Part shown: one piece after another, positions 1-64,000 of the stretch
Position numbering within the stretch: position 1 is the stretch's first letter
Layout: each line of letters begins with the position of its first letter
DNA from: Alphaproteobacteria bacterium
GTDB taxonomy: Bacteria; Pseudomonadota; Alphaproteobacteria; Sphingomonadales; Emcibacteraceae
Length of the DNA stretch: 64,000 bases
Direction: 5' to 3'
Assembly (NCBI GenBank): GCA_030428615.1
Contig: JAUIDN010000015.1
Location: 1-64,000, forward strand
Position numbers and translations under genes: made by a program
Notes under the pieces: model-generated
What the model saw: only the letters and a program-made list of their open reading frames with translations
The model's database searches: none
What the model was told of the DNA's origin: nothing

Positions 1-2759
1 GCAAACATGCCGTTTTCCATATGACTGATATACTGACTGCGCAGGCTTTCAAGTCCTGCTGTGTTTTCATCCAGTGCCAGGGCAACCGCTATACGCAGGA
101 CCTGTTTACGCTCATCATTGGTAAGCTCCATGCTATCCTGCCAGCGCTGACCAAGCCGCTGATAACCATGGCTTACAACGCGCTCCCAGTCCTCGCTATT
201 CCAGTAGATATCTGACCTCAAATTCTCGGCCACTTCGTTATTGACGCCTTCCAGCATCACTTCCGCTTCTTCATTTTGACCAAGTTCAACGAGTGCGCGG
301 ATTTCAATCATGCGCCGCTCAAATTCAATATCCTCGGGGACTTGAGATTGTCTTGTAGAGCGCAGTATTTGCAATGCTTTATCCGGTTCCTTATTCATCA
401 CATAAATTTTGGCAAGATCACTTGCGATGTCTGCCCGGGCAACACCTTGCAACCTGTATTCAACCTGATATTCCAGTAATTCGGCGGCATCATCCAAAAG
501 ATCAACAGTCACCATCCTGCTCGCCAGATTTCTGGACATCGTATCGCCATCCGTTCCAAGCGGCGTTAGTTCACGAAATTCGAGAAAGAGCGCCATTGCC
601 TTCAAAGGCGCCATACTGTCCGCGCCGCCGTTTAAAAACAGGTCATTGTAAATATTCGACATTTGCCGCGTAAGGTCACTTGTTTTTGGCGATCTGGGGA
701 AATAAGTTGCCGCTTGCCGAAGCGTCGCAAGCCCTTCGCGATATTCGTGCTCATCAACGTAAAGCTGGCCAAGCTGTTTTAATAAATCCAGTTCGAAATC
801 ATCCCCCCGCCATGCAAAGCGTAATTTTTCCAGTTCGTCAATTGCCTGCATCTCATCAATCTCGCCAAGTCGAATTTGTTGATTCACTCGCGCCACTTTT
901 GCAAGCGCAGCGGGATAGCGCACACCAGCCGTTATCACCTTTTCATATTGCTCCGCCGCAAGCACCTCGTCACCATACTGCTCTGCCATTCTGCCGCGCC
1001 AGTAATCCAGTTCAATGAGTTGTTTCGCGTTGAGGACCAGATTACTCATGCCATTAATCTGGTTATTCATATATTCTATGTTGCCGAGTGCACTCCCCGC
1101 CCGCAGAGAAGAAAATAAAAATTCTGCCCTGTCATCATTGGTTTGTAGTGAAAGAACATCAACCCCGAGATTAAAATCATCCATTGCTTTTTGATGCTCG
1201 CCCTTTGCTTCATAGGCGAGAGAGCGCCATAAAAGCGCATCCAGTTCGGCAACGAGTGTTTTGTGCGTCAACAGATCAATTGCTTCGTCAAATCGACGCA
1301 ATTTGATATTAGCGACCGCCGATACCGCTCTAAAGGACGGGTTTTCAACCAGACCCGGTTCACTTTCCGCCATTAACTGAAGAATCCCAAATGCTTCTGC
1401 GGCGTTGCTATTGGCTAGATCAAAAGTTGCCAGATTCCATCTTGCCTCGTTGCGATCACCTTCTGTTGTGGTGGAAAGCTGATACAGCAGTTCCTGTCTA
1501 TTTTTCAAATACCCCTCTTCCGGCAACGGGCCAGTTTGCCACTTGGCGAAATCCAGCAACAACTGCGGCGCCGACATTTCCGTACCGTCCTTAGCTGCCG
1601 GTAGTGCCTCCCGCAGGATAGGAACACTGCTTTTTGAAACCGCTAGCCCGTTCTGCCCGGAAACCGAAACACCCGTTTCATGTCTGGTTACAAATATATC
1701 ATCCGCTATCAGTTGAAGCGCGATACCCTGCGCGGATTTTAATATGTTAAATTCGGTATAATTGTTCTGTTCCGCCACCCCCTGTGATGATTGACCAGCC
1801 GTCACAATAGTAAGGTTATCGCCAATATACGGGTCCTGCACATTGATCACATTTCCAAGTTCATTGGCCATAAGAAATATATTTTCACCGACGCTGCTTA
1901 TGCTTTGATGACCTATCTCGATCGGCAATTGTGGTACAGCAACATTTGACCTTAAGGAGAGCTGCCAACCATTTGTCATTTTAATCATACGGGCGTTTTG
2001 ATTGGGGTCGATGGCGTATGTAAGGACCGTCTGGCTTTTTTCGTCAAGTTGTGAGGCAGACATCAGGCGATCGTTAAATACGCCACCGAGTTCGTTATGA
2101 TTTGCCACCGTATATTTGTCGAATACAACCCATAAAGTACCGGCCCGAATAAACGCCGATGCTTTTACATCTACGTCCCAGATGTAATCTATTGTAAAAA
2201 CATCATTGTTTGACCGTCCCTGTATCGTCAGGTCGCCATCTGTTTCTGCACGGGAAGCCATAATTTGCGGCTGTGGTGTATCGGAATCGGTATCTGCCAC
2301 TTCTTCTGGTGCAGTTTCTTCAACAACATCCTCAGCATCATTCGCCACCACATTTTCTGTTGGTTGGGCCCCTTCCCCGACCATCAAATCAACCACTACT
2401 TTTGTACCTGACCTAAAATGGCGGACACGTCCTGGGCGCGTCGCATCAAAAGTGACCTTTAGATTCCCGCCTTCTTCAACATAGACCGGATTGGATAAAT
2501 AAGCTGGATCATTCGATCTTACTGCAGAAAAATCAGGAATAGCGTTCGCTGAAAATGTAATTTCCAACTTGTCACCTGCTAATTCAGCCACATAGGCAAC
2601 ATTTCGTGGCCAATCAAACACAACCCGGCTGTAGGTCGGATGATCGCCTGAGCGCACCGTAATTGCCTGCTGCGCGAAAGCAGTCGACGCGCAAAAGGAA
2701 ATGAGAGCGATCGCTATGGCCAGAACATATTCTGATATGGAAATTTTTACGCTCATCAT
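1..2759 (-). CDS. Flagellar-region exported protein with N-terminal signal peptide, AMIN-like N-terminus and C-terminal TPR-like repeats (C-terminus runs off the window)
   Basis: Reverse-strand reading frame open from ATG at 2756/2759 (MSVKISISEYVLAIAIALISFCASTAFAQQAITVRSGDHPTYSRVVFDWP...) to window start; not in the ORF track because it has no stop inside the window; lies next to motB-like genes. Confidence 0.75.
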   Translation of the reverse strand, partial: MMSVKISISEYVLAIAIALISFCASTAFAQQAITVRSGDHPTYSRVVFDWPRNVAYVAELAGDKLEITFSANAIPDFSAVRSNDPAYLSNPVYVEEGGNLKVTFDATRPGRVRHFRSGTKVVVDLMVGEGAQPTENVVANDAEDVVEETAPEEVADTDSDTPQPQIMASRAETDGDLTIQGRSNNDVFTIDYIWDVDVKASAFIRAGTLWVVFDKYTVANHNELGGVFNDRLMSASQLDEKSQTVLTYAIDPNQNARMIKMTNGWQLSLRSNVAVPQLPIEIGHQSISSVGENIFLMANELGNVINVQDPYIGDNLTIVTAGQSSQGVAEQNNYTEFNILKSAQGIALQLIADDIFVTRHETGVSVSGQNGLAVSKSSVPILREALPAAKDGTEMSAPQLLLDFAKWQTGPLPEEGYLKNRQELLYQLSTTTEGDRNEARWNLATFDLANSNAAEAFGILQLMAESEPGLVENPSFRAVSAVANIKLRRFDEAIDLLTHKTLVAELDALLWRSLAYEAKGEHQKAMDDFNLGVDVLSLQTNDDRAEFLFSSLRAGSALGNIEYMNNQINGMSNLVLNAKQLIELDYWRGRMAEQYGDEVLAAEQYEKVITAGVRYPAALAKVARVNQQIRLGEIDEMQAIDELEKLRFAWRGDDFELDLLKQLGQLYVDEHEYREGLATLRQAATYFPRSPKTSDLTRQMSNIYNDLFLNGGADSMAPLKAMALFLEFRELTPLGTDGDTMSRNLASRMVTVDLLDDAAELLEYQVEYRLQGVARADIASDLAKIYVMNKEPDKALQILRSTRQSQVPEDIEFERRMIEIRALVELGQNEEAEVMLEGVNNEVAENLRSDIYWNSEDWERVVSHGYQRLGQRWQDSMELTNDERKQVLRIAVALALDENTAGLESLRSQYISHMENGMF

Positions 2760-2765
2760 CAATAT

Positions 2766-3476
2766 TTATTCTTTTTTCTTCTGTAAGACAATTACATCAA
2801 CCCGCCTGGCCAAATGGTAGCGCTGATCCAGAGGAATACTGTCATCCAGATCACCAAAACGGGAGGATCCATTTCCGAATGCCTCTATTTTCCCTCTGTA
2901 TCCGCCGGATTTTATGAGCTTTGAAATTGATAATGCCCGCACAAGAGAAAGCTCCCAATTAGTAGGATAAAACCTACCGCTGATCGGCTCAAGGTCCGAA
3001 TGGCCGACCACCATGACTTCATTGTCTATCGACCTTAGCGCCTCTCCAAGCTCAAGCATCGCACTTCTCGCATCCGGAGCTAGTTCGGCCTGACCAAGTT
3101 CAAAAATTAGATCCGCAGGTAACGAGATCGCCAACCGGTCATCCAGAACTGTAACAGTACTTCTCGTTAAAATGGGATCGTGGGAAAGTTTTTCCTCAAA
3201 AATATTTTTCAGGTAATCAAGACTTAAAGCCGTTTCTTCGAAAACAAGGGCTTCATCTATTTTATTCCAATCAATATCCTGTATCATCGCCCTTTCGGGG
3301 TTTAGGTTTTCACTTAACGACGTTATCATCGCCTGCCACTGCTGAACCTGAACCGAACTCATGGAAAACATAAGCACAAAAAAAGTAAGAAGAAGAGCCA
3401 GCAAATCAGCAAAGATAATCATCCAGCTGTTCGGGTCACTTTTTGTTTCTTCTACTAATGCTTCCTCTGCCATCAA
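2766..3476 (-). CDS. motB: MotB-like flagellar motor protein (OmpA/MotB C-terminal domain)
   Basis: N-terminal 'SWMIIFADLLALLLTFFVLMFSMSS' matches the MotB TM helix with conserved Asp; C-terminal 'VVGHSDLEPISGRFYPTNWELSLVRALSISKLI' is OmpA/MotB-like. Confidence 0.85.
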   Translation of the reverse strand: MMAEEALVEETKSDPNSWMIIFADLLALLLTFFVLMFSMSSVQVQQWQAMITSLSENLNPERAMIQDIDWNKIDEALVFEETALSLDYLKNIFEEKLSHDPILTRSTVTVLDDRLAISLPADLIFELGQAELAPDARSAMLELGEALRSIDNEVMVVGHSDLEPISGRFYPTNWELSLVRALSISKLIKSGGYRGKIEAFGNGSSRFGDLDDSIPLDQRYHLARRVDVIVLQKKKE

Positions 3477-4219
3477 AAATTCCTTCCCGGCATTGGAACG
3501 GATTGTTCACCCAGGCCACTGCGATCAGCATCTTGTAAATCCTGACGCGATGCCACCTCATCCCTAATAAAAAAAGAAATTTTCAATAGATCTTCCGGTC
3601 CCGGAAAAACGCCAATGGAGAGCTGATCTTCACGAACTCCCATCCCGGTTAGTTTCTGAATAATGGCGCCAGATCTCAAAATTTGTACATCATTCCAGTA
3701 TTGCGGTCCTGCCGGAAAATCATCCCCCGTATAAATAATATATTCTATTTCGCGGACGGTACCGAAACCTTCGTTATTCAAAAAATTTGCGAGTTGAACG
3801 AAAAATGCTTCCTGATCAGGTCGAAATTCACTGCTTTGCTCCTCATAAATGTTACTTTGTGCGAATTCGACCCGGATTGTATTTCCACCCTGTGACGGAA
3901 ATTTACCTTCAAACCCAATTAAAGATGCGAAAACGCCCTGAAGCTGCTCATAAAATTCATCATTTGGAAGCTGTGAGTTTTCTCCCTCCGTCACGTCAAT
4001 AAAATCCGCATCTGGCGCAAACGGGTTATCAAAAGCCCTTGTTACACTGTCCGTTGCCGATTTTACTTTGGTTTGTGATTGGTTTGAAATCGAATTCAAT
4101 ACCATGAAGAACGCTAAAATTATTAAATACAATGATACAAATAAGCTTGTAGTATCGCCCCCCGGTTTTTTTTCGCCCGGAGCGTTTTCGATAAAAGTAT
4201 GTTGCGTATCATGTGCCAT
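3473..4219 (-). CDS. Divergent MotB-like protein (single TM, degenerate OmpA-like region)
   Basis: Single N-terminal TM 'TTSLFVSLYLIILAFFMVLNSIS' followed by periplasmic domain; 4-nt overlap with the motB-like gene; TM lacks the canonical Asp. Confidence 0.65.
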   Translation of the reverse strand: MAHDTQHTFIENAPGEKKPGGDTTSLFVSLYLIILAFFMVLNSISNQSQTKVKSATDSVTRAFDNPFAPDADFIDVTEGENSQLPNDEFYEQLQGVFASLIGFEGKFPSQGGNTIRVEFAQSNIYEEQSSEFRPDQEAFFVQLANFLNNEGFGTVREIEYIIYTGDDFPAGPQYWNDVQILRSGAIIQKLTGMGVREDQLSIGVFPGPEDLLKISFFIRDEVASRQDLQDADRSGLGEQSVPMPGRNF

Positions 4220-4297
4220 TATTTAAAAAATTAACCATAACTGTGACTAAATCTAATCTATACAAAGCTTTTAATTAATTCAATCACTTGTCACAGA

Positions 4298-4969
4298 CTA
4301 GAAATCATCAAACAAAGCATCTATTGCCGCCTGGTCCTGCGCCTCTTCTTCAAGTTGCGGACCATTTAGAAATTCTTCATTTGACATTGTTTCATAATCT
4401 TTGTCGGAATCGCCTTCACCTTCGGCTTTTTGATCAACATCATTGTCGCCGATTGCTTCAGCAAGTGCTGAAAGCTTGTCTTCAAGATGTGAGAGCGTTG
4501 TAACAACCTTTGTGATGCGCTGTCCTGTTATATCCTGAAATCCTGACGCTTCAAAAAGATTGGTTGATATCTCCACCAGCTTTTGAGAAACCTCTTCATC
4601 GCATTTTTCTGCCAATTCACCAATTTCATCCGCTGCATCCATAATTTTTTCAGCGGCTCCTTCCGTTTCCTGCACAATTGCTTCCAGTTCATTGGACGCT
4701 TCAGGAATTTTATTGGTGCTGTATTCTTTTGGCCTTAAGGCGGAAATCTCTGCTTTCGCCTGGTCAATATAGGAGAGGAGTTCTTTCAGTTCATCCTTTA
4801 GATGCAAACTATCAACAGGAACGTCACCATTAATGCTACTCATCACTTCCGAGACCACATTGGAAACATCTTCCAGTGAAATTCCACCTTCAAAGTTCTC
4901 TTTCACGTTCTCGATGCGATCTTCGATAGTCGCAATGTTATTGTGCATTATCACTCTCCAAAAAAACAA
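4298..4969 (-). CDS. cheZ: Protein phosphatase CheZ-like
   Basis: Motif 'ASGFQDITGQRITKVVTTL' typical of CheZ; acidic C-terminal peptide 'AAIDALFDDF' resembles the CheY-binding tail. An internal start at M8 (MHNNIATIEDR) is possible. Confidence 0.8.
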   Translation of the reverse strand: MFFWRVIMHNNIATIEDRIENVKENFEGGISLEDVSNVVSEVMSSINGDVPVDSLHLKDELKELLSYIDQAKAEISALRPKEYSTNKIPEASNELEAIVQETEGAAEKIMDAADEIGELAEKCDEEVSQKLVEISTNLFEASGFQDITGQRITKVVTTLSHLEDKLSALAEAIGDNDVDQKAEGEGDSDKDYETMSNEEFLNGPQLEEEAQDQAAIDALFDDF

Positions 4970-5088
4970 AATTGCACCCGGGAGGGTGCTAACTGACTAG
5001 AAAGATACGGAATATATATTAAAAAGCGGTTAAATAGTCGTGCCGGACCACGTTAAATTAACGGCCTTAGTAGATAATATATTGGCAC

Positions 5089-5742
5089 CTAACCTTCTAT
5101 ATTTGGTAATTTTTTTCGCGTCGCCAACTCAACCGTGATCTGGTTCGCATTTGCGGTATTCATTTTCGACAGAACTTCAGCCGCTTTTTTAGGCGTCATT
5201 TTTTCAATAATTGAGATCAAAATATCCATTTCCAACGTATTAAAAATACTCGCTGCGTCCTTTGGCTTCATAGCGGAATATGTTTTAACAAGGCTTTCAA
5301 TCTGCGCACGTTCCTGCTCATCATGCTGTTCAATCAGGGCTCTTATTTGTGCTTCAATACTTTTTAAACTTTCAATTTTTTTATCTATACCATTTTCCGT
5401 CGCTTTCAGAAGATTTTCACGAACAGCCATATCACGTTCACGTTGGTCAAGTTCCTCCCTTCTTTCAGCAAGCCTTTGTAGTAACTGGATTTCTTCACCG
5501 GTATAAGGGAGTCCACTTTGTTCAATGCCCGCGGGCGCTGAATCGGCAATGGCATTCTCAGCCTCATCCGCGATCATTTCAGATTCCTGCCCGGCTGCAC
5601 TTGCAATATCATTCAATCGTCTTGCGACAGAATCTGCCTGTTCATCAACTCCGAGGCCGACTGCAAAATCATATGATTTAAATCCAAAAACAACAACTAT
5701 TGCAATTATCATAAGGGGAAATATTTGAAGTTTTGATTTCAT
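5089..5742 (-). CDS. MotE-like flagellar protein
   Basis: N-terminal TM, coiled coil, then 'YSAMKPKDAASIFNTLEMDILISIIEKMTPKKAAEVLSKMN' (MgtE-N/MotE-like). Confidence 0.75.
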   Translation of the reverse strand: MKSKLQIFPLMIIAIVVVFGFKSYDFAVGLGVDEQADSVARRLNDIASAAGQESEMIADEAENAIADSAPAGIEQSGLPYTGEEIQLLQRLAERREELDQRERDMAVRENLLKATENGIDKKIESLKSIEAQIRALIEQHDEQERAQIESLVKTYSAMKPKDAASIFNTLEMDILISIIEKMTPKKAAEVLSKMNTANANQITVELATRKKLPNIEG

Positions 5743-6209
5743 CTGACGTTCCTTAAACTTTCTCTCAGGTCACCTGCACCTTCAACAGTGCTTTCTTCTT
5801 TGTCCAATTCAGAAAGTGAAATTCTATCACCCGAACTTTTTTGTTCTTTTACAACAGCCAGATTTTCTTCTGTAGCTGCTGAATTATTACCCGTTAATCC
5901 CTTTTCAATCCGATCAGCAAGGTTTGAGCCTGTCTGATTGATCATGTCAAGCTCATCGGCCATTTTCGCGGCTTCGTTCAATTTCTCCACGAGTTTTTTT
6001 TCTTCTTCAAAAACAATGTTCTTAAATTCGACAATTGATTTTTGAGCATGGCTTGTTGATGCGTTAAGCTGGTTAATAATATCTGCCATTTCCTGCTTAA
6101 TATTTCTAAATGCCTTAAGTCGCCTGTTCAGAATAATACAATAGACAATCATGACCAAAAGCATGACCAAAATCGCCAGATCAATTATATTATTAGCCGA
6201 ATAAATCAT
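5739..6209 (-). CDS. DUF6468-like membrane-anchored flagellar-region protein
   Basis: N-terminal TM 'IIDLAILVMLLVMIVYCIILNRRLKAFR' and coiled coil; position between motE and fliM. Confidence 0.6.
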   Translation of the reverse strand: MIYSANNIIDLAILVMLLVMIVYCIILNRRLKAFRNIKQEMADIINQLNASTSHAQKSIVEFKNIVFEEEKKLVEKLNEAAKMADELDMINQTGSNLADRIEKGLTGNNSAATEENLAVVKEQKSSGDRISLSELDKEESTVEGAGDLRESLRNVR

Positions 6210-7303
6210 CCTATTCTTTCTTCTGTGGTTAAAATCCGTTCTACCCTGACCGCTTTATAGCGTCCGACCATTCCGGTTTTCCCTTTTAACATTGATACAC
6301 CGGAACACCTCACATCAATATCAGCATCCTGACCAACGTTAAGCATCAGTGTCTGCCCCACTTCAAATTCCATTACTTCACCAAGCGTCATTTTTTGTTC
6401 GTCAAGCACCGCATCCAGTTCAACGTCAGTCATCAGAATTTCATACGCAAGATGGGATTCCCAAATACTGTCGCGACCAAATTTTTCCCCCATATAGCGC
6501 TGTAATAGAAGTTCCCGAATAGGCTCAATCGTTGCATAGGGCAGAACCAGTTCCATTTTCCCACCCCTATCCGCCATATCTGCGCGCATTTTAATCAGAA
6601 GCGCAGCGTTGCTGGATTGAGCGATAGTGGCAAAACGCGGGTTTGTCTCCATTCGGTCAAGTTCAAATTTAACCGGACTTAGCGGCTCAAACGCTCCGCA
6701 GAGGTCGTTCAGCATGACATTTAACATTTCACCAACCAGGGTATGTTCAATAGTTGTGTAGGGTCGCCCTTCAATACGCATGGGAGCGTTGCCACGACGC
6801 CCACCAAGAAGCGCGTCAACAACCGAATAAATCATATTACTGTCGATGGTGATCAACCCGTGATTTTCCCACTCCTTCGCCTCAAATACGGCGAGCATCG
6901 CGGGCAACGGGATTGAATTCAGATAATCGCCAAACCTTATTGACGTCATACTGTCAATCGAAACCTCGAAATTATCCGAGGTAAAATTACGCAATGAAGT
7001 CGACATCATCCTTACATAACGATCAAAAATGATATCAAGCATAGGTAGACGCTCGTATGCAACCAGGCCACTGTTTATAAGTGCCTGAACACCGGTTTTG
7101 GTTCCTTCACCATCATCGTCGCCGTCAAATCCCAGAAGACTATCAATTTCACCCTGATCAAGCACGCGGTCAATGCCCATCGCCGCGGCCATATCATCTG
7201 ATTCCGGTCCTTCGTCGCCCCCGTCACCTTCGTCATCAGCTTCAGCCATCGCTGCCCATTCGGCAGCAACTGCATCATCATCAATTTCTTCTTCGTCTGA
7301 CAT
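6206..7303 (-). CDS. fliM: Flagellar motor switch protein FliM
   Basis: 'GEIDSLLGF' N-terminal CheY-binding-type motif, 'LPMLDIIFDRYVRMMSTSLRNFTS', C-terminal SpoA-like domain. Confidence 0.95.
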   Translation of the reverse strand: MSDEEEIDDDAVAAEWAAMAEADDEGDGGDEGPESDDMAAAMGIDRVLDQGEIDSLLGFDGDDDGEGTKTGVQALINSGLVAYERLPMLDIIFDRYVRMMSTSLRNFTSDNFEVSIDSMTSIRFGDYLNSIPLPAMLAVFEAKEWENHGLITIDSNMIYSVVDALLGGRRGNAPMRIEGRPYTTIEHTLVGEMLNVMLNDLCGAFEPLSPVKFELDRMETNPRFATIAQSSNAALLIKMRADMADRGGKMELVLPYATIEPIRELLLQRYMGEKFGRDSIWESHLAYEILMTDVELDAVLDEQKMTLGEVMEFEVGQTLMLNVGQDADIDVRCSGVSMLKGKTGMVGRYKAVRVERILTTEERIG

Positions 7304-7310
7304 TAAAAGA

Positions 7311-7853
7311 TCATCCGTTGATCAGCATTTCTTTAAATAATACATCATTAACACGCGTGGGATAAATAGTTTCATTCACCCTGATTAACAATTCTTCCTT
7401 TAAACGGAACATTCCTGCAGAACCGTTTATATCTTCCAACCTTAACTCACGAAGGTAAACCTGAAAATTATCAATAATTCGCGGCAGGTTAACTTCAAGT
7501 TCCTCAAATGAGCTTTGTTTATCAACTTCAAGTGTTACCGAAAGTTTCAGATAGGCCGATTTACCACCCGCAGAGGTCAAATTTACAAGCATCGGTTCAA
7601 TATCATAGAACAACAGCTCTGTTACTTCCGCATTTTCATCCAGCGGCACCACCGGATTACCATGTTCGTCGAGCGCGACTTCCTCAGAGTGTTCTTCGCC
7701 GCCCATAAACATGTAGGCAGCCCCGCCCCCGACTAACAGCAACAATACGGGTACGATGATCAATATCATCTTCTTACCGCTAAATTTTTTCTTCTCTAAA
7801 CCTTCTTCAAGCTCAGCGTCGCTTGTTTCATCCTGATTTGCTTCATCACTCAT
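7311..7853 (-). CDS. fliL: Flagellar basal body-associated protein FliL
   Basis: N-terminal TM then 'YLKLSVTLEVD...LPRIIDNFQVYLRELRLEDINGSAGMFRLKEELLIRVNE', typical FliL; upstream of fliM. Confidence 0.92.
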   Translation of the reverse strand: MSDEANQDETSDAELEEGLEKKKFSGKKMILIIVPVLLLLVGGGAAYMFMGGEEHSEEVALDEHGNPVVPLDENAEVTELLFYDIEPMLVNLTSAGGKSAYLKLSVTLEVDKQSSFEELEVNLPRIIDNFQVYLRELRLEDINGSAGMFRLKEELLIRVNETIYPTRVNDVLFKEMLING

Positions 7854-8150
7854 CGGTCAAATTTTTCCTGCCATATTTAAAATCTGTTTTTTCCCGTCCG
7901 ATGTTAATCCCGTAAAGTTAAGATTTCGTTAGTAATTTCAATTCCGGTTATGGTTAATTTTTTATAATTACCATATCAAAGATGCAATAAGAAGAAAATA
8001 AAACACTGATATAGATTTCCTCTGTTTTTCCAGAGAAAAACATAAAACATTTATAGGCAAAATGGAAAAAAATGCTCGGCAAACTCTGCCATTTTTGTTC
8101 CCAATTCGACCTAAAAATTTTATAAACTATTGATAAATAAGAGTTTTGCA

Positions 8151-8172
8151 TTTATGGCACAGTTTATGCATC
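8151..8172 (+). promoter_or_regulatory. Predicted sigma-54 (-24/-12) promoter upstream of flgF
   Basis: Sequence ATGGCACAGTTTATGCA: GG at 8156-8157 and GC at 8168-8169 with 10-nt spacing; about 45 nt upstream of flgF ATG. Confidence 0.75.
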
Positions 8173-8214
8173 TAGCTTGGCAGGAACAATCGAAATGGAC
8201 AGAAGGACCGTTAG

Positions 8215-8955
8215 ATGGACACGAAAATATTAGTAAGCCTATCCCATCAGGTCGCCATGGAGCGCCAGATGGATATTATTGCCAACAATATCGCTAACAT
8301 GAATACCACCGCCTACAAGCGGGAAAGCATCATGTTCAATGAATATCTCAGCGATATTGGGGGTTCATTACCTCAATCATTCAAAAAAGTCTCATTTGTA
8401 CAGGAAGTGGGAATCGCCCGACAGATGACCAACGGCGAGCTTTTGACCACCGGTAATGTGCTTGACGTAGCGCTTGAAGGTGAAGGAATGTTTAAGGTAA
8501 GAAAAACAAACGGTGATATCGCCTATACCAGAAACGGCCATTTTGCATTATCAACCAACAACACCCTGATCACAAGTGATGGCCACGAAATTCTTGACGA
8601 TGGCGATGCCCCTATTGAATTTCCACCAAATTCCGACGGCTTTAAAGTCGCGGAGGATGGTACGGTATCAGCTAAAGAAATCGGCCAGATTGGAAAGATC
8701 GCTGTTCTTGAATTTGAGAATTACGGCGCTTTGAAAAAAATTGGTGACAATCTTTATTCTGCAGAAGAAGTACCCGTACCCTCCGATAACTTTAGAATGT
8801 CTCAAGGTATGTTAGAAACATCTAATGTATCGGCTGTTCTTGAAGTAACAAACATGATCCACCTTAGTCGAGCATATGCCCAAACAGCGAACTTAATCGA
8901 TCAGGTGCAACAGACTTCATCACAAGCCATTAATTCAATTACAAAATTCTCTTAA
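8215..8955 (+). CDS. flgF: Flagellar basal-body rod protein FlgF
   Basis: 'ANNIANMNTTAYKRE', 'DVALEGEGMFKVR', C-terminal 'LEVTNMIHLSRAYAQTANLI'; next to flgG. Confidence 0.93.
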   Translation: MDTKILVSLSHQVAMERQMDIIANNIANMNTTAYKRESIMFNEYLSDIGGSLPQSFKKVSFVQEVGIARQMTNGELLTTGNVLDVALEGEGMFKVRKTNGDIAYTRNGHFALSTNNTLITSDGHEILDDGDAPIEFPPNSDGFKVAEDGTVSAKEIGQIGKIAVLEFENYGALKKIGDNLYSAEEVPVPSDNFRMSQGMLETSNVSAVLEVTNMIHLSRAYAQTANLIDQVQQTSSQAINSITKFS

Positions 8956-8996
8956 ATTAGTTTTTTAATTAAGTGAATAAAACAAAGGAGTAGCTC

Positions 8997-9782
8997 ATGA
9001 AAGCTCTTAGTATCGCAGCCACCGGAATGCTCGCCCAGCAACTGAATGTTGAGGTCATTTCCAACAATATCGCTAACATGAATACGACGGCATATAAACG
9101 CCAGCGTGCAGAGTTTCAGGACCTGCTATATCAAAATATTGAACGCGCGGGTGCTGCATCCTCCGATGCCGGCACAATTGTACCGACCGGCATTCAAATT
9201 GGTGTTGGTGTTCGAACGGCCGGTGTATATCGCGTTACCTCGCAAGGAGAACTCGTTAATTCCGACACACCACTCGATATTGCAATAAATGGTAAAGGAT
9301 ATTTCAGAGTTCAACTTCCCAACGGAGAGGATTCATACACGCGTGCAGGATCATTCCAGTTAAGCCCCCAGGGTCAAATTGTGACATCCGAAGGCTACAC
9401 AGTAAGTCCCGGCATTACCATCCCCCAGGAAGCGATCGATATTTCAATCAACGCAAACGGTGAAGTTCTTGTTAATATCGAAGGGCAGCTTGAACCACAA
9501 AATGTGGGGCAGTTCGAGGTCGTAACATTCCCAAACAACGCAGGTCTTCAGGCAATGGGGGATAATTTATTGCTGGAAACACCCGCTTCAGGTTCTGCCG
9601 TAATTGGGGCACCGAACACGCCCGGTTTTGGCGCCATCGTGCAGGGCTATCTGGAACGATCAAACGTAAATTCAGTTGCTGAAATCACACAACTTATTGC
9701 GGCACAACGCGCCTATGAAATGAATTCAAAGGTGATCAGTACCGCCGATGAAATGTTAAGTGTAACATCAAATTTGAGGTAG
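8997..9782 (+). CDS. flgG: Flagellar basal-body rod protein FlgG
   Basis: 'MKALSIAATGMLAQQLNVEVISNNIANMNTTAYKRQRAEFQDLLYQ', 'EITQLIAAQRAYEMNSKVISTADEML'. Confidence 0.96.
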   Translation: MKALSIAATGMLAQQLNVEVISNNIANMNTTAYKRQRAEFQDLLYQNIERAGAASSDAGTIVPTGIQIGVGVRTAGVYRVTSQGELVNSDTPLDIAINGKGYFRVQLPNGEDSYTRAGSFQLSPQGQIVTSEGYTVSPGITIPQEAIDISINANGEVLVNIEGQLEPQNVGQFEVVTFPNNAGLQAMGDNLLLETPASGSAVIGAPNTPGFGAIVQGYLERSNVNSVAEITQLIAAQRAYEMNSKVISTADEMLSVTSNLR

Positions 9783-9786
9783 GATC

Positions 9787-10761
9787 ATGAAAAACAGGTT
9801 AATTAAAGCTGCAGTCATTTTATATCTGAGTATTTTGTACTCTGCTGCAAATGCTCAGGATATATTACCGGAACTCAAACCCGCCTCTGTCGTAGATGAT
9901 ACCGTGATAACGCTCAATGATCTGTTTACCGACTTAACCGAAAAACAAGACCTGGTCGTCGGGAATGCTCCGGACCCGGGACAAAAATTACTAATCCCGG
10001 CGAGATTAATTTTAAAGCTGACACGCGCACATAACGTGCGTTGGAGAAACAGCGCCGGGGTAAAAAATGTGGTTATAAGCCGCATTAGTACTGTAATTGG
10101 TTATCCGGATTTGAGAGATCAGCTCGCGGCGAAATTAAAAAATCTTTACCATACCGACCAAAATCTTGATGTACGGTTTTATAACAGAAACGGGACAATC
10201 CATCTGCCTAACGGGTTCGACGTTTCCGACCTCACAATCAGAAACATTTCCCTGGATAGAAACAGTGACAAATTTTCCGCTTTGATCGCGGCCCCTACCG
10301 GTCAGGGTGGAGAAACGCTGCACACAGTAAATGGTCGTACGATCCGGGTAACAAAAATACCCACCCTGGCAAGAACAATCAGGCGCGGCGATATTATTAC
10401 TGCATCAGATATCGAATGGGCAACACTCCCCGATAATCAGATAAACCGAAATATTGTACGCAACAGTGACAAACTGGTTGGTATGACACCGCGCAGTCTG
10501 ATTAAGGAAGGCAATCCAATTCGCTTGAACGAGGTAAATCGCCCGATACTCGTAAAACGGGGATCACTCGTAAAAATAAATTTTAATACGGAAAAAATCA
10601 GCTTATCGACACTAGGTAAAGCTGTGGAAAATGGTGGGAAAGGTGATGTTATCCAAGTTCAGAATAACGCATCACAAAAAATAGTCTCAGCAGTAGTTCT
10701 CGGCCCAAATTTGGTTGAAGTTAATGCAGGTGCCAGCAGTCTCGCGCTGCTTAACCCATAA
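9787..10761 (+). CDS. flgA: Flagellar P-ring formation chaperone FlgA
   Basis: Signal peptide; C-terminal SAF-like region 'ARTIRRGDIITASDIEW...LVGMTPRSLIKEGNPIRLNEV'. Confidence 0.92.
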   Translation: MKNRLIKAAVILYLSILYSAANAQDILPELKPASVVDDTVITLNDLFTDLTEKQDLVVGNAPDPGQKLLIPARLILKLTRAHNVRWRNSAGVKNVVISRISTVIGYPDLRDQLAAKLKNLYHTDQNLDVRFYNRNGTIHLPNGFDVSDLTIRNISLDRNSDKFSALIAAPTGQGGETLHTVNGRTIRVTKIPTLARTIRRGDIITASDIEWATLPDNQINRNIVRNSDKLVGMTPRSLIKEGNPIRLNEVNRPILVKRGSLVKINFNTEKISLSTLGKAVENGGKGDVIQVQNNASQKIVSAVVLGPNLVEVNAGASSLALLNP

Positions 10762-10780
10762 TTCATAAAAAGGAACAGTT

Positions 10781-11527
10781 ATGAAACACATAAGATCGAA
10801 TTCTATCATCATCGGCTTCTTATCAGTCACCTTATCAGGGTGCGGCACGATTGGAAAAATTGGGGATATAGGGCAAGCGCCCGATTTAGCGCCAATTGAA
10901 AATGAGAGAGTGGTTCCTCAAATTGCTCAGGTCCACCCCATTGGTGTCCAACCAACCCCAGCGGTATATGTTGAACATCAAAGCAATAGTTTGTGGCGTA
11001 CAGGCTCACGATATTTTTTCAAGGATGCGCGCGCCGCAAAAATTGGGGATATTCTGACCGTGAATATTACAATTAATGACAAAGCATCAATTGATAATGC
11101 AACCACCCGAACACGGAATAACGCGGAAGATGTCAACCTTAATAAAATGCTCGGTTTGGAAACAGTAATCCCTAACAGTTTGACACCAGGCGACTTGGTC
11201 AACACATCTACTTCATCATCAAACACCGGTTCCGGAACCGTCGACCGAAGTGAAACAATTAGTTTCACCGTAGCCGCAGTGGTGACACAAAAACTTCCGA
11301 ATGGAAATATGGTCATTCAAGGAAAACAGGAAGTGCGGGTTAATTTTGAAGTTAGGGAGATGACCATTATGGGGGTTGTTCGCCCGGAAGATATCAGCTC
11401 CACTAATACTATTGAGCACACACAGATTGCAGAGGCCCGGATTTCATATGGTGGTCGCGGTCAATTGACCGATGTTCAGCAGGCGCGCTACGGTAGCCAG
11501 CTATTTGACATTCTGTTCCCATTTTAA
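10781..11527 (+). CDS. flgH: Flagellar L-ring lipoprotein FlgH
   Basis: Lipobox 'LSGCGTI', 'SLWRTGSRYFFKDARAAKIGDILTVNI', 'YGGRGQLTDVQQARYGSQLFDILFPF'. Confidence 0.95.
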   Translation: MKHIRSNSIIIGFLSVTLSGCGTIGKIGDIGQAPDLAPIENERVVPQIAQVHPIGVQPTPAVYVEHQSNSLWRTGSRYFFKDARAAKIGDILTVNITINDKASIDNATTRTRNNAEDVNLNKMLGLETVIPNSLTPGDLVNTSTSSSNTGSGTVDRSETISFTVAAVVTQKLPNGNMVIQGKQEVRVNFEVREMTIMGVVRPEDISSTNTIEHTQIAEARISYGGRGQLTDVQQARYGSQLFDILFPF

Positions 11528-11583
11528 ACGTATTGTGTCCGGTTAGAGAAAATTAATCTATAACCATTGTTCCTGCACAATCA

Positions 11584-11616
11584 AAAAGGGCTGTGACAAA
11601 AAGTCACAGCCCTTTT
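11584..11616. terminator. Bidirectional intrinsic terminator between flgH and dksA
   Basis: Perfect inverted repeat AAAAGGGCTGTGAC-AAAAA-GTCACAGCCCTTTT, A-run on one side and T-run on the other, between convergent genes. Confidence 0.9.
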
Positions 11617-11651
11617 ATTTTTAAATTTTCAAAAAATTTGTTTTCTAATAT

Positions 11652-12068
11652 TTATGTGTCTCTATGGACTTTTTCATAATTTTCGTGTTTTTCCTGCGAT
11701 TCAATAGTCATCGTCGCAATAGGCCTAGCCTGTAAGCGCTTTAAACTGATGGGTTCGCCACTTACTTCACAATAGCCATATTCTTTATCTTCTATTCTTT
11801 TAATCGCCGCATCAATTTTTGTAATAAGTTTGCGTTGACGGTCACGTGTTCTCAGTTCAACCGACCAATCGGTTTCTGCGGATGCACGGTCCGCTATATC
11901 CGGTTCTTTAAGGCTGTCTTCCTGAAGATGTGATAGTGTCTCGCGAGAATCATTTATTATAGATTCTTTCCATTCAACGAGTTTGCGGCGGAAATACTCC
12001 AACTGTTGGTCATTCATAAACTCTTCTTTTTCAGAAGGTTCGTATCCATCTGGTAATTCCACTGACAT
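11652..12068 (-). CDS. dksA: DksA/TraR-family RNA polymerase-binding protein (Cys-poor variant)
   Basis: 'FRRKLVEWKESIINDSRETLSHLQE', 'YGYCEVSGEPISLKRLQARPIATMTIESQEKHE'. Confidence 0.9.
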   Translation of the reverse strand: MSVELPDGYEPSEKEEFMNDQQLEYFRRKLVEWKESIINDSRETLSHLQEDSLKEPDIADRASAETDWSVELRTRDRQRKLITKIDAAIKRIEDKEYGYCEVSGEPISLKRLQARPIATMTIESQEKHENYEKVHRDT

Positions 12069-12190
12069 TGTTACCTCAACTTAATATATGGTTACAAAAG
12101 TGGTGACAACCTACTTAAGTCATGTAGAAAATTCAAGTTCTTTTATTAAAGTTACCCATGAAGATTTTTTTACAGAAAATATAGGCCGCA

Positions 12191-12613
12191 TTATCCCATA
12201 ACTTCTAATTTTGCGAGTTCGATTTTAGCTCGCAATTCTATATCGTTGATAATCTGTACAAGCTCCGGGTCCAGATTTTTTTCCCGTTGTATTTCAAGCG
12301 CTTTTACAATGTCCTGCAGCCGTTTTTTGGAAATTTGACCAAGTAACAATCCGTGCCGAATCGCCTCCAGGTGTTCGATCAGCCCCTCTGCTTGTTTAAT
12401 CCCCTTTGAGCGCGCCTCGGTTGCTGTTGGCATTTCCTGCAAAGAAAGCAGACTGTTTACGGATGTAATTGGCGCAGTCCCGCTCATCGCATTTGATGGC
12501 TGACTTTCATCAATATCCAGCGCCTTTTCAAAAGCTGCTTTATCCGCAGTCTTTTTTCCCTTTGTGCGCTCTATCCTGCCGGTGGTAACTCGACCTGGCC
12601 CTTTAACTTTCAT
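12191..12613 (-). CDS. fliX: Flagellar assembly regulator FliX
   Basis: 'MKVKGPGRV...SLLSLQEM...RGKGIKQAEGLIEHLEAIRHGLLLG'-type FliX pattern; divergent from flgI as in other alphaproteobacteria. Confidence 0.85.
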   Translation of the reverse strand: MKVKGPGRVTTGRIERTKGKKTADKAAFEKALDIDESQPSNAMSGTAPITSVNSLLSLQEMPTATEARSKGIKQAEGLIEHLEAIRHGLLLGQISKKRLQDIVKALEIQREKNLDPELVQIINDIELRAKIELAKLEVMG

Positions 12614-12867
12614 AATTCAATCTCATACGAACATTTATGCAATCTGATATTAATTTAAACATAACAACAATCAAAAAGCATACCATAGAAATTTGTAAAA
12701 ACATATGAACTTAAAATGGTTTTTTAATAATAAAATCAACCCGGCAATCGATTCCCCATCAATGGGCAATTTCTTTCCATATAAAAGACCATCTCAACAT
12801 GCCTTAGATATTATTATTAAATATACACTTAATATCAACAACTTACAGATCTTTGGTTTTGATTGAT

Positions 12868-12888
12868 AGTTGGCACGTTTTTCGCATA
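12868..12888 (+). promoter_or_regulatory. Predicted sigma-54 (-24/-12) promoter upstream of flgI
   Basis: TTGGCACGTTTTTCGCAT: GG at 12872-12873 and GC at 12884-12885, 10-nt spacing; about 45 nt before flgI ATG. Confidence 0.85.
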
Positions 12889-12932
12889 GAGGTAAGGTGA
12901 ATTAATATTGATAAATTTTATGTGGAAAAGAA

Positions 12933-14099
12933 ATGTTGTCACAATCCAGTATTATCAGCAGAATGCCTCGAAAAATTGCTTCATACTTGAAAGCCTCTAT
13001 AGTTGTCTCAATCTATGGAGTATTTCTGACACTGTCGGCTCAAACATCCTTCGGTGAATCGCGCATCAAAGACCTGGTTTCCTTCGAAGGTGTCCGCGAA
13101 AACCAATTGGTTGGATACGGCCTGGTCGTCGGCCTGAATGGTACAGGAGATACACTTAGAAACTCACCTTTTACACAACAAAGTATGATTTCCATGTTGG
13201 AACGCATGGGAGTTAACACCCGCGGTGCGCAAATGAAATCTGTCAATACCGCCGCCGTTATGGTTACCGCGAGTTTAAGTGCATTTTCAAGGGTGGGGTC
13301 GCGCGTTGACGTCGCTATAAGCTCTATCGGAGATGCTCAGGATTTACGCGGTGGTACATTGATTGTGACCCCGTTGTTCGGTGCGGATGGTGAAGTTTAC
13401 GCCGTAGCGCAGGGATCTTTGCAAATTTCAGGCTTTACAGCGGGTGGAGGTGCGGAAACTATAACCCAAGGAGTTCCAACCGCTGGTCGCATTCCAAATG
13501 GTGCCCTTGTGGAACGGGAACTTCATTATGCACTCAATAATAATGACAGCTTGAATCTTTCACTAAGAAGTCCGGACTTTACAACAGCTCGACGCATTAC
13601 TTCCACTATCAACGATTTCATGGGACAGAATGTAGCGCAGCCGCTTGACCCTGCAACAATAGAAGTATCTGTGCCTCAAAATTACGCGGGCAATATGTTT
13701 TCGTTCCTGACAGACATAGAACAACTCAGTGTTGACCCAGACCAAAGAGCAAAGGTCGTTGTGGACGAACGTTCCGGAATCATTGTGATAGGTAAAGAAG
13801 TTAAAGTAAGTGAAGTTGCTATAGCGCAAGGGAACCTAACGATACGTGTTACCGAAACACCGCAGGTTTCCCAACCACAACCCTTTGCGCAAGGTGGTCA
13901 AACGCAAGTGGTCCCAAGGACCGAAGTCGAAATAGAAGACGATACCGGAAAGAAATTCGCCATTCTTGAATCCGGCGTAAATTTACAGGATTTGGTAGAC
14001 GGACTTAATGCCCTTGGCATTAATCCAAGAGATATGATTGCAATATTACAAGCATTAAAAGTGTCCGGTGCCTTACACGCCGACATTGAGGTGATGTAA
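12933..14099 (+). CDS. flgI: Flagellar P-ring protein FlgI
   Basis: 'RIKDLVSFEGVRENQLVGYGLVVGLNGTGDTLRNSPFTQQSMISMLERMGVN', whole-length FlgI signature. Confidence 0.97.
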   Translation: MLSQSSIISRMPRKIASYLKASIVVSIYGVFLTLSAQTSFGESRIKDLVSFEGVRENQLVGYGLVVGLNGTGDTLRNSPFTQQSMISMLERMGVNTRGAQMKSVNTAAVMVTASLSAFSRVGSRVDVAISSIGDAQDLRGGTLIVTPLFGADGEVYAVAQGSLQISGFTAGGGAETITQGVPTAGRIPNGALVERELHYALNNNDSLNLSLRSPDFTTARRITSTINDFMGQNVAQPLDPATIEVSVPQNYAGNMFSFLTDIEQLSVDPDQRAKVVVDERSGIIVIGKEVKVSEVAIAQGNLTIRVTETPQVSQPQPFAQGGQTQVVPRTEVEIEDDTGKKFAILESGVNLQDLVDGLNALGINPRDMIAILQALKVSGALHADIEVM

Positions 14100-14100
14100 A

Positions 14101-14433
14101 ATGGATATGAATTATTCACAATTACAGGCTGGTGTCCTTCAGGAAAAACCCAATCAAATAAGACCTGAGATACCGGGTGAACCCAAAACCGCCCGAGAAA
14201 TTAGCGCAAGACACGCCGCTGATGAATTTGAAGCTATTTTTATTTCTCAAATGCTAAAGAGTATGTCGGTTGGGGTTAAGACTGATGGTCCTTTTGGTGG
14301 TGGTCAAAGTGAAGAAATTTACCGCGATCTGATGAATGAACAGCTTGGAAAAGCCGTCACAAGTAAAGGTGGCGTCGGACTATCCGACGCGATTTACAGA
14401 GAAATTCTGAAGAGCCAGGAGGTAGCAAAATAA
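14101..14433 (+). CDS. flgJ: FlgJ N-terminal-type rod-binding protein
   Basis: 'AADEFEAIFISQMLKSMSVGVKTDGPFGGGQSEEIYRDLMNEQLGKAV'; lacks the C-terminal hydrolase domain. Confidence 0.88.
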   Translation: MDMNYSQLQAGVLQEKPNQIRPEIPGEPKTAREISARHAADEFEAIFISQMLKSMSVGVKTDGPFGGGQSEEIYRDLMNEQLGKAVTSKGGVGLSDAIYREILKSQEVAK

Positions 14434-14882
14434 TGCAGAAAACAAATTCACAGGAAACACCGGTTATCAATCTGATTGAAATCACCAAAGATCTGACGGC
14501 GATACTTAATGAAGAAATGGATTGCCTCAAAACTCAACGACCATTTGAGATCAAAAAATTTCAAAAAAGAAAAAATATTCTGTCGGCATCCTACCAGAAG
14601 GAGCTGAACAATATTAAAATAAATGGTGGACTGGCTTCTGCTGGCAGTGGCGAAATTGTAAGACGACTTAAAAAAGAAAGCCGTGAATTTCAATTGACGC
14701 TCGAAAAACATCACCGCTTTATTAAGGCCAAAAAAAATCTTTCGGAACGAATGATTCAAGAAATCAGCATTGAAGTCGCCAACCAGAACGGCTCAAACAG
14801 CAAATATGGGCGCGACGCAAAAATATCCCCCACGTCGATTAATAATAAAACAACCTCTCTCGCAATAAACGAGACAATATAA
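14433..14882 (+). CDS. FlgN-like flagellar chaperone candidate
   Basis: Overlaps flgJ stop; 'IEITKDLTAILNEEMDCLKTQRPFEIKKFQKRKNILSASYQKEL' resembles the FlgN N-terminal pattern. Confidence 0.55.
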   Translation: MQKTNSQETPVINLIEITKDLTAILNEEMDCLKTQRPFEIKKFQKRKNILSASYQKELNNIKINGGLASAGSGEIVRRLKKESREFQLTLEKHHRFIKAKKNLSERMIQEISIEVANQNGSNSKYGRDAKISPTSINNKTTSLAINETI

Positions 14883-14916
14883 AAACAAAATTTCCTCACT
14901 ATTACTTACGATTTTA

Positions 14917-14955
14917 ATCCCCCTTAGATTGCATAATTCAAGGGGGATATTTTTT
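14917..14955 (+). terminator. Intrinsic terminator after the flgI-flgJ-flgN operon
   Basis: ATCCCCCTT - 14-nt loop - AAGGGGGAT followed by ATTTTTT. Confidence 0.85.
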
Positions 14956-15098
14956 AAAATGTGACTACAACCTATGAGTCAGAAAAAACAACACTGCAAT
15001 CATTTCCCATGTCTTCGGAATCTTTTTCCTTCTATATATTGAAGGACACTCATTAAATTTATTTATCATTTAATATCAATGTGTTAGAAGAATTAAAA

Positions 15099-15117
15099 GT
15101 TGGCATGCTTATTGCTT
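15099..15117 (+). promoter_or_regulatory. Predicted sigma-54 promoter upstream of flagellin gene
   Basis: TTGGCATGCTTATTGCT: GG at 15102-15103, GC at 15114-15115, 10-nt spacing; about 70 nt upstream of the ATG. Confidence 0.85.
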
Positions 15118-15184
15118 AATAACTATGTAGATATTCGAAGAAGTATCTATTTTGTCAGAATGAAAACCATAAAGGAGAGCAAAA

Positions 15185-16015
15185 ATGGGCTTTTCAGTTA
15201 ATACAAATGCCAGCGCATTAAGTGCGCTACAAAATTTGAACAGTACAACCAAAAGTTTGGATGGTGTCCAGACAAGAATTAATACCGGTCTTGCAATTTC
15301 AAGCGCCAAGGATAACGCAGCTGTCTACTCTATCGCGCAGCAACTTAGAGCGGATCTCAGAGGGTATAATGCCGTTAAACAAAGCCTTGATCGTTCAATC
15401 AGTACCATTGACATTGCGTTGGCTGCGGCCGGTTCGATTTCAGATCTGCTAATTGAAATGAAGGAAAAAGCCGTTGCTGCTGCTGATGCCGGTCTTGGTG
15501 CGGACAGTAGAACCGCACTTGCACAGGACTTTGAAGCCCTTCGCGACCAGATCACAACAATTACCGCCAATGCCGAATTTAACGGCACAAATCTTATTGA
15601 TGGCGGCAGTGATGTTATCGTAGCGATCACCAGCCCGGATGCGGTACAAAAAATTACCATCAATCATGAATCGTTAACATTGGGCAGTTCAAATATTACA
15701 ATCACTGCTGGTCAGACGATCTCAACACTTGCAACGGCTGAATCTGCTGTCGTCGATGTTGAAACTTCGCTCGCATTCGTTAATGCCGTTCTCACACGAC
15801 TTGGTGCGGGTGGTAAAACCATGGAAGCGCAGCGAGTATTTGCAACAAAAATTTCCGATACGATTGAAGTAGGTATTGGTAATCTCGTTGACGCTGACCT
15901 CGCCCGAGAGAGCGCGCGACTGCAAGCCCTTCAGGTAAAACAGCAACTGGGCGTTCAGGCATTATCTATTGCCAACGCGGCTCCACAATCAATTCTGAAT
16001 CTCTTTGGTGGTTAA
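15185..16015 (+). CDS. Flagellin
   Basis: 'MGFSVNTNASALSALQNLNSTTKSLDGVQTRINTGLAISSAKDNAAVYSIAQQLRAD' and C-terminal 'DADLARESARLQALQVKQQLGVQALSIANAAPQSILNLFGG'. Confidence 0.96.
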   Translation: MGFSVNTNASALSALQNLNSTTKSLDGVQTRINTGLAISSAKDNAAVYSIAQQLRADLRGYNAVKQSLDRSISTIDIALAAAGSISDLLIEMKEKAVAAADAGLGADSRTALAQDFEALRDQITTITANAEFNGTNLIDGGSDVIVAITSPDAVQKITINHESLTLGSSNITITAGQTISTLATAESAVVDVETSLAFVNAVLTRLGAGGKTMEAQRVFATKISDTIEVGIGNLVDADLARESARLQALQVKQQLGVQALSIANAAPQSILNLFGG

Positions 16016-16050
16016 GCATACATAATCATAAAGGGCATTCTGACGAAAGA

Positions 16051-16081
16051 CAGAAGGTTGACACGCCCCGTCAGCCTTCTG
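16051..16081. terminator. Possible bidirectional terminator between flagellin and pseB
   Basis: Imperfect inverted repeat CAGAAGGTTGAC-ACGCCCC-GTCAGCCTTCTG between convergent genes; no strong T-tract. Confidence 0.45.
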
Positions 16082-16107
16082 ATCTTTATCTTAGATTATC
16101 CAATTTG

Positions 16108-17127
16108 TTATATTTTTGTGAGCAAATCCTGAAAGCTTTCGTCATCAAGCCATTCGGTATTTTTGTCACTAGTATATTCAAACTCATCCTCAATAAGCCT
16201 CGCCCCCATTGCCTTATAGGTCTTGTCGTTCCAGTATGTAAACTGGGGCTTGATCACATAACGATCATCAAGCTCAACAGTCTGACGACCGTCATCTTTA
16301 GTGATCATAATTTCATGAAGTTTTTCACCTGGACGAATCCCGACTTCTTTCATAGGTAGGTCGGGCGCCAGGTTCCTTGCCATATCCGTAATTTTCATGC
16401 TCGGTATTTTGGGAATATAAATTTCGCCACCCTGCATCATTTTAAGGCTGCTGAGCACAAAATTAACACCCTGCTCAAGAGTGATCCAAAATCGTGTCAT
16501 CCTCATATCCGTAATTGGTAAATGATCCGTGCCCTGTTCCAGCAAATTTTTGAAAAAAGGAACCACCGAGCCGCGAGACCCCAAGACATTTCCGTAACGC
16601 ACAACGGAGCAACCAAAATCCTGCGCACCAGCCAGATTATTGGCCGCAACAAAGATTTTATCTGAAGCAAGTTTGGATGCACCATATAAATTAATCGGGC
16701 TTGCCGCCTTATCTGTTGATAATGCGACAACTTTTTTCACGCCGCTGGCGATTGATGCCGCTGCAACATTTTCCGCACCCAACACATTGGTTTTGATGCA
16801 CTCAAATGGATTATACTCCGCAATCGGCACATGTTTCAGAGCCGCCGCATGAACAACATAATCAACCCCTCTTAATGCCATCGTCAATCTTTTCTGATCA
16901 CGAACATCACCAATAAAAAATCTTAGGCAACCAAAATTAGGATGACCTCGAAACATCTGATCCATCTCATACTGCTTAAGTTCGTCGCGAGAAAATATAA
17001 TACAGCGTTTTAGTCTCACATCGTCGAGAAACTTCTTGGTGAGTTGCTTGCCAAAAGATCCCGTACCACCAGTAATCAGTACAGAGGCCCCATCCAGAAA
17101 TGACAGGTCGGCTTCAAAGTTTCTCAT
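16108..17127 (-). CDS. pseB: UDP-N-acetylglucosamine 4,6-dehydratase (inverting), PseB
   Basis: 'GASVLITGGTGSFGKQLTKKFL', 'HAAALKHVPIAEYNPFECIKTNVLGAENV', 'STDKAASPINLYGASKLASDKIF'. Confidence 0.93.
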   Translation of the reverse strand: MRNFEADLSFLDGASVLITGGTGSFGKQLTKKFLDDVRLKRCIIFSRDELKQYEMDQMFRGHPNFGCLRFFIGDVRDQKRLTMALRGVDYVVHAAALKHVPIAEYNPFECIKTNVLGAENVAAASIASGVKKVVALSTDKAASPINLYGASKLASDKIFVAANNLAGAQDFGCSVVRYGNVLGSRGSVVPFFKNLLEQGTDHLPITDMRMTRFWITLEQGVNFVLSSLKMMQGGEIYIPKIPSMKITDMARNLAPDLPMKEVGIRPGEKLHEIMITKDDGRQTVELDDRYVIKPQFTYWNDKTYKAMGARLIEDEFEYTSDKNTEWLDDESFQDLLTKI

Positions 17128-17447
17128 CTTTATTAAATCCCTCTTAAAAATAAAATTACCTTATATTATGCTCGTGTGGTTGACAAAAGATTAATGGTTA
17201 ATTTTCTTTAACGATAAATTTATCAATTGAATCCTATAATGAAAAAAAATACTTAATAGAACAGAAAACGCAAATCGGTAGATATCCCACTTTGGGGCTT
17301 GGACAGAGTTTATTGAAGTTGTATTAAAATGCTTTAAGTGTATAATGTTATTATACTTTTTTGACTACTTAGTATAAGTTTATATTCATATTTACGCATG
17401 TAATGTGCGCATATTTTTGAACTATCGCAATACGGAACCAAATTAAA

Positions 17448-18653
17448 TTGAACGAAAAAAATAATATTGAAACCGTGCTAATTATTGGAGCCGGGCCAGC
17501 GCAGATAAAAGGAATTAAAATTGCCAAAAAGTTTGGTTTCTATACGGTAGCTGTTGATGGCGACCCAAATGCGGAAGGTTTATCAATTGCCGATAAAGGT
17601 ATCCACGCGGACATCACCCAACATAGTGAAATTATTAAAATTGCTCGTCAAACAAACGCCAAAGCCGCAATCAGTGTCTCAAGCGAAATCTGTTTACCTA
17701 CTGTAGCAGCCGTAAACAAAGCGATAGGTTTTGACGGTCTTACGCCAGATCAGGTATTAGCCGCGACTGATAAATCAATTATGCGGAAGGCATTCCTAAA
17801 ATCTGGAATTCCTGGCCCTGATTTTGTGGTCGCTTCAAAGCACGATAACCCTTTAACAAAAACCCAATCATTAAAATTCCCTGTTGTTGTAAAACCGGTC
17901 GATTCATCGGGTTCAAAGGGGGTTTCTTGCGTCGAAACCCCGGAAGGAATAAAAAATAGTGTAGCTAATGCACTACGGCATTCTAATAGTGGAAAAGTCA
18001 TCATCGAAGAATTTATGGCCGGCGCGGAAATTGCCGTTGATGGATTTATTGTAAATGGTACATTTGTTGTGCTATCTTTTTCAGATAAAACACGCACTCC
18101 AGCTCCCTATTTTCTTGATACATCAGTTATTTTTCCCAGCAATCAACCCACACCCGTGTTAAATAAAGCTAAACAAATTATTTCAAAAGCAGTTTCAGCA
18201 CTTACACTTGACAATACGCCAATCCATGCTGAATTAATAGTTGGCTCGAATGGAGAAGTAAATATTGTCGAGTTAGCCGCTAGGGGGCCAGGATTTAATG
18301 TTTACACCGAAATGATACCATATGCTACCGGCATCGACCCCGTGAAACTGCAATTTAAACAAATTAAAGGGGATAAGATAGATATAACTCCTCCTCTAAA
18401 ATATAAAGGCGCGTGTATCAAATTTTTCAGTGGACATAGCGGTATATTGAAATCCATAGAAGGTTTAGATAAAGCACGAGAGATCGCAAATATTTATGAT
18501 TTAAAAATTTACGTCAAGCCGGGTGATAAGATAAACGACCTGACTTGTGGAGCTGACCGGATTGGGCATGTAATCGCGTTTGCTGAAAGTCGGGATGAAG
18601 CCGTTTCCGCAGCAAATTTTGCTGATAAATTAATTAATTTCGAGATAGTTTGA
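17448..18653 (+). CDS. ATP-grasp domain carboxylate-amine ligase-like protein
   Basis: 'FPVVVKPVDSSGSKGVSCVETPEGI...VIIEEFMAGAEIAVDGFIVNG...HAELIVGSNGEVNIVELAARGPGF'; TTG start. Confidence 0.8.
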   Translation: MNEKNNIETVLIIGAGPAQIKGIKIAKKFGFYTVAVDGDPNAEGLSIADKGIHADITQHSEIIKIARQTNAKAAISVSSEICLPTVAAVNKAIGFDGLTPDQVLAATDKSIMRKAFLKSGIPGPDFVVASKHDNPLTKTQSLKFPVVVKPVDSSGSKGVSCVETPEGIKNSVANALRHSNSGKVIIEEFMAGAEIAVDGFIVNGTFVVLSFSDKTRTPAPYFLDTSVIFPSNQPTPVLNKAKQIISKAVSALTLDNTPIHAELIVGSNGEVNIVELAARGPGFNVYTEMIPYATGIDPVKLQFKQIKGDKIDITPPLKYKGACIKFFSGHSGILKSIEGLDKAREIANIYDLKIYVKPGDKINDLTCGADRIGHVIAFAESRDEAVSAANFADKLINFEIV

Positions 18654-18654
18654 A

Positions 18655-19623
18655 ATGGATAAAATCATAAAAAATCAAGATGTTATAAAATTGGCTGTCA
18701 CCGTTGATACGGATAGTGATTATTATTTTGGAAATTTGAGTAATCAAAAAAATGCATATGACAAAACAATCCTTGGATGGGAAGGTCTTGATTTGGGAAT
18801 GCCTTTGTTAATAGAGCAAATAGAGAAAATCAGTCGGGAGTTCGATATTCATATACCAATTACCTGGTTTGTTCGCTGTGATGGTCAAATTAAATCACAA
18901 TACGGCAATCATGCGTATTTACTGGCCAAGTATGATAAATGGTGGTCTGACAGACTTAAGGCTGGTGATGATATACAATGGCACACGCATCTATATAAAA
19001 AATATAACGGAAATTGGATTCAGGAAACAAACACTGAATGTTTGAAGAAAGATTTAACAGATAGTCAGCATGCATATGAAAAATTGGGTTATCGTTTTAG
19101 TTTTGTTCGGTTTGGTGAATCATATTGTACAAATCAGCTTCTGGATATTATAGAGAAACTTGGCATTAAAGCAGGTTCTTCTGCGATGCCTGGCCGCTAC
19201 AGAGTGGATAAAGAAAAAAATATTGACTGGCGCAATACACCCAACGTCCCTTATCACCCGTCTATTGAAAATTACAAGGTTCCCGGAAAACCCGAACGAA
19301 ATTTTATAGAATTTCCTATGAATACAGTAGAAACTCAAGTTTCATACGACAAGGATCCAATTGCAAGATATGTCAATCTTTCGTTTCATAAAAATGTTAT
19401 AGATGATGGGATAAGGACTTTTTTTTCGCAGCATAATACACTCATAAGTATCACACATCCTTTTGAGATCGTTGATAAATTTTTTACGGACTCAGACGAA
19501 ACAACACACCCCCTCCTATCATTTAATCCGGAAACAGTAAGTAAGAACTTAAGGAATATTATACATATCGCACAGGAAATGGGTAAATCGCTGCAATTTG
19601 TGAAAATGGAGGAATTACTTTAA
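18655..19623 (+). CDS. Polysaccharide-deacetylase-like (CE4/NodB-fold) protein
   Basis: 'VTVDTDSDYYFGN', 'ITWFVRCDGQI', 'GDDIQWHTHLY', 'ISITHPFEIVDKF' resemble CE4 motif spacing. Confidence 0.6.
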   Translation: MDKIIKNQDVIKLAVTVDTDSDYYFGNLSNQKNAYDKTILGWEGLDLGMPLLIEQIEKISREFDIHIPITWFVRCDGQIKSQYGNHAYLLAKYDKWWSDRLKAGDDIQWHTHLYKKYNGNWIQETNTECLKKDLTDSQHAYEKLGYRFSFVRFGESYCTNQLLDIIEKLGIKAGSSAMPGRYRVDKEKNIDWRNTPNVPYHPSIENYKVPGKPERNFIEFPMNTVETQVSYDKDPIARYVNLSFHKNVIDDGIRTFFSQHNTLISITHPFEIVDKFFTDSDETTHPLLSFNPETVSKNLRNIIHIAQEMGKSLQFVKMEELL

Positions 19624-19636
19624 CAAAGTAGGAATT

Positions 19637-20755
19637 ATGGCAGACATAAAACTCGCTGAAAAAGAATTATCAAATTATTTCGGGCGCCAACATGCCATTT
19701 TATGCGGGCGGGCTGCGACCGCGTTATGGGCTATTTTTTCTTGCCTATCCCCAGAACGGAGTAAGGTAATTGTACCTGCCACTTTGTGCTTATCACCAAT
19801 TTTTAGTGTTCTTTATGCAGGAAAAACACCTGTATTTTGCGATGTTTCGAAAACAGGAAATTTGGATATTTGTAAGGTGCAGGAAATATTAGAAAGTGAC
19901 GAAGAAGTAGGTGCCGTTTTGGCAGTTCACCTCTATGGAATTCCAATAGACATCGACAGATTAGGCCAAATCTGCTCGAATTATAATGCTTTACTTGTGG
20001 AAGATGTATGCCAAGCCATGGGAGGAAAAGATGAAACCGGAAAGCTGTTAGGATCAAAAGGTCAGGTATCTGTTTTTTCGTTCGGCCATACCAAGATACT
20101 TGAGTTGGGAAACGGAGGAGCTGTCCTAACTGACGATGCAGACATTGCTGAAAATGTAAAAAAGCAATTGTTCAAAGTAAAAGAGGAAGACCCCGGATCA
20201 TTATCATGTACTTACAGCAACCTGTTTTATCCAATCTGGAACGCCGGGCGGACAGATCCTCAATTTTATAGGTTTTTTCATATGTTCCCGGAAATATTTA
20301 AACCACTATATTTTAAAAATATATCGGAGGAACTACCTAATAAATTATTAAAAAATTTACCCCTCCTTGAAAATATAGTTAATCAGCGGAATAATACTGC
20401 TGAAATATATAAAAAACATCTGTGCGATGTCTCTATGATACGCACACTATCGAAAGTCAGTTCAGGAGTTGTATGGCGATATACATTTACAGTACCCGAA
20501 AACATAAGAGACGGATTGGTAAAAATGATCAGAGATAATGGTTTTGATGCCTCCACCTGGTACCCATGTGTTGTTGATTGGTTTTCTTCATCTAAAGCAC
20601 CTAAAACGGCCAGAAGTGACTTTCCAACCGCACTGAAGTTGGAAAATGAAATCGTAAACCTTTGGGTCACTCCTGACTATCACGCCGACCGGATAGAAAA
20701 ATTAACTAATTTCATTCAGGACCATCTTGCAAACAATTCAACACAAAGGATATGA
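19637..20755 (+). CDS. DegT/DnrJ/EryC1/StrS-family aminotransferase-like protein
   Basis: 'VIVPATLCLSPIFSVLYAGKTPVFCDVS', 'LLVEDVCQAMGG', 'VSVFSFGHTKILELGNGGAVLTDD' (putative PLP Lys). Confidence 0.78.
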   Translation: MADIKLAEKELSNYFGRQHAILCGRAATALWAIFSCLSPERSKVIVPATLCLSPIFSVLYAGKTPVFCDVSKTGNLDICKVQEILESDEEVGAVLAVHLYGIPIDIDRLGQICSNYNALLVEDVCQAMGGKDETGKLLGSKGQVSVFSFGHTKILELGNGGAVLTDDADIAENVKKQLFKVKEEDPGSLSCTYSNLFYPIWNAGRTDPQFYRFFHMFPEIFKPLYFKNISEELPNKLLKNLPLLENIVNQRNNTAEIYKKHLCDVSMIRTLSKVSSGVVWRYTFTVPENIRDGLVKMIRDNGFDASTWYPCVVDWFSSSKAPKTARSDFPTALKLENEIVNLWVTPDYHADRIEKLTNFIQDHLANNSTQRI

Positions 20756-22692
20756 CCATGAGTAAAATATCAATACTGGATTGCACTGTTCGGGATGGCA
20801 GCTATGTAATTAACTATCAGTTTAGTGCTGAAGATTGTTTTGTTATCTCAAGGGCTCTTTCATCCTCTGGTATCGAGTTAATTGAGGTGGGTCATGGTCT
20901 GGGCGTGGGTGCCCAAAAAAAAGGTCTCGGCAAGGCAAGGGAATCAGATTCTACTTACATCAAATCCGCAGTGGAGGCCGTATCAGGGCAAAGTAAAATT
21001 GGCGTTTTCTATATTCCCGGGATCGCAGAGATCGAATCCATTAAAGAGTGTGTGGATGATGGCCTGGACTTCATCAGAATTGGGATCAATAGTGATGAAT
21101 TTAATAAAGCCGAAGAAGCAATAGAGCAGTCCAAAAAGTTTGGATTGAACGTTTCATGTAACCTTATGAAAAGCTACATGGTTCCTCCCGAAGAATTTGC
21201 AAGAAATTGTGGTTTTATTGAGCAAATGGGTGCTGACACTGTGTGCATAGTCGATAGCGCTGGTGGAATGACGCCTAATCAAGTATCTGAGTACGTGAGA
21301 TCAACTAAAGAAAAGGTTAGAATAGGAATAGGTTTTCACGGTCATAACAATATGCGGCTCGCGGAAGCAAATTGCTTGGCAGCAGTTGAAGCAGGTGCTA
21401 CCGTAATCGACGCAACATTGAGGGGGATGGGTAGAAGCGCGGGTAACCCGGCAACAGAAATTATAGCCAATCTTTTTGCCCGTGAAGGATATGATCTGGG
21501 CAATATCGATACACGACAGTTAATGATAATCGCCGAAGAAATTGTCGCGCCCCTTTTGCCAATAGATAAAGGCCTTCGGATTGAAGAACTAGCTTCAGGA
21601 TTGACATATTTTCATTCGGGCTTTCAGAGTATTGTCACGCAAGCAAGTAAAGTAGAAAACGTATCCTGTTTCGACACAATCCTGACCTTAGGTAAAGAAG
21701 GCGGCTCCCACGTCACCAAAGACTCTGCTGCTGAAGCAGCAAAAAAAGCAACGGCCAAAAACAGGAAAAAGAGTACGGTTAGAAAATCATCCACAGACGG
21801 AAGAAACTGGAAAACAAGGCAGCCCGAAAACATTCCTGATTTGTTAAAGGCACTAAATGAAACGGCATCTAAAACAGAAACAACACCTATATTAACAGTT
21901 TCGCGATCTCGGACGTCAAAATCAGAAGATATTTACGTCGCACCGATAAGAGTTGGTAGTGGATTCAATATTGGCCATATTGAAAGCGTTGACGAGGAAA
22001 GTGATCGAAAAATATTTCAGGAAATTTCAAATATTTCAATGCAGGTTTTCGTAGACAGACCCATCAAACTTCCCGAAGCTGCTGCGTATCAGGAAAATAT
22101 TATAATTTACGATGATATGCTATTGAGTTTACAAGCAATTGAAAACTTTATCCGCGTCAGGAGTGACATTCAAAGTTGTTATTTTCCTCATCCCGGAAGT
22201 TCAATTTCTTTGTTAATGAAAAGCCGACTAAGTCATATCACCAAATTGGAAGATGAAAACGCGGATCTGGGGATCGCCCTTTTTTGTGATCGTCGATTTA
22301 ATAGCGATGACCTTATGAAGTTGAAAATCGGTGGTACTTTGCTTTTAGCTGAAAATTCAGCCGTAGAACAAGATGTTTTAGAACACGCAAAAGCAAAAAA
22401 TATAGAACTCGTTCGGCTAGACCTTTCCGAATGCTTGATCTGGCTTGTTGCCAGCCTCGTGAATTCCAGAGAACGAATTAAATACAAAGCGGGCAGAATA
22501 CATAAAAATGGCCTAAACTTTGTTTCCGGTGGTGTATTAGGCGAAGAAGGTGACATCATACTTGATGATATTAATAACCCGAGAATGATTTATGGAATTG
22601 CGGACGGTATGGGTGCAATAAAACCCTTTAGGCAATTAGAAGAAAATAAGCAAACCATAGCGTTGAATTGGTTGCTGGAAAATATGCTATAA
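20752..22692 (+). CDS. HMGL/4-hydroxy-2-oxovalerate-aldolase-like TIM barrel fused to an uncharacterised C-terminal domain
   Basis: 'ISILDCTVRDGSYVINYQF' (DRE-TIM metal motif), 'GIGFHGHNNMRLAEANCLAAVEAGATVIDATLRGMGRSAGN'; about 300-residue C-terminal extension after a Lys/Ala-rich linker. Confidence 0.75.
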   Translation: MTMSKISILDCTVRDGSYVINYQFSAEDCFVISRALSSSGIELIEVGHGLGVGAQKKGLGKARESDSTYIKSAVEAVSGQSKIGVFYIPGIAEIESIKECVDDGLDFIRIGINSDEFNKAEEAIEQSKKFGLNVSCNLMKSYMVPPEEFARNCGFIEQMGADTVCIVDSAGGMTPNQVSEYVRSTKEKVRIGIGFHGHNNMRLAEANCLAAVEAGATVIDATLRGMGRSAGNPATEIIANLFAREGYDLGNIDTRQLMIIAEEIVAPLLPIDKGLRIEELASGLTYFHSGFQSIVTQASKVENVSCFDTILTLGKEGGSHVTKDSAAEAAKKATAKNRKKSTVRKSSTDGRNWKTRQPENIPDLLKALNETASKTETTPILTVSRSRTSKSEDIYVAPIRVGSGFNIGHIESVDEESDRKIFQEISNISMQVFVDRPIKLPEAAAYQENIIIYDDMLLSLQAIENFIRVRSDIQSCYFPHPGSSISLLMKSRLSHITKLEDENADLGIALFCDRRFNSDDLMKLKIGGTLLLAENSAVEQDVLEHAKAKNIELVRLDLSECLIWLVASLVNSRERIKYKAGRIHKNGLNFVSGGVLGEEGDIILDDINNPRMIYGIADGMGAIKPFRQLEENKQTIALNWLLENML

Positions 22693-22705
22693 AAGTATAT
22701 TATAT

Positions 22706-23407
22706 ATGGGAACCAACATGGTAAAAAAGCACAGTAAAGATATATGGGAGAATTTTTTTCAAGTCCGGGAAAAACAGGATCACCCTCTTTGGCCCTGTGA
22801 ACCTGTGATAAAAACAGTTTTTGGAAACTATCTGAAACGAAAAATTGAACTAAAAAATCAAGGCAATGTTCTTGATGTGGGTTGTGGTTTTGGCAACAAC
22901 CTCCTGCCGTTTATTTACCGGGGATGGAATGGCTATGGCACCGAGATTTCAGAAGAAATAACAACCCAAGTCTCCACGGAACTAAAACAAAGGGGCATTG
23001 ATGCCGATATTCGGGTTGGTCAAAATATGAACCTGCCATTTGATGACAGTATGTTTGACATCATACTTTCCATTTCTGTTCTCCATTATGAAAATTGTAG
23101 AGAAGATATTGATAAAGCGCTCGCGGAATATAAACGAGTATTAAATGATGGTGGTTCGATTATTATTTATACAACCGGACCAAAGCACGACATATTCCAA
23201 AAAGCGGAACAATTGGATAATAATCGCTACCGAGTTTCAAATTACGATTTTCGCAACGGTGAAGAATATTTTTATTTTGATAGTAAAAAATATTTAAAGT
23301 ATTTCATGGAACGCCATTTTGCTGACGTTGAAGTTGGCCAAATTACAGAAGGCCTGATGACAGCCCAAAATGATTTTCTCATTGCTGTTTGCCGAGAGCC
23401 ATTATAG
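22706..23407 (+). CDS. Class I SAM-dependent methyltransferase
   Basis: 'VLDVGCGFGNNLLPFIYRGWNGYGTEISEE', 'FDIILSISVLHY', 'EYKRVLNDGGSIIIYT'. An internal start at M5 is possible. Confidence 0.85.
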   Translation: MGTNMVKKHSKDIWENFFQVREKQDHPLWPCEPVIKTVFGNYLKRKIELKNQGNVLDVGCGFGNNLLPFIYRGWNGYGTEISEEITTQVSTELKQRGIDADIRVGQNMNLPFDDSMFDIILSISVLHYENCREDIDKALAEYKRVLNDGGSIIIYTTGPKHDIFQKAEQLDNNRYRVSNYDFRNGEEYFYFDSKKYLKYFMERHFADVEVGQITEGLMTAQNDFLIAVCREPL

Positions 23408-23432
23408 CCTAATCAAAAAGTTTTTCAGAGGA

Positions 23433-24140
23433 ATGGTGATGAAAATTGCAATTATACCGGCTAGGGGCGGCAGCAAAAGGATCCCTGGTAAAAATATCAA
23501 AAAATTTCGTGGTAAACCAATTATCTCTTATGCAATTGAAGCAGCAAAGGATACCGAACTTTTCGATAAAATAATTGTCTCAACTGATGATACCGAGATA
23601 GCTGAAATCAGTAAAAAATATGGAGCGGAAGCCCCGTTTATAAGGCCCGCCGAACTGTCTGACGACTTTACACCAATGCGACAGGTCCTTATTCATACTA
23701 TTGAGTCGCTGGAAAGTACCGGGGCTGATCTTAAATTTATTTGTACGCTGTTTGCAACAGCGCCCTTTGTCCAACCTGAAGATATCACAACGGGCTACAA
23801 CATGCTGCAAAAAACAGATAGCGCAGATTACGTACTAGGCGTAACTACATTCCCATTTCCGATCCAAAGGGCTCTTAAAATATCAACTCAAAAAACACTA
23901 AAAATGTTTGATCCAAATCATTTTTTAACCCGGTCACAGGATTTGGAAGAAGCATACCATGATGCGGGACAAATTTGCTGGGCACGAAAAGAGGCAATAT
24001 TGGGAAACAAGGACATATTTGATTGTAATTGCCTACCTTTAATTATTCCAAACTATCGTGTACAGGATATAGACACGCCGAATGACTGGAAACGCGCCGA
24101 AATAACTCACAGAGTTTTGGAAGAAATCAGTGGAGTTTAA
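23433..24140 (+). CDS. pseF: Pseudaminic acid cytidylyltransferase PseF
   Basis: 'MKIAIIPARGGSKRIPGKNIKKFRGKPIISYAI', 'RSQDLEEAYHDAGQICW'. Start at 23433 or 23439 favoured over the ORF-track start by the AGAGG Shine-Dalgarno. Confidence 0.9.
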   Translation: MVMKIAIIPARGGSKRIPGKNIKKFRGKPIISYAIEAAKDTELFDKIIVSTDDTEIAEISKKYGAEAPFIRPAELSDDFTPMRQVLIHTIESLESTGADLKFICTLFATAPFVQPEDITTGYNMLQKTDSADYVLGVTTFPFPIQRALKISTQKTLKMFDPNHFLTRSQDLEEAYHDAGQICWARKEAILGNKDIFDCNCLPLIIPNYRVQDIDTPNDWKRAEITHRVLEEISGV

Positions 24141-25201
24141 TCTGAAACTAAATCAGATGCCGTTATAGGACTGTGTTTCTTTATTTTTGTTTGCGCCCTT
24201 TTCCCAAATAGGTCTGAATAGTATCTAGCCGAAATTCCACCAGAATCTGAGGGCCCTCTAATACTTTTTATATTGTCTGGTGTAAGAATCTCCCCCTCCT
24301 GAATTTCAACAATCGACCAATATTGCCGTGTAAAAATATTCTTTTTCTGAAGGTCTGTTTCACCACCATACAAAACTCCGCCGATGGAATTCCATGCATC
24401 TTTAACATCGCGACAAAGTGACTTTAAATCATCTGGCTCCAGGGAAAAACTTGAATCCGGCCCCCCATCATCCCGTGAAAGTGTAATATGTTTTTCGATG
24501 ATGGAAGCACCACGAGCAACTGCAGCAACTGCTGTTGCTGTCCCGAGCGTATGATCAGAGAGGCCGCAAACAACATCAAAACTGTTTGCAATGTCATCCA
24601 TGGTTCTCAAATTACTATCGCAGGCCGGCGCCGGATAAGCACTCACACAATGAAGAACGGCGACGTCTCTACCACCATTTTCCTTTATAAAATCAAGCAC
24701 ATCTGCCACATCTGTTTTATATGCAGTCCCCGTTGAAAGGATAATCGGTTTTCGGGTCTCCACGACCCTCTTCACGAGCGCAAAATCAAGAATCTCATTT
24801 GACGCTATTTTATATGCAGGGCTTTTTAGGTTTTCTAATAAGTCAACTGCATCCTGATCGAAAGGAGAACTGAAAATTGTAATACCCGTTTTTCTGGCTT
24901 CCTCGTAGAGAACAGGAAACCATTCCCATGGAGTGTGTGCCTCCGTATATAATTGATACAGATTACGGCCCTTCCAAGTGCCTGCTTTCAACGTAAATTC
25001 TTCCCGATCTGTGTTAATCGTCAAGCTATCCGCAGTGTATGTTTGAAGCTTTACGGCATCAGCACCACATTCATTTGCAATACGAATTAGGTCTATCGCC
25101 CGGTTAATATCACCATTGTGGTTTCCAGACACTTCAGCAATAATATAGGGCGGCTTGGTAGGCCCAATTTCCCGTCCGGCAATATTTATAGTTTTAATCA
25201 C
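24137..25201 (-). CDS. pseI: Pseudaminic acid synthase PseI (NeuB family)
   Basis: 'IIAEVSGNHNGDINRAIDLIRIANECGADAVKLQTYTADSLTI', 'FSSPFDQDAVDLLE', C-terminal SAF-like domain. Confidence 0.92.
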   Translation of the reverse strand: MIKTINIAGREIGPTKPPYIIAEVSGNHNGDINRAIDLIRIANECGADAVKLQTYTADSLTINTDREEFTLKAGTWKGRNLYQLYTEAHTPWEWFPVLYEEARKTGITIFSSPFDQDAVDLLENLKSPAYKIASNEILDFALVKRVVETRKPIILSTGTAYKTDVADVLDFIKENGGRDVAVLHCVSAYPAPACDSNLRTMDDIANSFDVVCGLSDHTLGTATAVAAVARGASIIEKHITLSRDDGGPDSSFSLEPDDLKSLCRDVKDAWNSIGGVLYGGETDLQKKNIFTRQYWSIVEIQEGEILTPDNIKSIRGPSDSGGISARYYSDLFGKRAQTKIKKHSPITASDLVSD

Positions 25202-26255
25202 TGTCTAAAATCCTAAGAATTTCATTTATTATTCTTGCCGCCCCTTTACCATCAACTTTTTTTTGGCCGATACGAGACATTCGCGTTCTTAATTCTTTGT
25301 TATCTTTTAATTCACTAACGGATGTCCGCCAATCCTTTTTACAGATATCCTTATAATACCCAAGGTATATAGACGATCCCATCGATGCAAATATTTTGCT
25401 CGACTTTATGTGCTCTTTATAAATCGAAGTAAATATTGTTGGCAGTCCCATTGCGGCAAATTCATAACGTGACAAGCTCGATGCTCCAATTACAATATCC
25501 GCCCATCCGTACTGTTCAACCATAGTTTCTTGCGGGCCAATTATCTCAAAAGCGCTGCTGCTCTTTTTCGCTATTTTCTTTGCCTTACCAATCAAGCCGT
25601 CAGAAAAAAATGGCCCTAGGACCACTCTTATATTTAAATTCAGATCATCTTCCGAAAATGCTTCCATTACATTTGTCGTAATGCCCTGTGGGTCTGAGCC
25701 ACCAAAAGTTAAAAGAAGATTTTCAGCTTTATTTTTTATTGTTTTTTTGCTGACTTGATGGAATTGTTTATCCATAACAGCGTAGTCGACACCTCTGAGC
25801 CAATGATCTGTGTTTGGCTCAATATCCTGTTCGGCACCATAATAAGGCTGAATAAGTATCGGGATACGTGGACAATTGTCATCCCTGAATGCTTCATTGA
25901 ATAGCGCATCTATAAATACTGCTTTAATCCTTTGATCATCTAGGCGAGACAGATAATCATTTATTTCCTGCTCGCTTCCAAGTCTGCCTGCATGAAATAA
26001 ATCTAATAAAATGGTCATGCAGTCTTCTGGATAAAATGAAACCTCATCCTTCAGCATTAATTCACTTGGTAAGTCGAAAAATTCAAATCCGGCATCTGTT
26101 ACCAGCTGGCAGGCTTTTTCATTTCCTTCCTCGATAAGAAAACAAGCAATATTCCCCGTATTGCGCAATTGATCGGCCAAAAGAATGCACCGCCTTATAT
26201 GTCCCATTCCATACGCTTCATTAATTTCGGGACGGAAATATATCTTCATCAGCAA
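25194..26255 (-). CDS. pseG: UDP-2,4-diacetamido-2,4,6-trideoxy-beta-L-altropyranose hydrolase-like, PseG
   Basis: 'YFRPEINEAYGMGHIRRCILLADQL', 'LLTFGGSDPQGITTNVMEAF', 'WADIVIGASSLSRYEFAAMGLPTIF'; overlaps pseI start. Confidence 0.85.
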   Translation of the reverse strand: MLMKIYFRPEINEAYGMGHIRRCILLADQLRNTGNIACFLIEEGNEKACQLVTDAGFEFFDLPSELMLKDEVSFYPEDCMTILLDLFHAGRLGSEQEINDYLSRLDDQRIKAVFIDALFNEAFRDDNCPRIPILIQPYYGAEQDIEPNTDHWLRGVDYAVMDKQFHQVSKKTIKNKAENLLLTFGGSDPQGITTNVMEAFSEDDLNLNIRVVLGPFFSDGLIGKAKKIAKKSSSAFEIIGPQETMVEQYGWADIVIGASSLSRYEFAAMGLPTIFTSIYKEHIKSSKIFASMGSSIYLGYYKDICKKDWRTSVSELKDNKELRTRMSRIGQKKVDGKGAARIINEILRILDSD

Positions 26256-26368
26256 TACTGCTCCAAAGCCATCGTTTTCAATTCAAGCATGGCATTAAGC
26301 GCTAGCATTGTCAAAGAATCTTGCTACAATCGAAAGTCATTCACTTACGTAGATTTAAGGTGGTTTAG

Positions 26369-27415
26369 ATGGCCGATATGAAAGAGCTATTTGAAGCTCG
26401 AGAAGATATGGAAAAGCAAAATGAGCTATATCGCCCGACATCTTTCTGGGCAGATGCTTCCAGTAAAATGGTAGCGGATTTCAGTGAAAACGGAATTGAA
26501 AATTTTCGCTCATTAGAAATGCCCCTAAATTTCTTCGTTCCTACATACGGAGCACCAGGAAACGGTTTTTCGCCGGAGTTATTAGAAGCTATATTTAAAT
26601 CCCACCAACCAGAAAATACAAAACAATCATTAGCACTAAGTCGGTTTTTCAGTGGATATGAAACTGCACTCGCTGATTATAGGGTCCTTCTTGGTTCCGA
26701 TGAGCAATCGCATAAACCTTACCTTCACACATTTTCGGAAAGTAAGGTGGGTAATCCAATTGAACATTTCGAATTCGAAAACAGATTTTTCAGCCGGTCT
26801 GCGCTGAACTATCTCTTGGGACTTTGCTTTCTTAAGAGACATATTGGACCGGAAACGCCGAAAACAGTGTTGGAAGTTGGCGGTGGCTTTGGCACGTTAG
26901 GCGAAATACTTGCCCAAAGTGGCGTCCCGGGCATCAAATATATAGACATCGATATCCCGCCCACTAGTTTCGCCGCGCAATATTATCTCACTGAGGTTTT
27001 AGGAAAAGAAAACGTTACTACCTACAACAAAACAAAGGAACTGGATGAAATCAATATCAGCACCCTACCTTCAATGTCGGTTCTATGTTCGTGGCAAATT
27101 GAAAAATTAAGAGGACAAGTAGATTTATTTGTGAATTTTATTTCATTTCAGGAAATGGAGCCGGTTGTCGTTGAAAACTATTTCAAACATGTTCGTCGCC
27201 TCAATACAAAATGGATACTTCTGCGCAATATGCGTGAAGGCAAACAGAAAAAAACATCAAAATCAAATGTCGGTGTTGAAAATCCTATTTTAGCTAAAGA
27301 CTATGCCAGAATGCTTCCAGGATATTCACTTATCGACTCTAACGTTTTTCCATATGGATATCGGACAGTAGATAATTTTCACTCTGAGCTTTATTTGTTT
27401 AAACGGCGGTCCTGA
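26369..27415 (+). CDS. Putative sugar O-methyltransferase
   Basis: 'TVLEVGGGFGTLGEILAQSGVPGIKYIDIDIPP', 'DLFVNFISFQEMEPVVVENYF'; resembles the putative sugar O-methyltransferase family in glycan loci. Confidence 0.75.
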   Translation: MADMKELFEAREDMEKQNELYRPTSFWADASSKMVADFSENGIENFRSLEMPLNFFVPTYGAPGNGFSPELLEAIFKSHQPENTKQSLALSRFFSGYETALADYRVLLGSDEQSHKPYLHTFSESKVGNPIEHFEFENRFFSRSALNYLLGLCFLKRHIGPETPKTVLEVGGGFGTLGEILAQSGVPGIKYIDIDIPPTSFAAQYYLTEVLGKENVTTYNKTKELDEINISTLPSMSVLCSWQIEKLRGQVDLFVNFISFQEMEPVVVENYFKHVRRLNTKWILLRNMREGKQKKTSKSNVGVENPILAKDYARMLPGYSLIDSNVFPYGYRTVDNFHSELYLFKRRS

Positions 27416-27424
27416 TAGTATCGT

Positions 27425-28246
27425 TTAATTAAATAGAGAAAGAATTGATTGAGGCGCCTGGTTTGCAATCGAAAGCGCCTGTAGCCCCAGTTGCTGTTTA
27501 ACCTGCAAGGCTTGCAGGTTTGCGGCCTCGCGAGCCAGATCCGCATCAACAAGATTACCGATACCGGTTTCTATGGTATCAGATATTTTTTGCGCGAAAC
27601 TCAATGCTGTTTCAAGCCTCTTTGCGCCAGCCCCAAGTTTGGCGAGAACCCCTTCAAGGGTGCTAATCATGCCATCCACCGCGGCTAAAGCGGCATTTGC
27701 ATTCGCTTCTGTATCAATGGAAAAGAGCAGATCCAGAAAAGCCGCTTGAGTATCAATGGTTGAAGCTGAAATTGTGATTGCTGAGGAACTGTCACCATCA
27801 GGGCTTGTAATGGCGACAATGTCATCTGCTTTCAACGTATTTCGGCCATTGAATTCAGCACTTTCAACAATAGTGGATGTCTGTTGGGCAAGCTGGCTGA
27901 ACTCCAGATCAAGTATAGCGCGCGATGCATCATCATTTCCGGCATCTTTGGCGACTATTGTTATTTCTTTCATTCGAATAAGGAGATCAGATACGGCCTC
28001 CGCACCCGCGATGGCGACATCAGTGGCACCAATTGCGCGGTTCAAGCTACCCTTCACGGCAGTATATCCCGCTAATTCGGCGCGTTGTTTTTGGGCAATG
28101 GAAAAAATGGCAGCGTTATCTTTTGCGCCAGAAACTTTCAAACCTGTGTTAATGCGGGTTTGTGCCACATTTAATGAACGGTTTGTTTTATTCAGGTTTT
28201 GTAACGCGACAAGTGCACCAGCATTTGTGTTTACCGAAAAGTCCAC
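27425..28246 (-). CDS. Flagellin
   Basis: 'VDFSVNTNAGALVALQNLNKTNRSLNVAQTRINTGLKVSGAKDNAAIFSIAQ', C-terminal 'LQALQVKQQLGLQALSIANQAPQSILSLFN'; GTG start. Confidence 0.95.
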   Translation of the reverse strand: MDFSVNTNAGALVALQNLNKTNRSLNVAQTRINTGLKVSGAKDNAAIFSIAQKQRAELAGYTAVKGSLNRAIGATDVAIAGAEAVSDLLIRMKEITIVAKDAGNDDASRAILDLEFSQLAQQTSTIVESAEFNGRNTLKADDIVAITSPDGDSSSAITISASTIDTQAAFLDLLFSIDTEANANAALAAVDGMISTLEGVLAKLGAGAKRLETALSFAQKISDTIETGIGNLVDADLAREAANLQALQVKQQLGLQALSIANQAPQSILSLFN

Positions 28247-28314
28247 TTAAATCTCCATTCTGAGATAATAACTTCCGAGCATTTTGCCCTTTTTTCAATA
28301 ATATTTTAAAAAAG

Positions 28315-28347
28315 CCTGTATGCCATTCGCGCATACAGGTTTTTTTA
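28315..28347. terminator. Terminator hairpin between flaG and downstream flagellin
   Basis: CCTGTATGC-CATTCGC-GCATACAGG with A-run before and T-run after. Confidence 0.8.
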
Positions 28348-28381
28348 AACAATAACACTTACTGATTTCATTCTGACGATT

Positions 28382-28795
28382 TTAAACTTTTTCGTCGACA
28401 ACAATACCTTCGGCTTCACGATAATAAGCGATCAGGGCCAAAATTTCCTCTGCCGGAAACTGTGAAACGACCTCACCTGATTGCTTATCCACCCCTTTAT
28501 ATACGAATAAACCGGATTCATCATCAACATCAATACTCAATTTGGTACTTGCAGATTTGAGCGAAAGTGCTTTATTCAGAATTGCTTCTGCCTGACTGAC
28601 AAAATCACTACTATCCTTTGCCTCTCGCTTAAGTAGTTTATTTATGGTTTCGGACTGTACCGCCTTAGTCTCTTTCTGACTAACTCTAGTATTATCAGTG
28701 GCAGTGCCACCTTCTCTCTTTTGAGGGGTAGCCGCTTCCTGAATAACACCAGCCGCAGACGCCCCTGCACCATATGTGTTAATTCCATCAACCAT
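28382..28795 (-). CDS. FlaG-family protein
   Basis: C-terminal 'LSIDVDDESGLFVYKGVDKQSGEVVSQFPAEEILALIAYYREAEGIVVDEKV' typical of FlaG; between flagellin genes. Confidence 0.85.
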   Translation of the reverse strand: MVDGINTYGAGASAAGVIQEAATPQKREGGTATDNTRVSQKETKAVQSETINKLLKREAKDSSDFVSQAEAILNKALSLKSASTKLSIDVDDESGLFVYKGVDKQSGEVVSQFPAEEILALIAYYREAEGIVVDEKV

Positions 28796-28879
28796 AATAT
28801 CCTCTTTTCTTTTCTAGCAACTAATTGCTTTGATTTTGGTGGAACCAAATCAAGGTTCCACCAAATTTCAAATAACCTA

Positions 28880-29692
28880 CTATCGGAAGAGTGAGAGCAC
28901 TGTTCCAGGTGCCTGGTTCGCAATAGACAAGGCTTGCAAGCCGAGCTGCTGTTTCACCTGCAACGACTGTAAGTTCGCACTTTCACGAGCCAGATCGGCA
29001 TCCACAAGGTTACCAATACCAACTTCGATAGCGTCAGATAGCTTCTCAATGAATGATCCAACAATCTCAACACGTTTCGCACCAGCACCTAGTGCCGATA
29101 GTGAAGTATTAACTGTTGCAATCGCTGTATCAATAGCTGCTAGCTCAGATGAAGCACCAGCTGCTGACGTAATAGCGCCGGCGATTCCAAGTGAGCCCGC
29201 ACTCAAGCTTTGAGCAGCGATGGAAATATTACTTGAAGCATCAGAATTAACAATCGCAACAACATCATCTGTGCCGTTAAGCGAATTTCTACCGTTAAAT
29301 TCAGCGTTACTTACGATTGTATCAATCTGAGACACGAGCTGCTGATAATCGTTATCAAGCAATGCGCGTGAAGCAGTATCATTACCTGCATCTTTCGCTG
29401 CAACAGCTTTCTCTTTTAACTGGATCAGAAGGTCAGAAACAGCTTCTGCACCCGCAATCGCAACATCAAGAGCACCAGTCGCACGGTCGAGACTTGCTTT
29501 AACAGCACTTAGGCCACCAAGCTCTGCACGCTGCTTTTGCGCAATCGCAAAGATAGACGCGTCGTCCTTAGCACCGGACACTTTGAGACCAGTATTAATA
29601 CGACCTTGAACTACATTTAATGATGCATTTGTTTTATTCAGATTTTGCAGTGCAACGAGAGCACCAGCATTAGTATTTACGGAAAAACCCAT
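28880..29692 (-). CDS. Flagellin
   Basis: 'MGFSVNTNAGALVALQNLNKTNASLNVVQGRINTGLKVSGAKDDASIFAIAQ', C-terminal 'SIANQAPGTVLSLFR'. Confidence 0.95.
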   Translation of the reverse strand: MGFSVNTNAGALVALQNLNKTNASLNVVQGRINTGLKVSGAKDDASIFAIAQKQRAELGGLSAVKASLDRATGALDVAIAGAEAVSDLLIQLKEKAVAAKDAGNDTASRALLDNDYQQLVSQIDTIVSNAEFNGRNSLNGTDDVVAIVNSDASSNISIAAQSLSAGSLGIAGAITSAAGASSELAAIDTAIATVNTSLSALGAGAKRVEIVGSFIEKLSDAIEVGIGNLVDADLARESANLQSLQVKQQLGLQALSIANQAPGTVLSLFR

Positions 29693-29933
29693 AATATATT
29701 CTCCATTCTAGAGTATGTTACGGAGCATTTTGCTCCAAGTTAGAGCCGATTTATTCGGCCAGTTAATATGTTAACAAATATGTCTTTCTGACACTTACTA
29801 ACATCACAAATCTAGGTGATGCGTCTTAACAAAAAGTTAACAGGGTTAACCTTTCCATTAACAAACGTAATAAACCATATATTATAATAAGTTACAATGA
29901 AAAAAATAATATAGTTAACAAAAATTAATCATT

Positions 29934-30389
29934 TTATACTTTTATCGATGTGCTTGGTTTTGGCTGATTTGAAGAGAAATTCTGGCTATTCACTGCTTGA
30001 TTCTGGGGTGGATTCTGCGTAGCTGCTTGCGCAGCATTTCTTTCCTGCATCGCGAGCCCCTCCATAACACTTTTATTGACATCAATGAGCGCCTGAATAT
30101 CTTCATTCTCGCGAATTATTTTTGAGCTGTGTTTTCCGACCCATATTGAAAGTGAAATAATCTGCGCCCTGAGCATCTTGGGGAGCTTATTTCCCTCTAT
30201 TGCGCAATCTGTAGCAAATGTTGACCACATGCGTCGGTTCCAGTGAAGCGCATCGTGCAGCTTTGGATCTGTCTTAACACAATCCTTTGCATCCATAAGT
30301 GCTCTTGTCACGTCAACAAATAGCCGGTATTCGGTTTGCTGATGGCTTTCTGTGGTTTTTCTTGCATTTTCGTATGCATTAAGGGTCAT
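29934..30389 (-). CDS. flaF: Flagellar biosynthesis regulator FlaF
   Basis: 'YRLFVDVTRALMDA...LHWNRRMWSTFATDCAIEGNKLPKMLRAQIISLSIWVGKHS'; overlaps flbT. Confidence 0.9.
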   Translation of the reverse strand: MTLNAYENARKTTESHQQTEYRLFVDVTRALMDAKDCVKTDPKLHDALHWNRRMWSTFATDCAIEGNKLPKMLRAQIISLSIWVGKHSSKIIRENEDIQALIDVNKSVMEGLAMQERNAAQAATQNPPQNQAVNSQNFSSNQPKPSTSIKV

Positions 30390-30774
30390 ATGCTAATCTC
30401 GAATTTTCATAATCAAATAATTTTTTACATTTCATAAGCGCTTTATAAAATTCACCGTCCATTACGTCTTTGCTTATGGCAACGCAGAGCAATTTTGTTT
30501 CGGGGTCTTCAACCACCCCCATAAATTCTGTCATCCGGAGCACGAATTGTTCATGATATTTTTTAAAACCCGCAGGATCCATATACATAAGCATGATCGG
30601 AAAATAAACGTGTTTTACCGGCGTATCCACTTCTTCCGCCGGCAAAATATCCTTTTCCCGAAGTAAAGAAGCTTTATTCTGCAATACGAGAGTTGATCTT
30701 CGGTCACCATTTACAATGACAGCTCCATTAACAACAAACTTCTCCCCTGGCTTCAGCGATAATTTAAGCGCCAT
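30379..30774 (-). CDS. flbT: Flagellar biosynthesis repressor FlbT
   Basis: 'LKLSLKPGEKFVVNGAVIVNGDRRSTLVLQNKASLLREKDIL', 'FPIMLMYMD'. Confidence 0.93.
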   Translation of the reverse strand: MALKLSLKPGEKFVVNGAVIVNGDRRSTLVLQNKASLLREKDILPAEEVDTPVKHVYFPIMLMYMDPAGFKKYHEQFVLRMTEFMGVVEDPETKLLCVAISKDVMDGEFYKALMKCKKLFDYENSRLAYDP

Positions 30775-30939
30775 TATACTTTCTCTTTCCTAAATTTATT
30801 ATCTTTGGAAATGATAATAAACAGTGATTTACTATTTCACAATTAAATGGTTAATATAATCTAAAAAAAGGCAAATTATTTTATAATCAATTAATAATTA
30901 CAGTATTATAAATGGAACGCCCGTTTAATAGGTTAAAAA

Positions 30940-32610
30940 ATGACTGATCAAAATACAAACTTAATACCGCCACCAAAAAATAAAACCCAATTTGTAAAAC
31001 TGTTGAAAAAAGGACAATCATTATACAAAAACCAAGATTATACCGAAGCTCTAAGGTACCTTACCTCCGCATGGCAGTATGATGATTCAGATCACAATCT
31101 TCTAACCATAGTAGCAGACTGCCTATTTAAAAAAGGCAATCAGACCGCAGCCTTGAATTTGATGGCTCACGCTTTAAAAAGAAGCCCCAAAGATGCAAAT
31201 ATATGTTCAGTTCTTGGCAACGCAGCGCTAAAGATGGAATTTTTTGATTTAGCGGCCAAATTCCATCAAAAATACATCGAGCTTAGGCCAAATGAAGCCA
31301 TTGGTTACAGCAACTATGCGTCAGCATTACGCGAGGATGGTAAAATAGATGAAGCAATCGCTTATTTACAAGATATAATCCCAATTTTCCCGGACAACGA
31401 TCTTTTATGGAACACACTTGCCTCAACAGTGGCATTTCGGGACGGTCCCGGCGAAGCAATCGTATTTTATGAACAATGCCTGCAACTCAATCCTCAGAAC
31501 GTACAAGCACTGAACAACATAGCACCCGCTTATGTCTCAGTGGGACGGATAGAAGATGCTGAAAATGCAGCTAACGAGGCTATACGATTAAGCCCAAATC
31601 TGAAAGATCCAAAATTATTTTTATCTGGCTTAAAGTTGAAAGCAAAAAAACTAAAAGAAGGCTGGGAATATTATCAATTACGTCCTGGGCCAAAGGAGAT
31701 CAAAGCCACCTTGCAACACAACAAAGTGCCATATTGGCATGGCGAAGATTTGACCGGCAAAAAAATCCTTGTATACGGTGAGCAGGGAATTGGTGACGAA
31801 ATATTATTTACTTGGCTTTACGATGAACTCGCAAATGTCGCAGAGGAAGTTGCTTTTTCGTGCGAAGAACGCTTGGTTGACCTCTTTCAATCAAGTTTTC
31901 CATATGCAAAAGTTGGGGCTACATACTACGTCGTAAATACGGAACTCGATTACAGAATATTCATGACGCATGGCCTCAATATCAGTGATTATGATTATCA
32001 ATGTCTAGCCGGGGACCTCCCGCTGCATTTTTGGGATGATTACGATAAAATCCAACCGAACTCAGAGCCTATTCTCAAACCAAACAAACAAGAAATTAAG
32101 AAATGGAAAAAAAGACTGGAAACATTGCCCCAAAAAATTTCCGTAGGCATATCATGGCGAAGTGGTAACAGGAAAGCAAAACGCTCCCGCAACTATGCCG
32201 GATTGCAAGAATGGGAACCAATAATGAGAGATAAAAAAATTAATTTTATCAATATCCAGTATGGTGATTGTGCTGAAGAACTAGCTGAATTCAAGGCAAA
32301 AACCGGTATTACAATCCATAACTTTAAAGATTTAGATCTTAAGGATGATTTTGCTGGAACCACCGCGATGATGAAATCGTTAGATTTAGTAATTGGTCCT
32401 TCGTCTTCACCAATTCATCAAGCCGCCTTCGCTGGAACAAAGTCCTGGTTTTTTTCTAATGGTCACGCATGGTGGTCTTTTGGAGAAGAAATTCCTATTT
32501 GGCGTCAGAACGCAAGAATTTTTGCAAAAAATGAAAATGAAAATTGGTCTGATTTCATGATAGAAAAAGCACCGGAATTTGAGAAATGGTATCAAAAAAA
32601 GCTCAAATAG
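30940..32610 (+). CDS. TPR-domain glycosyltransferase-like protein (FlmG-like flagellin glycosyltransferase candidate)
   Basis: N-terminal TPRs ('GQSLYKNQDYTEALRYL', 'NYASALREDGKIDEAI') plus C-terminal GT-B-like domain ('ILVYGEQGIGDEILFTWLYDELA', 'VGISWRSGNRKAKRSRNY', 'DLVIGPSSSPIHQAAFAGTKSWFF'). Confidence 0.8.
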   Translation: MTDQNTNLIPPPKNKTQFVKLLKKGQSLYKNQDYTEALRYLTSAWQYDDSDHNLLTIVADCLFKKGNQTAALNLMAHALKRSPKDANICSVLGNAALKMEFFDLAAKFHQKYIELRPNEAIGYSNYASALREDGKIDEAIAYLQDIIPIFPDNDLLWNTLASTVAFRDGPGEAIVFYEQCLQLNPQNVQALNNIAPAYVSVGRIEDAENAANEAIRLSPNLKDPKLFLSGLKLKAKKLKEGWEYYQLRPGPKEIKATLQHNKVPYWHGEDLTGKKILVYGEQGIGDEILFTWLYDELANVAEEVAFSCEERLVDLFQSSFPYAKVGATYYVVNTELDYRIFMTHGLNISDYDYQCLAGDLPLHFWDDYDKIQPNSEPILKPNKQEIKKWKKRLETLPQKISVGISWRSGNRKAKRSRNYAGLQEWEPIMRDKKINFINIQYGDCAEELAEFKAKTGITIHNFKDLDLKDDFAGTTAMMKSLDLVIGPSSSPIHQAAFAGTKSWFFSNGHAWWSFGEEIPIWRQNARIFAKNENENWSDFMIEKAPEFEKWYQKKLK

Positions 32611-32611
32611 G

Positions 32612-33124
32612 TCACTTTTTAGCGCTGTATTTCTGCACCGAAAGCTCAAGACCTTTTTTAAGTTCTTTACCGATTTCACCACCATCACCTTCAATTCGGT
32701 CACGAATTACAACACGCATGGCGTCGATATGAGCTTTAATAATTTCCACATGGCTATCTGAAACGCCGGACCCCTTCGCCGTAAAATTATAAAGCCCCTC
32801 CGCAAAGTCGGTGATTAGCTGGTAACCAAAGGTACCGCCCTGCCCCTTCATATCGTGCGCTATTGAATTGATGCGCTCAAAATAACTTTTTCTGTTAACT
32901 TCATCATCAACACAGCGGCGATGTACTTCAAAAAGTTCGTCAATGATCGACATCACCCAGTCAGGATATTCTTCCGCCATCTCATTTAGTGCTTCTTCCG
33001 CTTCCGATAATAAATCTTCGTCAAAATCGATTTCCAAACCTGCCGTTGATCCAAGACCCGCTGTTTTTTCCTTCAATCGATTTTTAATCCTGTAAAAACG
33101 AACTTTCACACCTTGCTTAGACAT
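32612..33124 (-). CDS. Hpt-like phosphotransfer domain protein
   Basis: 'INSIAHDMKGQGGTFGYQLITDFAEGLYNF' matches the Hpt His motif; partner response regulator directly upstream. Start at M10 of the track ORF preferred. Confidence 0.65.
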   Translation of the reverse strand: MSKQGVKVRFYRIKNRLKEKTAGLGSTAGLEIDFDEDLLSEAEEALNEMAEEYPDWVMSIIDELFEVHRRCVDDEVNRKSYFERINSIAHDMKGQGGTFGYQLITDFAEGLYNFTAKGSGVSDSHVEIIKAHIDAMRVVIRDRIEGDGGEIGKELKKGLELSVQKYSAKK

Positions 33125-33668
33125 TGACGATCTCCACTTCCGGACTGTCATAGGTTAATTTTCGCCGATCTTCACCATTAAATGGTATTTCCTGCCGACG
33201 TCGGTCCGGTCCAAAATAAGAGTTCGTATGAACGAATTGCCGAGGCTTAAATATTACCGATTTTAATTTATCCGCAAGAGCGTTAACAGAGAACGGTTTT
33301 GACATAAATTCAGTGACGCCCATTTCGCGGGCTTCCTGAACCCGTTTTGGTTCCGAATATCCGGTAATCATTACGAACGGCTTAAATCTGTCTTTTGAAT
33401 CCTTGTGCCTTCTGATCCAACGAAGCAACATAAGCCCGTTAACCGGGCTCATTTCCCAATCGCAAATAATAATATCGACGGACATCATTCCGGCTTTCAT
33501 AGGACTTTGATCCACAAGTTTCAAAAATTCTATCGCTTCCGCGCCGTCATCTACGGACTTAACCGATTGCACGCCCAGTATTCTGATGCTGTTTACGATC
33601 AGTGATCGAATGAAAGGACTGTCTTCAACAACCAATACACTAATACGACTTAAATCTATGCCGCTCAT
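33117..33668 (-). CDS. CheY-like response regulator receiver protein
   Basis: 'ISVLVVEDSPFIRSLIVNSIRILG', 'DIIICDWEMSPVNGLMLLRWIR', 'KPFSVNALADKL'. Confidence 0.88.
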   Translation of the reverse strand: MSGIDLSRISVLVVEDSPFIRSLIVNSIRILGVQSVKSVDDGAEAIEFLKLVDQSPMKAGMMSVDIIICDWEMSPVNGLMLLRWIRRHKDSKDRFKPFVMITGYSEPKRVQEAREMGVTEFMSKPFSVNALADKLKSVIFKPRQFVHTNSYFGPDRRRQEIPFNGEDRRKLTYDSPEVEIVNV

Positions 33669-33901
33669 AAAAATCCCCGTCCTGATTTATCCCAAGGTTT
33701 CAATTAATTATCATTTATTAGGCCTATAAAAACCTATTATGGTAAATAAAATATGAATAATGTTTAAAAAATATTTTTCGTTACTTTTTAATCATATAAT
33801 AAACATTTGAACGTTATAAGTCGGGAGCTGCTAACACATCGCACCCTTGCGATACACCTATAGCCCTGATACAATGAAACAAGTTAAGTATTAAATGATG
33901 G

Positions 33902-36484
33902 ATGAGTGAAATGAGTGACAAGAAAAACGCTAAAACCAGACAGGTGGTTACCGCGCACCCTTCATCGTTAAAACATTCCAATACAAATACCGAGAAGAGT
34001 AAAACCTTGTTGTCGAAGTTAAAAAGCAACTGGCCCATTGCGGTAGCATCTGTATTGAGCATTACATGGATATCTTTCCTCGCTTATATAGCAGTTAATG
34101 CCGGGTTTGGAATGTCAAATATTTCACTTGTTGAAATATCCACCATTGTATCTGTTGCTATTTTACCGCTTATTTTGCTTTGGGTTCTTTGTCTCGTCCT
34201 GATCCGTATGAACCCTATTGAAGAAAACTATCGCTCTCTGGAAAACGGTCTGGAACAGTTGCTAAATCCTGTTGAAATAACTCAGGAAAGAATTGTCAAG
34301 GTAATTGAAAACCTTAAAAGCGAAATCAAAAAAATTGATGATGCGGGAGATGTCGCCGCTAAACGTTTTAAAAGTCTTGAAGAAGGTTTTAAAGAACAAA
34401 TTGACCAACTTTTCAAGGCAACTATCGATGCCGATGAAAAATCCGCTATTATAAAAAATAATCTCTCTAACGAACGTGATGCAATAAAATCACTTGCAAC
34501 GGACATTGAAAAGCACAGTGAAAATATAACCCGGCAACTTAAACAATATCGTGACGAGACGTTAAGCACTAATGAGGCTACAAAAAAGCATTCCGAGTTT
34601 TTGAATAACGAAATTATTTTCCAGAATAAAACCCTTGATAACCGCGCGAAACAGATTGAGGATCATTTGGGAACGCTTGGTGAACGTCTGTCAAAAATAT
34701 CGGACGATATTACGGACCAGTCAAATCACTCCTATCATCATTTAAGCGAAATTATCGACGGCTTCGACGAAAGAAGAGCTGTGCTCAACAACTTTATGAC
34801 ATCAATGATGGATGAAGTAAGTTCAATTTGTGAAAAACTTGAAAAACAGGCAAAGACAGTTGGTGATTTAAGCAACCAATCCTCAAAAACCAGCGAAAAA
34901 ATTACTGTAACTATTAAGAAGCAATCTGAAGAATTATCGAAAATAGCAGAAAAATCTGTGATTGATATCACCGCAAGCGGACAGGCCATTGAGGATCAAA
35001 CCCGACTGATGGAGCGGTCCATTGACGAAGCAACACAGAGAGGAAAAATAAACATAGCGGAAGCGAGTGAATTTTTTGTTGAAAAAGCGAATGACATGCA
35101 CCGCATTTCAAATGATCTTGAAAGCAATATTAAACATAATCTGGATGAGGTAACAGATGCGCTCTCCGAAAAAGCTTCTTCGCTTGGCGAAAACATTTCA
35201 ATTCACCTCCAGGCAATCGAAGAAGATATCGACCGCAGGAATTCAAGTATTGAGGGGTTAATTGATGAAAACCTGACAAGGGTGAGCGAATTAATCCACA
35301 AAAACAGGATTGAAACAGAAAACATGCTCGACGAGGTTATTTCATCCGTTGACAACCAATCAGGCCATATTGAAAAATCACTTGCCGATACGCGCATTAA
35401 TATGATTGACCGCACGACCCTCATTCAGGAAGAATACCAGTCGCTCGAAAGTTATGCCGAAAGCTTCCAGAACAAAATGATTGAAACTGAAAATGAGCTT
35501 AAGAAACAGCACCACAATATGCTCTCATGCATTTCTGTCATTGAAGATGGCATGACGATTGCGATTGACAAGATTAAGAAAAACTCCACAAACCTTGGTG
35601 CGCACGGCCAAAAGGTCATCGAAAGTGTAATTTCTCAAACTTCAGAACTAACGAACCAGATTGCTGAAGTTCAAAATCGAAGCAAAAACAGTATTCTGGA
35701 AATACAAAATGCCAGCAGACAAGCCAATGATAATATTCTAAACCGGGAAAAAGAAACGACCGAAATCATTCAAGAATGGCTCGCCACAGCGAATAATGTC
35801 GGACTTGAGCATGTCGAAGCCATGAAAAAAATCGAGACTTTGATAGCTGACCTCTCAAACCTGGAAAAAACAACAGAAAAAACGCTGACAGCGTCCGAAG
35901 AAAACATCAGACGAATTTCGAGCGAACTATTACGCAGCACCGATAGCATTCAAATTGCTTCTACCAGTGCCGTTGAGGCCGTTGAAGAAACAAACCAGGC
36001 GTTGGACAAAAATGCCGAAAAATATCAGCAAATGATAAATGCAATCCAGCTTTCCAGTCAGAGTCTAGCCATTAATGCAAACGCTATCGAAAATCGTTTG
36101 AAACAAATTAATTCTGACAAATTTTCAAAAATATCCGCGCAAATAATGCAAAAACTGCAGACAGAGGCCATAGATATCAGCGGCTATCTAGAAGGAGAGA
36201 TTCCAAAAGATATCTGGAATAAATATCTTGAAGGCGATAAGAACCTTTTTATTCGCAAAATAAAGAAACATATTGGGAAAAATACGATTGCTGAAATCAA
36301 GGACCAATACACAAGCAACAGTGATTTCAGAAAAAACGTCGACAGTTTCATCAATATATTCGAAGAATTGCTTGCAACATTTTCCGAATCCACGGAAAAT
36401 GTTTACCGCGAAACTCTACTGACATCAGATATTGGTAAAGTGTATTTTGCACTTGCAGAGGCAACCGGACAACTCAGGTCATAA
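33902..36484 (+). CDS. Large protein with two N-terminal TM helices and a long predicted coiled coil
   Basis: TM segments 'WPIAVASVLSITWISFLAYIAVNAGF' and 'ISTIVSVAILPLILLWVLCLVLI', then about 700 residues rich in E/K/Q/S without globular motifs. Confidence 0.85.
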   Translation: MSEMSDKKNAKTRQVVTAHPSSLKHSNTNTEKSKTLLSKLKSNWPIAVASVLSITWISFLAYIAVNAGFGMSNISLVEISTIVSVAILPLILLWVLCLVLIRMNPIEENYRSLENGLEQLLNPVEITQERIVKVIENLKSEIKKIDDAGDVAAKRFKSLEEGFKEQIDQLFKATIDADEKSAIIKNNLSNERDAIKSLATDIEKHSENITRQLKQYRDETLSTNEATKKHSEFLNNEIIFQNKTLDNRAKQIEDHLGTLGERLSKISDDITDQSNHSYHHLSEIIDGFDERRAVLNNFMTSMMDEVSSICEKLEKQAKTVGDLSNQSSKTSEKITVTIKKQSEELSKIAEKSVIDITASGQAIEDQTRLMERSIDEATQRGKINIAEASEFFVEKANDMHRISNDLESNIKHNLDEVTDALSEKASSLGENISIHLQAIEEDIDRRNSSIEGLIDENLTRVSELIHKNRIETENMLDEVISSVDNQSGHIEKSLADTRINMIDRTTLIQEEYQSLESYAESFQNKMIETENELKKQHHNMLSCISVIEDGMTIAIDKIKKNSTNLGAHGQKVIESVISQTSELTNQIAEVQNRSKNSILEIQNASRQANDNILNREKETTEIIQEWLATANNVGLEHVEAMKKIETLIADLSNLEKTTEKTLTASEENIRRISSELLRSTDSIQIASTSAVEAVEETNQALDKNAEKYQQMINAIQLSSQSLAINANAIENRLKQINSDKFSKISAQIMQKLQTEAIDISGYLEGEIPKDIWNKYLEGDKNLFIRKIKKHIGKNTIAEIKDQYTSNSDFRKNVDSFINIFEELLATFSESTENVYRETLLTSDIGKVYFALAEATGQLRS

Positions 36485-37563
36485 TGATCAATAGAATAAA
36501 AGAAATAATATGCTGCGCAATGATCCTTGTCATCGCAGCATGCGGAAGCAATATTGACCAGACGGAAAATAACACTGATCCAAATAAGCCTGTGAACCTT
36601 AAACTTGCAAGCACCTACCCAAGCTCACTTATTATATTGGGTAGCATGGCAAAAAGATTTGAGGAACAAATTGATATTATTTCCGGTGGAAATATTAAAT
36701 TCAAATTTTTTGAACCCGGCGCTCTTGTCCCCCCTTTGGAGACTTTTGACGCCGTATCCTACGGGGCTCTTGATAGTGCTTGGTCTTCCCCTGGCTTTTG
36801 GAGCGGAAAAGTCCCCGCGCTGCAAACATTTGCCGCTATTCCCTTCGGACCAGACAGCGCTGAATATATGGCCTGGTATTATAATGGCGGCGGGCAGGAA
36901 ATATATGAAGATATTTATCACAGGCATAATATCCATAGTATCATTTGCGGCATCAGCCCGCCCGAAGCATCAGGATGGTTTAAGCACGAAATTAAGTCAC
37001 TTGAAGATTTAAAGGGGTTACGAATGCGTTTCTTCGGTTTAGGTGCGCGTGTAATGAGCAAACTGGGCGTATCAACACAACTTCTTGCCACCGGGGATAT
37101 ATTCACGGCACTTGAGCTTGGCGCAATTGACGCGACGGAATTTTCAGTACCTGCGGTCGATCAACGGTTGGGGTTTGATAAATTAGCCACGCATTATTAT
37201 TTTCCGGGATGGCATCAGCAGTCGACCTTTTTTGAGCTTATGATCAATCTTGACAAATGGAACGACCTTTCTAACCTGCAAAAAGCGCAAATTAATGTAA
37301 CCTGTGGTGACAATATGCGCTTCGGCATCGCCGAAGGGGAAGCGCTTCAGGCTGAAGCCATTAATAAGCTTAAAGAGGGTGGAACCATATTCCACAAATG
37401 GCCAGATGAAATGTTAGATGCATTTGAGGCTGCATGGATTGAGGTAGCCAGGGATGAAGCCGCCAAAGACCCCGATTTCAAACGGGCATGGCAATCACTC
37501 GAGAATTTCAGGCAATCCTATAAAACATGGAAAGAACTAGGTTATATTAAAGCGGATCGTTGA
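36484..37563 (+). CDS. TRAP transporter substrate-binding lipoprotein (DctP family)
   Basis: Lipobox 'LVIAACGS'; 'SGGNIKFKFFEPGALVPPLETFDAVSYGALDSAW', 'SLEDLKGLRMRF', 'FTALELGAIDATE'. Confidence 0.9.
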   Translation: MINRIKEIICCAMILVIAACGSNIDQTENNTDPNKPVNLKLASTYPSSLIILGSMAKRFEEQIDIISGGNIKFKFFEPGALVPPLETFDAVSYGALDSAWSSPGFWSGKVPALQTFAAIPFGPDSAEYMAWYYNGGGQEIYEDIYHRHNIHSIICGISPPEASGWFKHEIKSLEDLKGLRMRFFGLGARVMSKLGVSTQLLATGDIFTALELGAIDATEFSVPAVDQRLGFDKLATHYYFPGWHQQSTFFELMINLDKWNDLSNLQKAQINVTCGDNMRFGIAEGEALQAEAINKLKEGGTIFHKWPDEMLDAFEAAWIEVARDEAAKDPDFKRAWQSLENFRQSYKTWKELGYIKADR

Positions 37564-37606
37564 TACCCTGTTAAAGGGGACATCTTATCTAGGGCGGTTT
37601 TTTCTT

Positions 37607-38026
37607 TTGGCCCTGATGATGACTATCTTATTTGATGTCATTGGCAGACGATTTATGAATATGAACTCAGTTACTCTGCAAGAGCTTGAATGGCATTTTC
37701 ACGGTGCTTTATTTCTTCTATGTCTTGGTTTTACCTATATGGAAGATGCTCATGTTCGGGTTGATTTATTTAGAGAGCGGTTCTCAGAAAAAACAAATAG
37801 GCTTATTGAAGTCTGCGGCTGTGTATTTTTTCTGGTCCCATATTGCGCCGTTGTAATTTATTTTGGCATTGATTTCACTGCTAAAGCCTATGTTGCCAAC
37901 GAGATGTCAGCTACGGCAGATGGGCTTCATTTTCGTTGGATCATAAAATCTGCGTTACCAATTGGTTTTTTGTTGTTAGGACTTTCAGCGTTCTCGGTTC
38001 TTCTTCACCATAAGGAAAACGAATGA
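37607..38026 (+). CDS. TRAP transporter small permease (DctQ family)
   Basis: 'TILFDVIGRRFMNMNSVTLQELEWHFHGALFLLCLGFTYMEDAHVRVDLFRERFSEKTNRLIEVCG'; lies between DctP and DctM. Start uncertain (TTG at 37607 truncates TM1; frame is open back to 37541). Confidence 0.85.
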   Translation: MALMMTILFDVIGRRFMNMNSVTLQELEWHFHGALFLLCLGFTYMEDAHVRVDLFRERFSEKTNRLIEVCGCVFFLVPYCAVVIYFGIDFTAKAYVANEMSATADGLHFRWIIKSALPIGFLLLGLSAFSVLLHHKENE

Positions 38027-39372
38027 ACGGACTTGTCGAATTATTGCCTCTTATGATGTTTCCGACGTTGGCTATTTTCCTTTTTTCAGGATATCCGGTT
38101 GCTTTTGTTCTCGGGGGTATTGGATTATACTTTGGGTTTATCGGCATGGGGCTGGATGTTTTTAACTTTAAGGAATTTTTCCTGATAAATTCACGTATTT
38201 TTGGCGGCGTTGTTGAAAATATGGTGCTTATCGCCATTCCCATGTTTGTATTTATGGGACTTATCCTTGAACGAAGTGGTATTGCGAAAGAACTTCTGAA
38301 TAGCCTTCAAATCATTACTAAGCGCACACCTGGTGGTTTGGCAATGTCGGTAACATTACTCGGGACCATTATGGCTGCTACAACCGGTATCATTGGTGCA
38401 AGTGTTGTCATGATATCGCTTATGGCGTTTCCGGCAATGCTCGCTGCCGATTATGACAAATCCTTTTCGAGCGGGACAATTGCAGCGGCCGGCACGCTCG
38501 GGATTCTTATTCCGCCGAGTATTATGCTTGTAATAATGGGCGACCTACTTTCAATATCCGTTACTGATTTGTTTATGACCGCCCTTATTCCGGGACTTAT
38601 GTTAGCCGTCCTTTATCTGATTTACATTTTTGTGGTTAATAGAAATCATCACCAGTCCCCAACTGAAGACAGTGCAATAAATACCGATCTAGTGAAAGTT
38701 ATACTTAGGGGCTTTTTACCTGCCGTATTGTTAATTGGTCTGGTTCTTGGGTCCATATTCGCCGGCTTTGCCACCCCTACTGAAGCGGCGGGAGTTGGCG
38801 CGTTTGGGGCATTGCTTCTGGCCATATCGAAAAAAAGAATGTCATTATCAAAAATGTGGGGCATGTGCGATGGAACAATAAAAACATGTGGTATGATATT
38901 TGGCATATTTGTTGGTGCTACTGCATTTTCTTACGTCTTCCGCTCACTGGGCGGTGACGATTTAATTATCAATTTTATGAACGGCTTTGACAACGGCTCA
39001 TGGATCATCATTGGGCTTTTGATGATCATCGTCTTTTTGCTTGGATTCTTCTTTGACTGGATAGAAATAACATTAATCGTTCTGCCAATTTTTGCTCCTA
39101 TCCTGAATGGACTTGATTTAAGCGGACATGTTGATACGGCACAGATATTGCCTTGGTTTGCCGTGTTGGTCGCCATTAATTTGCAGACGTCGTTCCTGAC
39201 ACCTCCATTTGGTTTCGCACTATTTTACATGAAAGGAGTAGCGCCAAAAGAAATCAAGATGCAGGATATTTATAAGGGAGTTATTCCTTATATTATTATT
39301 CAAATAATCGGATTGATTTTGGTTATGATATTTCCGGCTATTGCATTGTGGTTACCAAATATTCTAAGCTAA
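38023..39372 (+). CDS. TRAP transporter large permease (DctM family)
   Basis: 'IPMFVFMGLILERSGIAKELL', 'GTLGILIPPSIMLVIMGDLLSISVTDLFMTALIPGLMLAVLYLIYI', 'TPTEAAGVGAFGALLLA'. Confidence 0.95.
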   Translation: MNGLVELLPLMMFPTLAIFLFSGYPVAFVLGGIGLYFGFIGMGLDVFNFKEFFLINSRIFGGVVENMVLIAIPMFVFMGLILERSGIAKELLNSLQIITKRTPGGLAMSVTLLGTIMAATTGIIGASVVMISLMAFPAMLAADYDKSFSSGTIAAAGTLGILIPPSIMLVIMGDLLSISVTDLFMTALIPGLMLAVLYLIYIFVVNRNHHQSPTEDSAINTDLVKVILRGFLPAVLLIGLVLGSIFAGFATPTEAAGVGAFGALLLAISKKRMSLSKMWGMCDGTIKTCGMIFGIFVGATAFSYVFRSLGGDDLIINFMNGFDNGSWIIIGLLMIIVFLLGFFFDWIEITLIVLPIFAPILNGLDLSGHVDTAQILPWFAVLVAINLQTSFLTPPFGFALFYMKGVAPKEIKMQDIYKGVIPYIIIQIIGLILVMIFPAIALWLPNILS

Positions 39373-39382
39373 CCAGTCTTTG

Positions 39383-40492
39383 TCAGGCCGCTTCCGAACC
39401 AACAATCTGAGTTATAAAATACTCGAAACTTTCCGCGTCAACGGTTTTTTCGCATCGTGTCAGAATTCTCTCTACCATGCGGCTTTTATACCTCAATGGA
39501 TCTTCGGCTGCAGAAGATGTCATTTCCTTTGCAACATCAATTGCCACCTTTACAACTGGCAACAAGTCGGACGAAAACCCACATTTTTCATAAACCGCTT
39601 TAAGACCAAGATCGCCACGATCATGGATAAGTCTATAAGCGTTTCCAATCGGTACATCCGCACATTTAGCCAAAGCCAATTCGAAGAAGATAACATCACC
39701 AAGGCAGAGAGCCCTGAAAACGAGTGTTTCCGTTAATCGGCCATTTTCATATAATTGGTCAACTAAGCCTGCAAAATCCAATTCATCATCACCATCATGT
39801 ATAAGATTTGCTGTCGCACGTTCCCGTGCATTTAAGAACAGGTCCATAACGGTATTAGGCGACATTTCATGATGTGTAACCAGATGATCCCTTACTTGCT
39901 CTGATACAAGGTTCACAAGGCGCTCCGCCACCTTAATTGGCAACTGCGCTCTGTTTGCCAGCGGAACATTCACAGTTTCATCTTCACCGTATTTATCGAG
40001 CACCTTATCCATTGTGGCTTCTTCCAGCGCCGCACCTTCGTTCTTCACAAGTGTCGCAACAACATCTGAATCTATGCTATTTTCAACGATTTGATCCGCA
40101 AGGGTCGCTGATACAGTTGCTCTTGATGCAATGGCCTGTTGCGTATCAGCATCCTGGCTTTTTATAATTTCAGTGAGATCCTCATCCGTAAGCACTTCGG
40201 AAAATTCCAACATCGGTATGGAAACTTCCTTAACGTCGTTGGCAAGTGCTACAGCAATGTCATGTGGAATATTGTCAGAATTTTTAAGGCTTTCAGATAG
40301 CGCTTCGCGAACCCTGATTTCTGCATCCTTCACCATAATGTTAAAGATGTCTTCAGCGATTTTTCTTTCTTCGTCGCTGAGGTTGCCGACCGTAAACTGC
40401 GCGCTCACTTTTTGCGCGGCTTCTGCGCGATTTTCCATGGTTGGTTCAGACAACAGTCGCGCGACATCAGAACTATTAAGGTTTTCACTCAT
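39383..40492 (-). CDS. DUF2336-like protein
   Basis: 'NSSDVARLLSEPTMENRAEAAQKVSAQF', 'IMVKDAEIRVREALSESLKNSDNIPHDIAVALANDVKEVSIPMLEFSEVLTDEDL'; internal start MSENLNSS preferred. Confidence 0.8.
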   Translation of the reverse strand: MSENLNSSDVARLLSEPTMENRAEAAQKVSAQFTVGNLSDEERKIAEDIFNIMVKDAEIRVREALSESLKNSDNIPHDIAVALANDVKEVSIPMLEFSEVLTDEDLTEIIKSQDADTQQAIASRATVSATLADQIVENSIDSDVVATLVKNEGAALEEATMDKVLDKYGEDETVNVPLANRAQLPIKVAERLVNLVSEQVRDHLVTHHEMSPNTVMDLFLNARERATANLIHDGDDELDFAGLVDQLYENGRLTETLVFRALCLGDVIFFELALAKCADVPIGNAYRLIHDRGDLGLKAVYEKCGFSSDLLPVVKVAIDVAKEMTSSAAEDPLRYKSRMVERILTRCEKTVDAESFEYFITQIVGSEAA

Positions 40493-40853
40493 ATATATAT
40501 GTGCCTTTAATAAACGTTTCTTTCGTATAAAACGAATCCAACGCAAAAATTTGCCGTTCGAATTCCCTCTATATTGAAGGTAAAAAGTTAAACACTCGTT
40601 AATTCAGGTCTGCTTGCAGGCCGGATCACAACTTTAACAATAATGATACGTTATAACATGTTGTTTTCATTATCTTTATTCGACCCCAATTTTCCAGTGC
40701 TAAAAGGTCACAATTCTGCCGCATAAAATTGTCATTAATTATCATGAATAAAATACTAGTTTTTAGCCGTTCTGAGACGATTTGATTTGTAGAGAGTTGT
40801 TTTTTTTGCTATGGCATGGCGAGAAAACGTTAAGGTAATAAAAGGGACATAAA

Positions 40854-41240
40854 ATGAAAAGTGTTGTGAAAGTTATAGCTGTTTTACTGATGACAAGTGT
40901 ACTATTCCCGTTGAATGCTTCTGCGGAGGGCGATGCTGCTGAAGGTGCTTCGATATTTAACAAAAAGTGTAAAATATGCCACACATTCGCAAAAGGTGAT
41001 AAAGCAAAAATCGGACCAAATCTATTTGGTATATACGGTAGAAAAGCTGCACAATTTGAAGACTACAAATATTCCAAGGGTATTATTGAAGCGGATCTTA
41101 CCTGGGACGATGCAACACTTGATGCATACCTTCTTAAGCCAAGAGATGTTGTCAAAAGAGGTAAAATGGTTTTCGCCGGATTTAAAAAAGAACAAGACCG
41201 CGAAGACGTAATTGCTTATTTAAAGACACTGAAAGATTGA
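40854..41240 (+). CDS. Soluble c-type cytochrome (class I)
   Basis: Signal peptide; heme motif 'CKICH'; 'KIGPNLFGIYGRKAAQFEDYKYS', distal 'KRGKMVFAGFKKEQDREDVIAYLKTL'. Confidence 0.92.
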   Translation: MKSVVKVIAVLLMTSVLFPLNASAEGDAAEGASIFNKKCKICHTFAKGDKAKIGPNLFGIYGRKAAQFEDYKYSKGIIEADLTWDDATLDAYLLKPRDVVKRGKMVFAGFKKEQDREDVIAYLKTLKD

Positions 41241-41321
41241 CGCTTGGTCTTGAATGTTAACAAATTAATCATAGTTATTGTGCATACTTCGCAACATATC
41301 TATTGAATAAAGGTTAAAAGC

Positions 41322-42038
41322 ATGGAAAACGCCAGAGAAAATAAAGCAGCAGTGATCGCCGTTCCGGCGGACGTAGCGGCTTCTGTGATGAGAAAGGCCT
41401 TCTTTGGCTTTATCACGGTGACATTATTTCTAGCTATGCTTATTTTTGGCGGTAATGCCTTTGCCGACAATACCGACCCTGCTGAACAGCAAAAAGCACG
41501 GGAATTTATCGAAGCCTTTTCGGAAAGAGCGATTGCTGTTCTGAACAATAAAAATCTGACGAACGACCAGGCATTCAACGAATATCGAGATATCCTGAAC
41601 GACGCTTTTGCGGTTGATTATATCGCACGTATCACCCTCAGCCGGCACCGTAAAAAGGCAACAAAGGAAGAGCTTTCCGAATATTTTAACCTGTTTCCAG
41701 AATTTATTCTGACAGTGAATTCCTCGCGTCTGAGAAAACTTGATACAACCAAAATAGTTATTGATCAGGTAACCCCCCATGCAAAGTCGGACATTTTTAT
41801 CCGCACCAAAGCCTATAGCGATGGCGACAAAGCGCTTGATGTGGATTGGCGGGTAAGAAGCAACAAAGATGGCAACTATAAGATCATTGATGTTAAGATT
41901 GAAGGTATTAGCCTTGTAGCAACACAACGTGATGATTTTACAGCGCGGATCAGTAGCAGTGGTGTCGGCGGTCTCAACAAATATATGCAGGATATTATTG
42001 ACGGTATTGTTGTCGCCGAAACAGAAACCGCGTCATAA
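41322..42038 (+). CDS. MlaC/Ttg2D-like phospholipid-binding protein
   Basis: 'AREFIEAFSERAIAVLNNKNLTNDQAFNEYRDILNDAFAVDYIARITLSRHRKKATKEELSEYFNLFPEFIL', 'YKIIDVKIEGISLVATQRDDF'. Confidence 0.85.
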   Translation: MENARENKAAVIAVPADVAASVMRKAFFGFITVTLFLAMLIFGGNAFADNTDPAEQQKAREFIEAFSERAIAVLNNKNLTNDQAFNEYRDILNDAFAVDYIARITLSRHRKKATKEELSEYFNLFPEFILTVNSSRLRKLDTTKIVIDQVTPHAKSDIFIRTKAYSDGDKALDVDWRVRSNKDGNYKIIDVKIEGISLVATQRDDFTARISSSGVGGLNKYMQDIIDGIVVAETETAS

Positions 42039-42072
42039 AAAAACAATCAAATAAAAAAGGGACTAACAAACC

Positions 42073-42294
42073 ATGAGTGACGGTCAATTATTTTTGGTAT
42101 TCGGCGGCAAAGTGTCGGATCCTCGTACGACAAATTTTATCGACACCAAACAATTGGACACAGTGGGAATTTTTCCATCCTACGAGCAAGCCAAAAACGC
42201 CTGGAAAGGCGCAAGCCAATCAAAAGTCGACGACGCGATGACAAAATATGTTGTTGTGTGTCTGGATAAACTTCTTTATCCAGAAGATGAATAA
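42073..42294 (+). CDS. DUF4170-like small protein
   Basis: 'LFLVFGGKVSDPRTTNFIDTKQLDTVGIFPSYEQAKNAWKGASQSKVDDAMTKYVVVCLDKL'. Confidence 0.8.
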   Translation: MSDGQLFLVFGGKVSDPRTTNFIDTKQLDTVGIFPSYEQAKNAWKGASQSKVDDAMTKYVVVCLDKLLYPEDE

Positions 42295-42310
42295 ACAATA
42301 AAAGTTTTTT

Positions 42311-42342
42311 ATAAGGCGCTATAAACAGGCGCCTTATTTTTT
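42311..42342 (+). terminator. Intrinsic terminator
   Basis: ATAAGGCGC-TATAAACAG-GCGCCTTAT followed by TTTTT. Confidence 0.85.
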
Positions 42343-42366
42343 GCGGATAGCATGTTATAGTGAGAC

Positions 42367-43608
42367 ATGGATATCAACCCTGAAAAATTTTTAAAAAGCT
42401 GCCTTGAATACGTAATTGAAACAGCCGACCCGAAGAAGGCTTTGTCAACATATCTACCGTCGCAAAATACCGGAAAAGCATTTGTCATTGGCGCGGGCAA
42501 AGCGGCCGCGAGAATGGCAACCGCTTTTGAAGACCAGTGGCAGGGCGAGGTAAGTGGAATTGTTGTTACGCCCTACGGTCATTCGACGCCGTGTCATACA
42601 ATACAGGTGATTGAAGCGGCCCACCCTACTCCCGATCTAAATTCAGTGAAAGCTGCAAAAAAGATAAAATCATTTGCCGAAAATATCGATAACACAGGCA
42701 GTGTCCATGTTCTCCTGTCTGGGGGTGGGTCTTCGCTTTTATGTCTTCCAGCACATCCAATCGATTTATCGGAAAAACAGTTCATTAATAAAGCGCTCCT
42801 GCAATCCGGCGCGTCGATTGATGAAATAAATTGTGTGCGAAAACATTTGTCAGCCATTAAGGGCGGGCGACTTGCAGAATTAATTTACCCGGCCAAGCTG
42901 GTTACCTATGCCATTTCGGACGTGGTTGGCGATGATCCTGCGGTTATCGCATCTGGTCCAACCGTCGCCGATCCGACCACTTCCGGGCAGGCGTTACAGA
43001 TATTAAATGACTATTCCATTGAGGCATCAAAATCAGTGATAGAATGGCTGGAAAATCCGGTTTCTGAAACTGTCAAAAATACCCGTTATGATGATGACTA
43101 CGTTATCATTGCATCCGCATACGCAGCGTTGGAGAAGCTTGGTGAATATTGCCGGAAACAAGGTGTTAACTTCATTAATCTGGGAGAGTTAACCGACGAT
43201 GCGCGAGAAATGGGACAGGAACATGCGTTGATCGCAAAACACATCAGTATCACCGAACCAACACTCATTTATTCCGGGGGAGAAGCAACGGTAAATGTAA
43301 GCGGAAACGGAAAAGGAGGCAGGAACAGCGAATATCTGTTAAGTCTGGCCATTTCCCTTGAGGGCAGAGAGAATATCTTTGCTATCGCCGCAGATACTGA
43401 CGGAATTGACGGGAGCGAGGACAATGCCGGCGCAATAATCCGACCAGACACGTTGGATCGACTGGAAAAAAGTGGGATTGACGCCCATACGGTCTTGGAA
43501 AACAATGACAGTTATACCGCATTCAAAACACTTGATGACCTGATTGTTACTGGCCCCACCGGAACAAACATAAATGATTTAAGAGCAATACTGATTTTAC
43601 CCGACTGA
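42367..43608 (+). CDS. Glycerate 2-kinase (DUF4147/GckA-TtuD family)
   Basis: 'KAFVIGAGKAAARMATAFED', 'VLLSGGGSSLLCLPA', 'ISDVVGDDPAVIASGPTVADPTT', 'ADTDGIDGSEDNAGAII'. Confidence 0.92.
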   Translation: MDINPEKFLKSCLEYVIETADPKKALSTYLPSQNTGKAFVIGAGKAAARMATAFEDQWQGEVSGIVVTPYGHSTPCHTIQVIEAAHPTPDLNSVKAAKKIKSFAENIDNTGSVHVLLSGGGSSLLCLPAHPIDLSEKQFINKALLQSGASIDEINCVRKHLSAIKGGRLAELIYPAKLVTYAISDVVGDDPAVIASGPTVADPTTSGQALQILNDYSIEASKSVIEWLENPVSETVKNTRYDDDYVIIASAYAALEKLGEYCRKQGVNFINLGELTDDAREMGQEHALIAKHISITEPTLIYSGGEATVNVSGNGKGGRNSEYLLSLAISLEGRENIFAIAADTDGIDGSEDNAGAIIRPDTLDRLEKSGIDAHTVLENNDSYTAFKTLDDLIVTGPTGTNINDLRAILILPD

Positions 43609-43614
43609 GAAATC

Positions 43615-44175
43615 TCATTGACGGCCCGCGCGTTGTTTCCAAATTTGCACCGCAATCACGGTAACAAGAAATATTTTAATGATCATATCGAGATAAAATG
43701 GCGCCAACCAGAGTTCAACGATCTCTGGCCATGTTACACCAATGTGGGCTTTGCCCCATAACATGCCCATTACCTGCAACATTATTGATGCAATTGCGCA
43801 AGACCACGCAACACGCCAATAAAGCGCAACCGTCCCCATTTCTTTTATGTTAAATCTGATGTCCCGCGTTAAATACGATAAAACGATGGCAACAACGGGA
43901 AAACCGAATATGAAGCCAGCTGTCGGTCCTGTGAGAACACTTATTCCGGATCTGCCGTTGGCAAACACGGGCAACCCGACGAGCCCCATTAAAATATAGA
44001 AAATTATTGATAAAAGAGCATATTTCAACGGTAATACCAGCGCGATCAGAAATATCGCAACCGTCTGCAACGTCAAAGGAACCGGCTCTATCGGTATTGA
44101 TATTTGAGCAGATATCGCCGTCAATATTGCAAAACCAATCGATAAAAACAGATTATTACGTGCAGATTGCGTCAT
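43615..44175 (-). CDS. bioY: Biotin transporter BioY
   Basis: 'AISAQISIPIEPVPLTLQTVAIFLIALVLPLKYALLSIIFYILMGLVGLPVFANGRSGISVLTGPTAGFIFGFPV'. Confidence 0.9.
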   Translation of the reverse strand: MTQSARNNLFLSIGFAILTAISAQISIPIEPVPLTLQTVAIFLIALVLPLKYALLSIIFYILMGLVGLPVFANGRSGISVLTGPTAGFIFGFPVVAIVLSYLTRDIRFNIKEMGTVALYWRVAWSCAIASIMLQVMGMLWGKAHIGVTWPEIVELWLAPFYLDMIIKIFLVTVIAVQIWKQRAGRQ

Positions 44176-44271
44176 GACGGTATCACTTCCTGCTCACGAA
44201 GGTATATAAAGTAGAATATTTTAAAATCGCATGATACTATAAATTTACAAACCTTCCGTTAATTTTATGGT

Positions 44272-45540
44272 TCACCCCGTTATATCATTTAACGCGTTTG
44301 CAAGTTTATCAGCATCTTCACGCGAATTATAAAGTGCGGGACTTACGCGAATACCGGCACCATTACTGATACCACCATTTGCCACGGTAAATATTCCATA
44401 CTTATCCGTCAGAAGTTTCACCAAATCCCTGTTTTCCTGATTACTGGTTTTGCCTTTAATTCTAAACGACGTGATCGCAGCATACATGCGTTCATCCTGC
44501 GGCGTCAGGATTTCAATATTTTCATTATCAATTACTTTATCCACCCATTGGTTTCTTAATGCGCGAAAACGTTTTTCGATATTTTTAATCCCGATATTTT
44601 CGCCAAAATCAAGTGCATCCGGAATGGTAAGTACAGATGCGAAGTTCATAGTGCCGGTATGTACCCGGGTACGGACATTGTCGTTATCCGGCGCCGCTTC
44701 ACCGCGAAGCGGATCAATATCAAGAACTCTATTTTTTCGAATATATAACATGCCTACCCCAATCGGCACGCCTATCCATTTATGTAGATTAAATCCGGCA
44801 AAATCCACATCAAGATCCTGAAAATCGAAGTCAAACTGTCCCCAGGAATGCGCCGCATCAAGAATGACATCAACACCACGGGACTTGGCCATTTTCACCA
44901 CTTCCTTCACAGGAGTAATCAACCCCGTACGATTGCTAACATGTGTCATGAGCATCATTTTACATTTGGGATGATCATCGAGCGCCTTTTCATATGCCGC
45001 TATGACATTTTCATATGATGCGGGCTCGGGAATGGCAATTGCAACAACATTGACGCCGCGATATGTTTTCAGATAACGCATTTCCGATTGCATACTGCCA
45101 TAATCAAGGTCCGCGTATATCACCGTATCGCCCGGTTCAAGTTTGTTATAGCCGTTGATAAGACTTTGCAGAGCTTCTGTCGCGTTGCGCGTCAGGACAA
45201 TTTCGTCGTTTCCTACGCCAAGCTTACGGGCAAGCCGATCAATAATTTTGTCATAATCCTGCCGGTAATGACGCCTCGCGTAGTATGAACTATTCTGGTT
45301 CACAAAATGGGTGTTTTGAATATAAGCCTGTGTAACCGGAATGGACATAATCCCCCAGTAGCCCGCCTCAAGGTTCGTAATTTCATCTGTCACATCATAC
45401 TGATTTCTTACGATCTGCCAAAAATTTTCATCATCCGCAGCACGTGACTGCTGCGCGAGACTTATCATTGGTGTACCAACCATCGACGCTGTTGCAAGCG
45501 CTGCTGTAGTTGTGAGAAACTGGCGTCTATCCATTTTCAT
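44272..45540 (-). CDS. Class V PLP-dependent aminotransferase-like protein with Tat-type signal
   Basis: 'MDRRQFLTTTAALATASMVGTPMISLAQQ'; 'VDFAGFNLHKWIGVPIGVGMLYIRK' (PLP Lys region). Confidence 0.85.
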   Translation of the reverse strand: MKMDRRQFLTTTAALATASMVGTPMISLAQQSRAADDENFWQIVRNQYDVTDEITNLEAGYWGIMSIPVTQAYIQNTHFVNQNSSYYARRHYRQDYDKIIDRLARKLGVGNDEIVLTRNATEALQSLINGYNKLEPGDTVIYADLDYGSMQSEMRYLKTYRGVNVVAIAIPEPASYENVIAAYEKALDDHPKCKMMLMTHVSNRTGLITPVKEVVKMAKSRGVDVILDAAHSWGQFDFDFQDLDVDFAGFNLHKWIGVPIGVGMLYIRKNRVLDIDPLRGEAAPDNDNVRTRVHTGTMNFASVLTIPDALDFGENIGIKNIEKRFRALRNQWVDKVIDNENIEILTPQDERMYAAITSFRIKGKTSNQENRDLVKLLTDKYGIFTVANGGISNGAGIRVSPALYNSREDADKLANALNDITG

Positions 45541-46820
45541 TATCCCATTTTGTTTACGATATCTTTTATTGCTGCTGCTAATGCATCCATATCTTCCAAG
45601 GAGCTATACAGTCCCGGTGATACCCGTATACCATTTAACTGCGGGATCGCCGCTGTATTAATAGCATAATCGGCCAAGAGCTGCCTGCCAAGCGCAGCAG
45701 CGTCTTTGTGCGCGTTAATCCGAAATGACGTGAGGCCGCAATGCATGCGTGGGTCTTCCGGGCTCAATATATCAACCCGATCATCATCAATAAATTCTTT
45801 CACCCAACGATGGCGAAGCGCCCTGAATCGTTTATCAATCGCTTTAATGCCAATGGCATCGACAAAATTCAATGCATCCCTAACAGACATCACCGCCGCC
45901 AGATTCATCGTGCCTGTCTGCACACGGTTATTAATATCATCATTTCCGGGCGGTCCCTTACTGCTTTTCGTATCAATATCCAACATCCGGTTTTTCTTGA
46001 TATACATAATCCCGACACCGAGGGGAGCACCAATCCATTTATGCAGATTAAAGCCAGCGAAATCGACGCCCTGATCAACAAAATCAAAGTCCATCTGTCC
46101 CCAGGAGTGAGCCATATCAACAATAACATCAGCACCATGGTTGCGCGCCATTGCCGATATTTCCTTTACCGGAAGAACAACGCCCGTTCTGTTAGCCATA
46201 TGTGTCAGCAATATGAGTTTGGTTTTCGGGTTGTCCTTTAATGCCTGTTCAAAAAGGCCAATTGTATTTTCATAAGACGCCGGATCCGGCATCTTCAATT
46301 CAACGACATTCGCTTTTCTATGAACCTTAAGATGACGCATTTCCGCAGCCATGCTGTAATAGGCCGCGTCCGCGTAAAGTACCGTGTCACCCGGTTCAAT
46401 CTTGTTATATCCGCTTATCAGGAGCTGCATAGATTCCGTTGCTCCGCGGGTAAATACAACTTCATCACTTCTCACGCCGAGCTTTGCAGCGATCATTTCA
46501 AGTATTTCACCGCGTTCAACGTAAAAATTACGCGCACTTGGTATAGCCGCCTTGCCATGGCCCACATAAAAAGAGCTATAGGCATTAATAAATTCGGAAT
46601 GTTTTGCAAATGCTTCGCGCACGGGTTCGGACATAATTCCCCAGTGTCCAGCATTTAAATTAATGAATTCGTCTGTGACCTTATACTGCGCCATGATGGT
46701 TTTCCAGTATGCTTCACTGTCCTTATCCATTGACATCTGCGCATTCGCGGCCACGGTTTTTGCCGCAATCGACATGCCCGCCAGCGCCGCAGTCGTTTGC
46801 ATAAATTTTCTTCTATCCAT
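45540..46820 (-). CDS. Class V PLP-dependent aminotransferase-like protein with Tat-type signal (tandem paralogue)
   Basis: 'MDRRKFMQTTAALAGMSIAAKTVAANA'; 'VDFAGFNLHKWIGAPLGVGIMYIKK'; similar along its length to 44272-45540. Confidence 0.85.
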   Translation of the reverse strand: MDRRKFMQTTAALAGMSIAAKTVAANAQMSMDKDSEAYWKTIMAQYKVTDEFINLNAGHWGIMSEPVREAFAKHSEFINAYSSFYVGHGKAAIPSARNFYVERGEILEMIAAKLGVRSDEVVFTRGATESMQLLISGYNKIEPGDTVLYADAAYYSMAAEMRHLKVHRKANVVELKMPDPASYENTIGLFEQALKDNPKTKLILLTHMANRTGVVLPVKEISAMARNHGADVIVDMAHSWGQMDFDFVDQGVDFAGFNLHKWIGAPLGVGIMYIKKNRMLDIDTKSSKGPPGNDDINNRVQTGTMNLAAVMSVRDALNFVDAIGIKAIDKRFRALRHRWVKEFIDDDRVDILSPEDPRMHCGLTSFRINAHKDAAALGRQLLADYAINTAAIPQLNGIRVSPGLYSSLEDMDALAAAIKDIVNKMG

Positions 46821-48354
46821 TTTTGTTCTCCCTATTATCAATCATTTGCAAATCATTATTATATTTGTTTGCCAGTGCTGCGTCCGGTTTCATAATACTC
46901 ACTATATAGCCAACAACAAAAGAAAATAAAAAAGCGGGTGGCATGGTTTCCATAGCGACAAAGTAACCACCAATACCATCCATTTCAGAAAACACAAACT
47001 TCGCCAGAATTGTCATCGAAAACCCGGCGATCATGGCAGCAATGGCGCCACGTGCTGTGAATCCTTTCCAGAATAAAGACATAATCACCATAGGGCAAAA
47101 TGTTGCCGCGATTCCGGACCAGCCAAAAATGACAAACCAGAATATAGTCCGTGTTGGCGATACGAAGGACACGATAAGAGCAATTCCAAGGGCGAACACA
47201 GCGAAAAAAATCGTTAGCCAACGAGAAAGCTGCGCCGATTTTTCCCCGTCCAGTTCGGCATTAAACATTTTGCGATAAATGTCATGGGTAATTGAACCGG
47301 CAGCAACGATCAACAATGATGACACCGTTGACATGATGGCGGATAATACAGCGGCAACATAAAGCCCCACCAGAAACAATGGAAACACATATTCAACCAG
47401 CGTCGGCAGGACATTCTGCGCTCCATTTCCAAGAGTTGCGGCAGGGTCATCTCCGGCTTCTATAAACAGGTAACGTCCAAGGACACCGATGCTCACGGCG
47501 GAAGCATCAACCAAAAATGTAAAACCAAGCGCAACCCACCGGCCACGTTTTATTTCTTCAAGGTCCTTAATAGCAAGGAAGCGGGCAAACACCTGTGGGG
47601 AGCCTAAAAACCCTAACCCGATAAGCATCATACCCAGTACGATGGCAAAATTCATCGGTGTGAAGCCACCATTACCCCATATATTTACAAGACCGGGATC
47701 AATGCTGTGCAATGTTTCATATACATGGTCATTCGGCCCCAACATAAGGTAAGCCACGAGCGGCAAAGCAACCAGGCTGACCACCATAACGGCCCCCTGA
47801 AACATATCCGTCCAGGCGACAGCAATGAAGCCGCCTATCACGCTGTAGATGACAACAATTAAAAATCCGACAACCGCACCCATGTGATAATCCCATGCCA
47901 GGAAACGTTCGAATGCGGAGCCCGTCGCGTCAATTTGCGCGCTTATATAGATCAGAATAAATATCGCGAGAGAAACGGACGCAACCAGCCGTAAAGTGTG
48001 TGTGTTGGTGCGAAAACGGCTGACGAGGTAATCCGTCATGGTGATACTGTCATAGTGATCCGTTAGTTTTTTATAGCGTTCCGCCATCAGAAACCACGCC
48101 ACAGCCACACCAAACATTTCACCGACCACCACCCAGTAAGCGCTAAACCCGACCATTGCCCCCATACCGGTTACACCAAGAAGCAACCACGCGCTTTCGC
48201 CCGTTGCCTGCGCAGAAAAGGCGGCAACCCAGAACCCGAGTGTTTTATTACCGGTCACATAGTCTTTAATATTTCGGATGCGTTTCGAAGCCACAAGGCT
48301 CAGTAAAATCAACACTACAAGATACAAAAAGAGCATTGAATATTTTTCGACCAT
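46813..48354 (-). CDS. Sodium:solute symporter family (PutP-like)
   Basis: 'DYVTGNKTLGFWVAAFSAQATGESAWLLLGVTGMGAMVGFSAYWVVVGE', 'VLSAIMSTVSSLLIVAAGSITHDIYRK'. Confidence 0.9.
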   Translation of the reverse strand: MVEKYSMLFLYLVVLILLSLVASKRIRNIKDYVTGNKTLGFWVAAFSAQATGESAWLLLGVTGMGAMVGFSAYWVVVGEMFGVAVAWFLMAERYKKLTDHYDSITMTDYLVSRFRTNTHTLRLVASVSLAIFILIYISAQIDATGSAFERFLAWDYHMGAVVGFLIVVIYSVIGGFIAVAWTDMFQGAVMVVSLVALPLVAYLMLGPNDHVYETLHSIDPGLVNIWGNGGFTPMNFAIVLGMMLIGLGFLGSPQVFARFLAIKDLEEIKRGRWVALGFTFLVDASAVSIGVLGRYLFIEAGDDPAATLGNGAQNVLPTLVEYVFPLFLVGLYVAAVLSAIMSTVSSLLIVAAGSITHDIYRKMFNAELDGEKSAQLSRWLTIFFAVFALGIALIVSFVSPTRTIFWFVIFGWSGIAATFCPMVIMSLFWKGFTARGAIAAMIAGFSMTILAKFVFSEMDGIGGYFVAMETMPPAFLFSFVVGYIVSIMKPDAALANKYNNDLQMIDNRENKNG

Positions 48355-48479
48355 CGTCTTTTTTTTCCCGTCCCCATATTTTTGGTTTTATTTTTATGGA
48401 TAGTACCCTAGCATTATTTCCGGAAAATTATAGATATTTATACGAATTTTAAGCCACAAAATAACAAGGGGAAGACGCT

Positions 48480-50258
48480 TTGACCAATGATCAGTACAGC
48501 ATTATCATAATTCTGGTGGGGGTATTCATCTTTTTTCTCTGGGGGCGATGGCGGTATGATGTCGTTGCTTTCAGTGCTTTAATGGTCAGTGTGCTTTCAG
48601 GGGTTATTACGCCGGATAATGCATTTAACGGATTTTCACATCCCGCTGTGATAACGGTTGCGGCGGTTCTTGTCATCAGCAGCGGGCTGGCCGTCGCGGG
48701 GGTAATTGACAGAATTGCGCATATCGTCGTGCCACCATTAAAAAGTCTGTTTTTGCAGATATCTGTCATGGCCAGCTTTTCGGCAATATTATCAGCACTC
48801 ATGAATAATGTGGCGGCGCTTGCGCTTCTGATGCCGGCAACCATTGACAGCGCAAAAAAGGCTAAGAGATCACCCGCGCTTTTGCTTATGCCGCTTTCAT
48901 TCGGGTCGATACTTGGTGGTTTAATCACCTTGATCGGCACACCACCGAATATCGTGATCGCCCATTACCGGGAAACTGTCGCCGGGGAGCCGTTTTCCAT
49001 GTTTGATTTCTCACCCGTGGGTGTTGTTGTGGCTTTTGTCGGGGTTATTTTTCTTGGCCTTGTGGGATGGCGTTTCCTGCCAAAGGACAGGCAAGCCAAA
49101 ACCGCCACAGACGAGCTTTACGATATTGATGATTATGTCGCGGAATGTGTCGTTGCGGAGGGGTCGGCAGCGATCGGGCAGAAAGTAAAGGACATTGACG
49201 ATATTGCCGATAGCTGTGACGTTCGTATCGCGGGTCTTATTCGTGGCGGCAAACGCATCCTTCGTTTAAGCCGGACGCGGGTTATCAAGGAAAAAGATAT
49301 TCTGATCATGAAAGCAGGCCCCAAGGAACTGGATAGTTTCGCGCATAAACTGGGACTTGAAATTAAGGGTGGCGACTATGACAAGTCATTATTTTCAAAT
49401 GATGATGTCTCCCTTCAGGAGGCGGTGGTTTCTGCGGACAGCCGGGTCATCGGGCGAAAAATCGGTGAAATCCGGTTAAAGTCGCGCTCAGCGCTTAATC
49501 TTCTGGGTGTTTCACGCCAGGGACAGAATATAAACCACGAACTTCATAAATTGATATTTAAAGCGGGAGACGTGCTTTTGCTGCAAGGGGATAGCGATAG
49601 TATGTCAAAATCGATGGACAGGCTTGGACTGCTACCACTGGCGGGCCGGGGCTTTAATATGGGGAAACGCCGCCATGCGGGGATCGCCATATTACTACTT
49701 GCCGGAGCGATTGGTGCGGCAGCAACGGGGCTGACCAGTCTTACTATTTCATTGGCCATTGCCGCCCTTGGCATGGTGTTGTTTGCCATCATTCCGCTAC
49801 GAGATCTTTATAACACCATTGATTGGCCAGTGATTATTCTTGTGGGATCAATGATCCCGATTGGCGGTGCGCTTGAAACCACGGGAACGACGGACCTTAT
49901 TGCGGCGGGGATACTTAACCTTTCGGAAGGCTATTCAGCCTTTGTCGTACTCTCGGTGCTTTTTGTTGTCACTATGACCCTATCCGACCTTATGAATAAT
50001 GTGGCAACAGCGGTGATGATGGCGCCCATTGCGGTCAGCATGGCAAATAGTTTGGGCGCCAACCCGGACAGTTTCCTGATGGCGGTAGCGGTGTCTTCGT
50101 CCTGCGCGTTTCTCACTCCGATCGGGCACAAAAACAATGCCCTGATCATGGGGCCGGGCGGATACCGGTTTGGCGATTACTGGCGCATGGGACTGCCGCT
50201 TGAGATCATTATTACAATCGTTGCCCTGCCGATGATTGCACTGGTCTGGCCGCTTTAG
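48480..50258 (+). CDS. SLC13-type anion permease with TrkA-C domains
   Basis: 'FSHPAVITVAAVLVISSGLAVAGVID', 'LIGTPPNIVIA'; two central TrkA-C-like repeats; TTG start. Confidence 0.88.
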   Translation: MTNDQYSIIIILVGVFIFFLWGRWRYDVVAFSALMVSVLSGVITPDNAFNGFSHPAVITVAAVLVISSGLAVAGVIDRIAHIVVPPLKSLFLQISVMASFSAILSALMNNVAALALLMPATIDSAKKAKRSPALLLMPLSFGSILGGLITLIGTPPNIVIAHYRETVAGEPFSMFDFSPVGVVVAFVGVIFLGLVGWRFLPKDRQAKTATDELYDIDDYVAECVVAEGSAAIGQKVKDIDDIADSCDVRIAGLIRGGKRILRLSRTRVIKEKDILIMKAGPKELDSFAHKLGLEIKGGDYDKSLFSNDDVSLQEAVVSADSRVIGRKIGEIRLKSRSALNLLGVSRQGQNINHELHKLIFKAGDVLLLQGDSDSMSKSMDRLGLLPLAGRGFNMGKRRHAGIAILLLAGAIGAAATGLTSLTISLAIAALGMVLFAIIPLRDLYNTIDWPVIILVGSMIPIGGALETTGTTDLIAAGILNLSEGYSAFVVLSVLFVVTMTLSDLMNNVATAVMMAPIAVSMANSLGANPDSFLMAVAVSSSCAFLTPIGHKNNALIMGPGGYRFGDYWRMGLPLEIIITIVALPMIALVWPL

Positions 50259-51808
50259 GGTTTTAGAGGGTTTAGAGTGCTTTTTTCCTGCTCGTCCATC
50301 TGATCAAGAAGGCCCGTTTCCCAGCGCAGATATTCGCGGGCATGTTCCATGTTGCCGCTATGGCGGGCATGGGTATGAAAAAGAAAATCAATCCGGTCCT
50401 CATCGGGCGGATCATCCGGCGTTGAGACAGTTTTGATCCCGGCCGCTTTCCAGTCGTCGGGCTCCGTCAGGGATATGGCCCCCTTGCCGCCGAGGTCTTT
50501 GAGCGCATAAGTCGCTGTGAGCAATTCAGATGCAATGACAATGATATTCCCTTTGACGACAATCTGGTCGAGCTTCGGCCTTATGGACCAGACAGCACCA
50601 TCGATATGGGCGTTTCGATAATCTTCGCTTGATCTTATATCAACAATTGTGACATCGCCCGCCATTTTATTTTTCAGCTCATTGGAATCGATCAGGATCA
50701 GGCCGGAAACGTCGATTTCAATTTCATCAATTTTTACAAGTTCCTTCACCGTGCTCTCATCAAGCAACACGGCTTCATGCCCCATCCCGCGCAACCAGAT
50801 CACGGTCATTACCCCCCGGATACGGTGATTATCATAAATCACAATGCGGGCATTGCGGGTTGCAAACCACTGGTCCGTAGCCTGAACAAGCTGACCGCCC
50901 GGCGCATGCCTGAAGCCATCGGGGTGGCCTGCTTCATATTCTTCGCGTGTTCTGATATCAAATTTAAAGGTGGTTCTGTTCTCATCATCATCCCATTTTG
51001 ACAGAGTTTCCCTATCAATAACGGAGATATCATAATCCTCTATAAGCTGGTCAGCTTTCGCGCGTGCTGCGGCAACAACATCGTCCGAAAGTTCATCCGG
51101 ATAGGATCTGCTGGCGCCATATTCAAGTTCCAGTCCGGCAAGCCGCCAGCCCATGGTACCATTTTCAAGGGCGTAAATTTTATTGGGAAGACCCAGAATA
51201 TTCAACGACTGCGCACCGATCAGGCTTCTTGTCCGACCGGCACAATTAACAATGATATCCGCATCCGGATTATCCAGCATGGCTCTATACCTCAAACTGA
51301 GTTCCGCATTCGGACATGATGTGGACGACGGAATGGTCATTCGCCGATATTCTTCCGGCGTACGGCCATCAAGCAGTATGAAATTATCATCACCCGCGTC
51401 CATACGCGCTTTCAGTTGTTCTGCGGTTATGGAGGTGGTTCCCAATTCATGTTCGACAACCTCACCGAATGATTTGGAAGGCGCGCTTATCCCTTCATAA
51501 AGGGCATACCCCGCTTCTTTCCACGCTGTAACACCATCCTTAAGGACAATAACATTGTCATATCCGAGTTCTTCAAGCCTTTGGGCCGCTTTTTCCGAAA
51601 CCCCATCACCGTTATCAATCAGAATTGTCCTCGTCGTCGGTCGGGGAACAAAAAGACCTATTCTGGCTTCAAGAATGCTATAGGGAACGTGAGATACGAA
51701 AAAAGGATGCCCGTGGCCATAGTCGGCATTTTCACGCACATCAATGAATGCAGCTTCCTCGTTTCCGGAAAGTAGCCGTTTTACGTCATTTGCTGATTTA
51801 TATTTCAT
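50255..51808 (-). CDS. Multi-domain (four) rhodanese-like protein
   Basis: Four repeats of rhodanese-like 'DVRENADYGHGH', 'DGRTPEEYRRM', 'DIRTREEYEAGH', 'DIRSSEDYRNAH'; active-site-like 'NCAGRTRS' only in repeat 2. Confidence 0.88.
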   Translation of the reverse strand: MKYKSANDVKRLLSGNEEAAFIDVRENADYGHGHPFFVSHVPYSILEARIGLFVPRPTTRTILIDNGDGVSEKAAQRLEELGYDNVIVLKDGVTAWKEAGYALYEGISAPSKSFGEVVEHELGTTSITAEQLKARMDAGDDNFILLDGRTPEEYRRMTIPSSTSCPNAELSLRYRAMLDNPDADIIVNCAGRTRSLIGAQSLNILGLPNKIYALENGTMGWRLAGLELEYGASRSYPDELSDDVVAAARAKADQLIEDYDISVIDRETLSKWDDDENRTTFKFDIRTREEYEAGHPDGFRHAPGGQLVQATDQWFATRNARIVIYDNHRIRGVMTVIWLRGMGHEAVLLDESTVKELVKIDEIEIDVSGLILIDSNELKNKMAGDVTIVDIRSSEDYRNAHIDGAVWSIRPKLDQIVVKGNIIVIASELLTATYALKDLGGKGAISLTEPDDWKAAGIKTVSTPDDPPDEDRIDFLFHTHARHSGNMEHAREYLRWETGLLDQMDEQEKSTLNPLKP

Positions 51809-51811
51809 GAT

Positions 51812-52798
51812 CTACCTTAAACTTAAATCTACCTCTGCGGCGATAAAACCAAAGGCACTCCAACTATCTGTTTCCATGAAACGCTCCATCAGATCATATG
51901 CCCTTTCCTCATCACCATTATAAAGGAACCAGTTCGCCACACCATAGGCAACAGCCGCACCGCTGGGGTCATTGGGGTCAATATTAACCAGGTCTTCCGG
52001 CGGAATGTCGCCTTTATACATCAGTGTCAGATTATGATATGACATGTTTTCAATGATTGTCATATCCTTGTGGATATTAGCGACCGAGGCCTGTGCTTCT
52101 TCATCGCGACCCAAACGACGAAGGATCATATATATCCAGTGCGCAGTGGAGACAATATTATCATCATTTAAACCAAGGTCCTGCCCCGCCTGAAAAGCCG
52201 CGAGCGCTTTTTCGTAATCCTGCTTCAGATAATATGAAAGGCCCAAATGGTAATAAATGTTGCTATGGGTACTGGTCAGGAAAATACCTTGCGGGTTTGG
52301 TGCCCCATCGGGTTCGATCTTATCTTCTGTTCCCTGAATAAGCTTTTCAGCCATTTCATAATCGGCAACAGCACGATCAAGTTCACGGATGCTGATATAC
52401 CGATGGCCACGGTGGCGGTACATGCGCGCGTCTTCGGGAAATTTCTGAATACCTTCAGTAAATATTTCGATGGCGCGGCGATAATCACCAGTGTAGGCAA
52501 CACGGCGACCATACCAGATGATATTATCCGCGTTCATTGGATCAGCATCATAATCTGCTTTCGCCGCTGCAAGATTATCGAGTAGCGCCTGGCTTGGCTC
52601 ACGCGGGTAAAGCGGTTTACCCAGAAGCGACATTGCCTGTGCCCCTTCAGGCACATCGGCAAACAGTTTTGGGGTTGCCGCCATTTCTGCGCTCGCACTG
52701 TCTTCCTGACCGCTCACCGCTTCTTCTGTGTCCGTATTTTCTCCGGAACACGAAGCCAACATCGCCGCAGCCGCGATCATCAAAAATTTATATTTCAT
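51812..52798 (-). CDS. TPR-containing lipoprotein (paralogue 1 of 3)
   Basis: Lipobox 'MLASCSGE'; 'NIIWYGRRVAYTGDYRRAIEIFTEGIQKFPEDARMYRHRGHRYISIRELDRAVADYE'. Confidence 0.85.
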   Translation of the reverse strand: MKYKFLMIAAAAMLASCSGENTDTEEAVSGQEDSASAEMAATPKLFADVPEGAQAMSLLGKPLYPREPSQALLDNLAAAKADYDADPMNADNIIWYGRRVAYTGDYRRAIEIFTEGIQKFPEDARMYRHRGHRYISIRELDRAVADYEMAEKLIQGTEDKIEPDGAPNPQGIFLTSTHSNIYYHLGLSYYLKQDYEKALAAFQAGQDLGLNDDNIVSTAHWIYMILRRLGRDEEAQASVANIHKDMTIIENMSYHNLTLMYKGDIPPEDLVNIDPNDPSGAAVAYGVANWFLYNGDEERAYDLMERFMETDSWSAFGFIAAEVDLSLR

Positions 52799-52824
52799 TT
52801 CAGCTCCCTTTTTTTATTTTAATT

Positions 52825-53748
52825 TTATTTTCTCATTTTAAGGTCAACTTCGGCCGCAATAAAACCGAATGAACCCCACGAATTTGTTTTTATGAATTTT
52901 TCCATAAGGTCATATGCGCGTTCTTCATCACCATTATAAAGAAACCAGTTCGCAACACCATATGTAATGCTGGCTCCCGCCGGAATATTCGGGTCTGCGT
53001 TTAAGACTTCTTCCTCCGGCACCTCACCCTTATAAAACATATCAAGTTTATGGTAGTTATGAACTTCAATGATATTCATATCGGCATCAACATAATCAAG
53101 TGCTGCTTTCGCTTCGACGTCGCGACCAAGCCGCCTCAAATTCATGTAAATCCAATGTGTGGTGGATGCCGTGTTATCATCATTTAAATTCAAATCACGT
53201 CCCATTTTATAGACCCGCAATGAATTTTCAAAATCATGTTTCAAATAGTAAGCTAAACCAAGGTGGTAATATATATTGCTGTGTGTGCTGGTGACCGGTA
53301 TACCCGCCGGGTTTGGTGCCCCGTCCGGTTCTATTTTATCCTGTTCTCCCTTAATAAGGCTCACTGCAATTTCGAAATCCTCAATCGCGCGGTCAAATTC
53401 ACGAATGGTGATGTAGCGGTGACCGCGGTGGCGGTACATACGTGCATCGGTCGGATGTTTGCGAATACCTTCAGAAAAGATCAGGATGGCACGGCGGAAA
53501 TCACCCGTATAGGCGACACGACGTCCATACCAGATGATATTGTCTGCATTATCCGGGTCAACGTCGTATTTTGCTTTTGCTGCCGCAAGATTATCAAGCA
53601 GTTTCTGACTGGGTGCAGGCATCGTCAGCGATTTTCCAAACAGGGATACCGCTTGCGCCCCTTCGGGTACGTCCGGCAGCAGATGGGACTGCGAATACGC
53701 ATTCGAAAAACAACAAAACACAAAAATTACAGCTATCAATTTTTTCAT
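52825..53748 (-). CDS. TPR-containing exported protein (paralogue 2 of 3)
   Basis: Signal peptide; 'NIIWYGRRVAYTGDFRRAILIFSEGIRKHPTDARMYRHRGHRYITIREFDRAIEDFE'. Confidence 0.85.
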   Translation of the reverse strand: MKKLIAVIFVFCCFSNAYSQSHLLPDVPEGAQAVSLFGKSLTMPAPSQKLLDNLAAAKAKYDVDPDNADNIIWYGRRVAYTGDFRRAILIFSEGIRKHPTDARMYRHRGHRYITIREFDRAIEDFEIAVSLIKGEQDKIEPDGAPNPAGIPVTSTHSNIYYHLGLAYYLKHDFENSLRVYKMGRDLNLNDDNTASTTHWIYMNLRRLGRDVEAKAALDYVDADMNIIEVHNYHKLDMFYKGEVPEEEVLNADPNIPAGASITYGVANWFLYNGDEERAYDLMEKFIKTNSWGSFGFIAAEVDLKMRK

Positions 53749-53759
53749 ATTTTTATTCC

Positions 53760-54491
53760 CTATATTTTACTCAAGTAATCAGCGAGCGCCTTAACCTTTA
53801 CCGGGTCTGTAATATGCCGCGAGAAATCATCCCCTGGTGCCATGGAGGGAGCGTTCTTTGCATATGGGCTGGCAACCAATGTCCGGCAGGATGAGTGAAT
53901 TTCACTAACAGAGAATATTTTAAATAGCGCTTCCACATTTGGCGGATTTATTTTAGAGCACGGCATGATGGATATTCGCCCGGCCGCCTGATCAATTACA
54001 TTCTTTATTTTCAGTGCGCCTTCAATAGCCGTTTCTTTCTGACCGGAGGTGAGTATGCGTTCGATTCCAAGGTCAATTGCCTGTTCAAGTGCTTCTGATG
54101 TATCCGGGGTAACATCAAACGCGCGGTGAAGGGTCACACCCATTCCATCCGCATGATCAATAAGTTTTTTCAGTTTCGGATAATCCAAAGCCCCGTTTTC
54201 GTGGGTCATGCCGACAACGATCCCGGCCATACCATATTCACGCGCGCGGTCAATATCGTGCATCATCACATCCATATCTTCAAAATTGAAAATGAAATCA
54301 CCACCGCGCGGCCGGATCATAACATAGATCGGTTTTCCAAGTCTTGATGCCGCCTTCATCAACCCTGCTGATGGTGTCGTGCCCCCGATCCCCAATGCAT
54401 CACATAGTTCCAAACGGTCGGCGCCGTTGTTTACCGCATCAACAGCGCCTTTTATGGTATCCACACATACTTCGAAGGTTATTTTCTTCAT
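53760..54491 (-). CDS. cutC: CutC family protein
   Basis: 'FEVCVDTIKGAVDAVNNGADRLELCDALGIGGTTPSAGLMKAA', 'VMIRPRGGDFIF', 'LHRAFDVTPD', 'ILTSGQKETA'. Confidence 0.93.
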   Translation of the reverse strand: MKKITFEVCVDTIKGAVDAVNNGADRLELCDALGIGGTTPSAGLMKAASRLGKPIYVMIRPRGGDFIFNFEDMDVMMHDIDRAREYGMAGIVVGMTHENGALDYPKLKKLIDHADGMGVTLHRAFDVTPDTSEALEQAIDLGIERILTSGQKETAIEGALKIKNVIDQAAGRISIMPCSKINPPNVEALFKIFSVSEIHSSCRTLVASPYAKNAPSMAPGDDFSRHITDPVKVKALADYLSKI

Positions 54492-54496
54492 ACCTG

Positions 54497-55285
54497 TTAC
54501 TTGCTCAGATTGGGGATCTCAGCGTCTTCGCCCCACCATCTTTTGATGTTTTTTTCATATTCGCCCGAGTTAATATATTCGGCAATAAAATCATTCAGAT
54601 ATTCAAGATATTCGGGCTGACCTTTTTTGACACCCATCGCGACATCACCACTCACAAATATGCCCGGCAAGATTTCAAGGCTTCCGATCTGGCTGGCAAA
54701 ATAATCAGCCATTGAGCTATCTTCTATTCCTGCATCGACGCGGCGCTGTCTAAGCAGTAAAACCCCGTTGGGGGCAAAATTTTCAGTATAAACCAGTTCT
54801 GCATCCGGCACATTTTCAGCAATAAAAATGGCGCCACTTGTACCCCGGCCAGCCACCACCTTTTTACCGGCCAGATCATCCAGTGTTTTTATATTCTGCC
54901 CTTTTTGATAAATGATGCGAAGCCCGGTCTTGAAATAAGGGTCGGTAAAATCCACCACTTCCGCCCGTGCATCTGTCACCGTCATATTACCGATTACCAA
55001 ATCCAACTGACCGGAAACCAGCAGACTGACGCGTGCATCACCATATACATCCGTAACCTGTAATTCCACGCCAAGTTTTTTGGCGAGAAGCTTGGCGACT
55101 TCATAGTCATACCCGACAGGCTGGTTACGCGCGTCACGCCCGCCCATGGGCATACCACCGAGCGAAATGCCAACCTTAAGGTAACCACGCTCTTTAACGT
55201 CATCAATTATATTCGCCTGAGCCAGACTAAAGCCACTAAAGAGAAAAAAAATGGGTATTAACAAGATTCGCATTATAGTTCGCAT
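54497..55285 (-). CDS. Amino-acid-type ABC transporter substrate-binding protein
   Basis: Signal peptide 'MRTIMRILLIPIFFLFSGFSLAQA'; 'VKERGYLKVGISLGGMPMGGRDARNQPVGYDYEVAKLLAKKLGVE', 'LDLVIGNMTVTDARAEVVDFTDPYFKTG'. Start moved to 55285 to avoid overlap with the upstream gene. Confidence 0.9.
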   Translation of the reverse strand: MRTIMRILLIPIFFLFSGFSLAQANIIDDVKERGYLKVGISLGGMPMGGRDARNQPVGYDYEVAKLLAKKLGVELQVTDVYGDARVSLLVSGQLDLVIGNMTVTDARAEVVDFTDPYFKTGLRIIYQKGQNIKTLDDLAGKKVVAGRGTSGAIFIAENVPDAELVYTENFAPNGVLLLRQRRVDAGIEDSSMADYFASQIGSLEILPGIFVSGDVAMGVKKGQPEYLEYLNDFIAEYINSGEYEKNIKRWWGEDAEIPNLSK

Positions 55286-55289
55286 CGTC

Positions 55290-56318
55290 CTACACCATTT
55301 CACTTTCCCGAAGTTCTGGTTCGGCCATGCTTGGTTTCCAAAGCCAGTATTTACCCGGTTTTTCAAGATTATATGAAACCACCTTATGACCACCCTTGTT
55401 ATCAATCGCATGAATGACAAGTCCGGCGATGAAGCCTTCTTTGAGTTCCGCGACTTCTTCGACGGCAAATTTAACGGCGTCATCCAGCGAATATCCCAAT
55501 TTCATCGCCATAATGATTGATCGGGAGGTGCTGGCCCGAACGGCCATTTCACCTGTATGCGTACAGGCGGCAGCACCATATCTGCTGTCAGCATAAAAAC
55601 CGGCGCCCGCTATGGGGCTATCACCTAAACGGCCGGGATATTTCCACCCCCATCCGGATGTACTGGTCGCTGCGTGGATACCCGCATTCACGTCTTTACA
55701 CATAAAAACGGTTGTATCACGCACTTTTTCCGGGTCGGTAATGGCTGAATTCAGAGGTGCAAGCGGGATATCCGGAAATTTTTCAAATTCATCCAGGCTC
55801 AGTATTTCTTTTATTTTTGCTTCCCAGACTTCACGGGAATTTTCGAGCAGGGTATTCACTTCAGGCAAACCGATTTCAGCCGCGAGCCGGTCCGCACCAT
55901 CACCCGTTACCATAACGTGATTTAATTTCTGCATTACGGCGCGAGCAACCTGCGCAGCGTGATAGGTTCTTTTCAGCGCGCCAACCGCCCCTACTTCACG
56001 TGTCGTGCCATCCATTACACCGCCATCAAACTCCATTGTCCCCAGCAGATTTGGCCAGCCACCAAGACCGACACTTCTAACCGTCGGTTCCGCTTCAACA
56101 AGGTTGATGCCTTCAATCATGGCATCAATGCCGTAGAGACCTTCTTTTAATTTGTCCGCTGCGACGTTAATCCCGGGCCAGCCTGTGGCATTTGCAAGTA
56201 AGATCATATTATTCTCTTTGTTAGTGGACGATCTGATCACCTGCGACATTGCCTTGGCGCCCCCCATTGTCGTGGTTGCAAGGGCCGCTGATGACATTAA
56301 GAATTTACGTCTGTCCAT
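55290..56318 (-). CDS. Ntn-hydrolase asparaginase (glycosylasparaginase/isoaspartyl peptidase family) with Tat-type signal
   Basis: 'MDRRKFLMSSAALATTTMGGAKA'; 'RDTTVFMCKDVNAGIHAATSTSGWGWKYPGRLGDSPIAGAGFYADSRYGAAACT'. Confidence 0.88.
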   Translation of the reverse strand: MDRRKFLMSSAALATTTMGGAKAMSQVIRSSTNKENNMILLANATGWPGINVAADKLKEGLYGIDAMIEGINLVEAEPTVRSVGLGGWPNLLGTMEFDGGVMDGTTREVGAVGALKRTYHAAQVARAVMQKLNHVMVTGDGADRLAAEIGLPEVNTLLENSREVWEAKIKEILSLDEFEKFPDIPLAPLNSAITDPEKVRDTTVFMCKDVNAGIHAATSTSGWGWKYPGRLGDSPIAGAGFYADSRYGAAACTHTGEMAVRASTSRSIIMAMKLGYSLDDAVKFAVEEVAELKEGFIAGLVIHAIDNKGGHKVVSYNLEKPGKYWLWKPSMAEPELRESEMV

Positions 56319-56377
56319 ATTATATTTTTCCCATGATTTGCATATTGTCACATTCGACTTCCGCGGTCAAAGGTGAT

Positions 56378-57112
56378 TTACCTGCCGGACATTTTTGATA
56401 AAAATTTTGCAATGCGGGGATCAGAAAGTCCGCCATTTTCATCGAAAAATTCACTGGTTGGAAGATCATTTAATATCTTGCCATCATCCAGAAATACTAT
56501 TCTGTCAGAAATTTCGCGTGCAAATTCAATTTCATGTGTGACCGAAATCATGGTTATGCCCTGACCCGCAAGTTTTTTCAGAATATCAAGAACTTCCGCT
56601 GTCATTTCTGGATCCAGTGAGCTTGTCACTTCATCAAGCAAAAGATAATCAGGTGACATGGCAAGGGCGCGGCATATCCCCACCCGTTGTTTCTGACCGC
56701 CGGATAACTGTGCCGGATAGTAATGGGAGCGATCAGTAAGGCCAACGCTTTCAAGTAATTCTTCAGCTTTCTTTTCGGCTTCTGATTTTTCAAGATCAAG
56801 AACGGAAATCGGGGCAAGAGTTATATTTTCACTGACCGTAAGGTGGGGATAGAGATCAAATTGCTGAAATACCATTGAGCATTTTTTTCTGACTTCCCGC
56901 AATTCCGATTTACGCGACACATCAAGGCCGTCAACAATGATTTTACCACTTGTGATTTCTTCCAGGCCGTTGATACAGCGCAACAGAGTACTTTTGCCAG
57001 AACCACTTCCCCCTAAAATTGACATAACTTCACCCGGGCGAATGGTAAGATCAATTCCCTTTAAGACCTCAAGGTCGCCAAAATTCTTGCATAGTTTGTC
57101 AATTTCTATCAT
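56378..57112 (-). CDS. Amino-acid ABC transporter ATP-binding protein
   Basis: Walker A 'GGSGSGKST', signature 'LSGGQKQRVGICRALA', Walker B 'YLLLDEVTSSLDPE'. Confidence 0.95.
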   Translation of the reverse strand: MIEIDKLCKNFGDLEVLKGIDLTIRPGEVMSILGGSGSGKSTLLRCINGLEEITSGKIIVDGLDVSRKSELREVRKKCSMVFQQFDLYPHLTVSENITLAPISVLDLEKSEAEKKAEELLESVGLTDRSHYYPAQLSGGQKQRVGICRALAMSPDYLLLDEVTSSLDPEMTAEVLDILKKLAGQGITMISVTHEIEFAREISDRIVFLDDGKILNDLPTSEFFDENGGLSDPRIAKFLSKMSGR

Positions 57113-57121
57113 TGCATGCTC

Positions 57122-57796
57122 TTATATACCTGCCTGATATCTATAGGCACTAAATTTCTTTTCGAGCCTGGCACCAAGAAGGCCAAGCAGTTTGGCAAGA
57201 ATAAAATATGTCCCCCCTATTATCGGCCAGACGATGAAGGGCTCAAACGTTCTCTGGTTTACGATATCACCGACTCGCGTGAGGTCCACAACCCCGATCA
57301 CCGATATTAACGAAGTCACCTGTAGCTGGTTTATTGCCAATCCCACCACAAGCGGTATTGCAATCGCCACGCTTTGTGGATAAATAATTTTTTTGAGTAT
57401 CAACCATTCGTCCATCGCGAAACTGCGGGCGGCTTCAAGCTGTTTAGTATCAATCGCTTCAACTGATGATATCACAATTACCGCCCCGAAAGCTGCCGTA
57501 TTACCGGTAAGGGTTATGATCGCGGCCTGTATGGGAGTTATATCAATTTCGAGAAGAGCCGGAATGCCAAAATATACGAGAAATAATTGCACAAGAACGG
57601 GAGAGTTCTTCAAAAATTCGCTGATCATCATTAATAGCTTCCCAAGAACAGGTACCTTATAATAACGCGTCAGCCCAATTAAAATTCCGATCGCCAGACC
57701 AAACACAGACGATGCCAGAAATATGCCGACAGAGACACCGAGCCCTTCGGCCCAAAGTACAAAATCATAAGCAGTAAATCCCTGTTCGCCATACAT
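57122..57796 (-). CDS. Amino-acid ABC transporter permease (HisM/GlnP type)
   Basis: 'LMMISEFLKNSPVLVQLFLVYFGIPAL', 'QLEAARSFAMDEWLILKKIIYPQSVAIAIP'. Confidence 0.92.
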   Translation of the reverse strand: MYGEQGFTAYDFVLWAEGLGVSVGIFLASSVFGLAIGILIGLTRYYKVPVLGKLLMMISEFLKNSPVLVQLFLVYFGIPALLEIDITPIQAAIITLTGNTAAFGAVIVISSVEAIDTKQLEAARSFAMDEWLILKKIIYPQSVAIAIPLVVGLAINQLQVTSLISVIGVVDLTRVGDIVNQRTFEPFIVWPIIGGTYFILAKLLGLLGARLEKKFSAYRYQAGI

Positions 57797-57798
57797 GA

Positions 57799-58461
57799 TT
57801 AATTCGCTTCATTATACTTGTTTAAATGACGATGCCAGATTGCGATCACGCCGGATAGTGCAAAGGTGAGTATCCCATAAAAGAAAACAAGGAAAACGTA
57901 TACTTCGAATGGCCGGAACGTGGTGGATGCTATTATTTTGCTGGCACCCGTTAATTCGCCAAGTGTGATCGCCGATAAAATGGATGTCGTCAGTATCAGG
58001 TTAATGAACACCGAGCCCAGTGGCCGGACAGATGTTGTCAGGGCGATCGGCAGAATTATTTTACGGTAGATTTTCAATTTTGAAAAACCAAATGATTTAG
58101 CGGCTTCAATAATACCTTTGTCGACATTAAGGATGCCCGCTCTGATTGTTTCGGCTGCATAGGCACCGACTGCGACGCTTAGGGTCAGGCAACCGGTCCA
58201 GAAAGCATCAATATAGACACCTACTTCCGGTAAACCGTAATAAGCGAAAAAGATAAGCACGATGAAGGGAATATTTCTGAACAGATCAACATACCAGTAT
58301 GAAATGGTCCTGAAGATGTGGTTATCAGAAACACGCATAAGCGCAAAAACCAAGCCGATCAGGAAGCTTCCTAATATCGAAATTATGCTGACCTCTGCGG
58401 TAATAATAAACCCATCAATAAACGCGGGCATATGTTCCGACATTGAGGAAAGGTCAAGCAT
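57799..58461 (-). CDS. Amino-acid ABC transporter permease (HisM/GlnP type)
   Basis: 'YVDLFRNIPFIVLIFFAYYGLPEVG', 'AETIRAGILNVDKGIIEAAKSFGFSKLKIYRKIILPIAL'. Confidence 0.92.
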   Translation of the reverse strand: MLDLSSMSEHMPAFIDGFIITAEVSIISILGSFLIGLVFALMRVSDNHIFRTISYWYVDLFRNIPFIVLIFFAYYGLPEVGVYIDAFWTGCLTLSVAVGAYAAETIRAGILNVDKGIIEAAKSFGFSKLKIYRKIILPIALTTSVRPLGSVFINLILTTSILSAITLGELTGASKIIASTTFRPFEVYVFLVFFYGILTFALSGVIAIWHRHLNKYNEAN

Positions 58462-58469
58462 TCCGAAAA

Positions 58470-59423
58470 TCAGTTCATTGCCGCAAGATCAGCTTCTGCA
58501 GCAATATAGCCAAAGGAACCCCATGATTTCGCTTTTAGCATTTTTTGCATCATTTCTTTTGCTTTGGCTTCATCACCGTTATAAAAATACCAGTTCGCAA
58601 GCCCATATGCCGTTGCGGCGTCCGCAGAATCCTCCAGATCAATACCTTCTGAAATTTCTGCTTCGCTTAGCTCACCCTTATAAAACAGGTCCAATTTGTG
58701 ATAGGTATGATTTTCAAGAATTTTCATGTCCTTGTTAATTTCATCCAGGACATGTTTTGCCTGATCATGGCTTTCGCCCATGCGGCGGCGGATCATATAA
58801 CGCCAGTGCGCTATTGATACGCGATTATCATCATTGCGCGCAACGCTATGGTCAAGGTCGTAAACCCTTTTCGCATTTTCAAAATCATGCTTTAGATAAT
58901 AGGCAAGCCCCAGATGGTAATATATGTTTCCGTGAAGTGTACTTACGGGAATGTTAAATTCGTTGGGGGCACCGTCCGGCTCCGACACATTTGGCTTACC
59001 CTTAATCAGTTCCGCTGCTTTTTCAAGATCTGCAATGGCGCGGTCAAATTCACGTATGGTGATATAACGATGACCGCGGTGACGATAAAACCTTGGATCA
59101 TTCGGACTATCGAGCATTCCTTCTGAAAAAATCTTGATCGCTTCACGAAAGTCACCAGCATATGCGAGCCGACGACCATACCAGATCACGTTATTTGGAT
59201 CCATCGGATAATCCATATATTTATAGCGGGTATTTTCGAGATTATCGATCACAGTTTCATTGGTCGGGTCAGGCATTGTCAGCACTTCACCGCTTAGAGA
59301 CAGAGCCTCGGCCCCTTCGGGGACATCGGGCAGAATGCCGCTCTGCGCCAATACGTTACTTATTGAAAGTAATGAAAATACTGAAAATATACTTAGGATT
59401 TTTTTAAACATATTGAGGCCCAT
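58470..59423 (-). CDS. TPR-containing exported protein (paralogue 3 of 3)
   Basis: Signal peptide; 'NVIWYGRRLAYAGDFREAIKIFSEGMLDSPNDPRFYRHRGHRYITIREFDRAIADLE'. Confidence 0.85.
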   Translation of the reverse strand: MGLNMFKKILSIFSVFSLLSISNVLAQSGILPDVPEGAEALSLSGEVLTMPDPTNETVIDNLENTRYKYMDYPMDPNNVIWYGRRLAYAGDFREAIKIFSEGMLDSPNDPRFYRHRGHRYITIREFDRAIADLEKAAELIKGKPNVSEPDGAPNEFNIPVSTLHGNIYYHLGLAYYLKHDFENAKRVYDLDHSVARNDDNRVSIAHWRYMIRRRMGESHDQAKHVLDEINKDMKILENHTYHKLDLFYKGELSEAEISEGIDLEDSADAATAYGLANWYFYNGDEAKAKEMMQKMLKAKSWGSFGYIAAEADLAAMN

Positions 59424-59513
59424 AATTTTGTTGATTTTTATTGTCTAAGCGGATTTGAATATTTTATATGAGCAAACCGCTATTCTTGTCAATAAAACAA
59501 AAAAATGGCTGAA

Positions 59514-61832
59514 TTATGTGTATTTTTCCTTAATCCATTCTGTAATCACGTCGCCCTTTTCCGGACGTTTGATGAAATATCCCTGCGCCTGATCGCAGTT
59601 CATGGATTGAAGTTTGTTAAGCTGTTCTTCTGTTTCAACGCCTTCAGCGATGACGCTCAGATTAAAGCTGTGCCCCAGACGAATGACCGCTTCCACAAGC
59701 GAAAGCGCACTTTCATCGCCGCTCATATCCTTAATGAAGGCCTGATCAATTTTCAGCTTATCCACCGGCAGATTTCTTAAGTAGGAAAGTGATGAAAAAC
59801 CGGTTCCGAAATCATCAATCGAAAGCTGTACGCCCATTTCGGATAGATCATGGAGAATTCTTATTATTTCCTCCGTTTGGCTCATGATGACGCCTTCTGT
59901 GATTTCAAGATTGAGAAACGCCGGGTCGAGCTTGGCATTTTCAAGGCAGTCACGAACAAACCGGGTAAACCCCTTCTCGTGAAAATGAAACGGTGAAATA
60001 TTAACAGACATTTTTATCGTTGGTAGGTTCTGATCCTGCCACTTCTTCGCCTGTTCGCAGGCTTCCGGCAAAAACTGCTCCGTCAGGGGGATAATCTGCT
60101 TGGTGTGCTCGGCGAGCGGAATAAAATCCCCGGGCGAAATCCAGCCCTTGTCCGGGTGTTGCCACCGTAGCAACGCTTCCACACCCAAAATATTTTTGCT
60201 TTTGATGTCAATCTGTGGCTGATAATGAAGTGAAAACTGGCTTTTATTTATGCTCTCCCGAATATCAAACACCATGTTGGAGCGCTGCATTATTTCCGAA
60301 TGCATACCCTGATCATAAACAACAATGTTTTCCTGATTTGGCAGCTTGGCCTTGTTGAAGGCAATCTTCGCATTTCTGTTCAGAATATCTTCCTTTTCCG
60401 CATGTTCGGGATAAACGCTTATCCCTGCGGACGAAGTCATGGTAATTGAGTTTCCAGCAATTTCAATCGGCTCACTGACCACTTTCATCAAATCCTCAAC
60501 AAGCACGATCACTTCCTCAATCGTTTTTTCTTGCGCCGTTATGATATGAAATTCGTCATAGGCGATATGCGACAGGTAGGCTTCGTCACTCAGGAACGAC
60601 TTACAACGTTCAGCCACTTCAGTCACGACCTGATCACCGGCGCTCAGCCCCAGAAATTCATATATTTCATTAAGGGAGTTGAGACCAAAATGGATCAATC
60701 CCATAAATGGCGGCTGCTTGTCGTCAGTCACGGATGTTTCCGCTTTTCTCATTTCAATGATACGTTTTCTGACTTCCTTCTTGTGGAGAACCTGATTGGG
60801 AAGTCCCGTAAGATTATCATGCTGCAACACGTGGATAATATCGTCAGCTCTCGCCTGCTCAAGCGAGGTGACATCTGTATAGTTCAGGACGATCTGATCA
60901 TCGCTGATTTTCATGACTTTACTATAGAGGTTTCGCCCGTCTGCCAACACCAGCTTAACCATTTCCCTGCCTTCTTTTTCTGAAAGCAGTTCCTTTATAT
61001 GGACATCTGCGGCGTGATTAACATCTATATTATTCTGCCAGGATTGTTTCACGACTTTTCTTATTGTTTCAGTAAGGCTCATTCCTCGCTTGATAAGTCC
61101 CGTCGGGATATTAAATATATTTTCGAATGACTTATTCCACGACACTATTTTGTGGTTTTTATCAAACATCGCGGCGCCAGCACCCAGATTATCCAACAAC
61201 GTCTGAAAACCTTCGTAGGATTTCTGGTTTTGTTTGGCGATCTGGACAACTTCATCCATGAGAGAAGTGTTTCTATTTTGCAGAAACAAGGCGTTCGTGA
61301 TCATCTTATGTAATGTGTGGCCAACAAAACCTGCGACGATACAAAAAGCAAAAGCGCCGACACCCACGATCAGGCTATATTCTTCAATCGGCGAATTAAT
61401 CACATAAATAGACGAAAAACAGCCAATCGGCACGAGAAAAGCCCACATAGCCAACGGATGAGCGGCACTGCTGATCGATGAAATAGCTGCAAGCCCCAAC
61501 AATAGCGTTATGACAGTCAAAGAAATGAGGTCGCTATCAAACGGTTCCAATGGAATGAGTACAACCCCACCCCAGGTTACACCTATGACAAACATTAATA
61601 TGCTGTAAAAAATCAACCATTTATAGGGATTAGAACGCATTCCATATTTAATAAAACGATTGTAAAAAAACAATCTGATGACAAGTAGTGTCGATAAAAC
61701 GAAAAGCCAGAAATATTGTAGACCGCCCGTAAAATGATCATTAAACACCCAAAAATAAACAGCGATGATGGCCATGCTGCCTAGGGTATTGGCAACGATG
61801 TGTGAGAAAAGCATTTTTAGCTGGTCGCGCAA
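59514..61832 (-). CDS. Membrane-anchored PAS-GGDEF(degenerate)-EAL protein, probable c-di-GMP phosphodiesterase
   Basis: Several N-terminal TM helices; PAS-like 'LLDNLGAGAAMFDKNHKIVSWNKSFENIF'; 'YDEF' at the GGDEF site; EAL 'GVEALLRWQHPDKGWISPGDFIPLAE', 'SIDDFGTGFSSLSYLRNLPVDKLKID'. Confidence 0.9.
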   Translation of the reverse strand: MRDQLKMLFSHIVANTLGSMAIIAVYFWVFNDHFTGGLQYFWLFVLSTLLVIRLFFYNRFIKYGMRSNPYKWLIFYSILMFVIGVTWGGVVLIPLEPFDSDLISLTVITLLLGLAAISSISSAAHPLAMWAFLVPIGCFSSIYVINSPIEEYSLIVGVGAFAFCIVAGFVGHTLHKMITNALFLQNRNTSLMDEVVQIAKQNQKSYEGFQTLLDNLGAGAAMFDKNHKIVSWNKSFENIFNIPTGLIKRGMSLTETIRKVVKQSWQNNIDVNHAADVHIKELLSEKEGREMVKLVLADGRNLYSKVMKISDDQIVLNYTDVTSLEQARADDIIHVLQHDNLTGLPNQVLHKKEVRKRIIEMRKAETSVTDDKQPPFMGLIHFGLNSLNEIYEFLGLSAGDQVVTEVAERCKSFLSDEAYLSHIAYDEFHIITAQEKTIEEVIVLVEDLMKVVSEPIEIAGNSITMTSSAGISVYPEHAEKEDILNRNAKIAFNKAKLPNQENIVVYDQGMHSEIMQRSNMVFDIRESINKSQFSLHYQPQIDIKSKNILGVEALLRWQHPDKGWISPGDFIPLAEHTKQIIPLTEQFLPEACEQAKKWQDQNLPTIKMSVNISPFHFHEKGFTRFVRDCLENAKLDPAFLNLEITEGVIMSQTEEIIRILHDLSEMGVQLSIDDFGTGFSSLSYLRNLPVDKLKIDQAFIKDMSGDESALSLVEAVIRLGHSFNLSVIAEGVETEEQLNKLQSMNCDQAQGYFIKRPEKGDVITEWIKEKYT

Positions 61833-62084
61833 AACTTCGCTACTACGACCGCGCTCATCTACATTTCCATCTAACTGATCAATTTCAACGATTTCTTTTA
61901 CTCCAGAAAAATGCTTTCGGATTCAAATTTATCGATATAAAAACAGTTGCAGTTTACATAAAAAATACTTATATAACAACATGTTATTACACCCCTCGTT
62001 ATAGATACAAAAAAACAATCCTATAATCATTGAAGTTAGGCGTTAAATATTAATAATTGCTTACATAATTGCAGGAACAAGAAC

Positions 62085-62348
62085 ATGCTTAAACCAGACG
62101 AGCTTACAATAAATAATATTCGCAAAGAACTTGAAAAAATAAGTCAGGAGATGCTTAGTCTGATTAGTAAATATAACCTTTCGGCAACAACACAGCTTGA
62201 CGTGATTGACATGGCGAAAGAGAAAATTACCCATAAAGAAGACTATATACGTTTTCTCGAGCTATCACTGGAGGGGCGCATTTACGGTGATGCCGCCGCC
62301 GCGATTGAAAACCGGGAAAGCCAGCGACCCGAAGCAACCCGCCACTAG
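62085..62348 (+). CDS. Small hypothetical protein
   Basis: 87-aa ORF with plausible ATG and no overlap with stronger ORFs; no recognised motif. Confidence 0.5.
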   Translation: MLKPDELTINNIRKELEKISQEMLSLISKYNLSATTQLDVIDMAKEKITHKEDYIRFLELSLEGRIYGDAAAAIENRESQRPEATRH

Positions 62349-62807
62349 TCAGGCTATGGTTTTTGCTAGGCCGGCAAGTATCATATTCCACCCCTGTATT
62401 GCACTTTCCTCATATTCCGCATAGATATCATCCATTTCATGGGTAAGCGATAAAATGCACCCCTTCTCTGTTTCAGAAAAATCGATATACACATTTGAAG
62501 TTACTTTTTCTTCTCCAGCGTCGAAATAGTAACTGAAAACGAGCCTTTGTGGCCGGTCAATTTCATGGTAGGTTGCAACATGACGTGCGAGCTCATCACC
62601 ACGCTGGTCGGCAACAACAAATCCGCCACCGACACGGGGATCACAGGAGACTTCTTTTACAACTCCATCGGAACTCGCAAATAGCCATTTTCCAATATTG
62701 TCACCATCAAGCCACGCATCAAATACCCTTTCCCGGGTGGTATTAAATTCGCGAGATACTTTTACCACAAATGGGTTGTCAATTCTTCTTATGTCGCTCA
62801 TTTTCAT
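62349..62807 (-). CDS. SRPBCC/AHSA1-family protein
   Basis: 'VVKVSREFNTTRERVFDAWLDGDNIGKWLFAS', 'YIDFSETEKGCILSLTHEMDD'. Confidence 0.85.
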   Translation of the reverse strand: MKMSDIRRIDNPFVVKVSREFNTTRERVFDAWLDGDNIGKWLFASSDGVVKEVSCDPRVGGGFVVADQRGDELARHVATYHEIDRPQRLVFSYYFDAGEEKVTSNVYIDFSETEKGCILSLTHEMDDIYAEYEESAIQGWNMILAGLAKTIA

Positions 62808-63123
62808 CTCCTTTATTTAAATATTCATCAAGTTGATCCAGTTGTTGATTCCAGAATTTCTTATATTTCTGCACCCAGGCCGCAGCACCACCAAGTGGTG
62901 CCGCTTCAAGTTTGCACCGCCGCCATTGTGCCTCCTTGTGGCGGGATATCAATCCGGCTTTCTCAAGAACCTTAAGATGTTTTGATATTGCAGCCATACT
63001 CATATCGTATGGTTGCGCTAATTCCCCTACTGTGGCCTGCCCGTTTGCAAGTTGTTCAAGTATGCCGCGACGTGTGGAATCTGCGAGTGCAGAAAAAGTC
63101 AAGTCCAGTTGTTCATTATTCAT
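62779..63123 (-). CDS. ArsR-family HTH transcriptional regulator
   Basis: 'FSALADSTRRGILEQLANGQATVGELAQPYDMSMAAISKHLKVLEKAGLISRHKEAQWRRC'; overlaps the AHSA1 gene. Confidence 0.92.
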   Translation of the reverse strand: MNNEQLDLTFSALADSTRRGILEQLANGQATVGELAQPYDMSMAAISKHLKVLEKAGLISRHKEAQWRRCKLEAAPLGGAAAWVQKYKKFWNQQLDQLDEYLNKGDENERHKKN

Positions 63124-63203
63124 TTTTATTTAACCAATTAGTTATTAACTATGTGGTTAAATAAAATATATTGATCAGATAGTCAATATTTATTCTCAAG
63201 TTT

Positions 63204-64000
63204 TCAGAGAATTTCTTTTAAAGTTTTTTTGGAAATATTCCCACCGCAGGCAATGATGGCGACTTTTTTACCCGCCCATTTTTCGATTTGCTTCAAATAA
63301 CCCGCAACTGCAACGCCGACTGCACCTTCACCAATAGTGTTGGTATCTTCAATGAAAATATTCAGTCCGTCAATTAATTGTTGTTCCGTCACATCAATAA
63401 ATTCGTCAACATAATCCCGGCAATACTCATATGTTACCGTACCCATTTCAACGCCGCCAGCGGTCCCGTCAGATAATGTCGGTGTAGAGGGTATATCCAA
63501 AACTTCGCCAGCAGCAATGCTTCGCATCATAACATTTGAATTCGCCGCAGAGCAGGCAATTATATTCGTATCCGGCGACAGATTAGCCATGGCAATTGCA
63601 ACACCGGATGTCAGGCCGCCACCGCCAAGTGATATAAATACTGCATCCAGGTCCGGTATTTCTGAAAAAAGTTCAAAACCGATCGTCCCCTGCCCACCAA
63701 CAATATGGATATCATTATAGGGAGATACAAATGGTATGTTATTGTCTGCCGCGTATTTACGTGCCGCTATTTCGCCATTGATGGGATCCCCATCAGTTTT
63801 TATAACCTCAAGGCCATAAGCAATCATGCCATCATACTTCGCTTTGGATACGTCGCTCGGAGCAAATACAGTTCCTCTGGTGCCGGTTTTTTGGCACATA
63901 AAACCAATCCCCGCACCATGATTTCCCGTCGACGCCGTCACCAGACCTTTTTTACGTTCTTCTTCCGACATGGACAGAATTTTATTGGCCGCACCGCGTA
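63204..64000 (-). CDS. Threonine/serine dehydratase-like PLP enzyme (N-terminus beyond window)
   Basis: 'VTASTGNHGAGIGFMCQKTGTRGTVFAP', 'FISLGGGGLTSGVAIA', 'IACGGNIS'; frame continues upstream to the window end. Confidence 0.85.
   Translation of the reverse strand, partial: RGAANKILSMSEEERKKGLVTASTGNHGAGIGFMCQKTGTRGTVFAPSDVSKAKYDGMIAYGLEVIKTDGDPINGEIAARKYAADNNIPFVSPYNDIHIVGGQGTIGFELFSEIPDLDAVFISLGGGGLTSGVAIAMANLSPDTNIIACSAANSNVMMRSIAAGEVLDIPSTPTLSDGTAGGVEMGTVTYEYCRDYVDEFIDVTEQQLIDGLNIFIEDTNTIGEGAVGVAVAGYLKQIEKWAGKKVAIIACGGNISKKTLKEIL

Follow-up and report, generated by a model that had tools for sequence, protein, structure and literature searches.

Organization of the locus

The DNA analysed here, a stretch of 64,000 nt from an alphaproteobacterium referred to below as the window, carries flagellar genes together with genes for the synthesis of nonulosonic acids (NulO). 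A cassette of five tightly packed genes, all on the plus strand (17448-23407), is located between flagellin genes and pseB, pseF, pseI and pseG, with intergenic gaps of 1, 13, -4 and 13 nt and a further 25 nt before pseF (Table 1). This arrangement had been described in an earlier sequence-only reading of the window and is confirmed here, as are its calls of an ATP-grasp enzyme (PF13535 and PF18603), a DegT-type aminotransferase (PF01041), an aldolase (PF00682) and a methyltransferase (Methyltransf_11/25). The same reading had placed the cassette near genes for pseudaminic acid (Pse) synthesis; this is borne out for PseB, PseF and PseI, which score above the NCBIfam cut-offs, whereas the PseG-like protein falls below its own. 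Genes for FlaG, FlaF, FlbT and FlgA/H/I are also found near the cassette. The TPR protein, which resembles the flagellin glycosyltransferase FlmG, has counterparts in stretches about 32% identical that adjoin flagellins in two Maricaulis loci (L049 and L051).

Table 1. Genes of the cassette and its surroundings in the window, with profile scores in bits
Feature	Position	Strand	Evidence
Flagellin	15185..16015	+	PF00669, PF00700
pseB, UDP-GlcNAc 4,6-dehydratase/5-epimerase	16108..17127	-	TIGR03589 517.6 (cut-off 407.75)
ATP-grasp carboxylate-amine ligase, L-amino-acid-ligase-like (core gene 1)	17448..18653	+	PF13535 72.8; PF18603 LAL_C2 68.8
CE4/NodB-fold deacetylase-like hydrolase, predicted (core gene 2)	18655..19623	+	AF2/Foldseek; no Pfam/NCBIfam match
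DegT-family PLP aminotransferase (core gene 3)	19637..20755	+	PF01041 150.6
DmpG/HMGL-type aldolase (residues 1-~330) with Rossmann-like domain (residues ~385-646) (core gene 4)	20752..22692	+	PF00682 120.5
Class I SAM methyltransferase (accessory)	22706..23407	+	PF08241 67.3
pseF, CMP-pseudaminic acid synthetase	23433..24140	+	TIGR03584 308 (cut-off 205.7)
pseI, pseudaminic acid synthase	24137..25201	-	TIGR03586 426.5 (cut-off 340.25)
Divergent pseG, UDP-sugar hydrolase	25194..26255	-	TIGR03590 109.4 (under cut-off 153.55)
NanM-family putative sugar O-methyltransferase	26369..27415	+	TIGR04371 270.1 (cut-off 44)
Flagellin paralogue	27425..28246	-	N and C termini same as 15185-16015
Flagellin paralogue	28880..29692	-	N and C termini same as 15185-16015
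TPR protein resembling FlmG	30940..32610	+	TPR domains over residues ~20-220

Conservation of the gene cluster

The neighbourhood was compared across 85,462 species genomes (GTDB representatives) in a scan based on the DegT protein, with follow-up. The first four genes recur in the same order and on the same strand in at least eight other loci: five in Alphaproteobacteria and one each in WOR-1, a CPR bacterium and an archaeon (Hadesarchaea); because the scan required two exact peptide patterns, this count is a lower bound. All seven loci from the DegT scan (Afipia, Hadesarchaea, Maricaulis, WOR-1, an alphaproteobacterium, Uhrbacteria and Woodsholea) encode the ATP-grasp, deacetylase-like, DegT and aldolase proteins, with core genes that overlap or lie a few bases apart and a methyltransferase-sized gap in two; the Woodsholea maritima cluster has all its parts. 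For one of the loci (L051) the deacetylase-like gene was taken directly from the DNA, as the automatic open reading frame call fell on the opposite strand. The eighth of these loci, L179 in the Woodsholea family, was reached by the deacetylase profile alone, which matched three of 89 genomes, two of them already known. It contains the same four genes, the DegT gene with an apparent frameshift, together with PseB, PseI, PseG, PseC, an SpsF-like cytidylyltransferase and flagellins, and since it was not reached through DegT it is a held-out confirmation of the linkage. Over seven loci, the pairwise divergences of the four core proteins are correlated with one another (r from 0.57 to 0.82; p 0.0002-0.025 by exact permutation), which argues that the genes travel together; the set of cassette loci is small and includes related ones (L049/L051).

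Of the eight other loci, seven have NulO genes near the core, the exception being the Maricaulis locus L049 with flagellins only in the stretch examined. Flagellins adjoin the core in the window and in four of the other alphaproteobacterial loci. No dedicated glycosyltransferase is conserved alongside the core in the cassette loci. Among 385 Alphaproteobacteria, the profile of the deacetylase-like protein and the C-terminal domain of the aldolase fusion matched the window genome only, and no core was present in the sequence examined of Mariprofundus and of an Oscillospiraceae MAG, both of which carry DegT relatives. DegT matches in Halobaculum and Klebsiella were rejected, their neighbours being Gfo/Idh/MocA genes and not the cassette.

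The five genes had been presented as one set, of which the first four stand as a conserved unit and the fifth does not. The methyltransferase is an accessory gene outside the core: copies 34-39% identical are found in alphaproteobacterial cassette loci, and it also occurs on the opposite strand or without the core, as in a Mariprofundus Pse locus that has a 41% identical copy. A literature search of partial coverage returned no description of the cassette or of its combination of enzymes.

Enzymes of the core

The ATP-grasp gene begins with a TTG start codon, and its product has orthologues 31-39% identical in seven cassette loci. The family profile matches 4dim best among PDB entries (E 1.6e-52) and also the L-amino acid ligase 3vot (3e-42). 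Amide formation on a sugar amine is its putative activity.

The identity of the deacetylase had been a guess, and it gains support from a predicted CE4/NodB fold; the protein has no Pfam or NCBIfam match in profile searches. The AF2 model is of medium confidence (pLDDT 68, pTM 0.74), and Foldseek matched it to 3rxz (best, E 9.8e-7), to H. pylori HP0310 (3qbu, 1.4e-6) and to ArnD (8t0j, 4.9e-4). Residues D18, D22, H110, H112 and H268 are invariant, and the metal motif is an invariant HxH (W-H-x-H) and not the standard HxxxH of CE4 enzymes.

In the DegT protein, the catalytic K153 in SFGHTKI and the cofactor residue D123 are invariant in ten sequences. It is not the PseC of the organism: TIGR03588 covers only its residues 5-176, with 116.6 bits against a cut-off of 423.5, and a full PseC with 563.6 bits is encoded alone on another contig, C2, outside the window (G000:C2:1502-2641).

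The aldolase fusion scores under the cut-off of the equivalog TIGR03217 (239.3 bits; 286) and over that of the broader subfamily NF006049 (269.3 bits; 229). Like the 4-hydroxy-2-oxovalerate aldolases DmpG and BphI, it is a TIM-barrel HMGL-like protein, and alignment to DmpG (1nvm) and to the Bacteroides structure 3dxi shows that the conserved Arg-Asp and the His-x-His metal site are kept. It differs from them in that no neighbouring gene encodes an acylating aldehyde dehydrogenase as its partner and in that all cassette copies carry a tyrosine in place of the catalytic histidine of DmpG (RDGSY versus RDGSH), as 3dxi does. The fusion is not an ordinary dmpG gene either, as genomes of the same genus and family have only separate aldolases about 30% identical, and the top 20 of 326 plasmid records match the aldolase half only, none of them over 80% or more of the query.

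The alphaproteobacterial cassette aldolases, the window copy excepted, stop at about 340-355 residues without a second domain. The Hadesarchaea and Uhrbacteria copies have this domain as well, and the WOR-1 copy runs past the end of its contig; the C-terminal domain is common to the window and to loci L048, L052 and L050. A Gly-rich Rossmann-like stretch in the L048 copy appears degenerate in the window copy when the alignment is read by eye. Profile search found no match to the domain in the PDB. Its AF2 model (pLDDT 62, pTM 0.46) is matched by Foldseek to FolD and 2-hydroxyacid dehydrogenases at a TM of about 0.2-0.3, which only hints at a dehydrogenase-like fold and is too weak to name a function. 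Viral contigs, plasmids and phages yielded nothing of use when scanned with one protein at a time, whether the aldolase, the C-terminal domain of the fusion or the deacetylase-like protein.

PseH and PseG

In standard Pse synthesis, PseH acetylates the 4-amine. No PseH scores over the TIGR03585 cut-off in the window genome, where the best match (40.2 of 93.1 bits) reads as a RimJ-like gene adjoining a gyrase/topoisomerase gene, nor in nine related genomes. This profile has low sensitivity in the class, recovering PseH from just 9 of the 51 alphaproteobacterial genomes with PseI at E 1e-11, and it was therefore replaced by a profile built from GNATs adjacent to PseI, on which the absence of PseH rests. 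The neighbourhood profile was trained on Alphaproteobacteria, and a PseG-PseH fusion was left out since a version that included it matched PseG. A PseH-type GNAT was present in 30 of 40 cassette-free neighbourhoods (the 40 best-scoring of 51 from Alphaproteobacteria with PseI), often fused to PseG, versus none of the eight cassette loci (Fisher p 1.2e-4, uncorrected for kinship); among the Alphaproteobacteria alone, none of the five cassette loci has one (p 0.0025). The GNAT is also missing from the remaining 10 of the 40 cassette-free neighbourhoods. The neighbourhood profile found none in L179, though PseB, PseI, PseG, PseC and a cytidylyltransferase are present there. The regions of L048 and L052 do contain a GNAT. 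An unrelated acetyltransferase encoded elsewhere could perform the PseH step.

PseG, which acts after PseH, is altered as well. Its scores are 42-112 bits in cassette loci, under the cut-off in six of six, versus 127-297 bits in cassette-free neighbourhoods, over it in 19 of 20; the difference has a Mann-Whitney p of 1.5e-4, and 5.6e-4 for the three Alphaproteobacteria alone, and these p values, like those for PseH, are guides only since the comparison set was partly picked through PseG-PseH similarity and kinship is uncorrected. PseB and PseI look ordinary in the alphaproteobacterial cassette loci. In the archaeal and CPR loci the synthase is intermediate in score between PseI and NeuB, so the parent sugar there may not be pseudaminic acid and these clusters may make a different NulO.

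Proposed pathway

The sequence-only reading had suggested that the cassette yields a non-standard N-acyl or aminoacyl NulO. This idea is strengthened by the conservation of the core in distant NulO clusters, the lack of a recognizable PseH and the divergence of PseG, which together point to an altered acyl group at N4/N7. We regard it as somewhat probable that the four genes are a NulO tailoring cassette whose acid is joined at the PseH step, giving a non-acetyl group at N7. With the enzyme before acylation present, the acylating enzyme missing and the next enzyme changed, the ATP-grasp ligase is the natural replacement.

We infer the chemical steps as follows. The other core genes would be the natural source of a small carboxylic acid, most likely made by first adding pyruvate to an aldehyde in an aldol reaction. 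The formation of a hydroxy-oxo acid by the aldolase, its amination by DegT and the freeing of a sugar amine by the deacetylase-like enzyme, as envisaged earlier, are all compatible with the protein families. The ATP-grasp ligase would then form an amide between the acid and the 4-amino group of UDP-4-amino-4,6-dideoxy-L-AltNAc, the product of PseB and PseC, in place of acetylation by PseH. The divergent PseG would strip UDP, PseI and PseF would complete the sugar, and a flagellin transferase would attach to flagellin a pseudaminic acid bearing a group other than acetyl at N7, a side group that the methyltransferases may decorate. The flagellin glycan of Treponema denticola reportedly carries a 2-methoxy-4,5,6-trihydroxyhexanoyl group, which is not part of the evidence used here. 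The missing PseH, the distinction of DegT from PseC, the tyrosine of the aldolase and the position of the methyltransferase outside the core are all new relative to the sequence-only reading.

Replacement of PseH leaves the need for both DegT and the hydrolase unexplained. A CE4-like gene is present in every locus and would be superfluous for such a replacement; together with the predicted CE4 fold of core gene 2 and the ArnD deformylase among its matches, this speaks for an alternative pathway in which the finished sugar would be modified. The CE4-like enzyme would take an N-acetyl group off Pse or CMP-Pse and the freed amine would be re-acylated by the ATP-grasp ligase, while an unrecognized acetyltransferase would acetylate N4. 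We consider this rather unlikely, as the divergent PseG suggests that the change has been made before PseG acts and no PseH-type gene was found in any cassette locus. That the cassette acts on a different surface glycan (LPS, capsule or S-layer), its place among flagellar genes being accidental, is very improbable given its position beside NulO genes and flagellins in the loci described above, even though RDG-Y aldolases are known from Bacteroides (3dxi) and the window genome has, on another contig (C11), a cluster of Leg type whose genes read as LegB/C-, NeuC- and NeuB-like.

If acylation at the PseH step is correct, a self-contained cassette, spread horizontally and common to Alphaproteobacteria, candidate phyla and one archaeon, would be able to determine the acyl group of pseudaminic-type sugars, and the NulO chemistry of flagella and surfaces would be widened. 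A genomic rule would follow, by which the combination of no detectable PseH, a divergent PseG, an ATP-grasp gene and an aldolase gene predicts carriers of non-acetyl NulO. A bolder version, which we put forward only tentatively and think doubtful, is a mobile cross-domain pathway in which the aldolase and DegT, with or without a fused reductase, make a new amino or polyhydroxy acid that the ATP-grasp enzyme ligates in place of acetyl on the NulO of flagellins in bacteria and of a surface glycan in an archaeon. Such a pathway would define a new NulO class and be the first known case in which PseH is replaced by an ATP-dependent enzyme with an acid supply of its own.

Comparison with known systems

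Set against the canonical CMP-Pse5Ac7Ac pathway (PseB-C-H-G-I-F), the window genome shares PseB, PseF and PseI in the window and PseC elsewhere, and differs in that PseH was not found, PseG is below its cut-off and four core genes are added. Flagellin NulOs with non-acetyl or amino-acid substituents are known as N-acetylglutamine and acetamidino forms of Pse in Campylobacter and as Leg5GluNMe7Ac in C. botulinum; their enzymes, where named, differ from those of the cassette.

Tailoring of flagellar sugars by ATP-grasp enzymes is already known from Shewanella and C. difficile. The type B flagellin locus of C. difficile (CDR20291_0244-0247) encodes an ATP-grasp enzyme, an ornithine-cyclodeaminase/AlaDH-like enzyme, DegT and FemAB, with which a taurine-Ala/Gly amide cap is built on Fuc3N (PMC5207246, PMC5207245). 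It resembles the cassette in its PF13535 ATP-grasp, DegT and Rossmann-type enzymes, and the ATP-grasp mutant lacks the amide-linked cap; it differs in having FemAB, no nonulosonic acid and neither aldolase nor CE4 (PMC5207246, PMC5207245).

The closest precedent, with different enzymes, is sfmABCDE of Shewanella oneidensis, mutants of which lose flagellin modification (PMC3765264). Shewanella has no PseH; its sfmE encodes an ATP-grasp enzyme, and the flagellin glycan was interpreted as a NulO with a single N-acetyl group and an extra moiety of 236-264 Da, inferred to be nitrogen-free (C9H16O7 with 0-2 further methyls, up to C11H20O7) (PMC3765264). Both systems concern a flagellin NulO, keep PseB and PseC without PseH, and combine an ATP-grasp enzyme and a methyltransferase with enzymes of C-C bond and redox chemistry. 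The Shewanella set uses a TPP enzyme and an SDR and lacks the aldolase, DegT and CE4-like hydrolase; its SfmA is a divergent NeuB, and no orthologues of PseF, PseG or PseI are reported (PMC3765264). No TPP enzyme or SDR was found among the cassette open reading frames of the window or the other loci. An sfm-type gene set adjoins pseB/C/F on a Solidesulfovibrio plasmid (L045), and in Aureibacter an ATP-grasp gene lies between pseF and pseI.

Pseudaminic acid and related loci

Many alphaproteobacterial pseudaminic acid loci, including L139, L142, L143, L145, L148, L155, L163, L167 and others, encode PseG and PseH as a single fused protein of ~460-515 aa, and because of this fusion PseH is easily overlooked by the curated model (TIGR03585). 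The window's genome also has a legionaminic-type cluster (L015), outside the window on contig C11.

Relatives of the window's DegT and methyltransferase adjoin WbqC-like genes in Mariprofundus sp. (locus L041, the same as L046) and Oscillospiraceae (L054), where the remaining core genes are absent beside them; one of these sets also adjoins PseG and PseI. The DegT family of the window possibly has a second, simpler use in such core-free loci. In L179, a held-out locus found by the deacetylase profile alone, the cassette DegT is broken by an apparent frameshift, giving two tblastn pieces in differing frames.

An unannotated protein of ~241 aa, which matches no Pfam family, adjoins the methyltransferase in three alphaproteobacterial cassette loci (L049, L051 and L053). 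On a Solidesulfovibrio carbinolicus plasmid (L045), a set resembling the Shewanella sfm operon (SDR, split transketolase, methyltransferases and ATP-grasp) adjoins pseB/C/F.

Other genes in the window

Contig C11 also encodes one protein similar to the window's class V aminotransferase-like pair. A DVPEGA motif is common to all three TPR-like paralogues.

Coordinates of the features described
Feature	Location	Remarks
Unannotated protein, example	L053:13716-14444	~241 aa
LegB-like dehydratase, LegC-like DegT, NeuC-like, NeuB-like, PglD/NeuD-like	C11:760-5771	Identified by reading, except DegT (search match)
Broken cassette DegT	L179:10544-11634	
Class V aminotransferase-like proteins	window:44272-46841	Side by side; both with Tat-like leaders
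TPR-like paralogues	window:51812-53748 and 58470-59423	~310-330 aa; signal peptides
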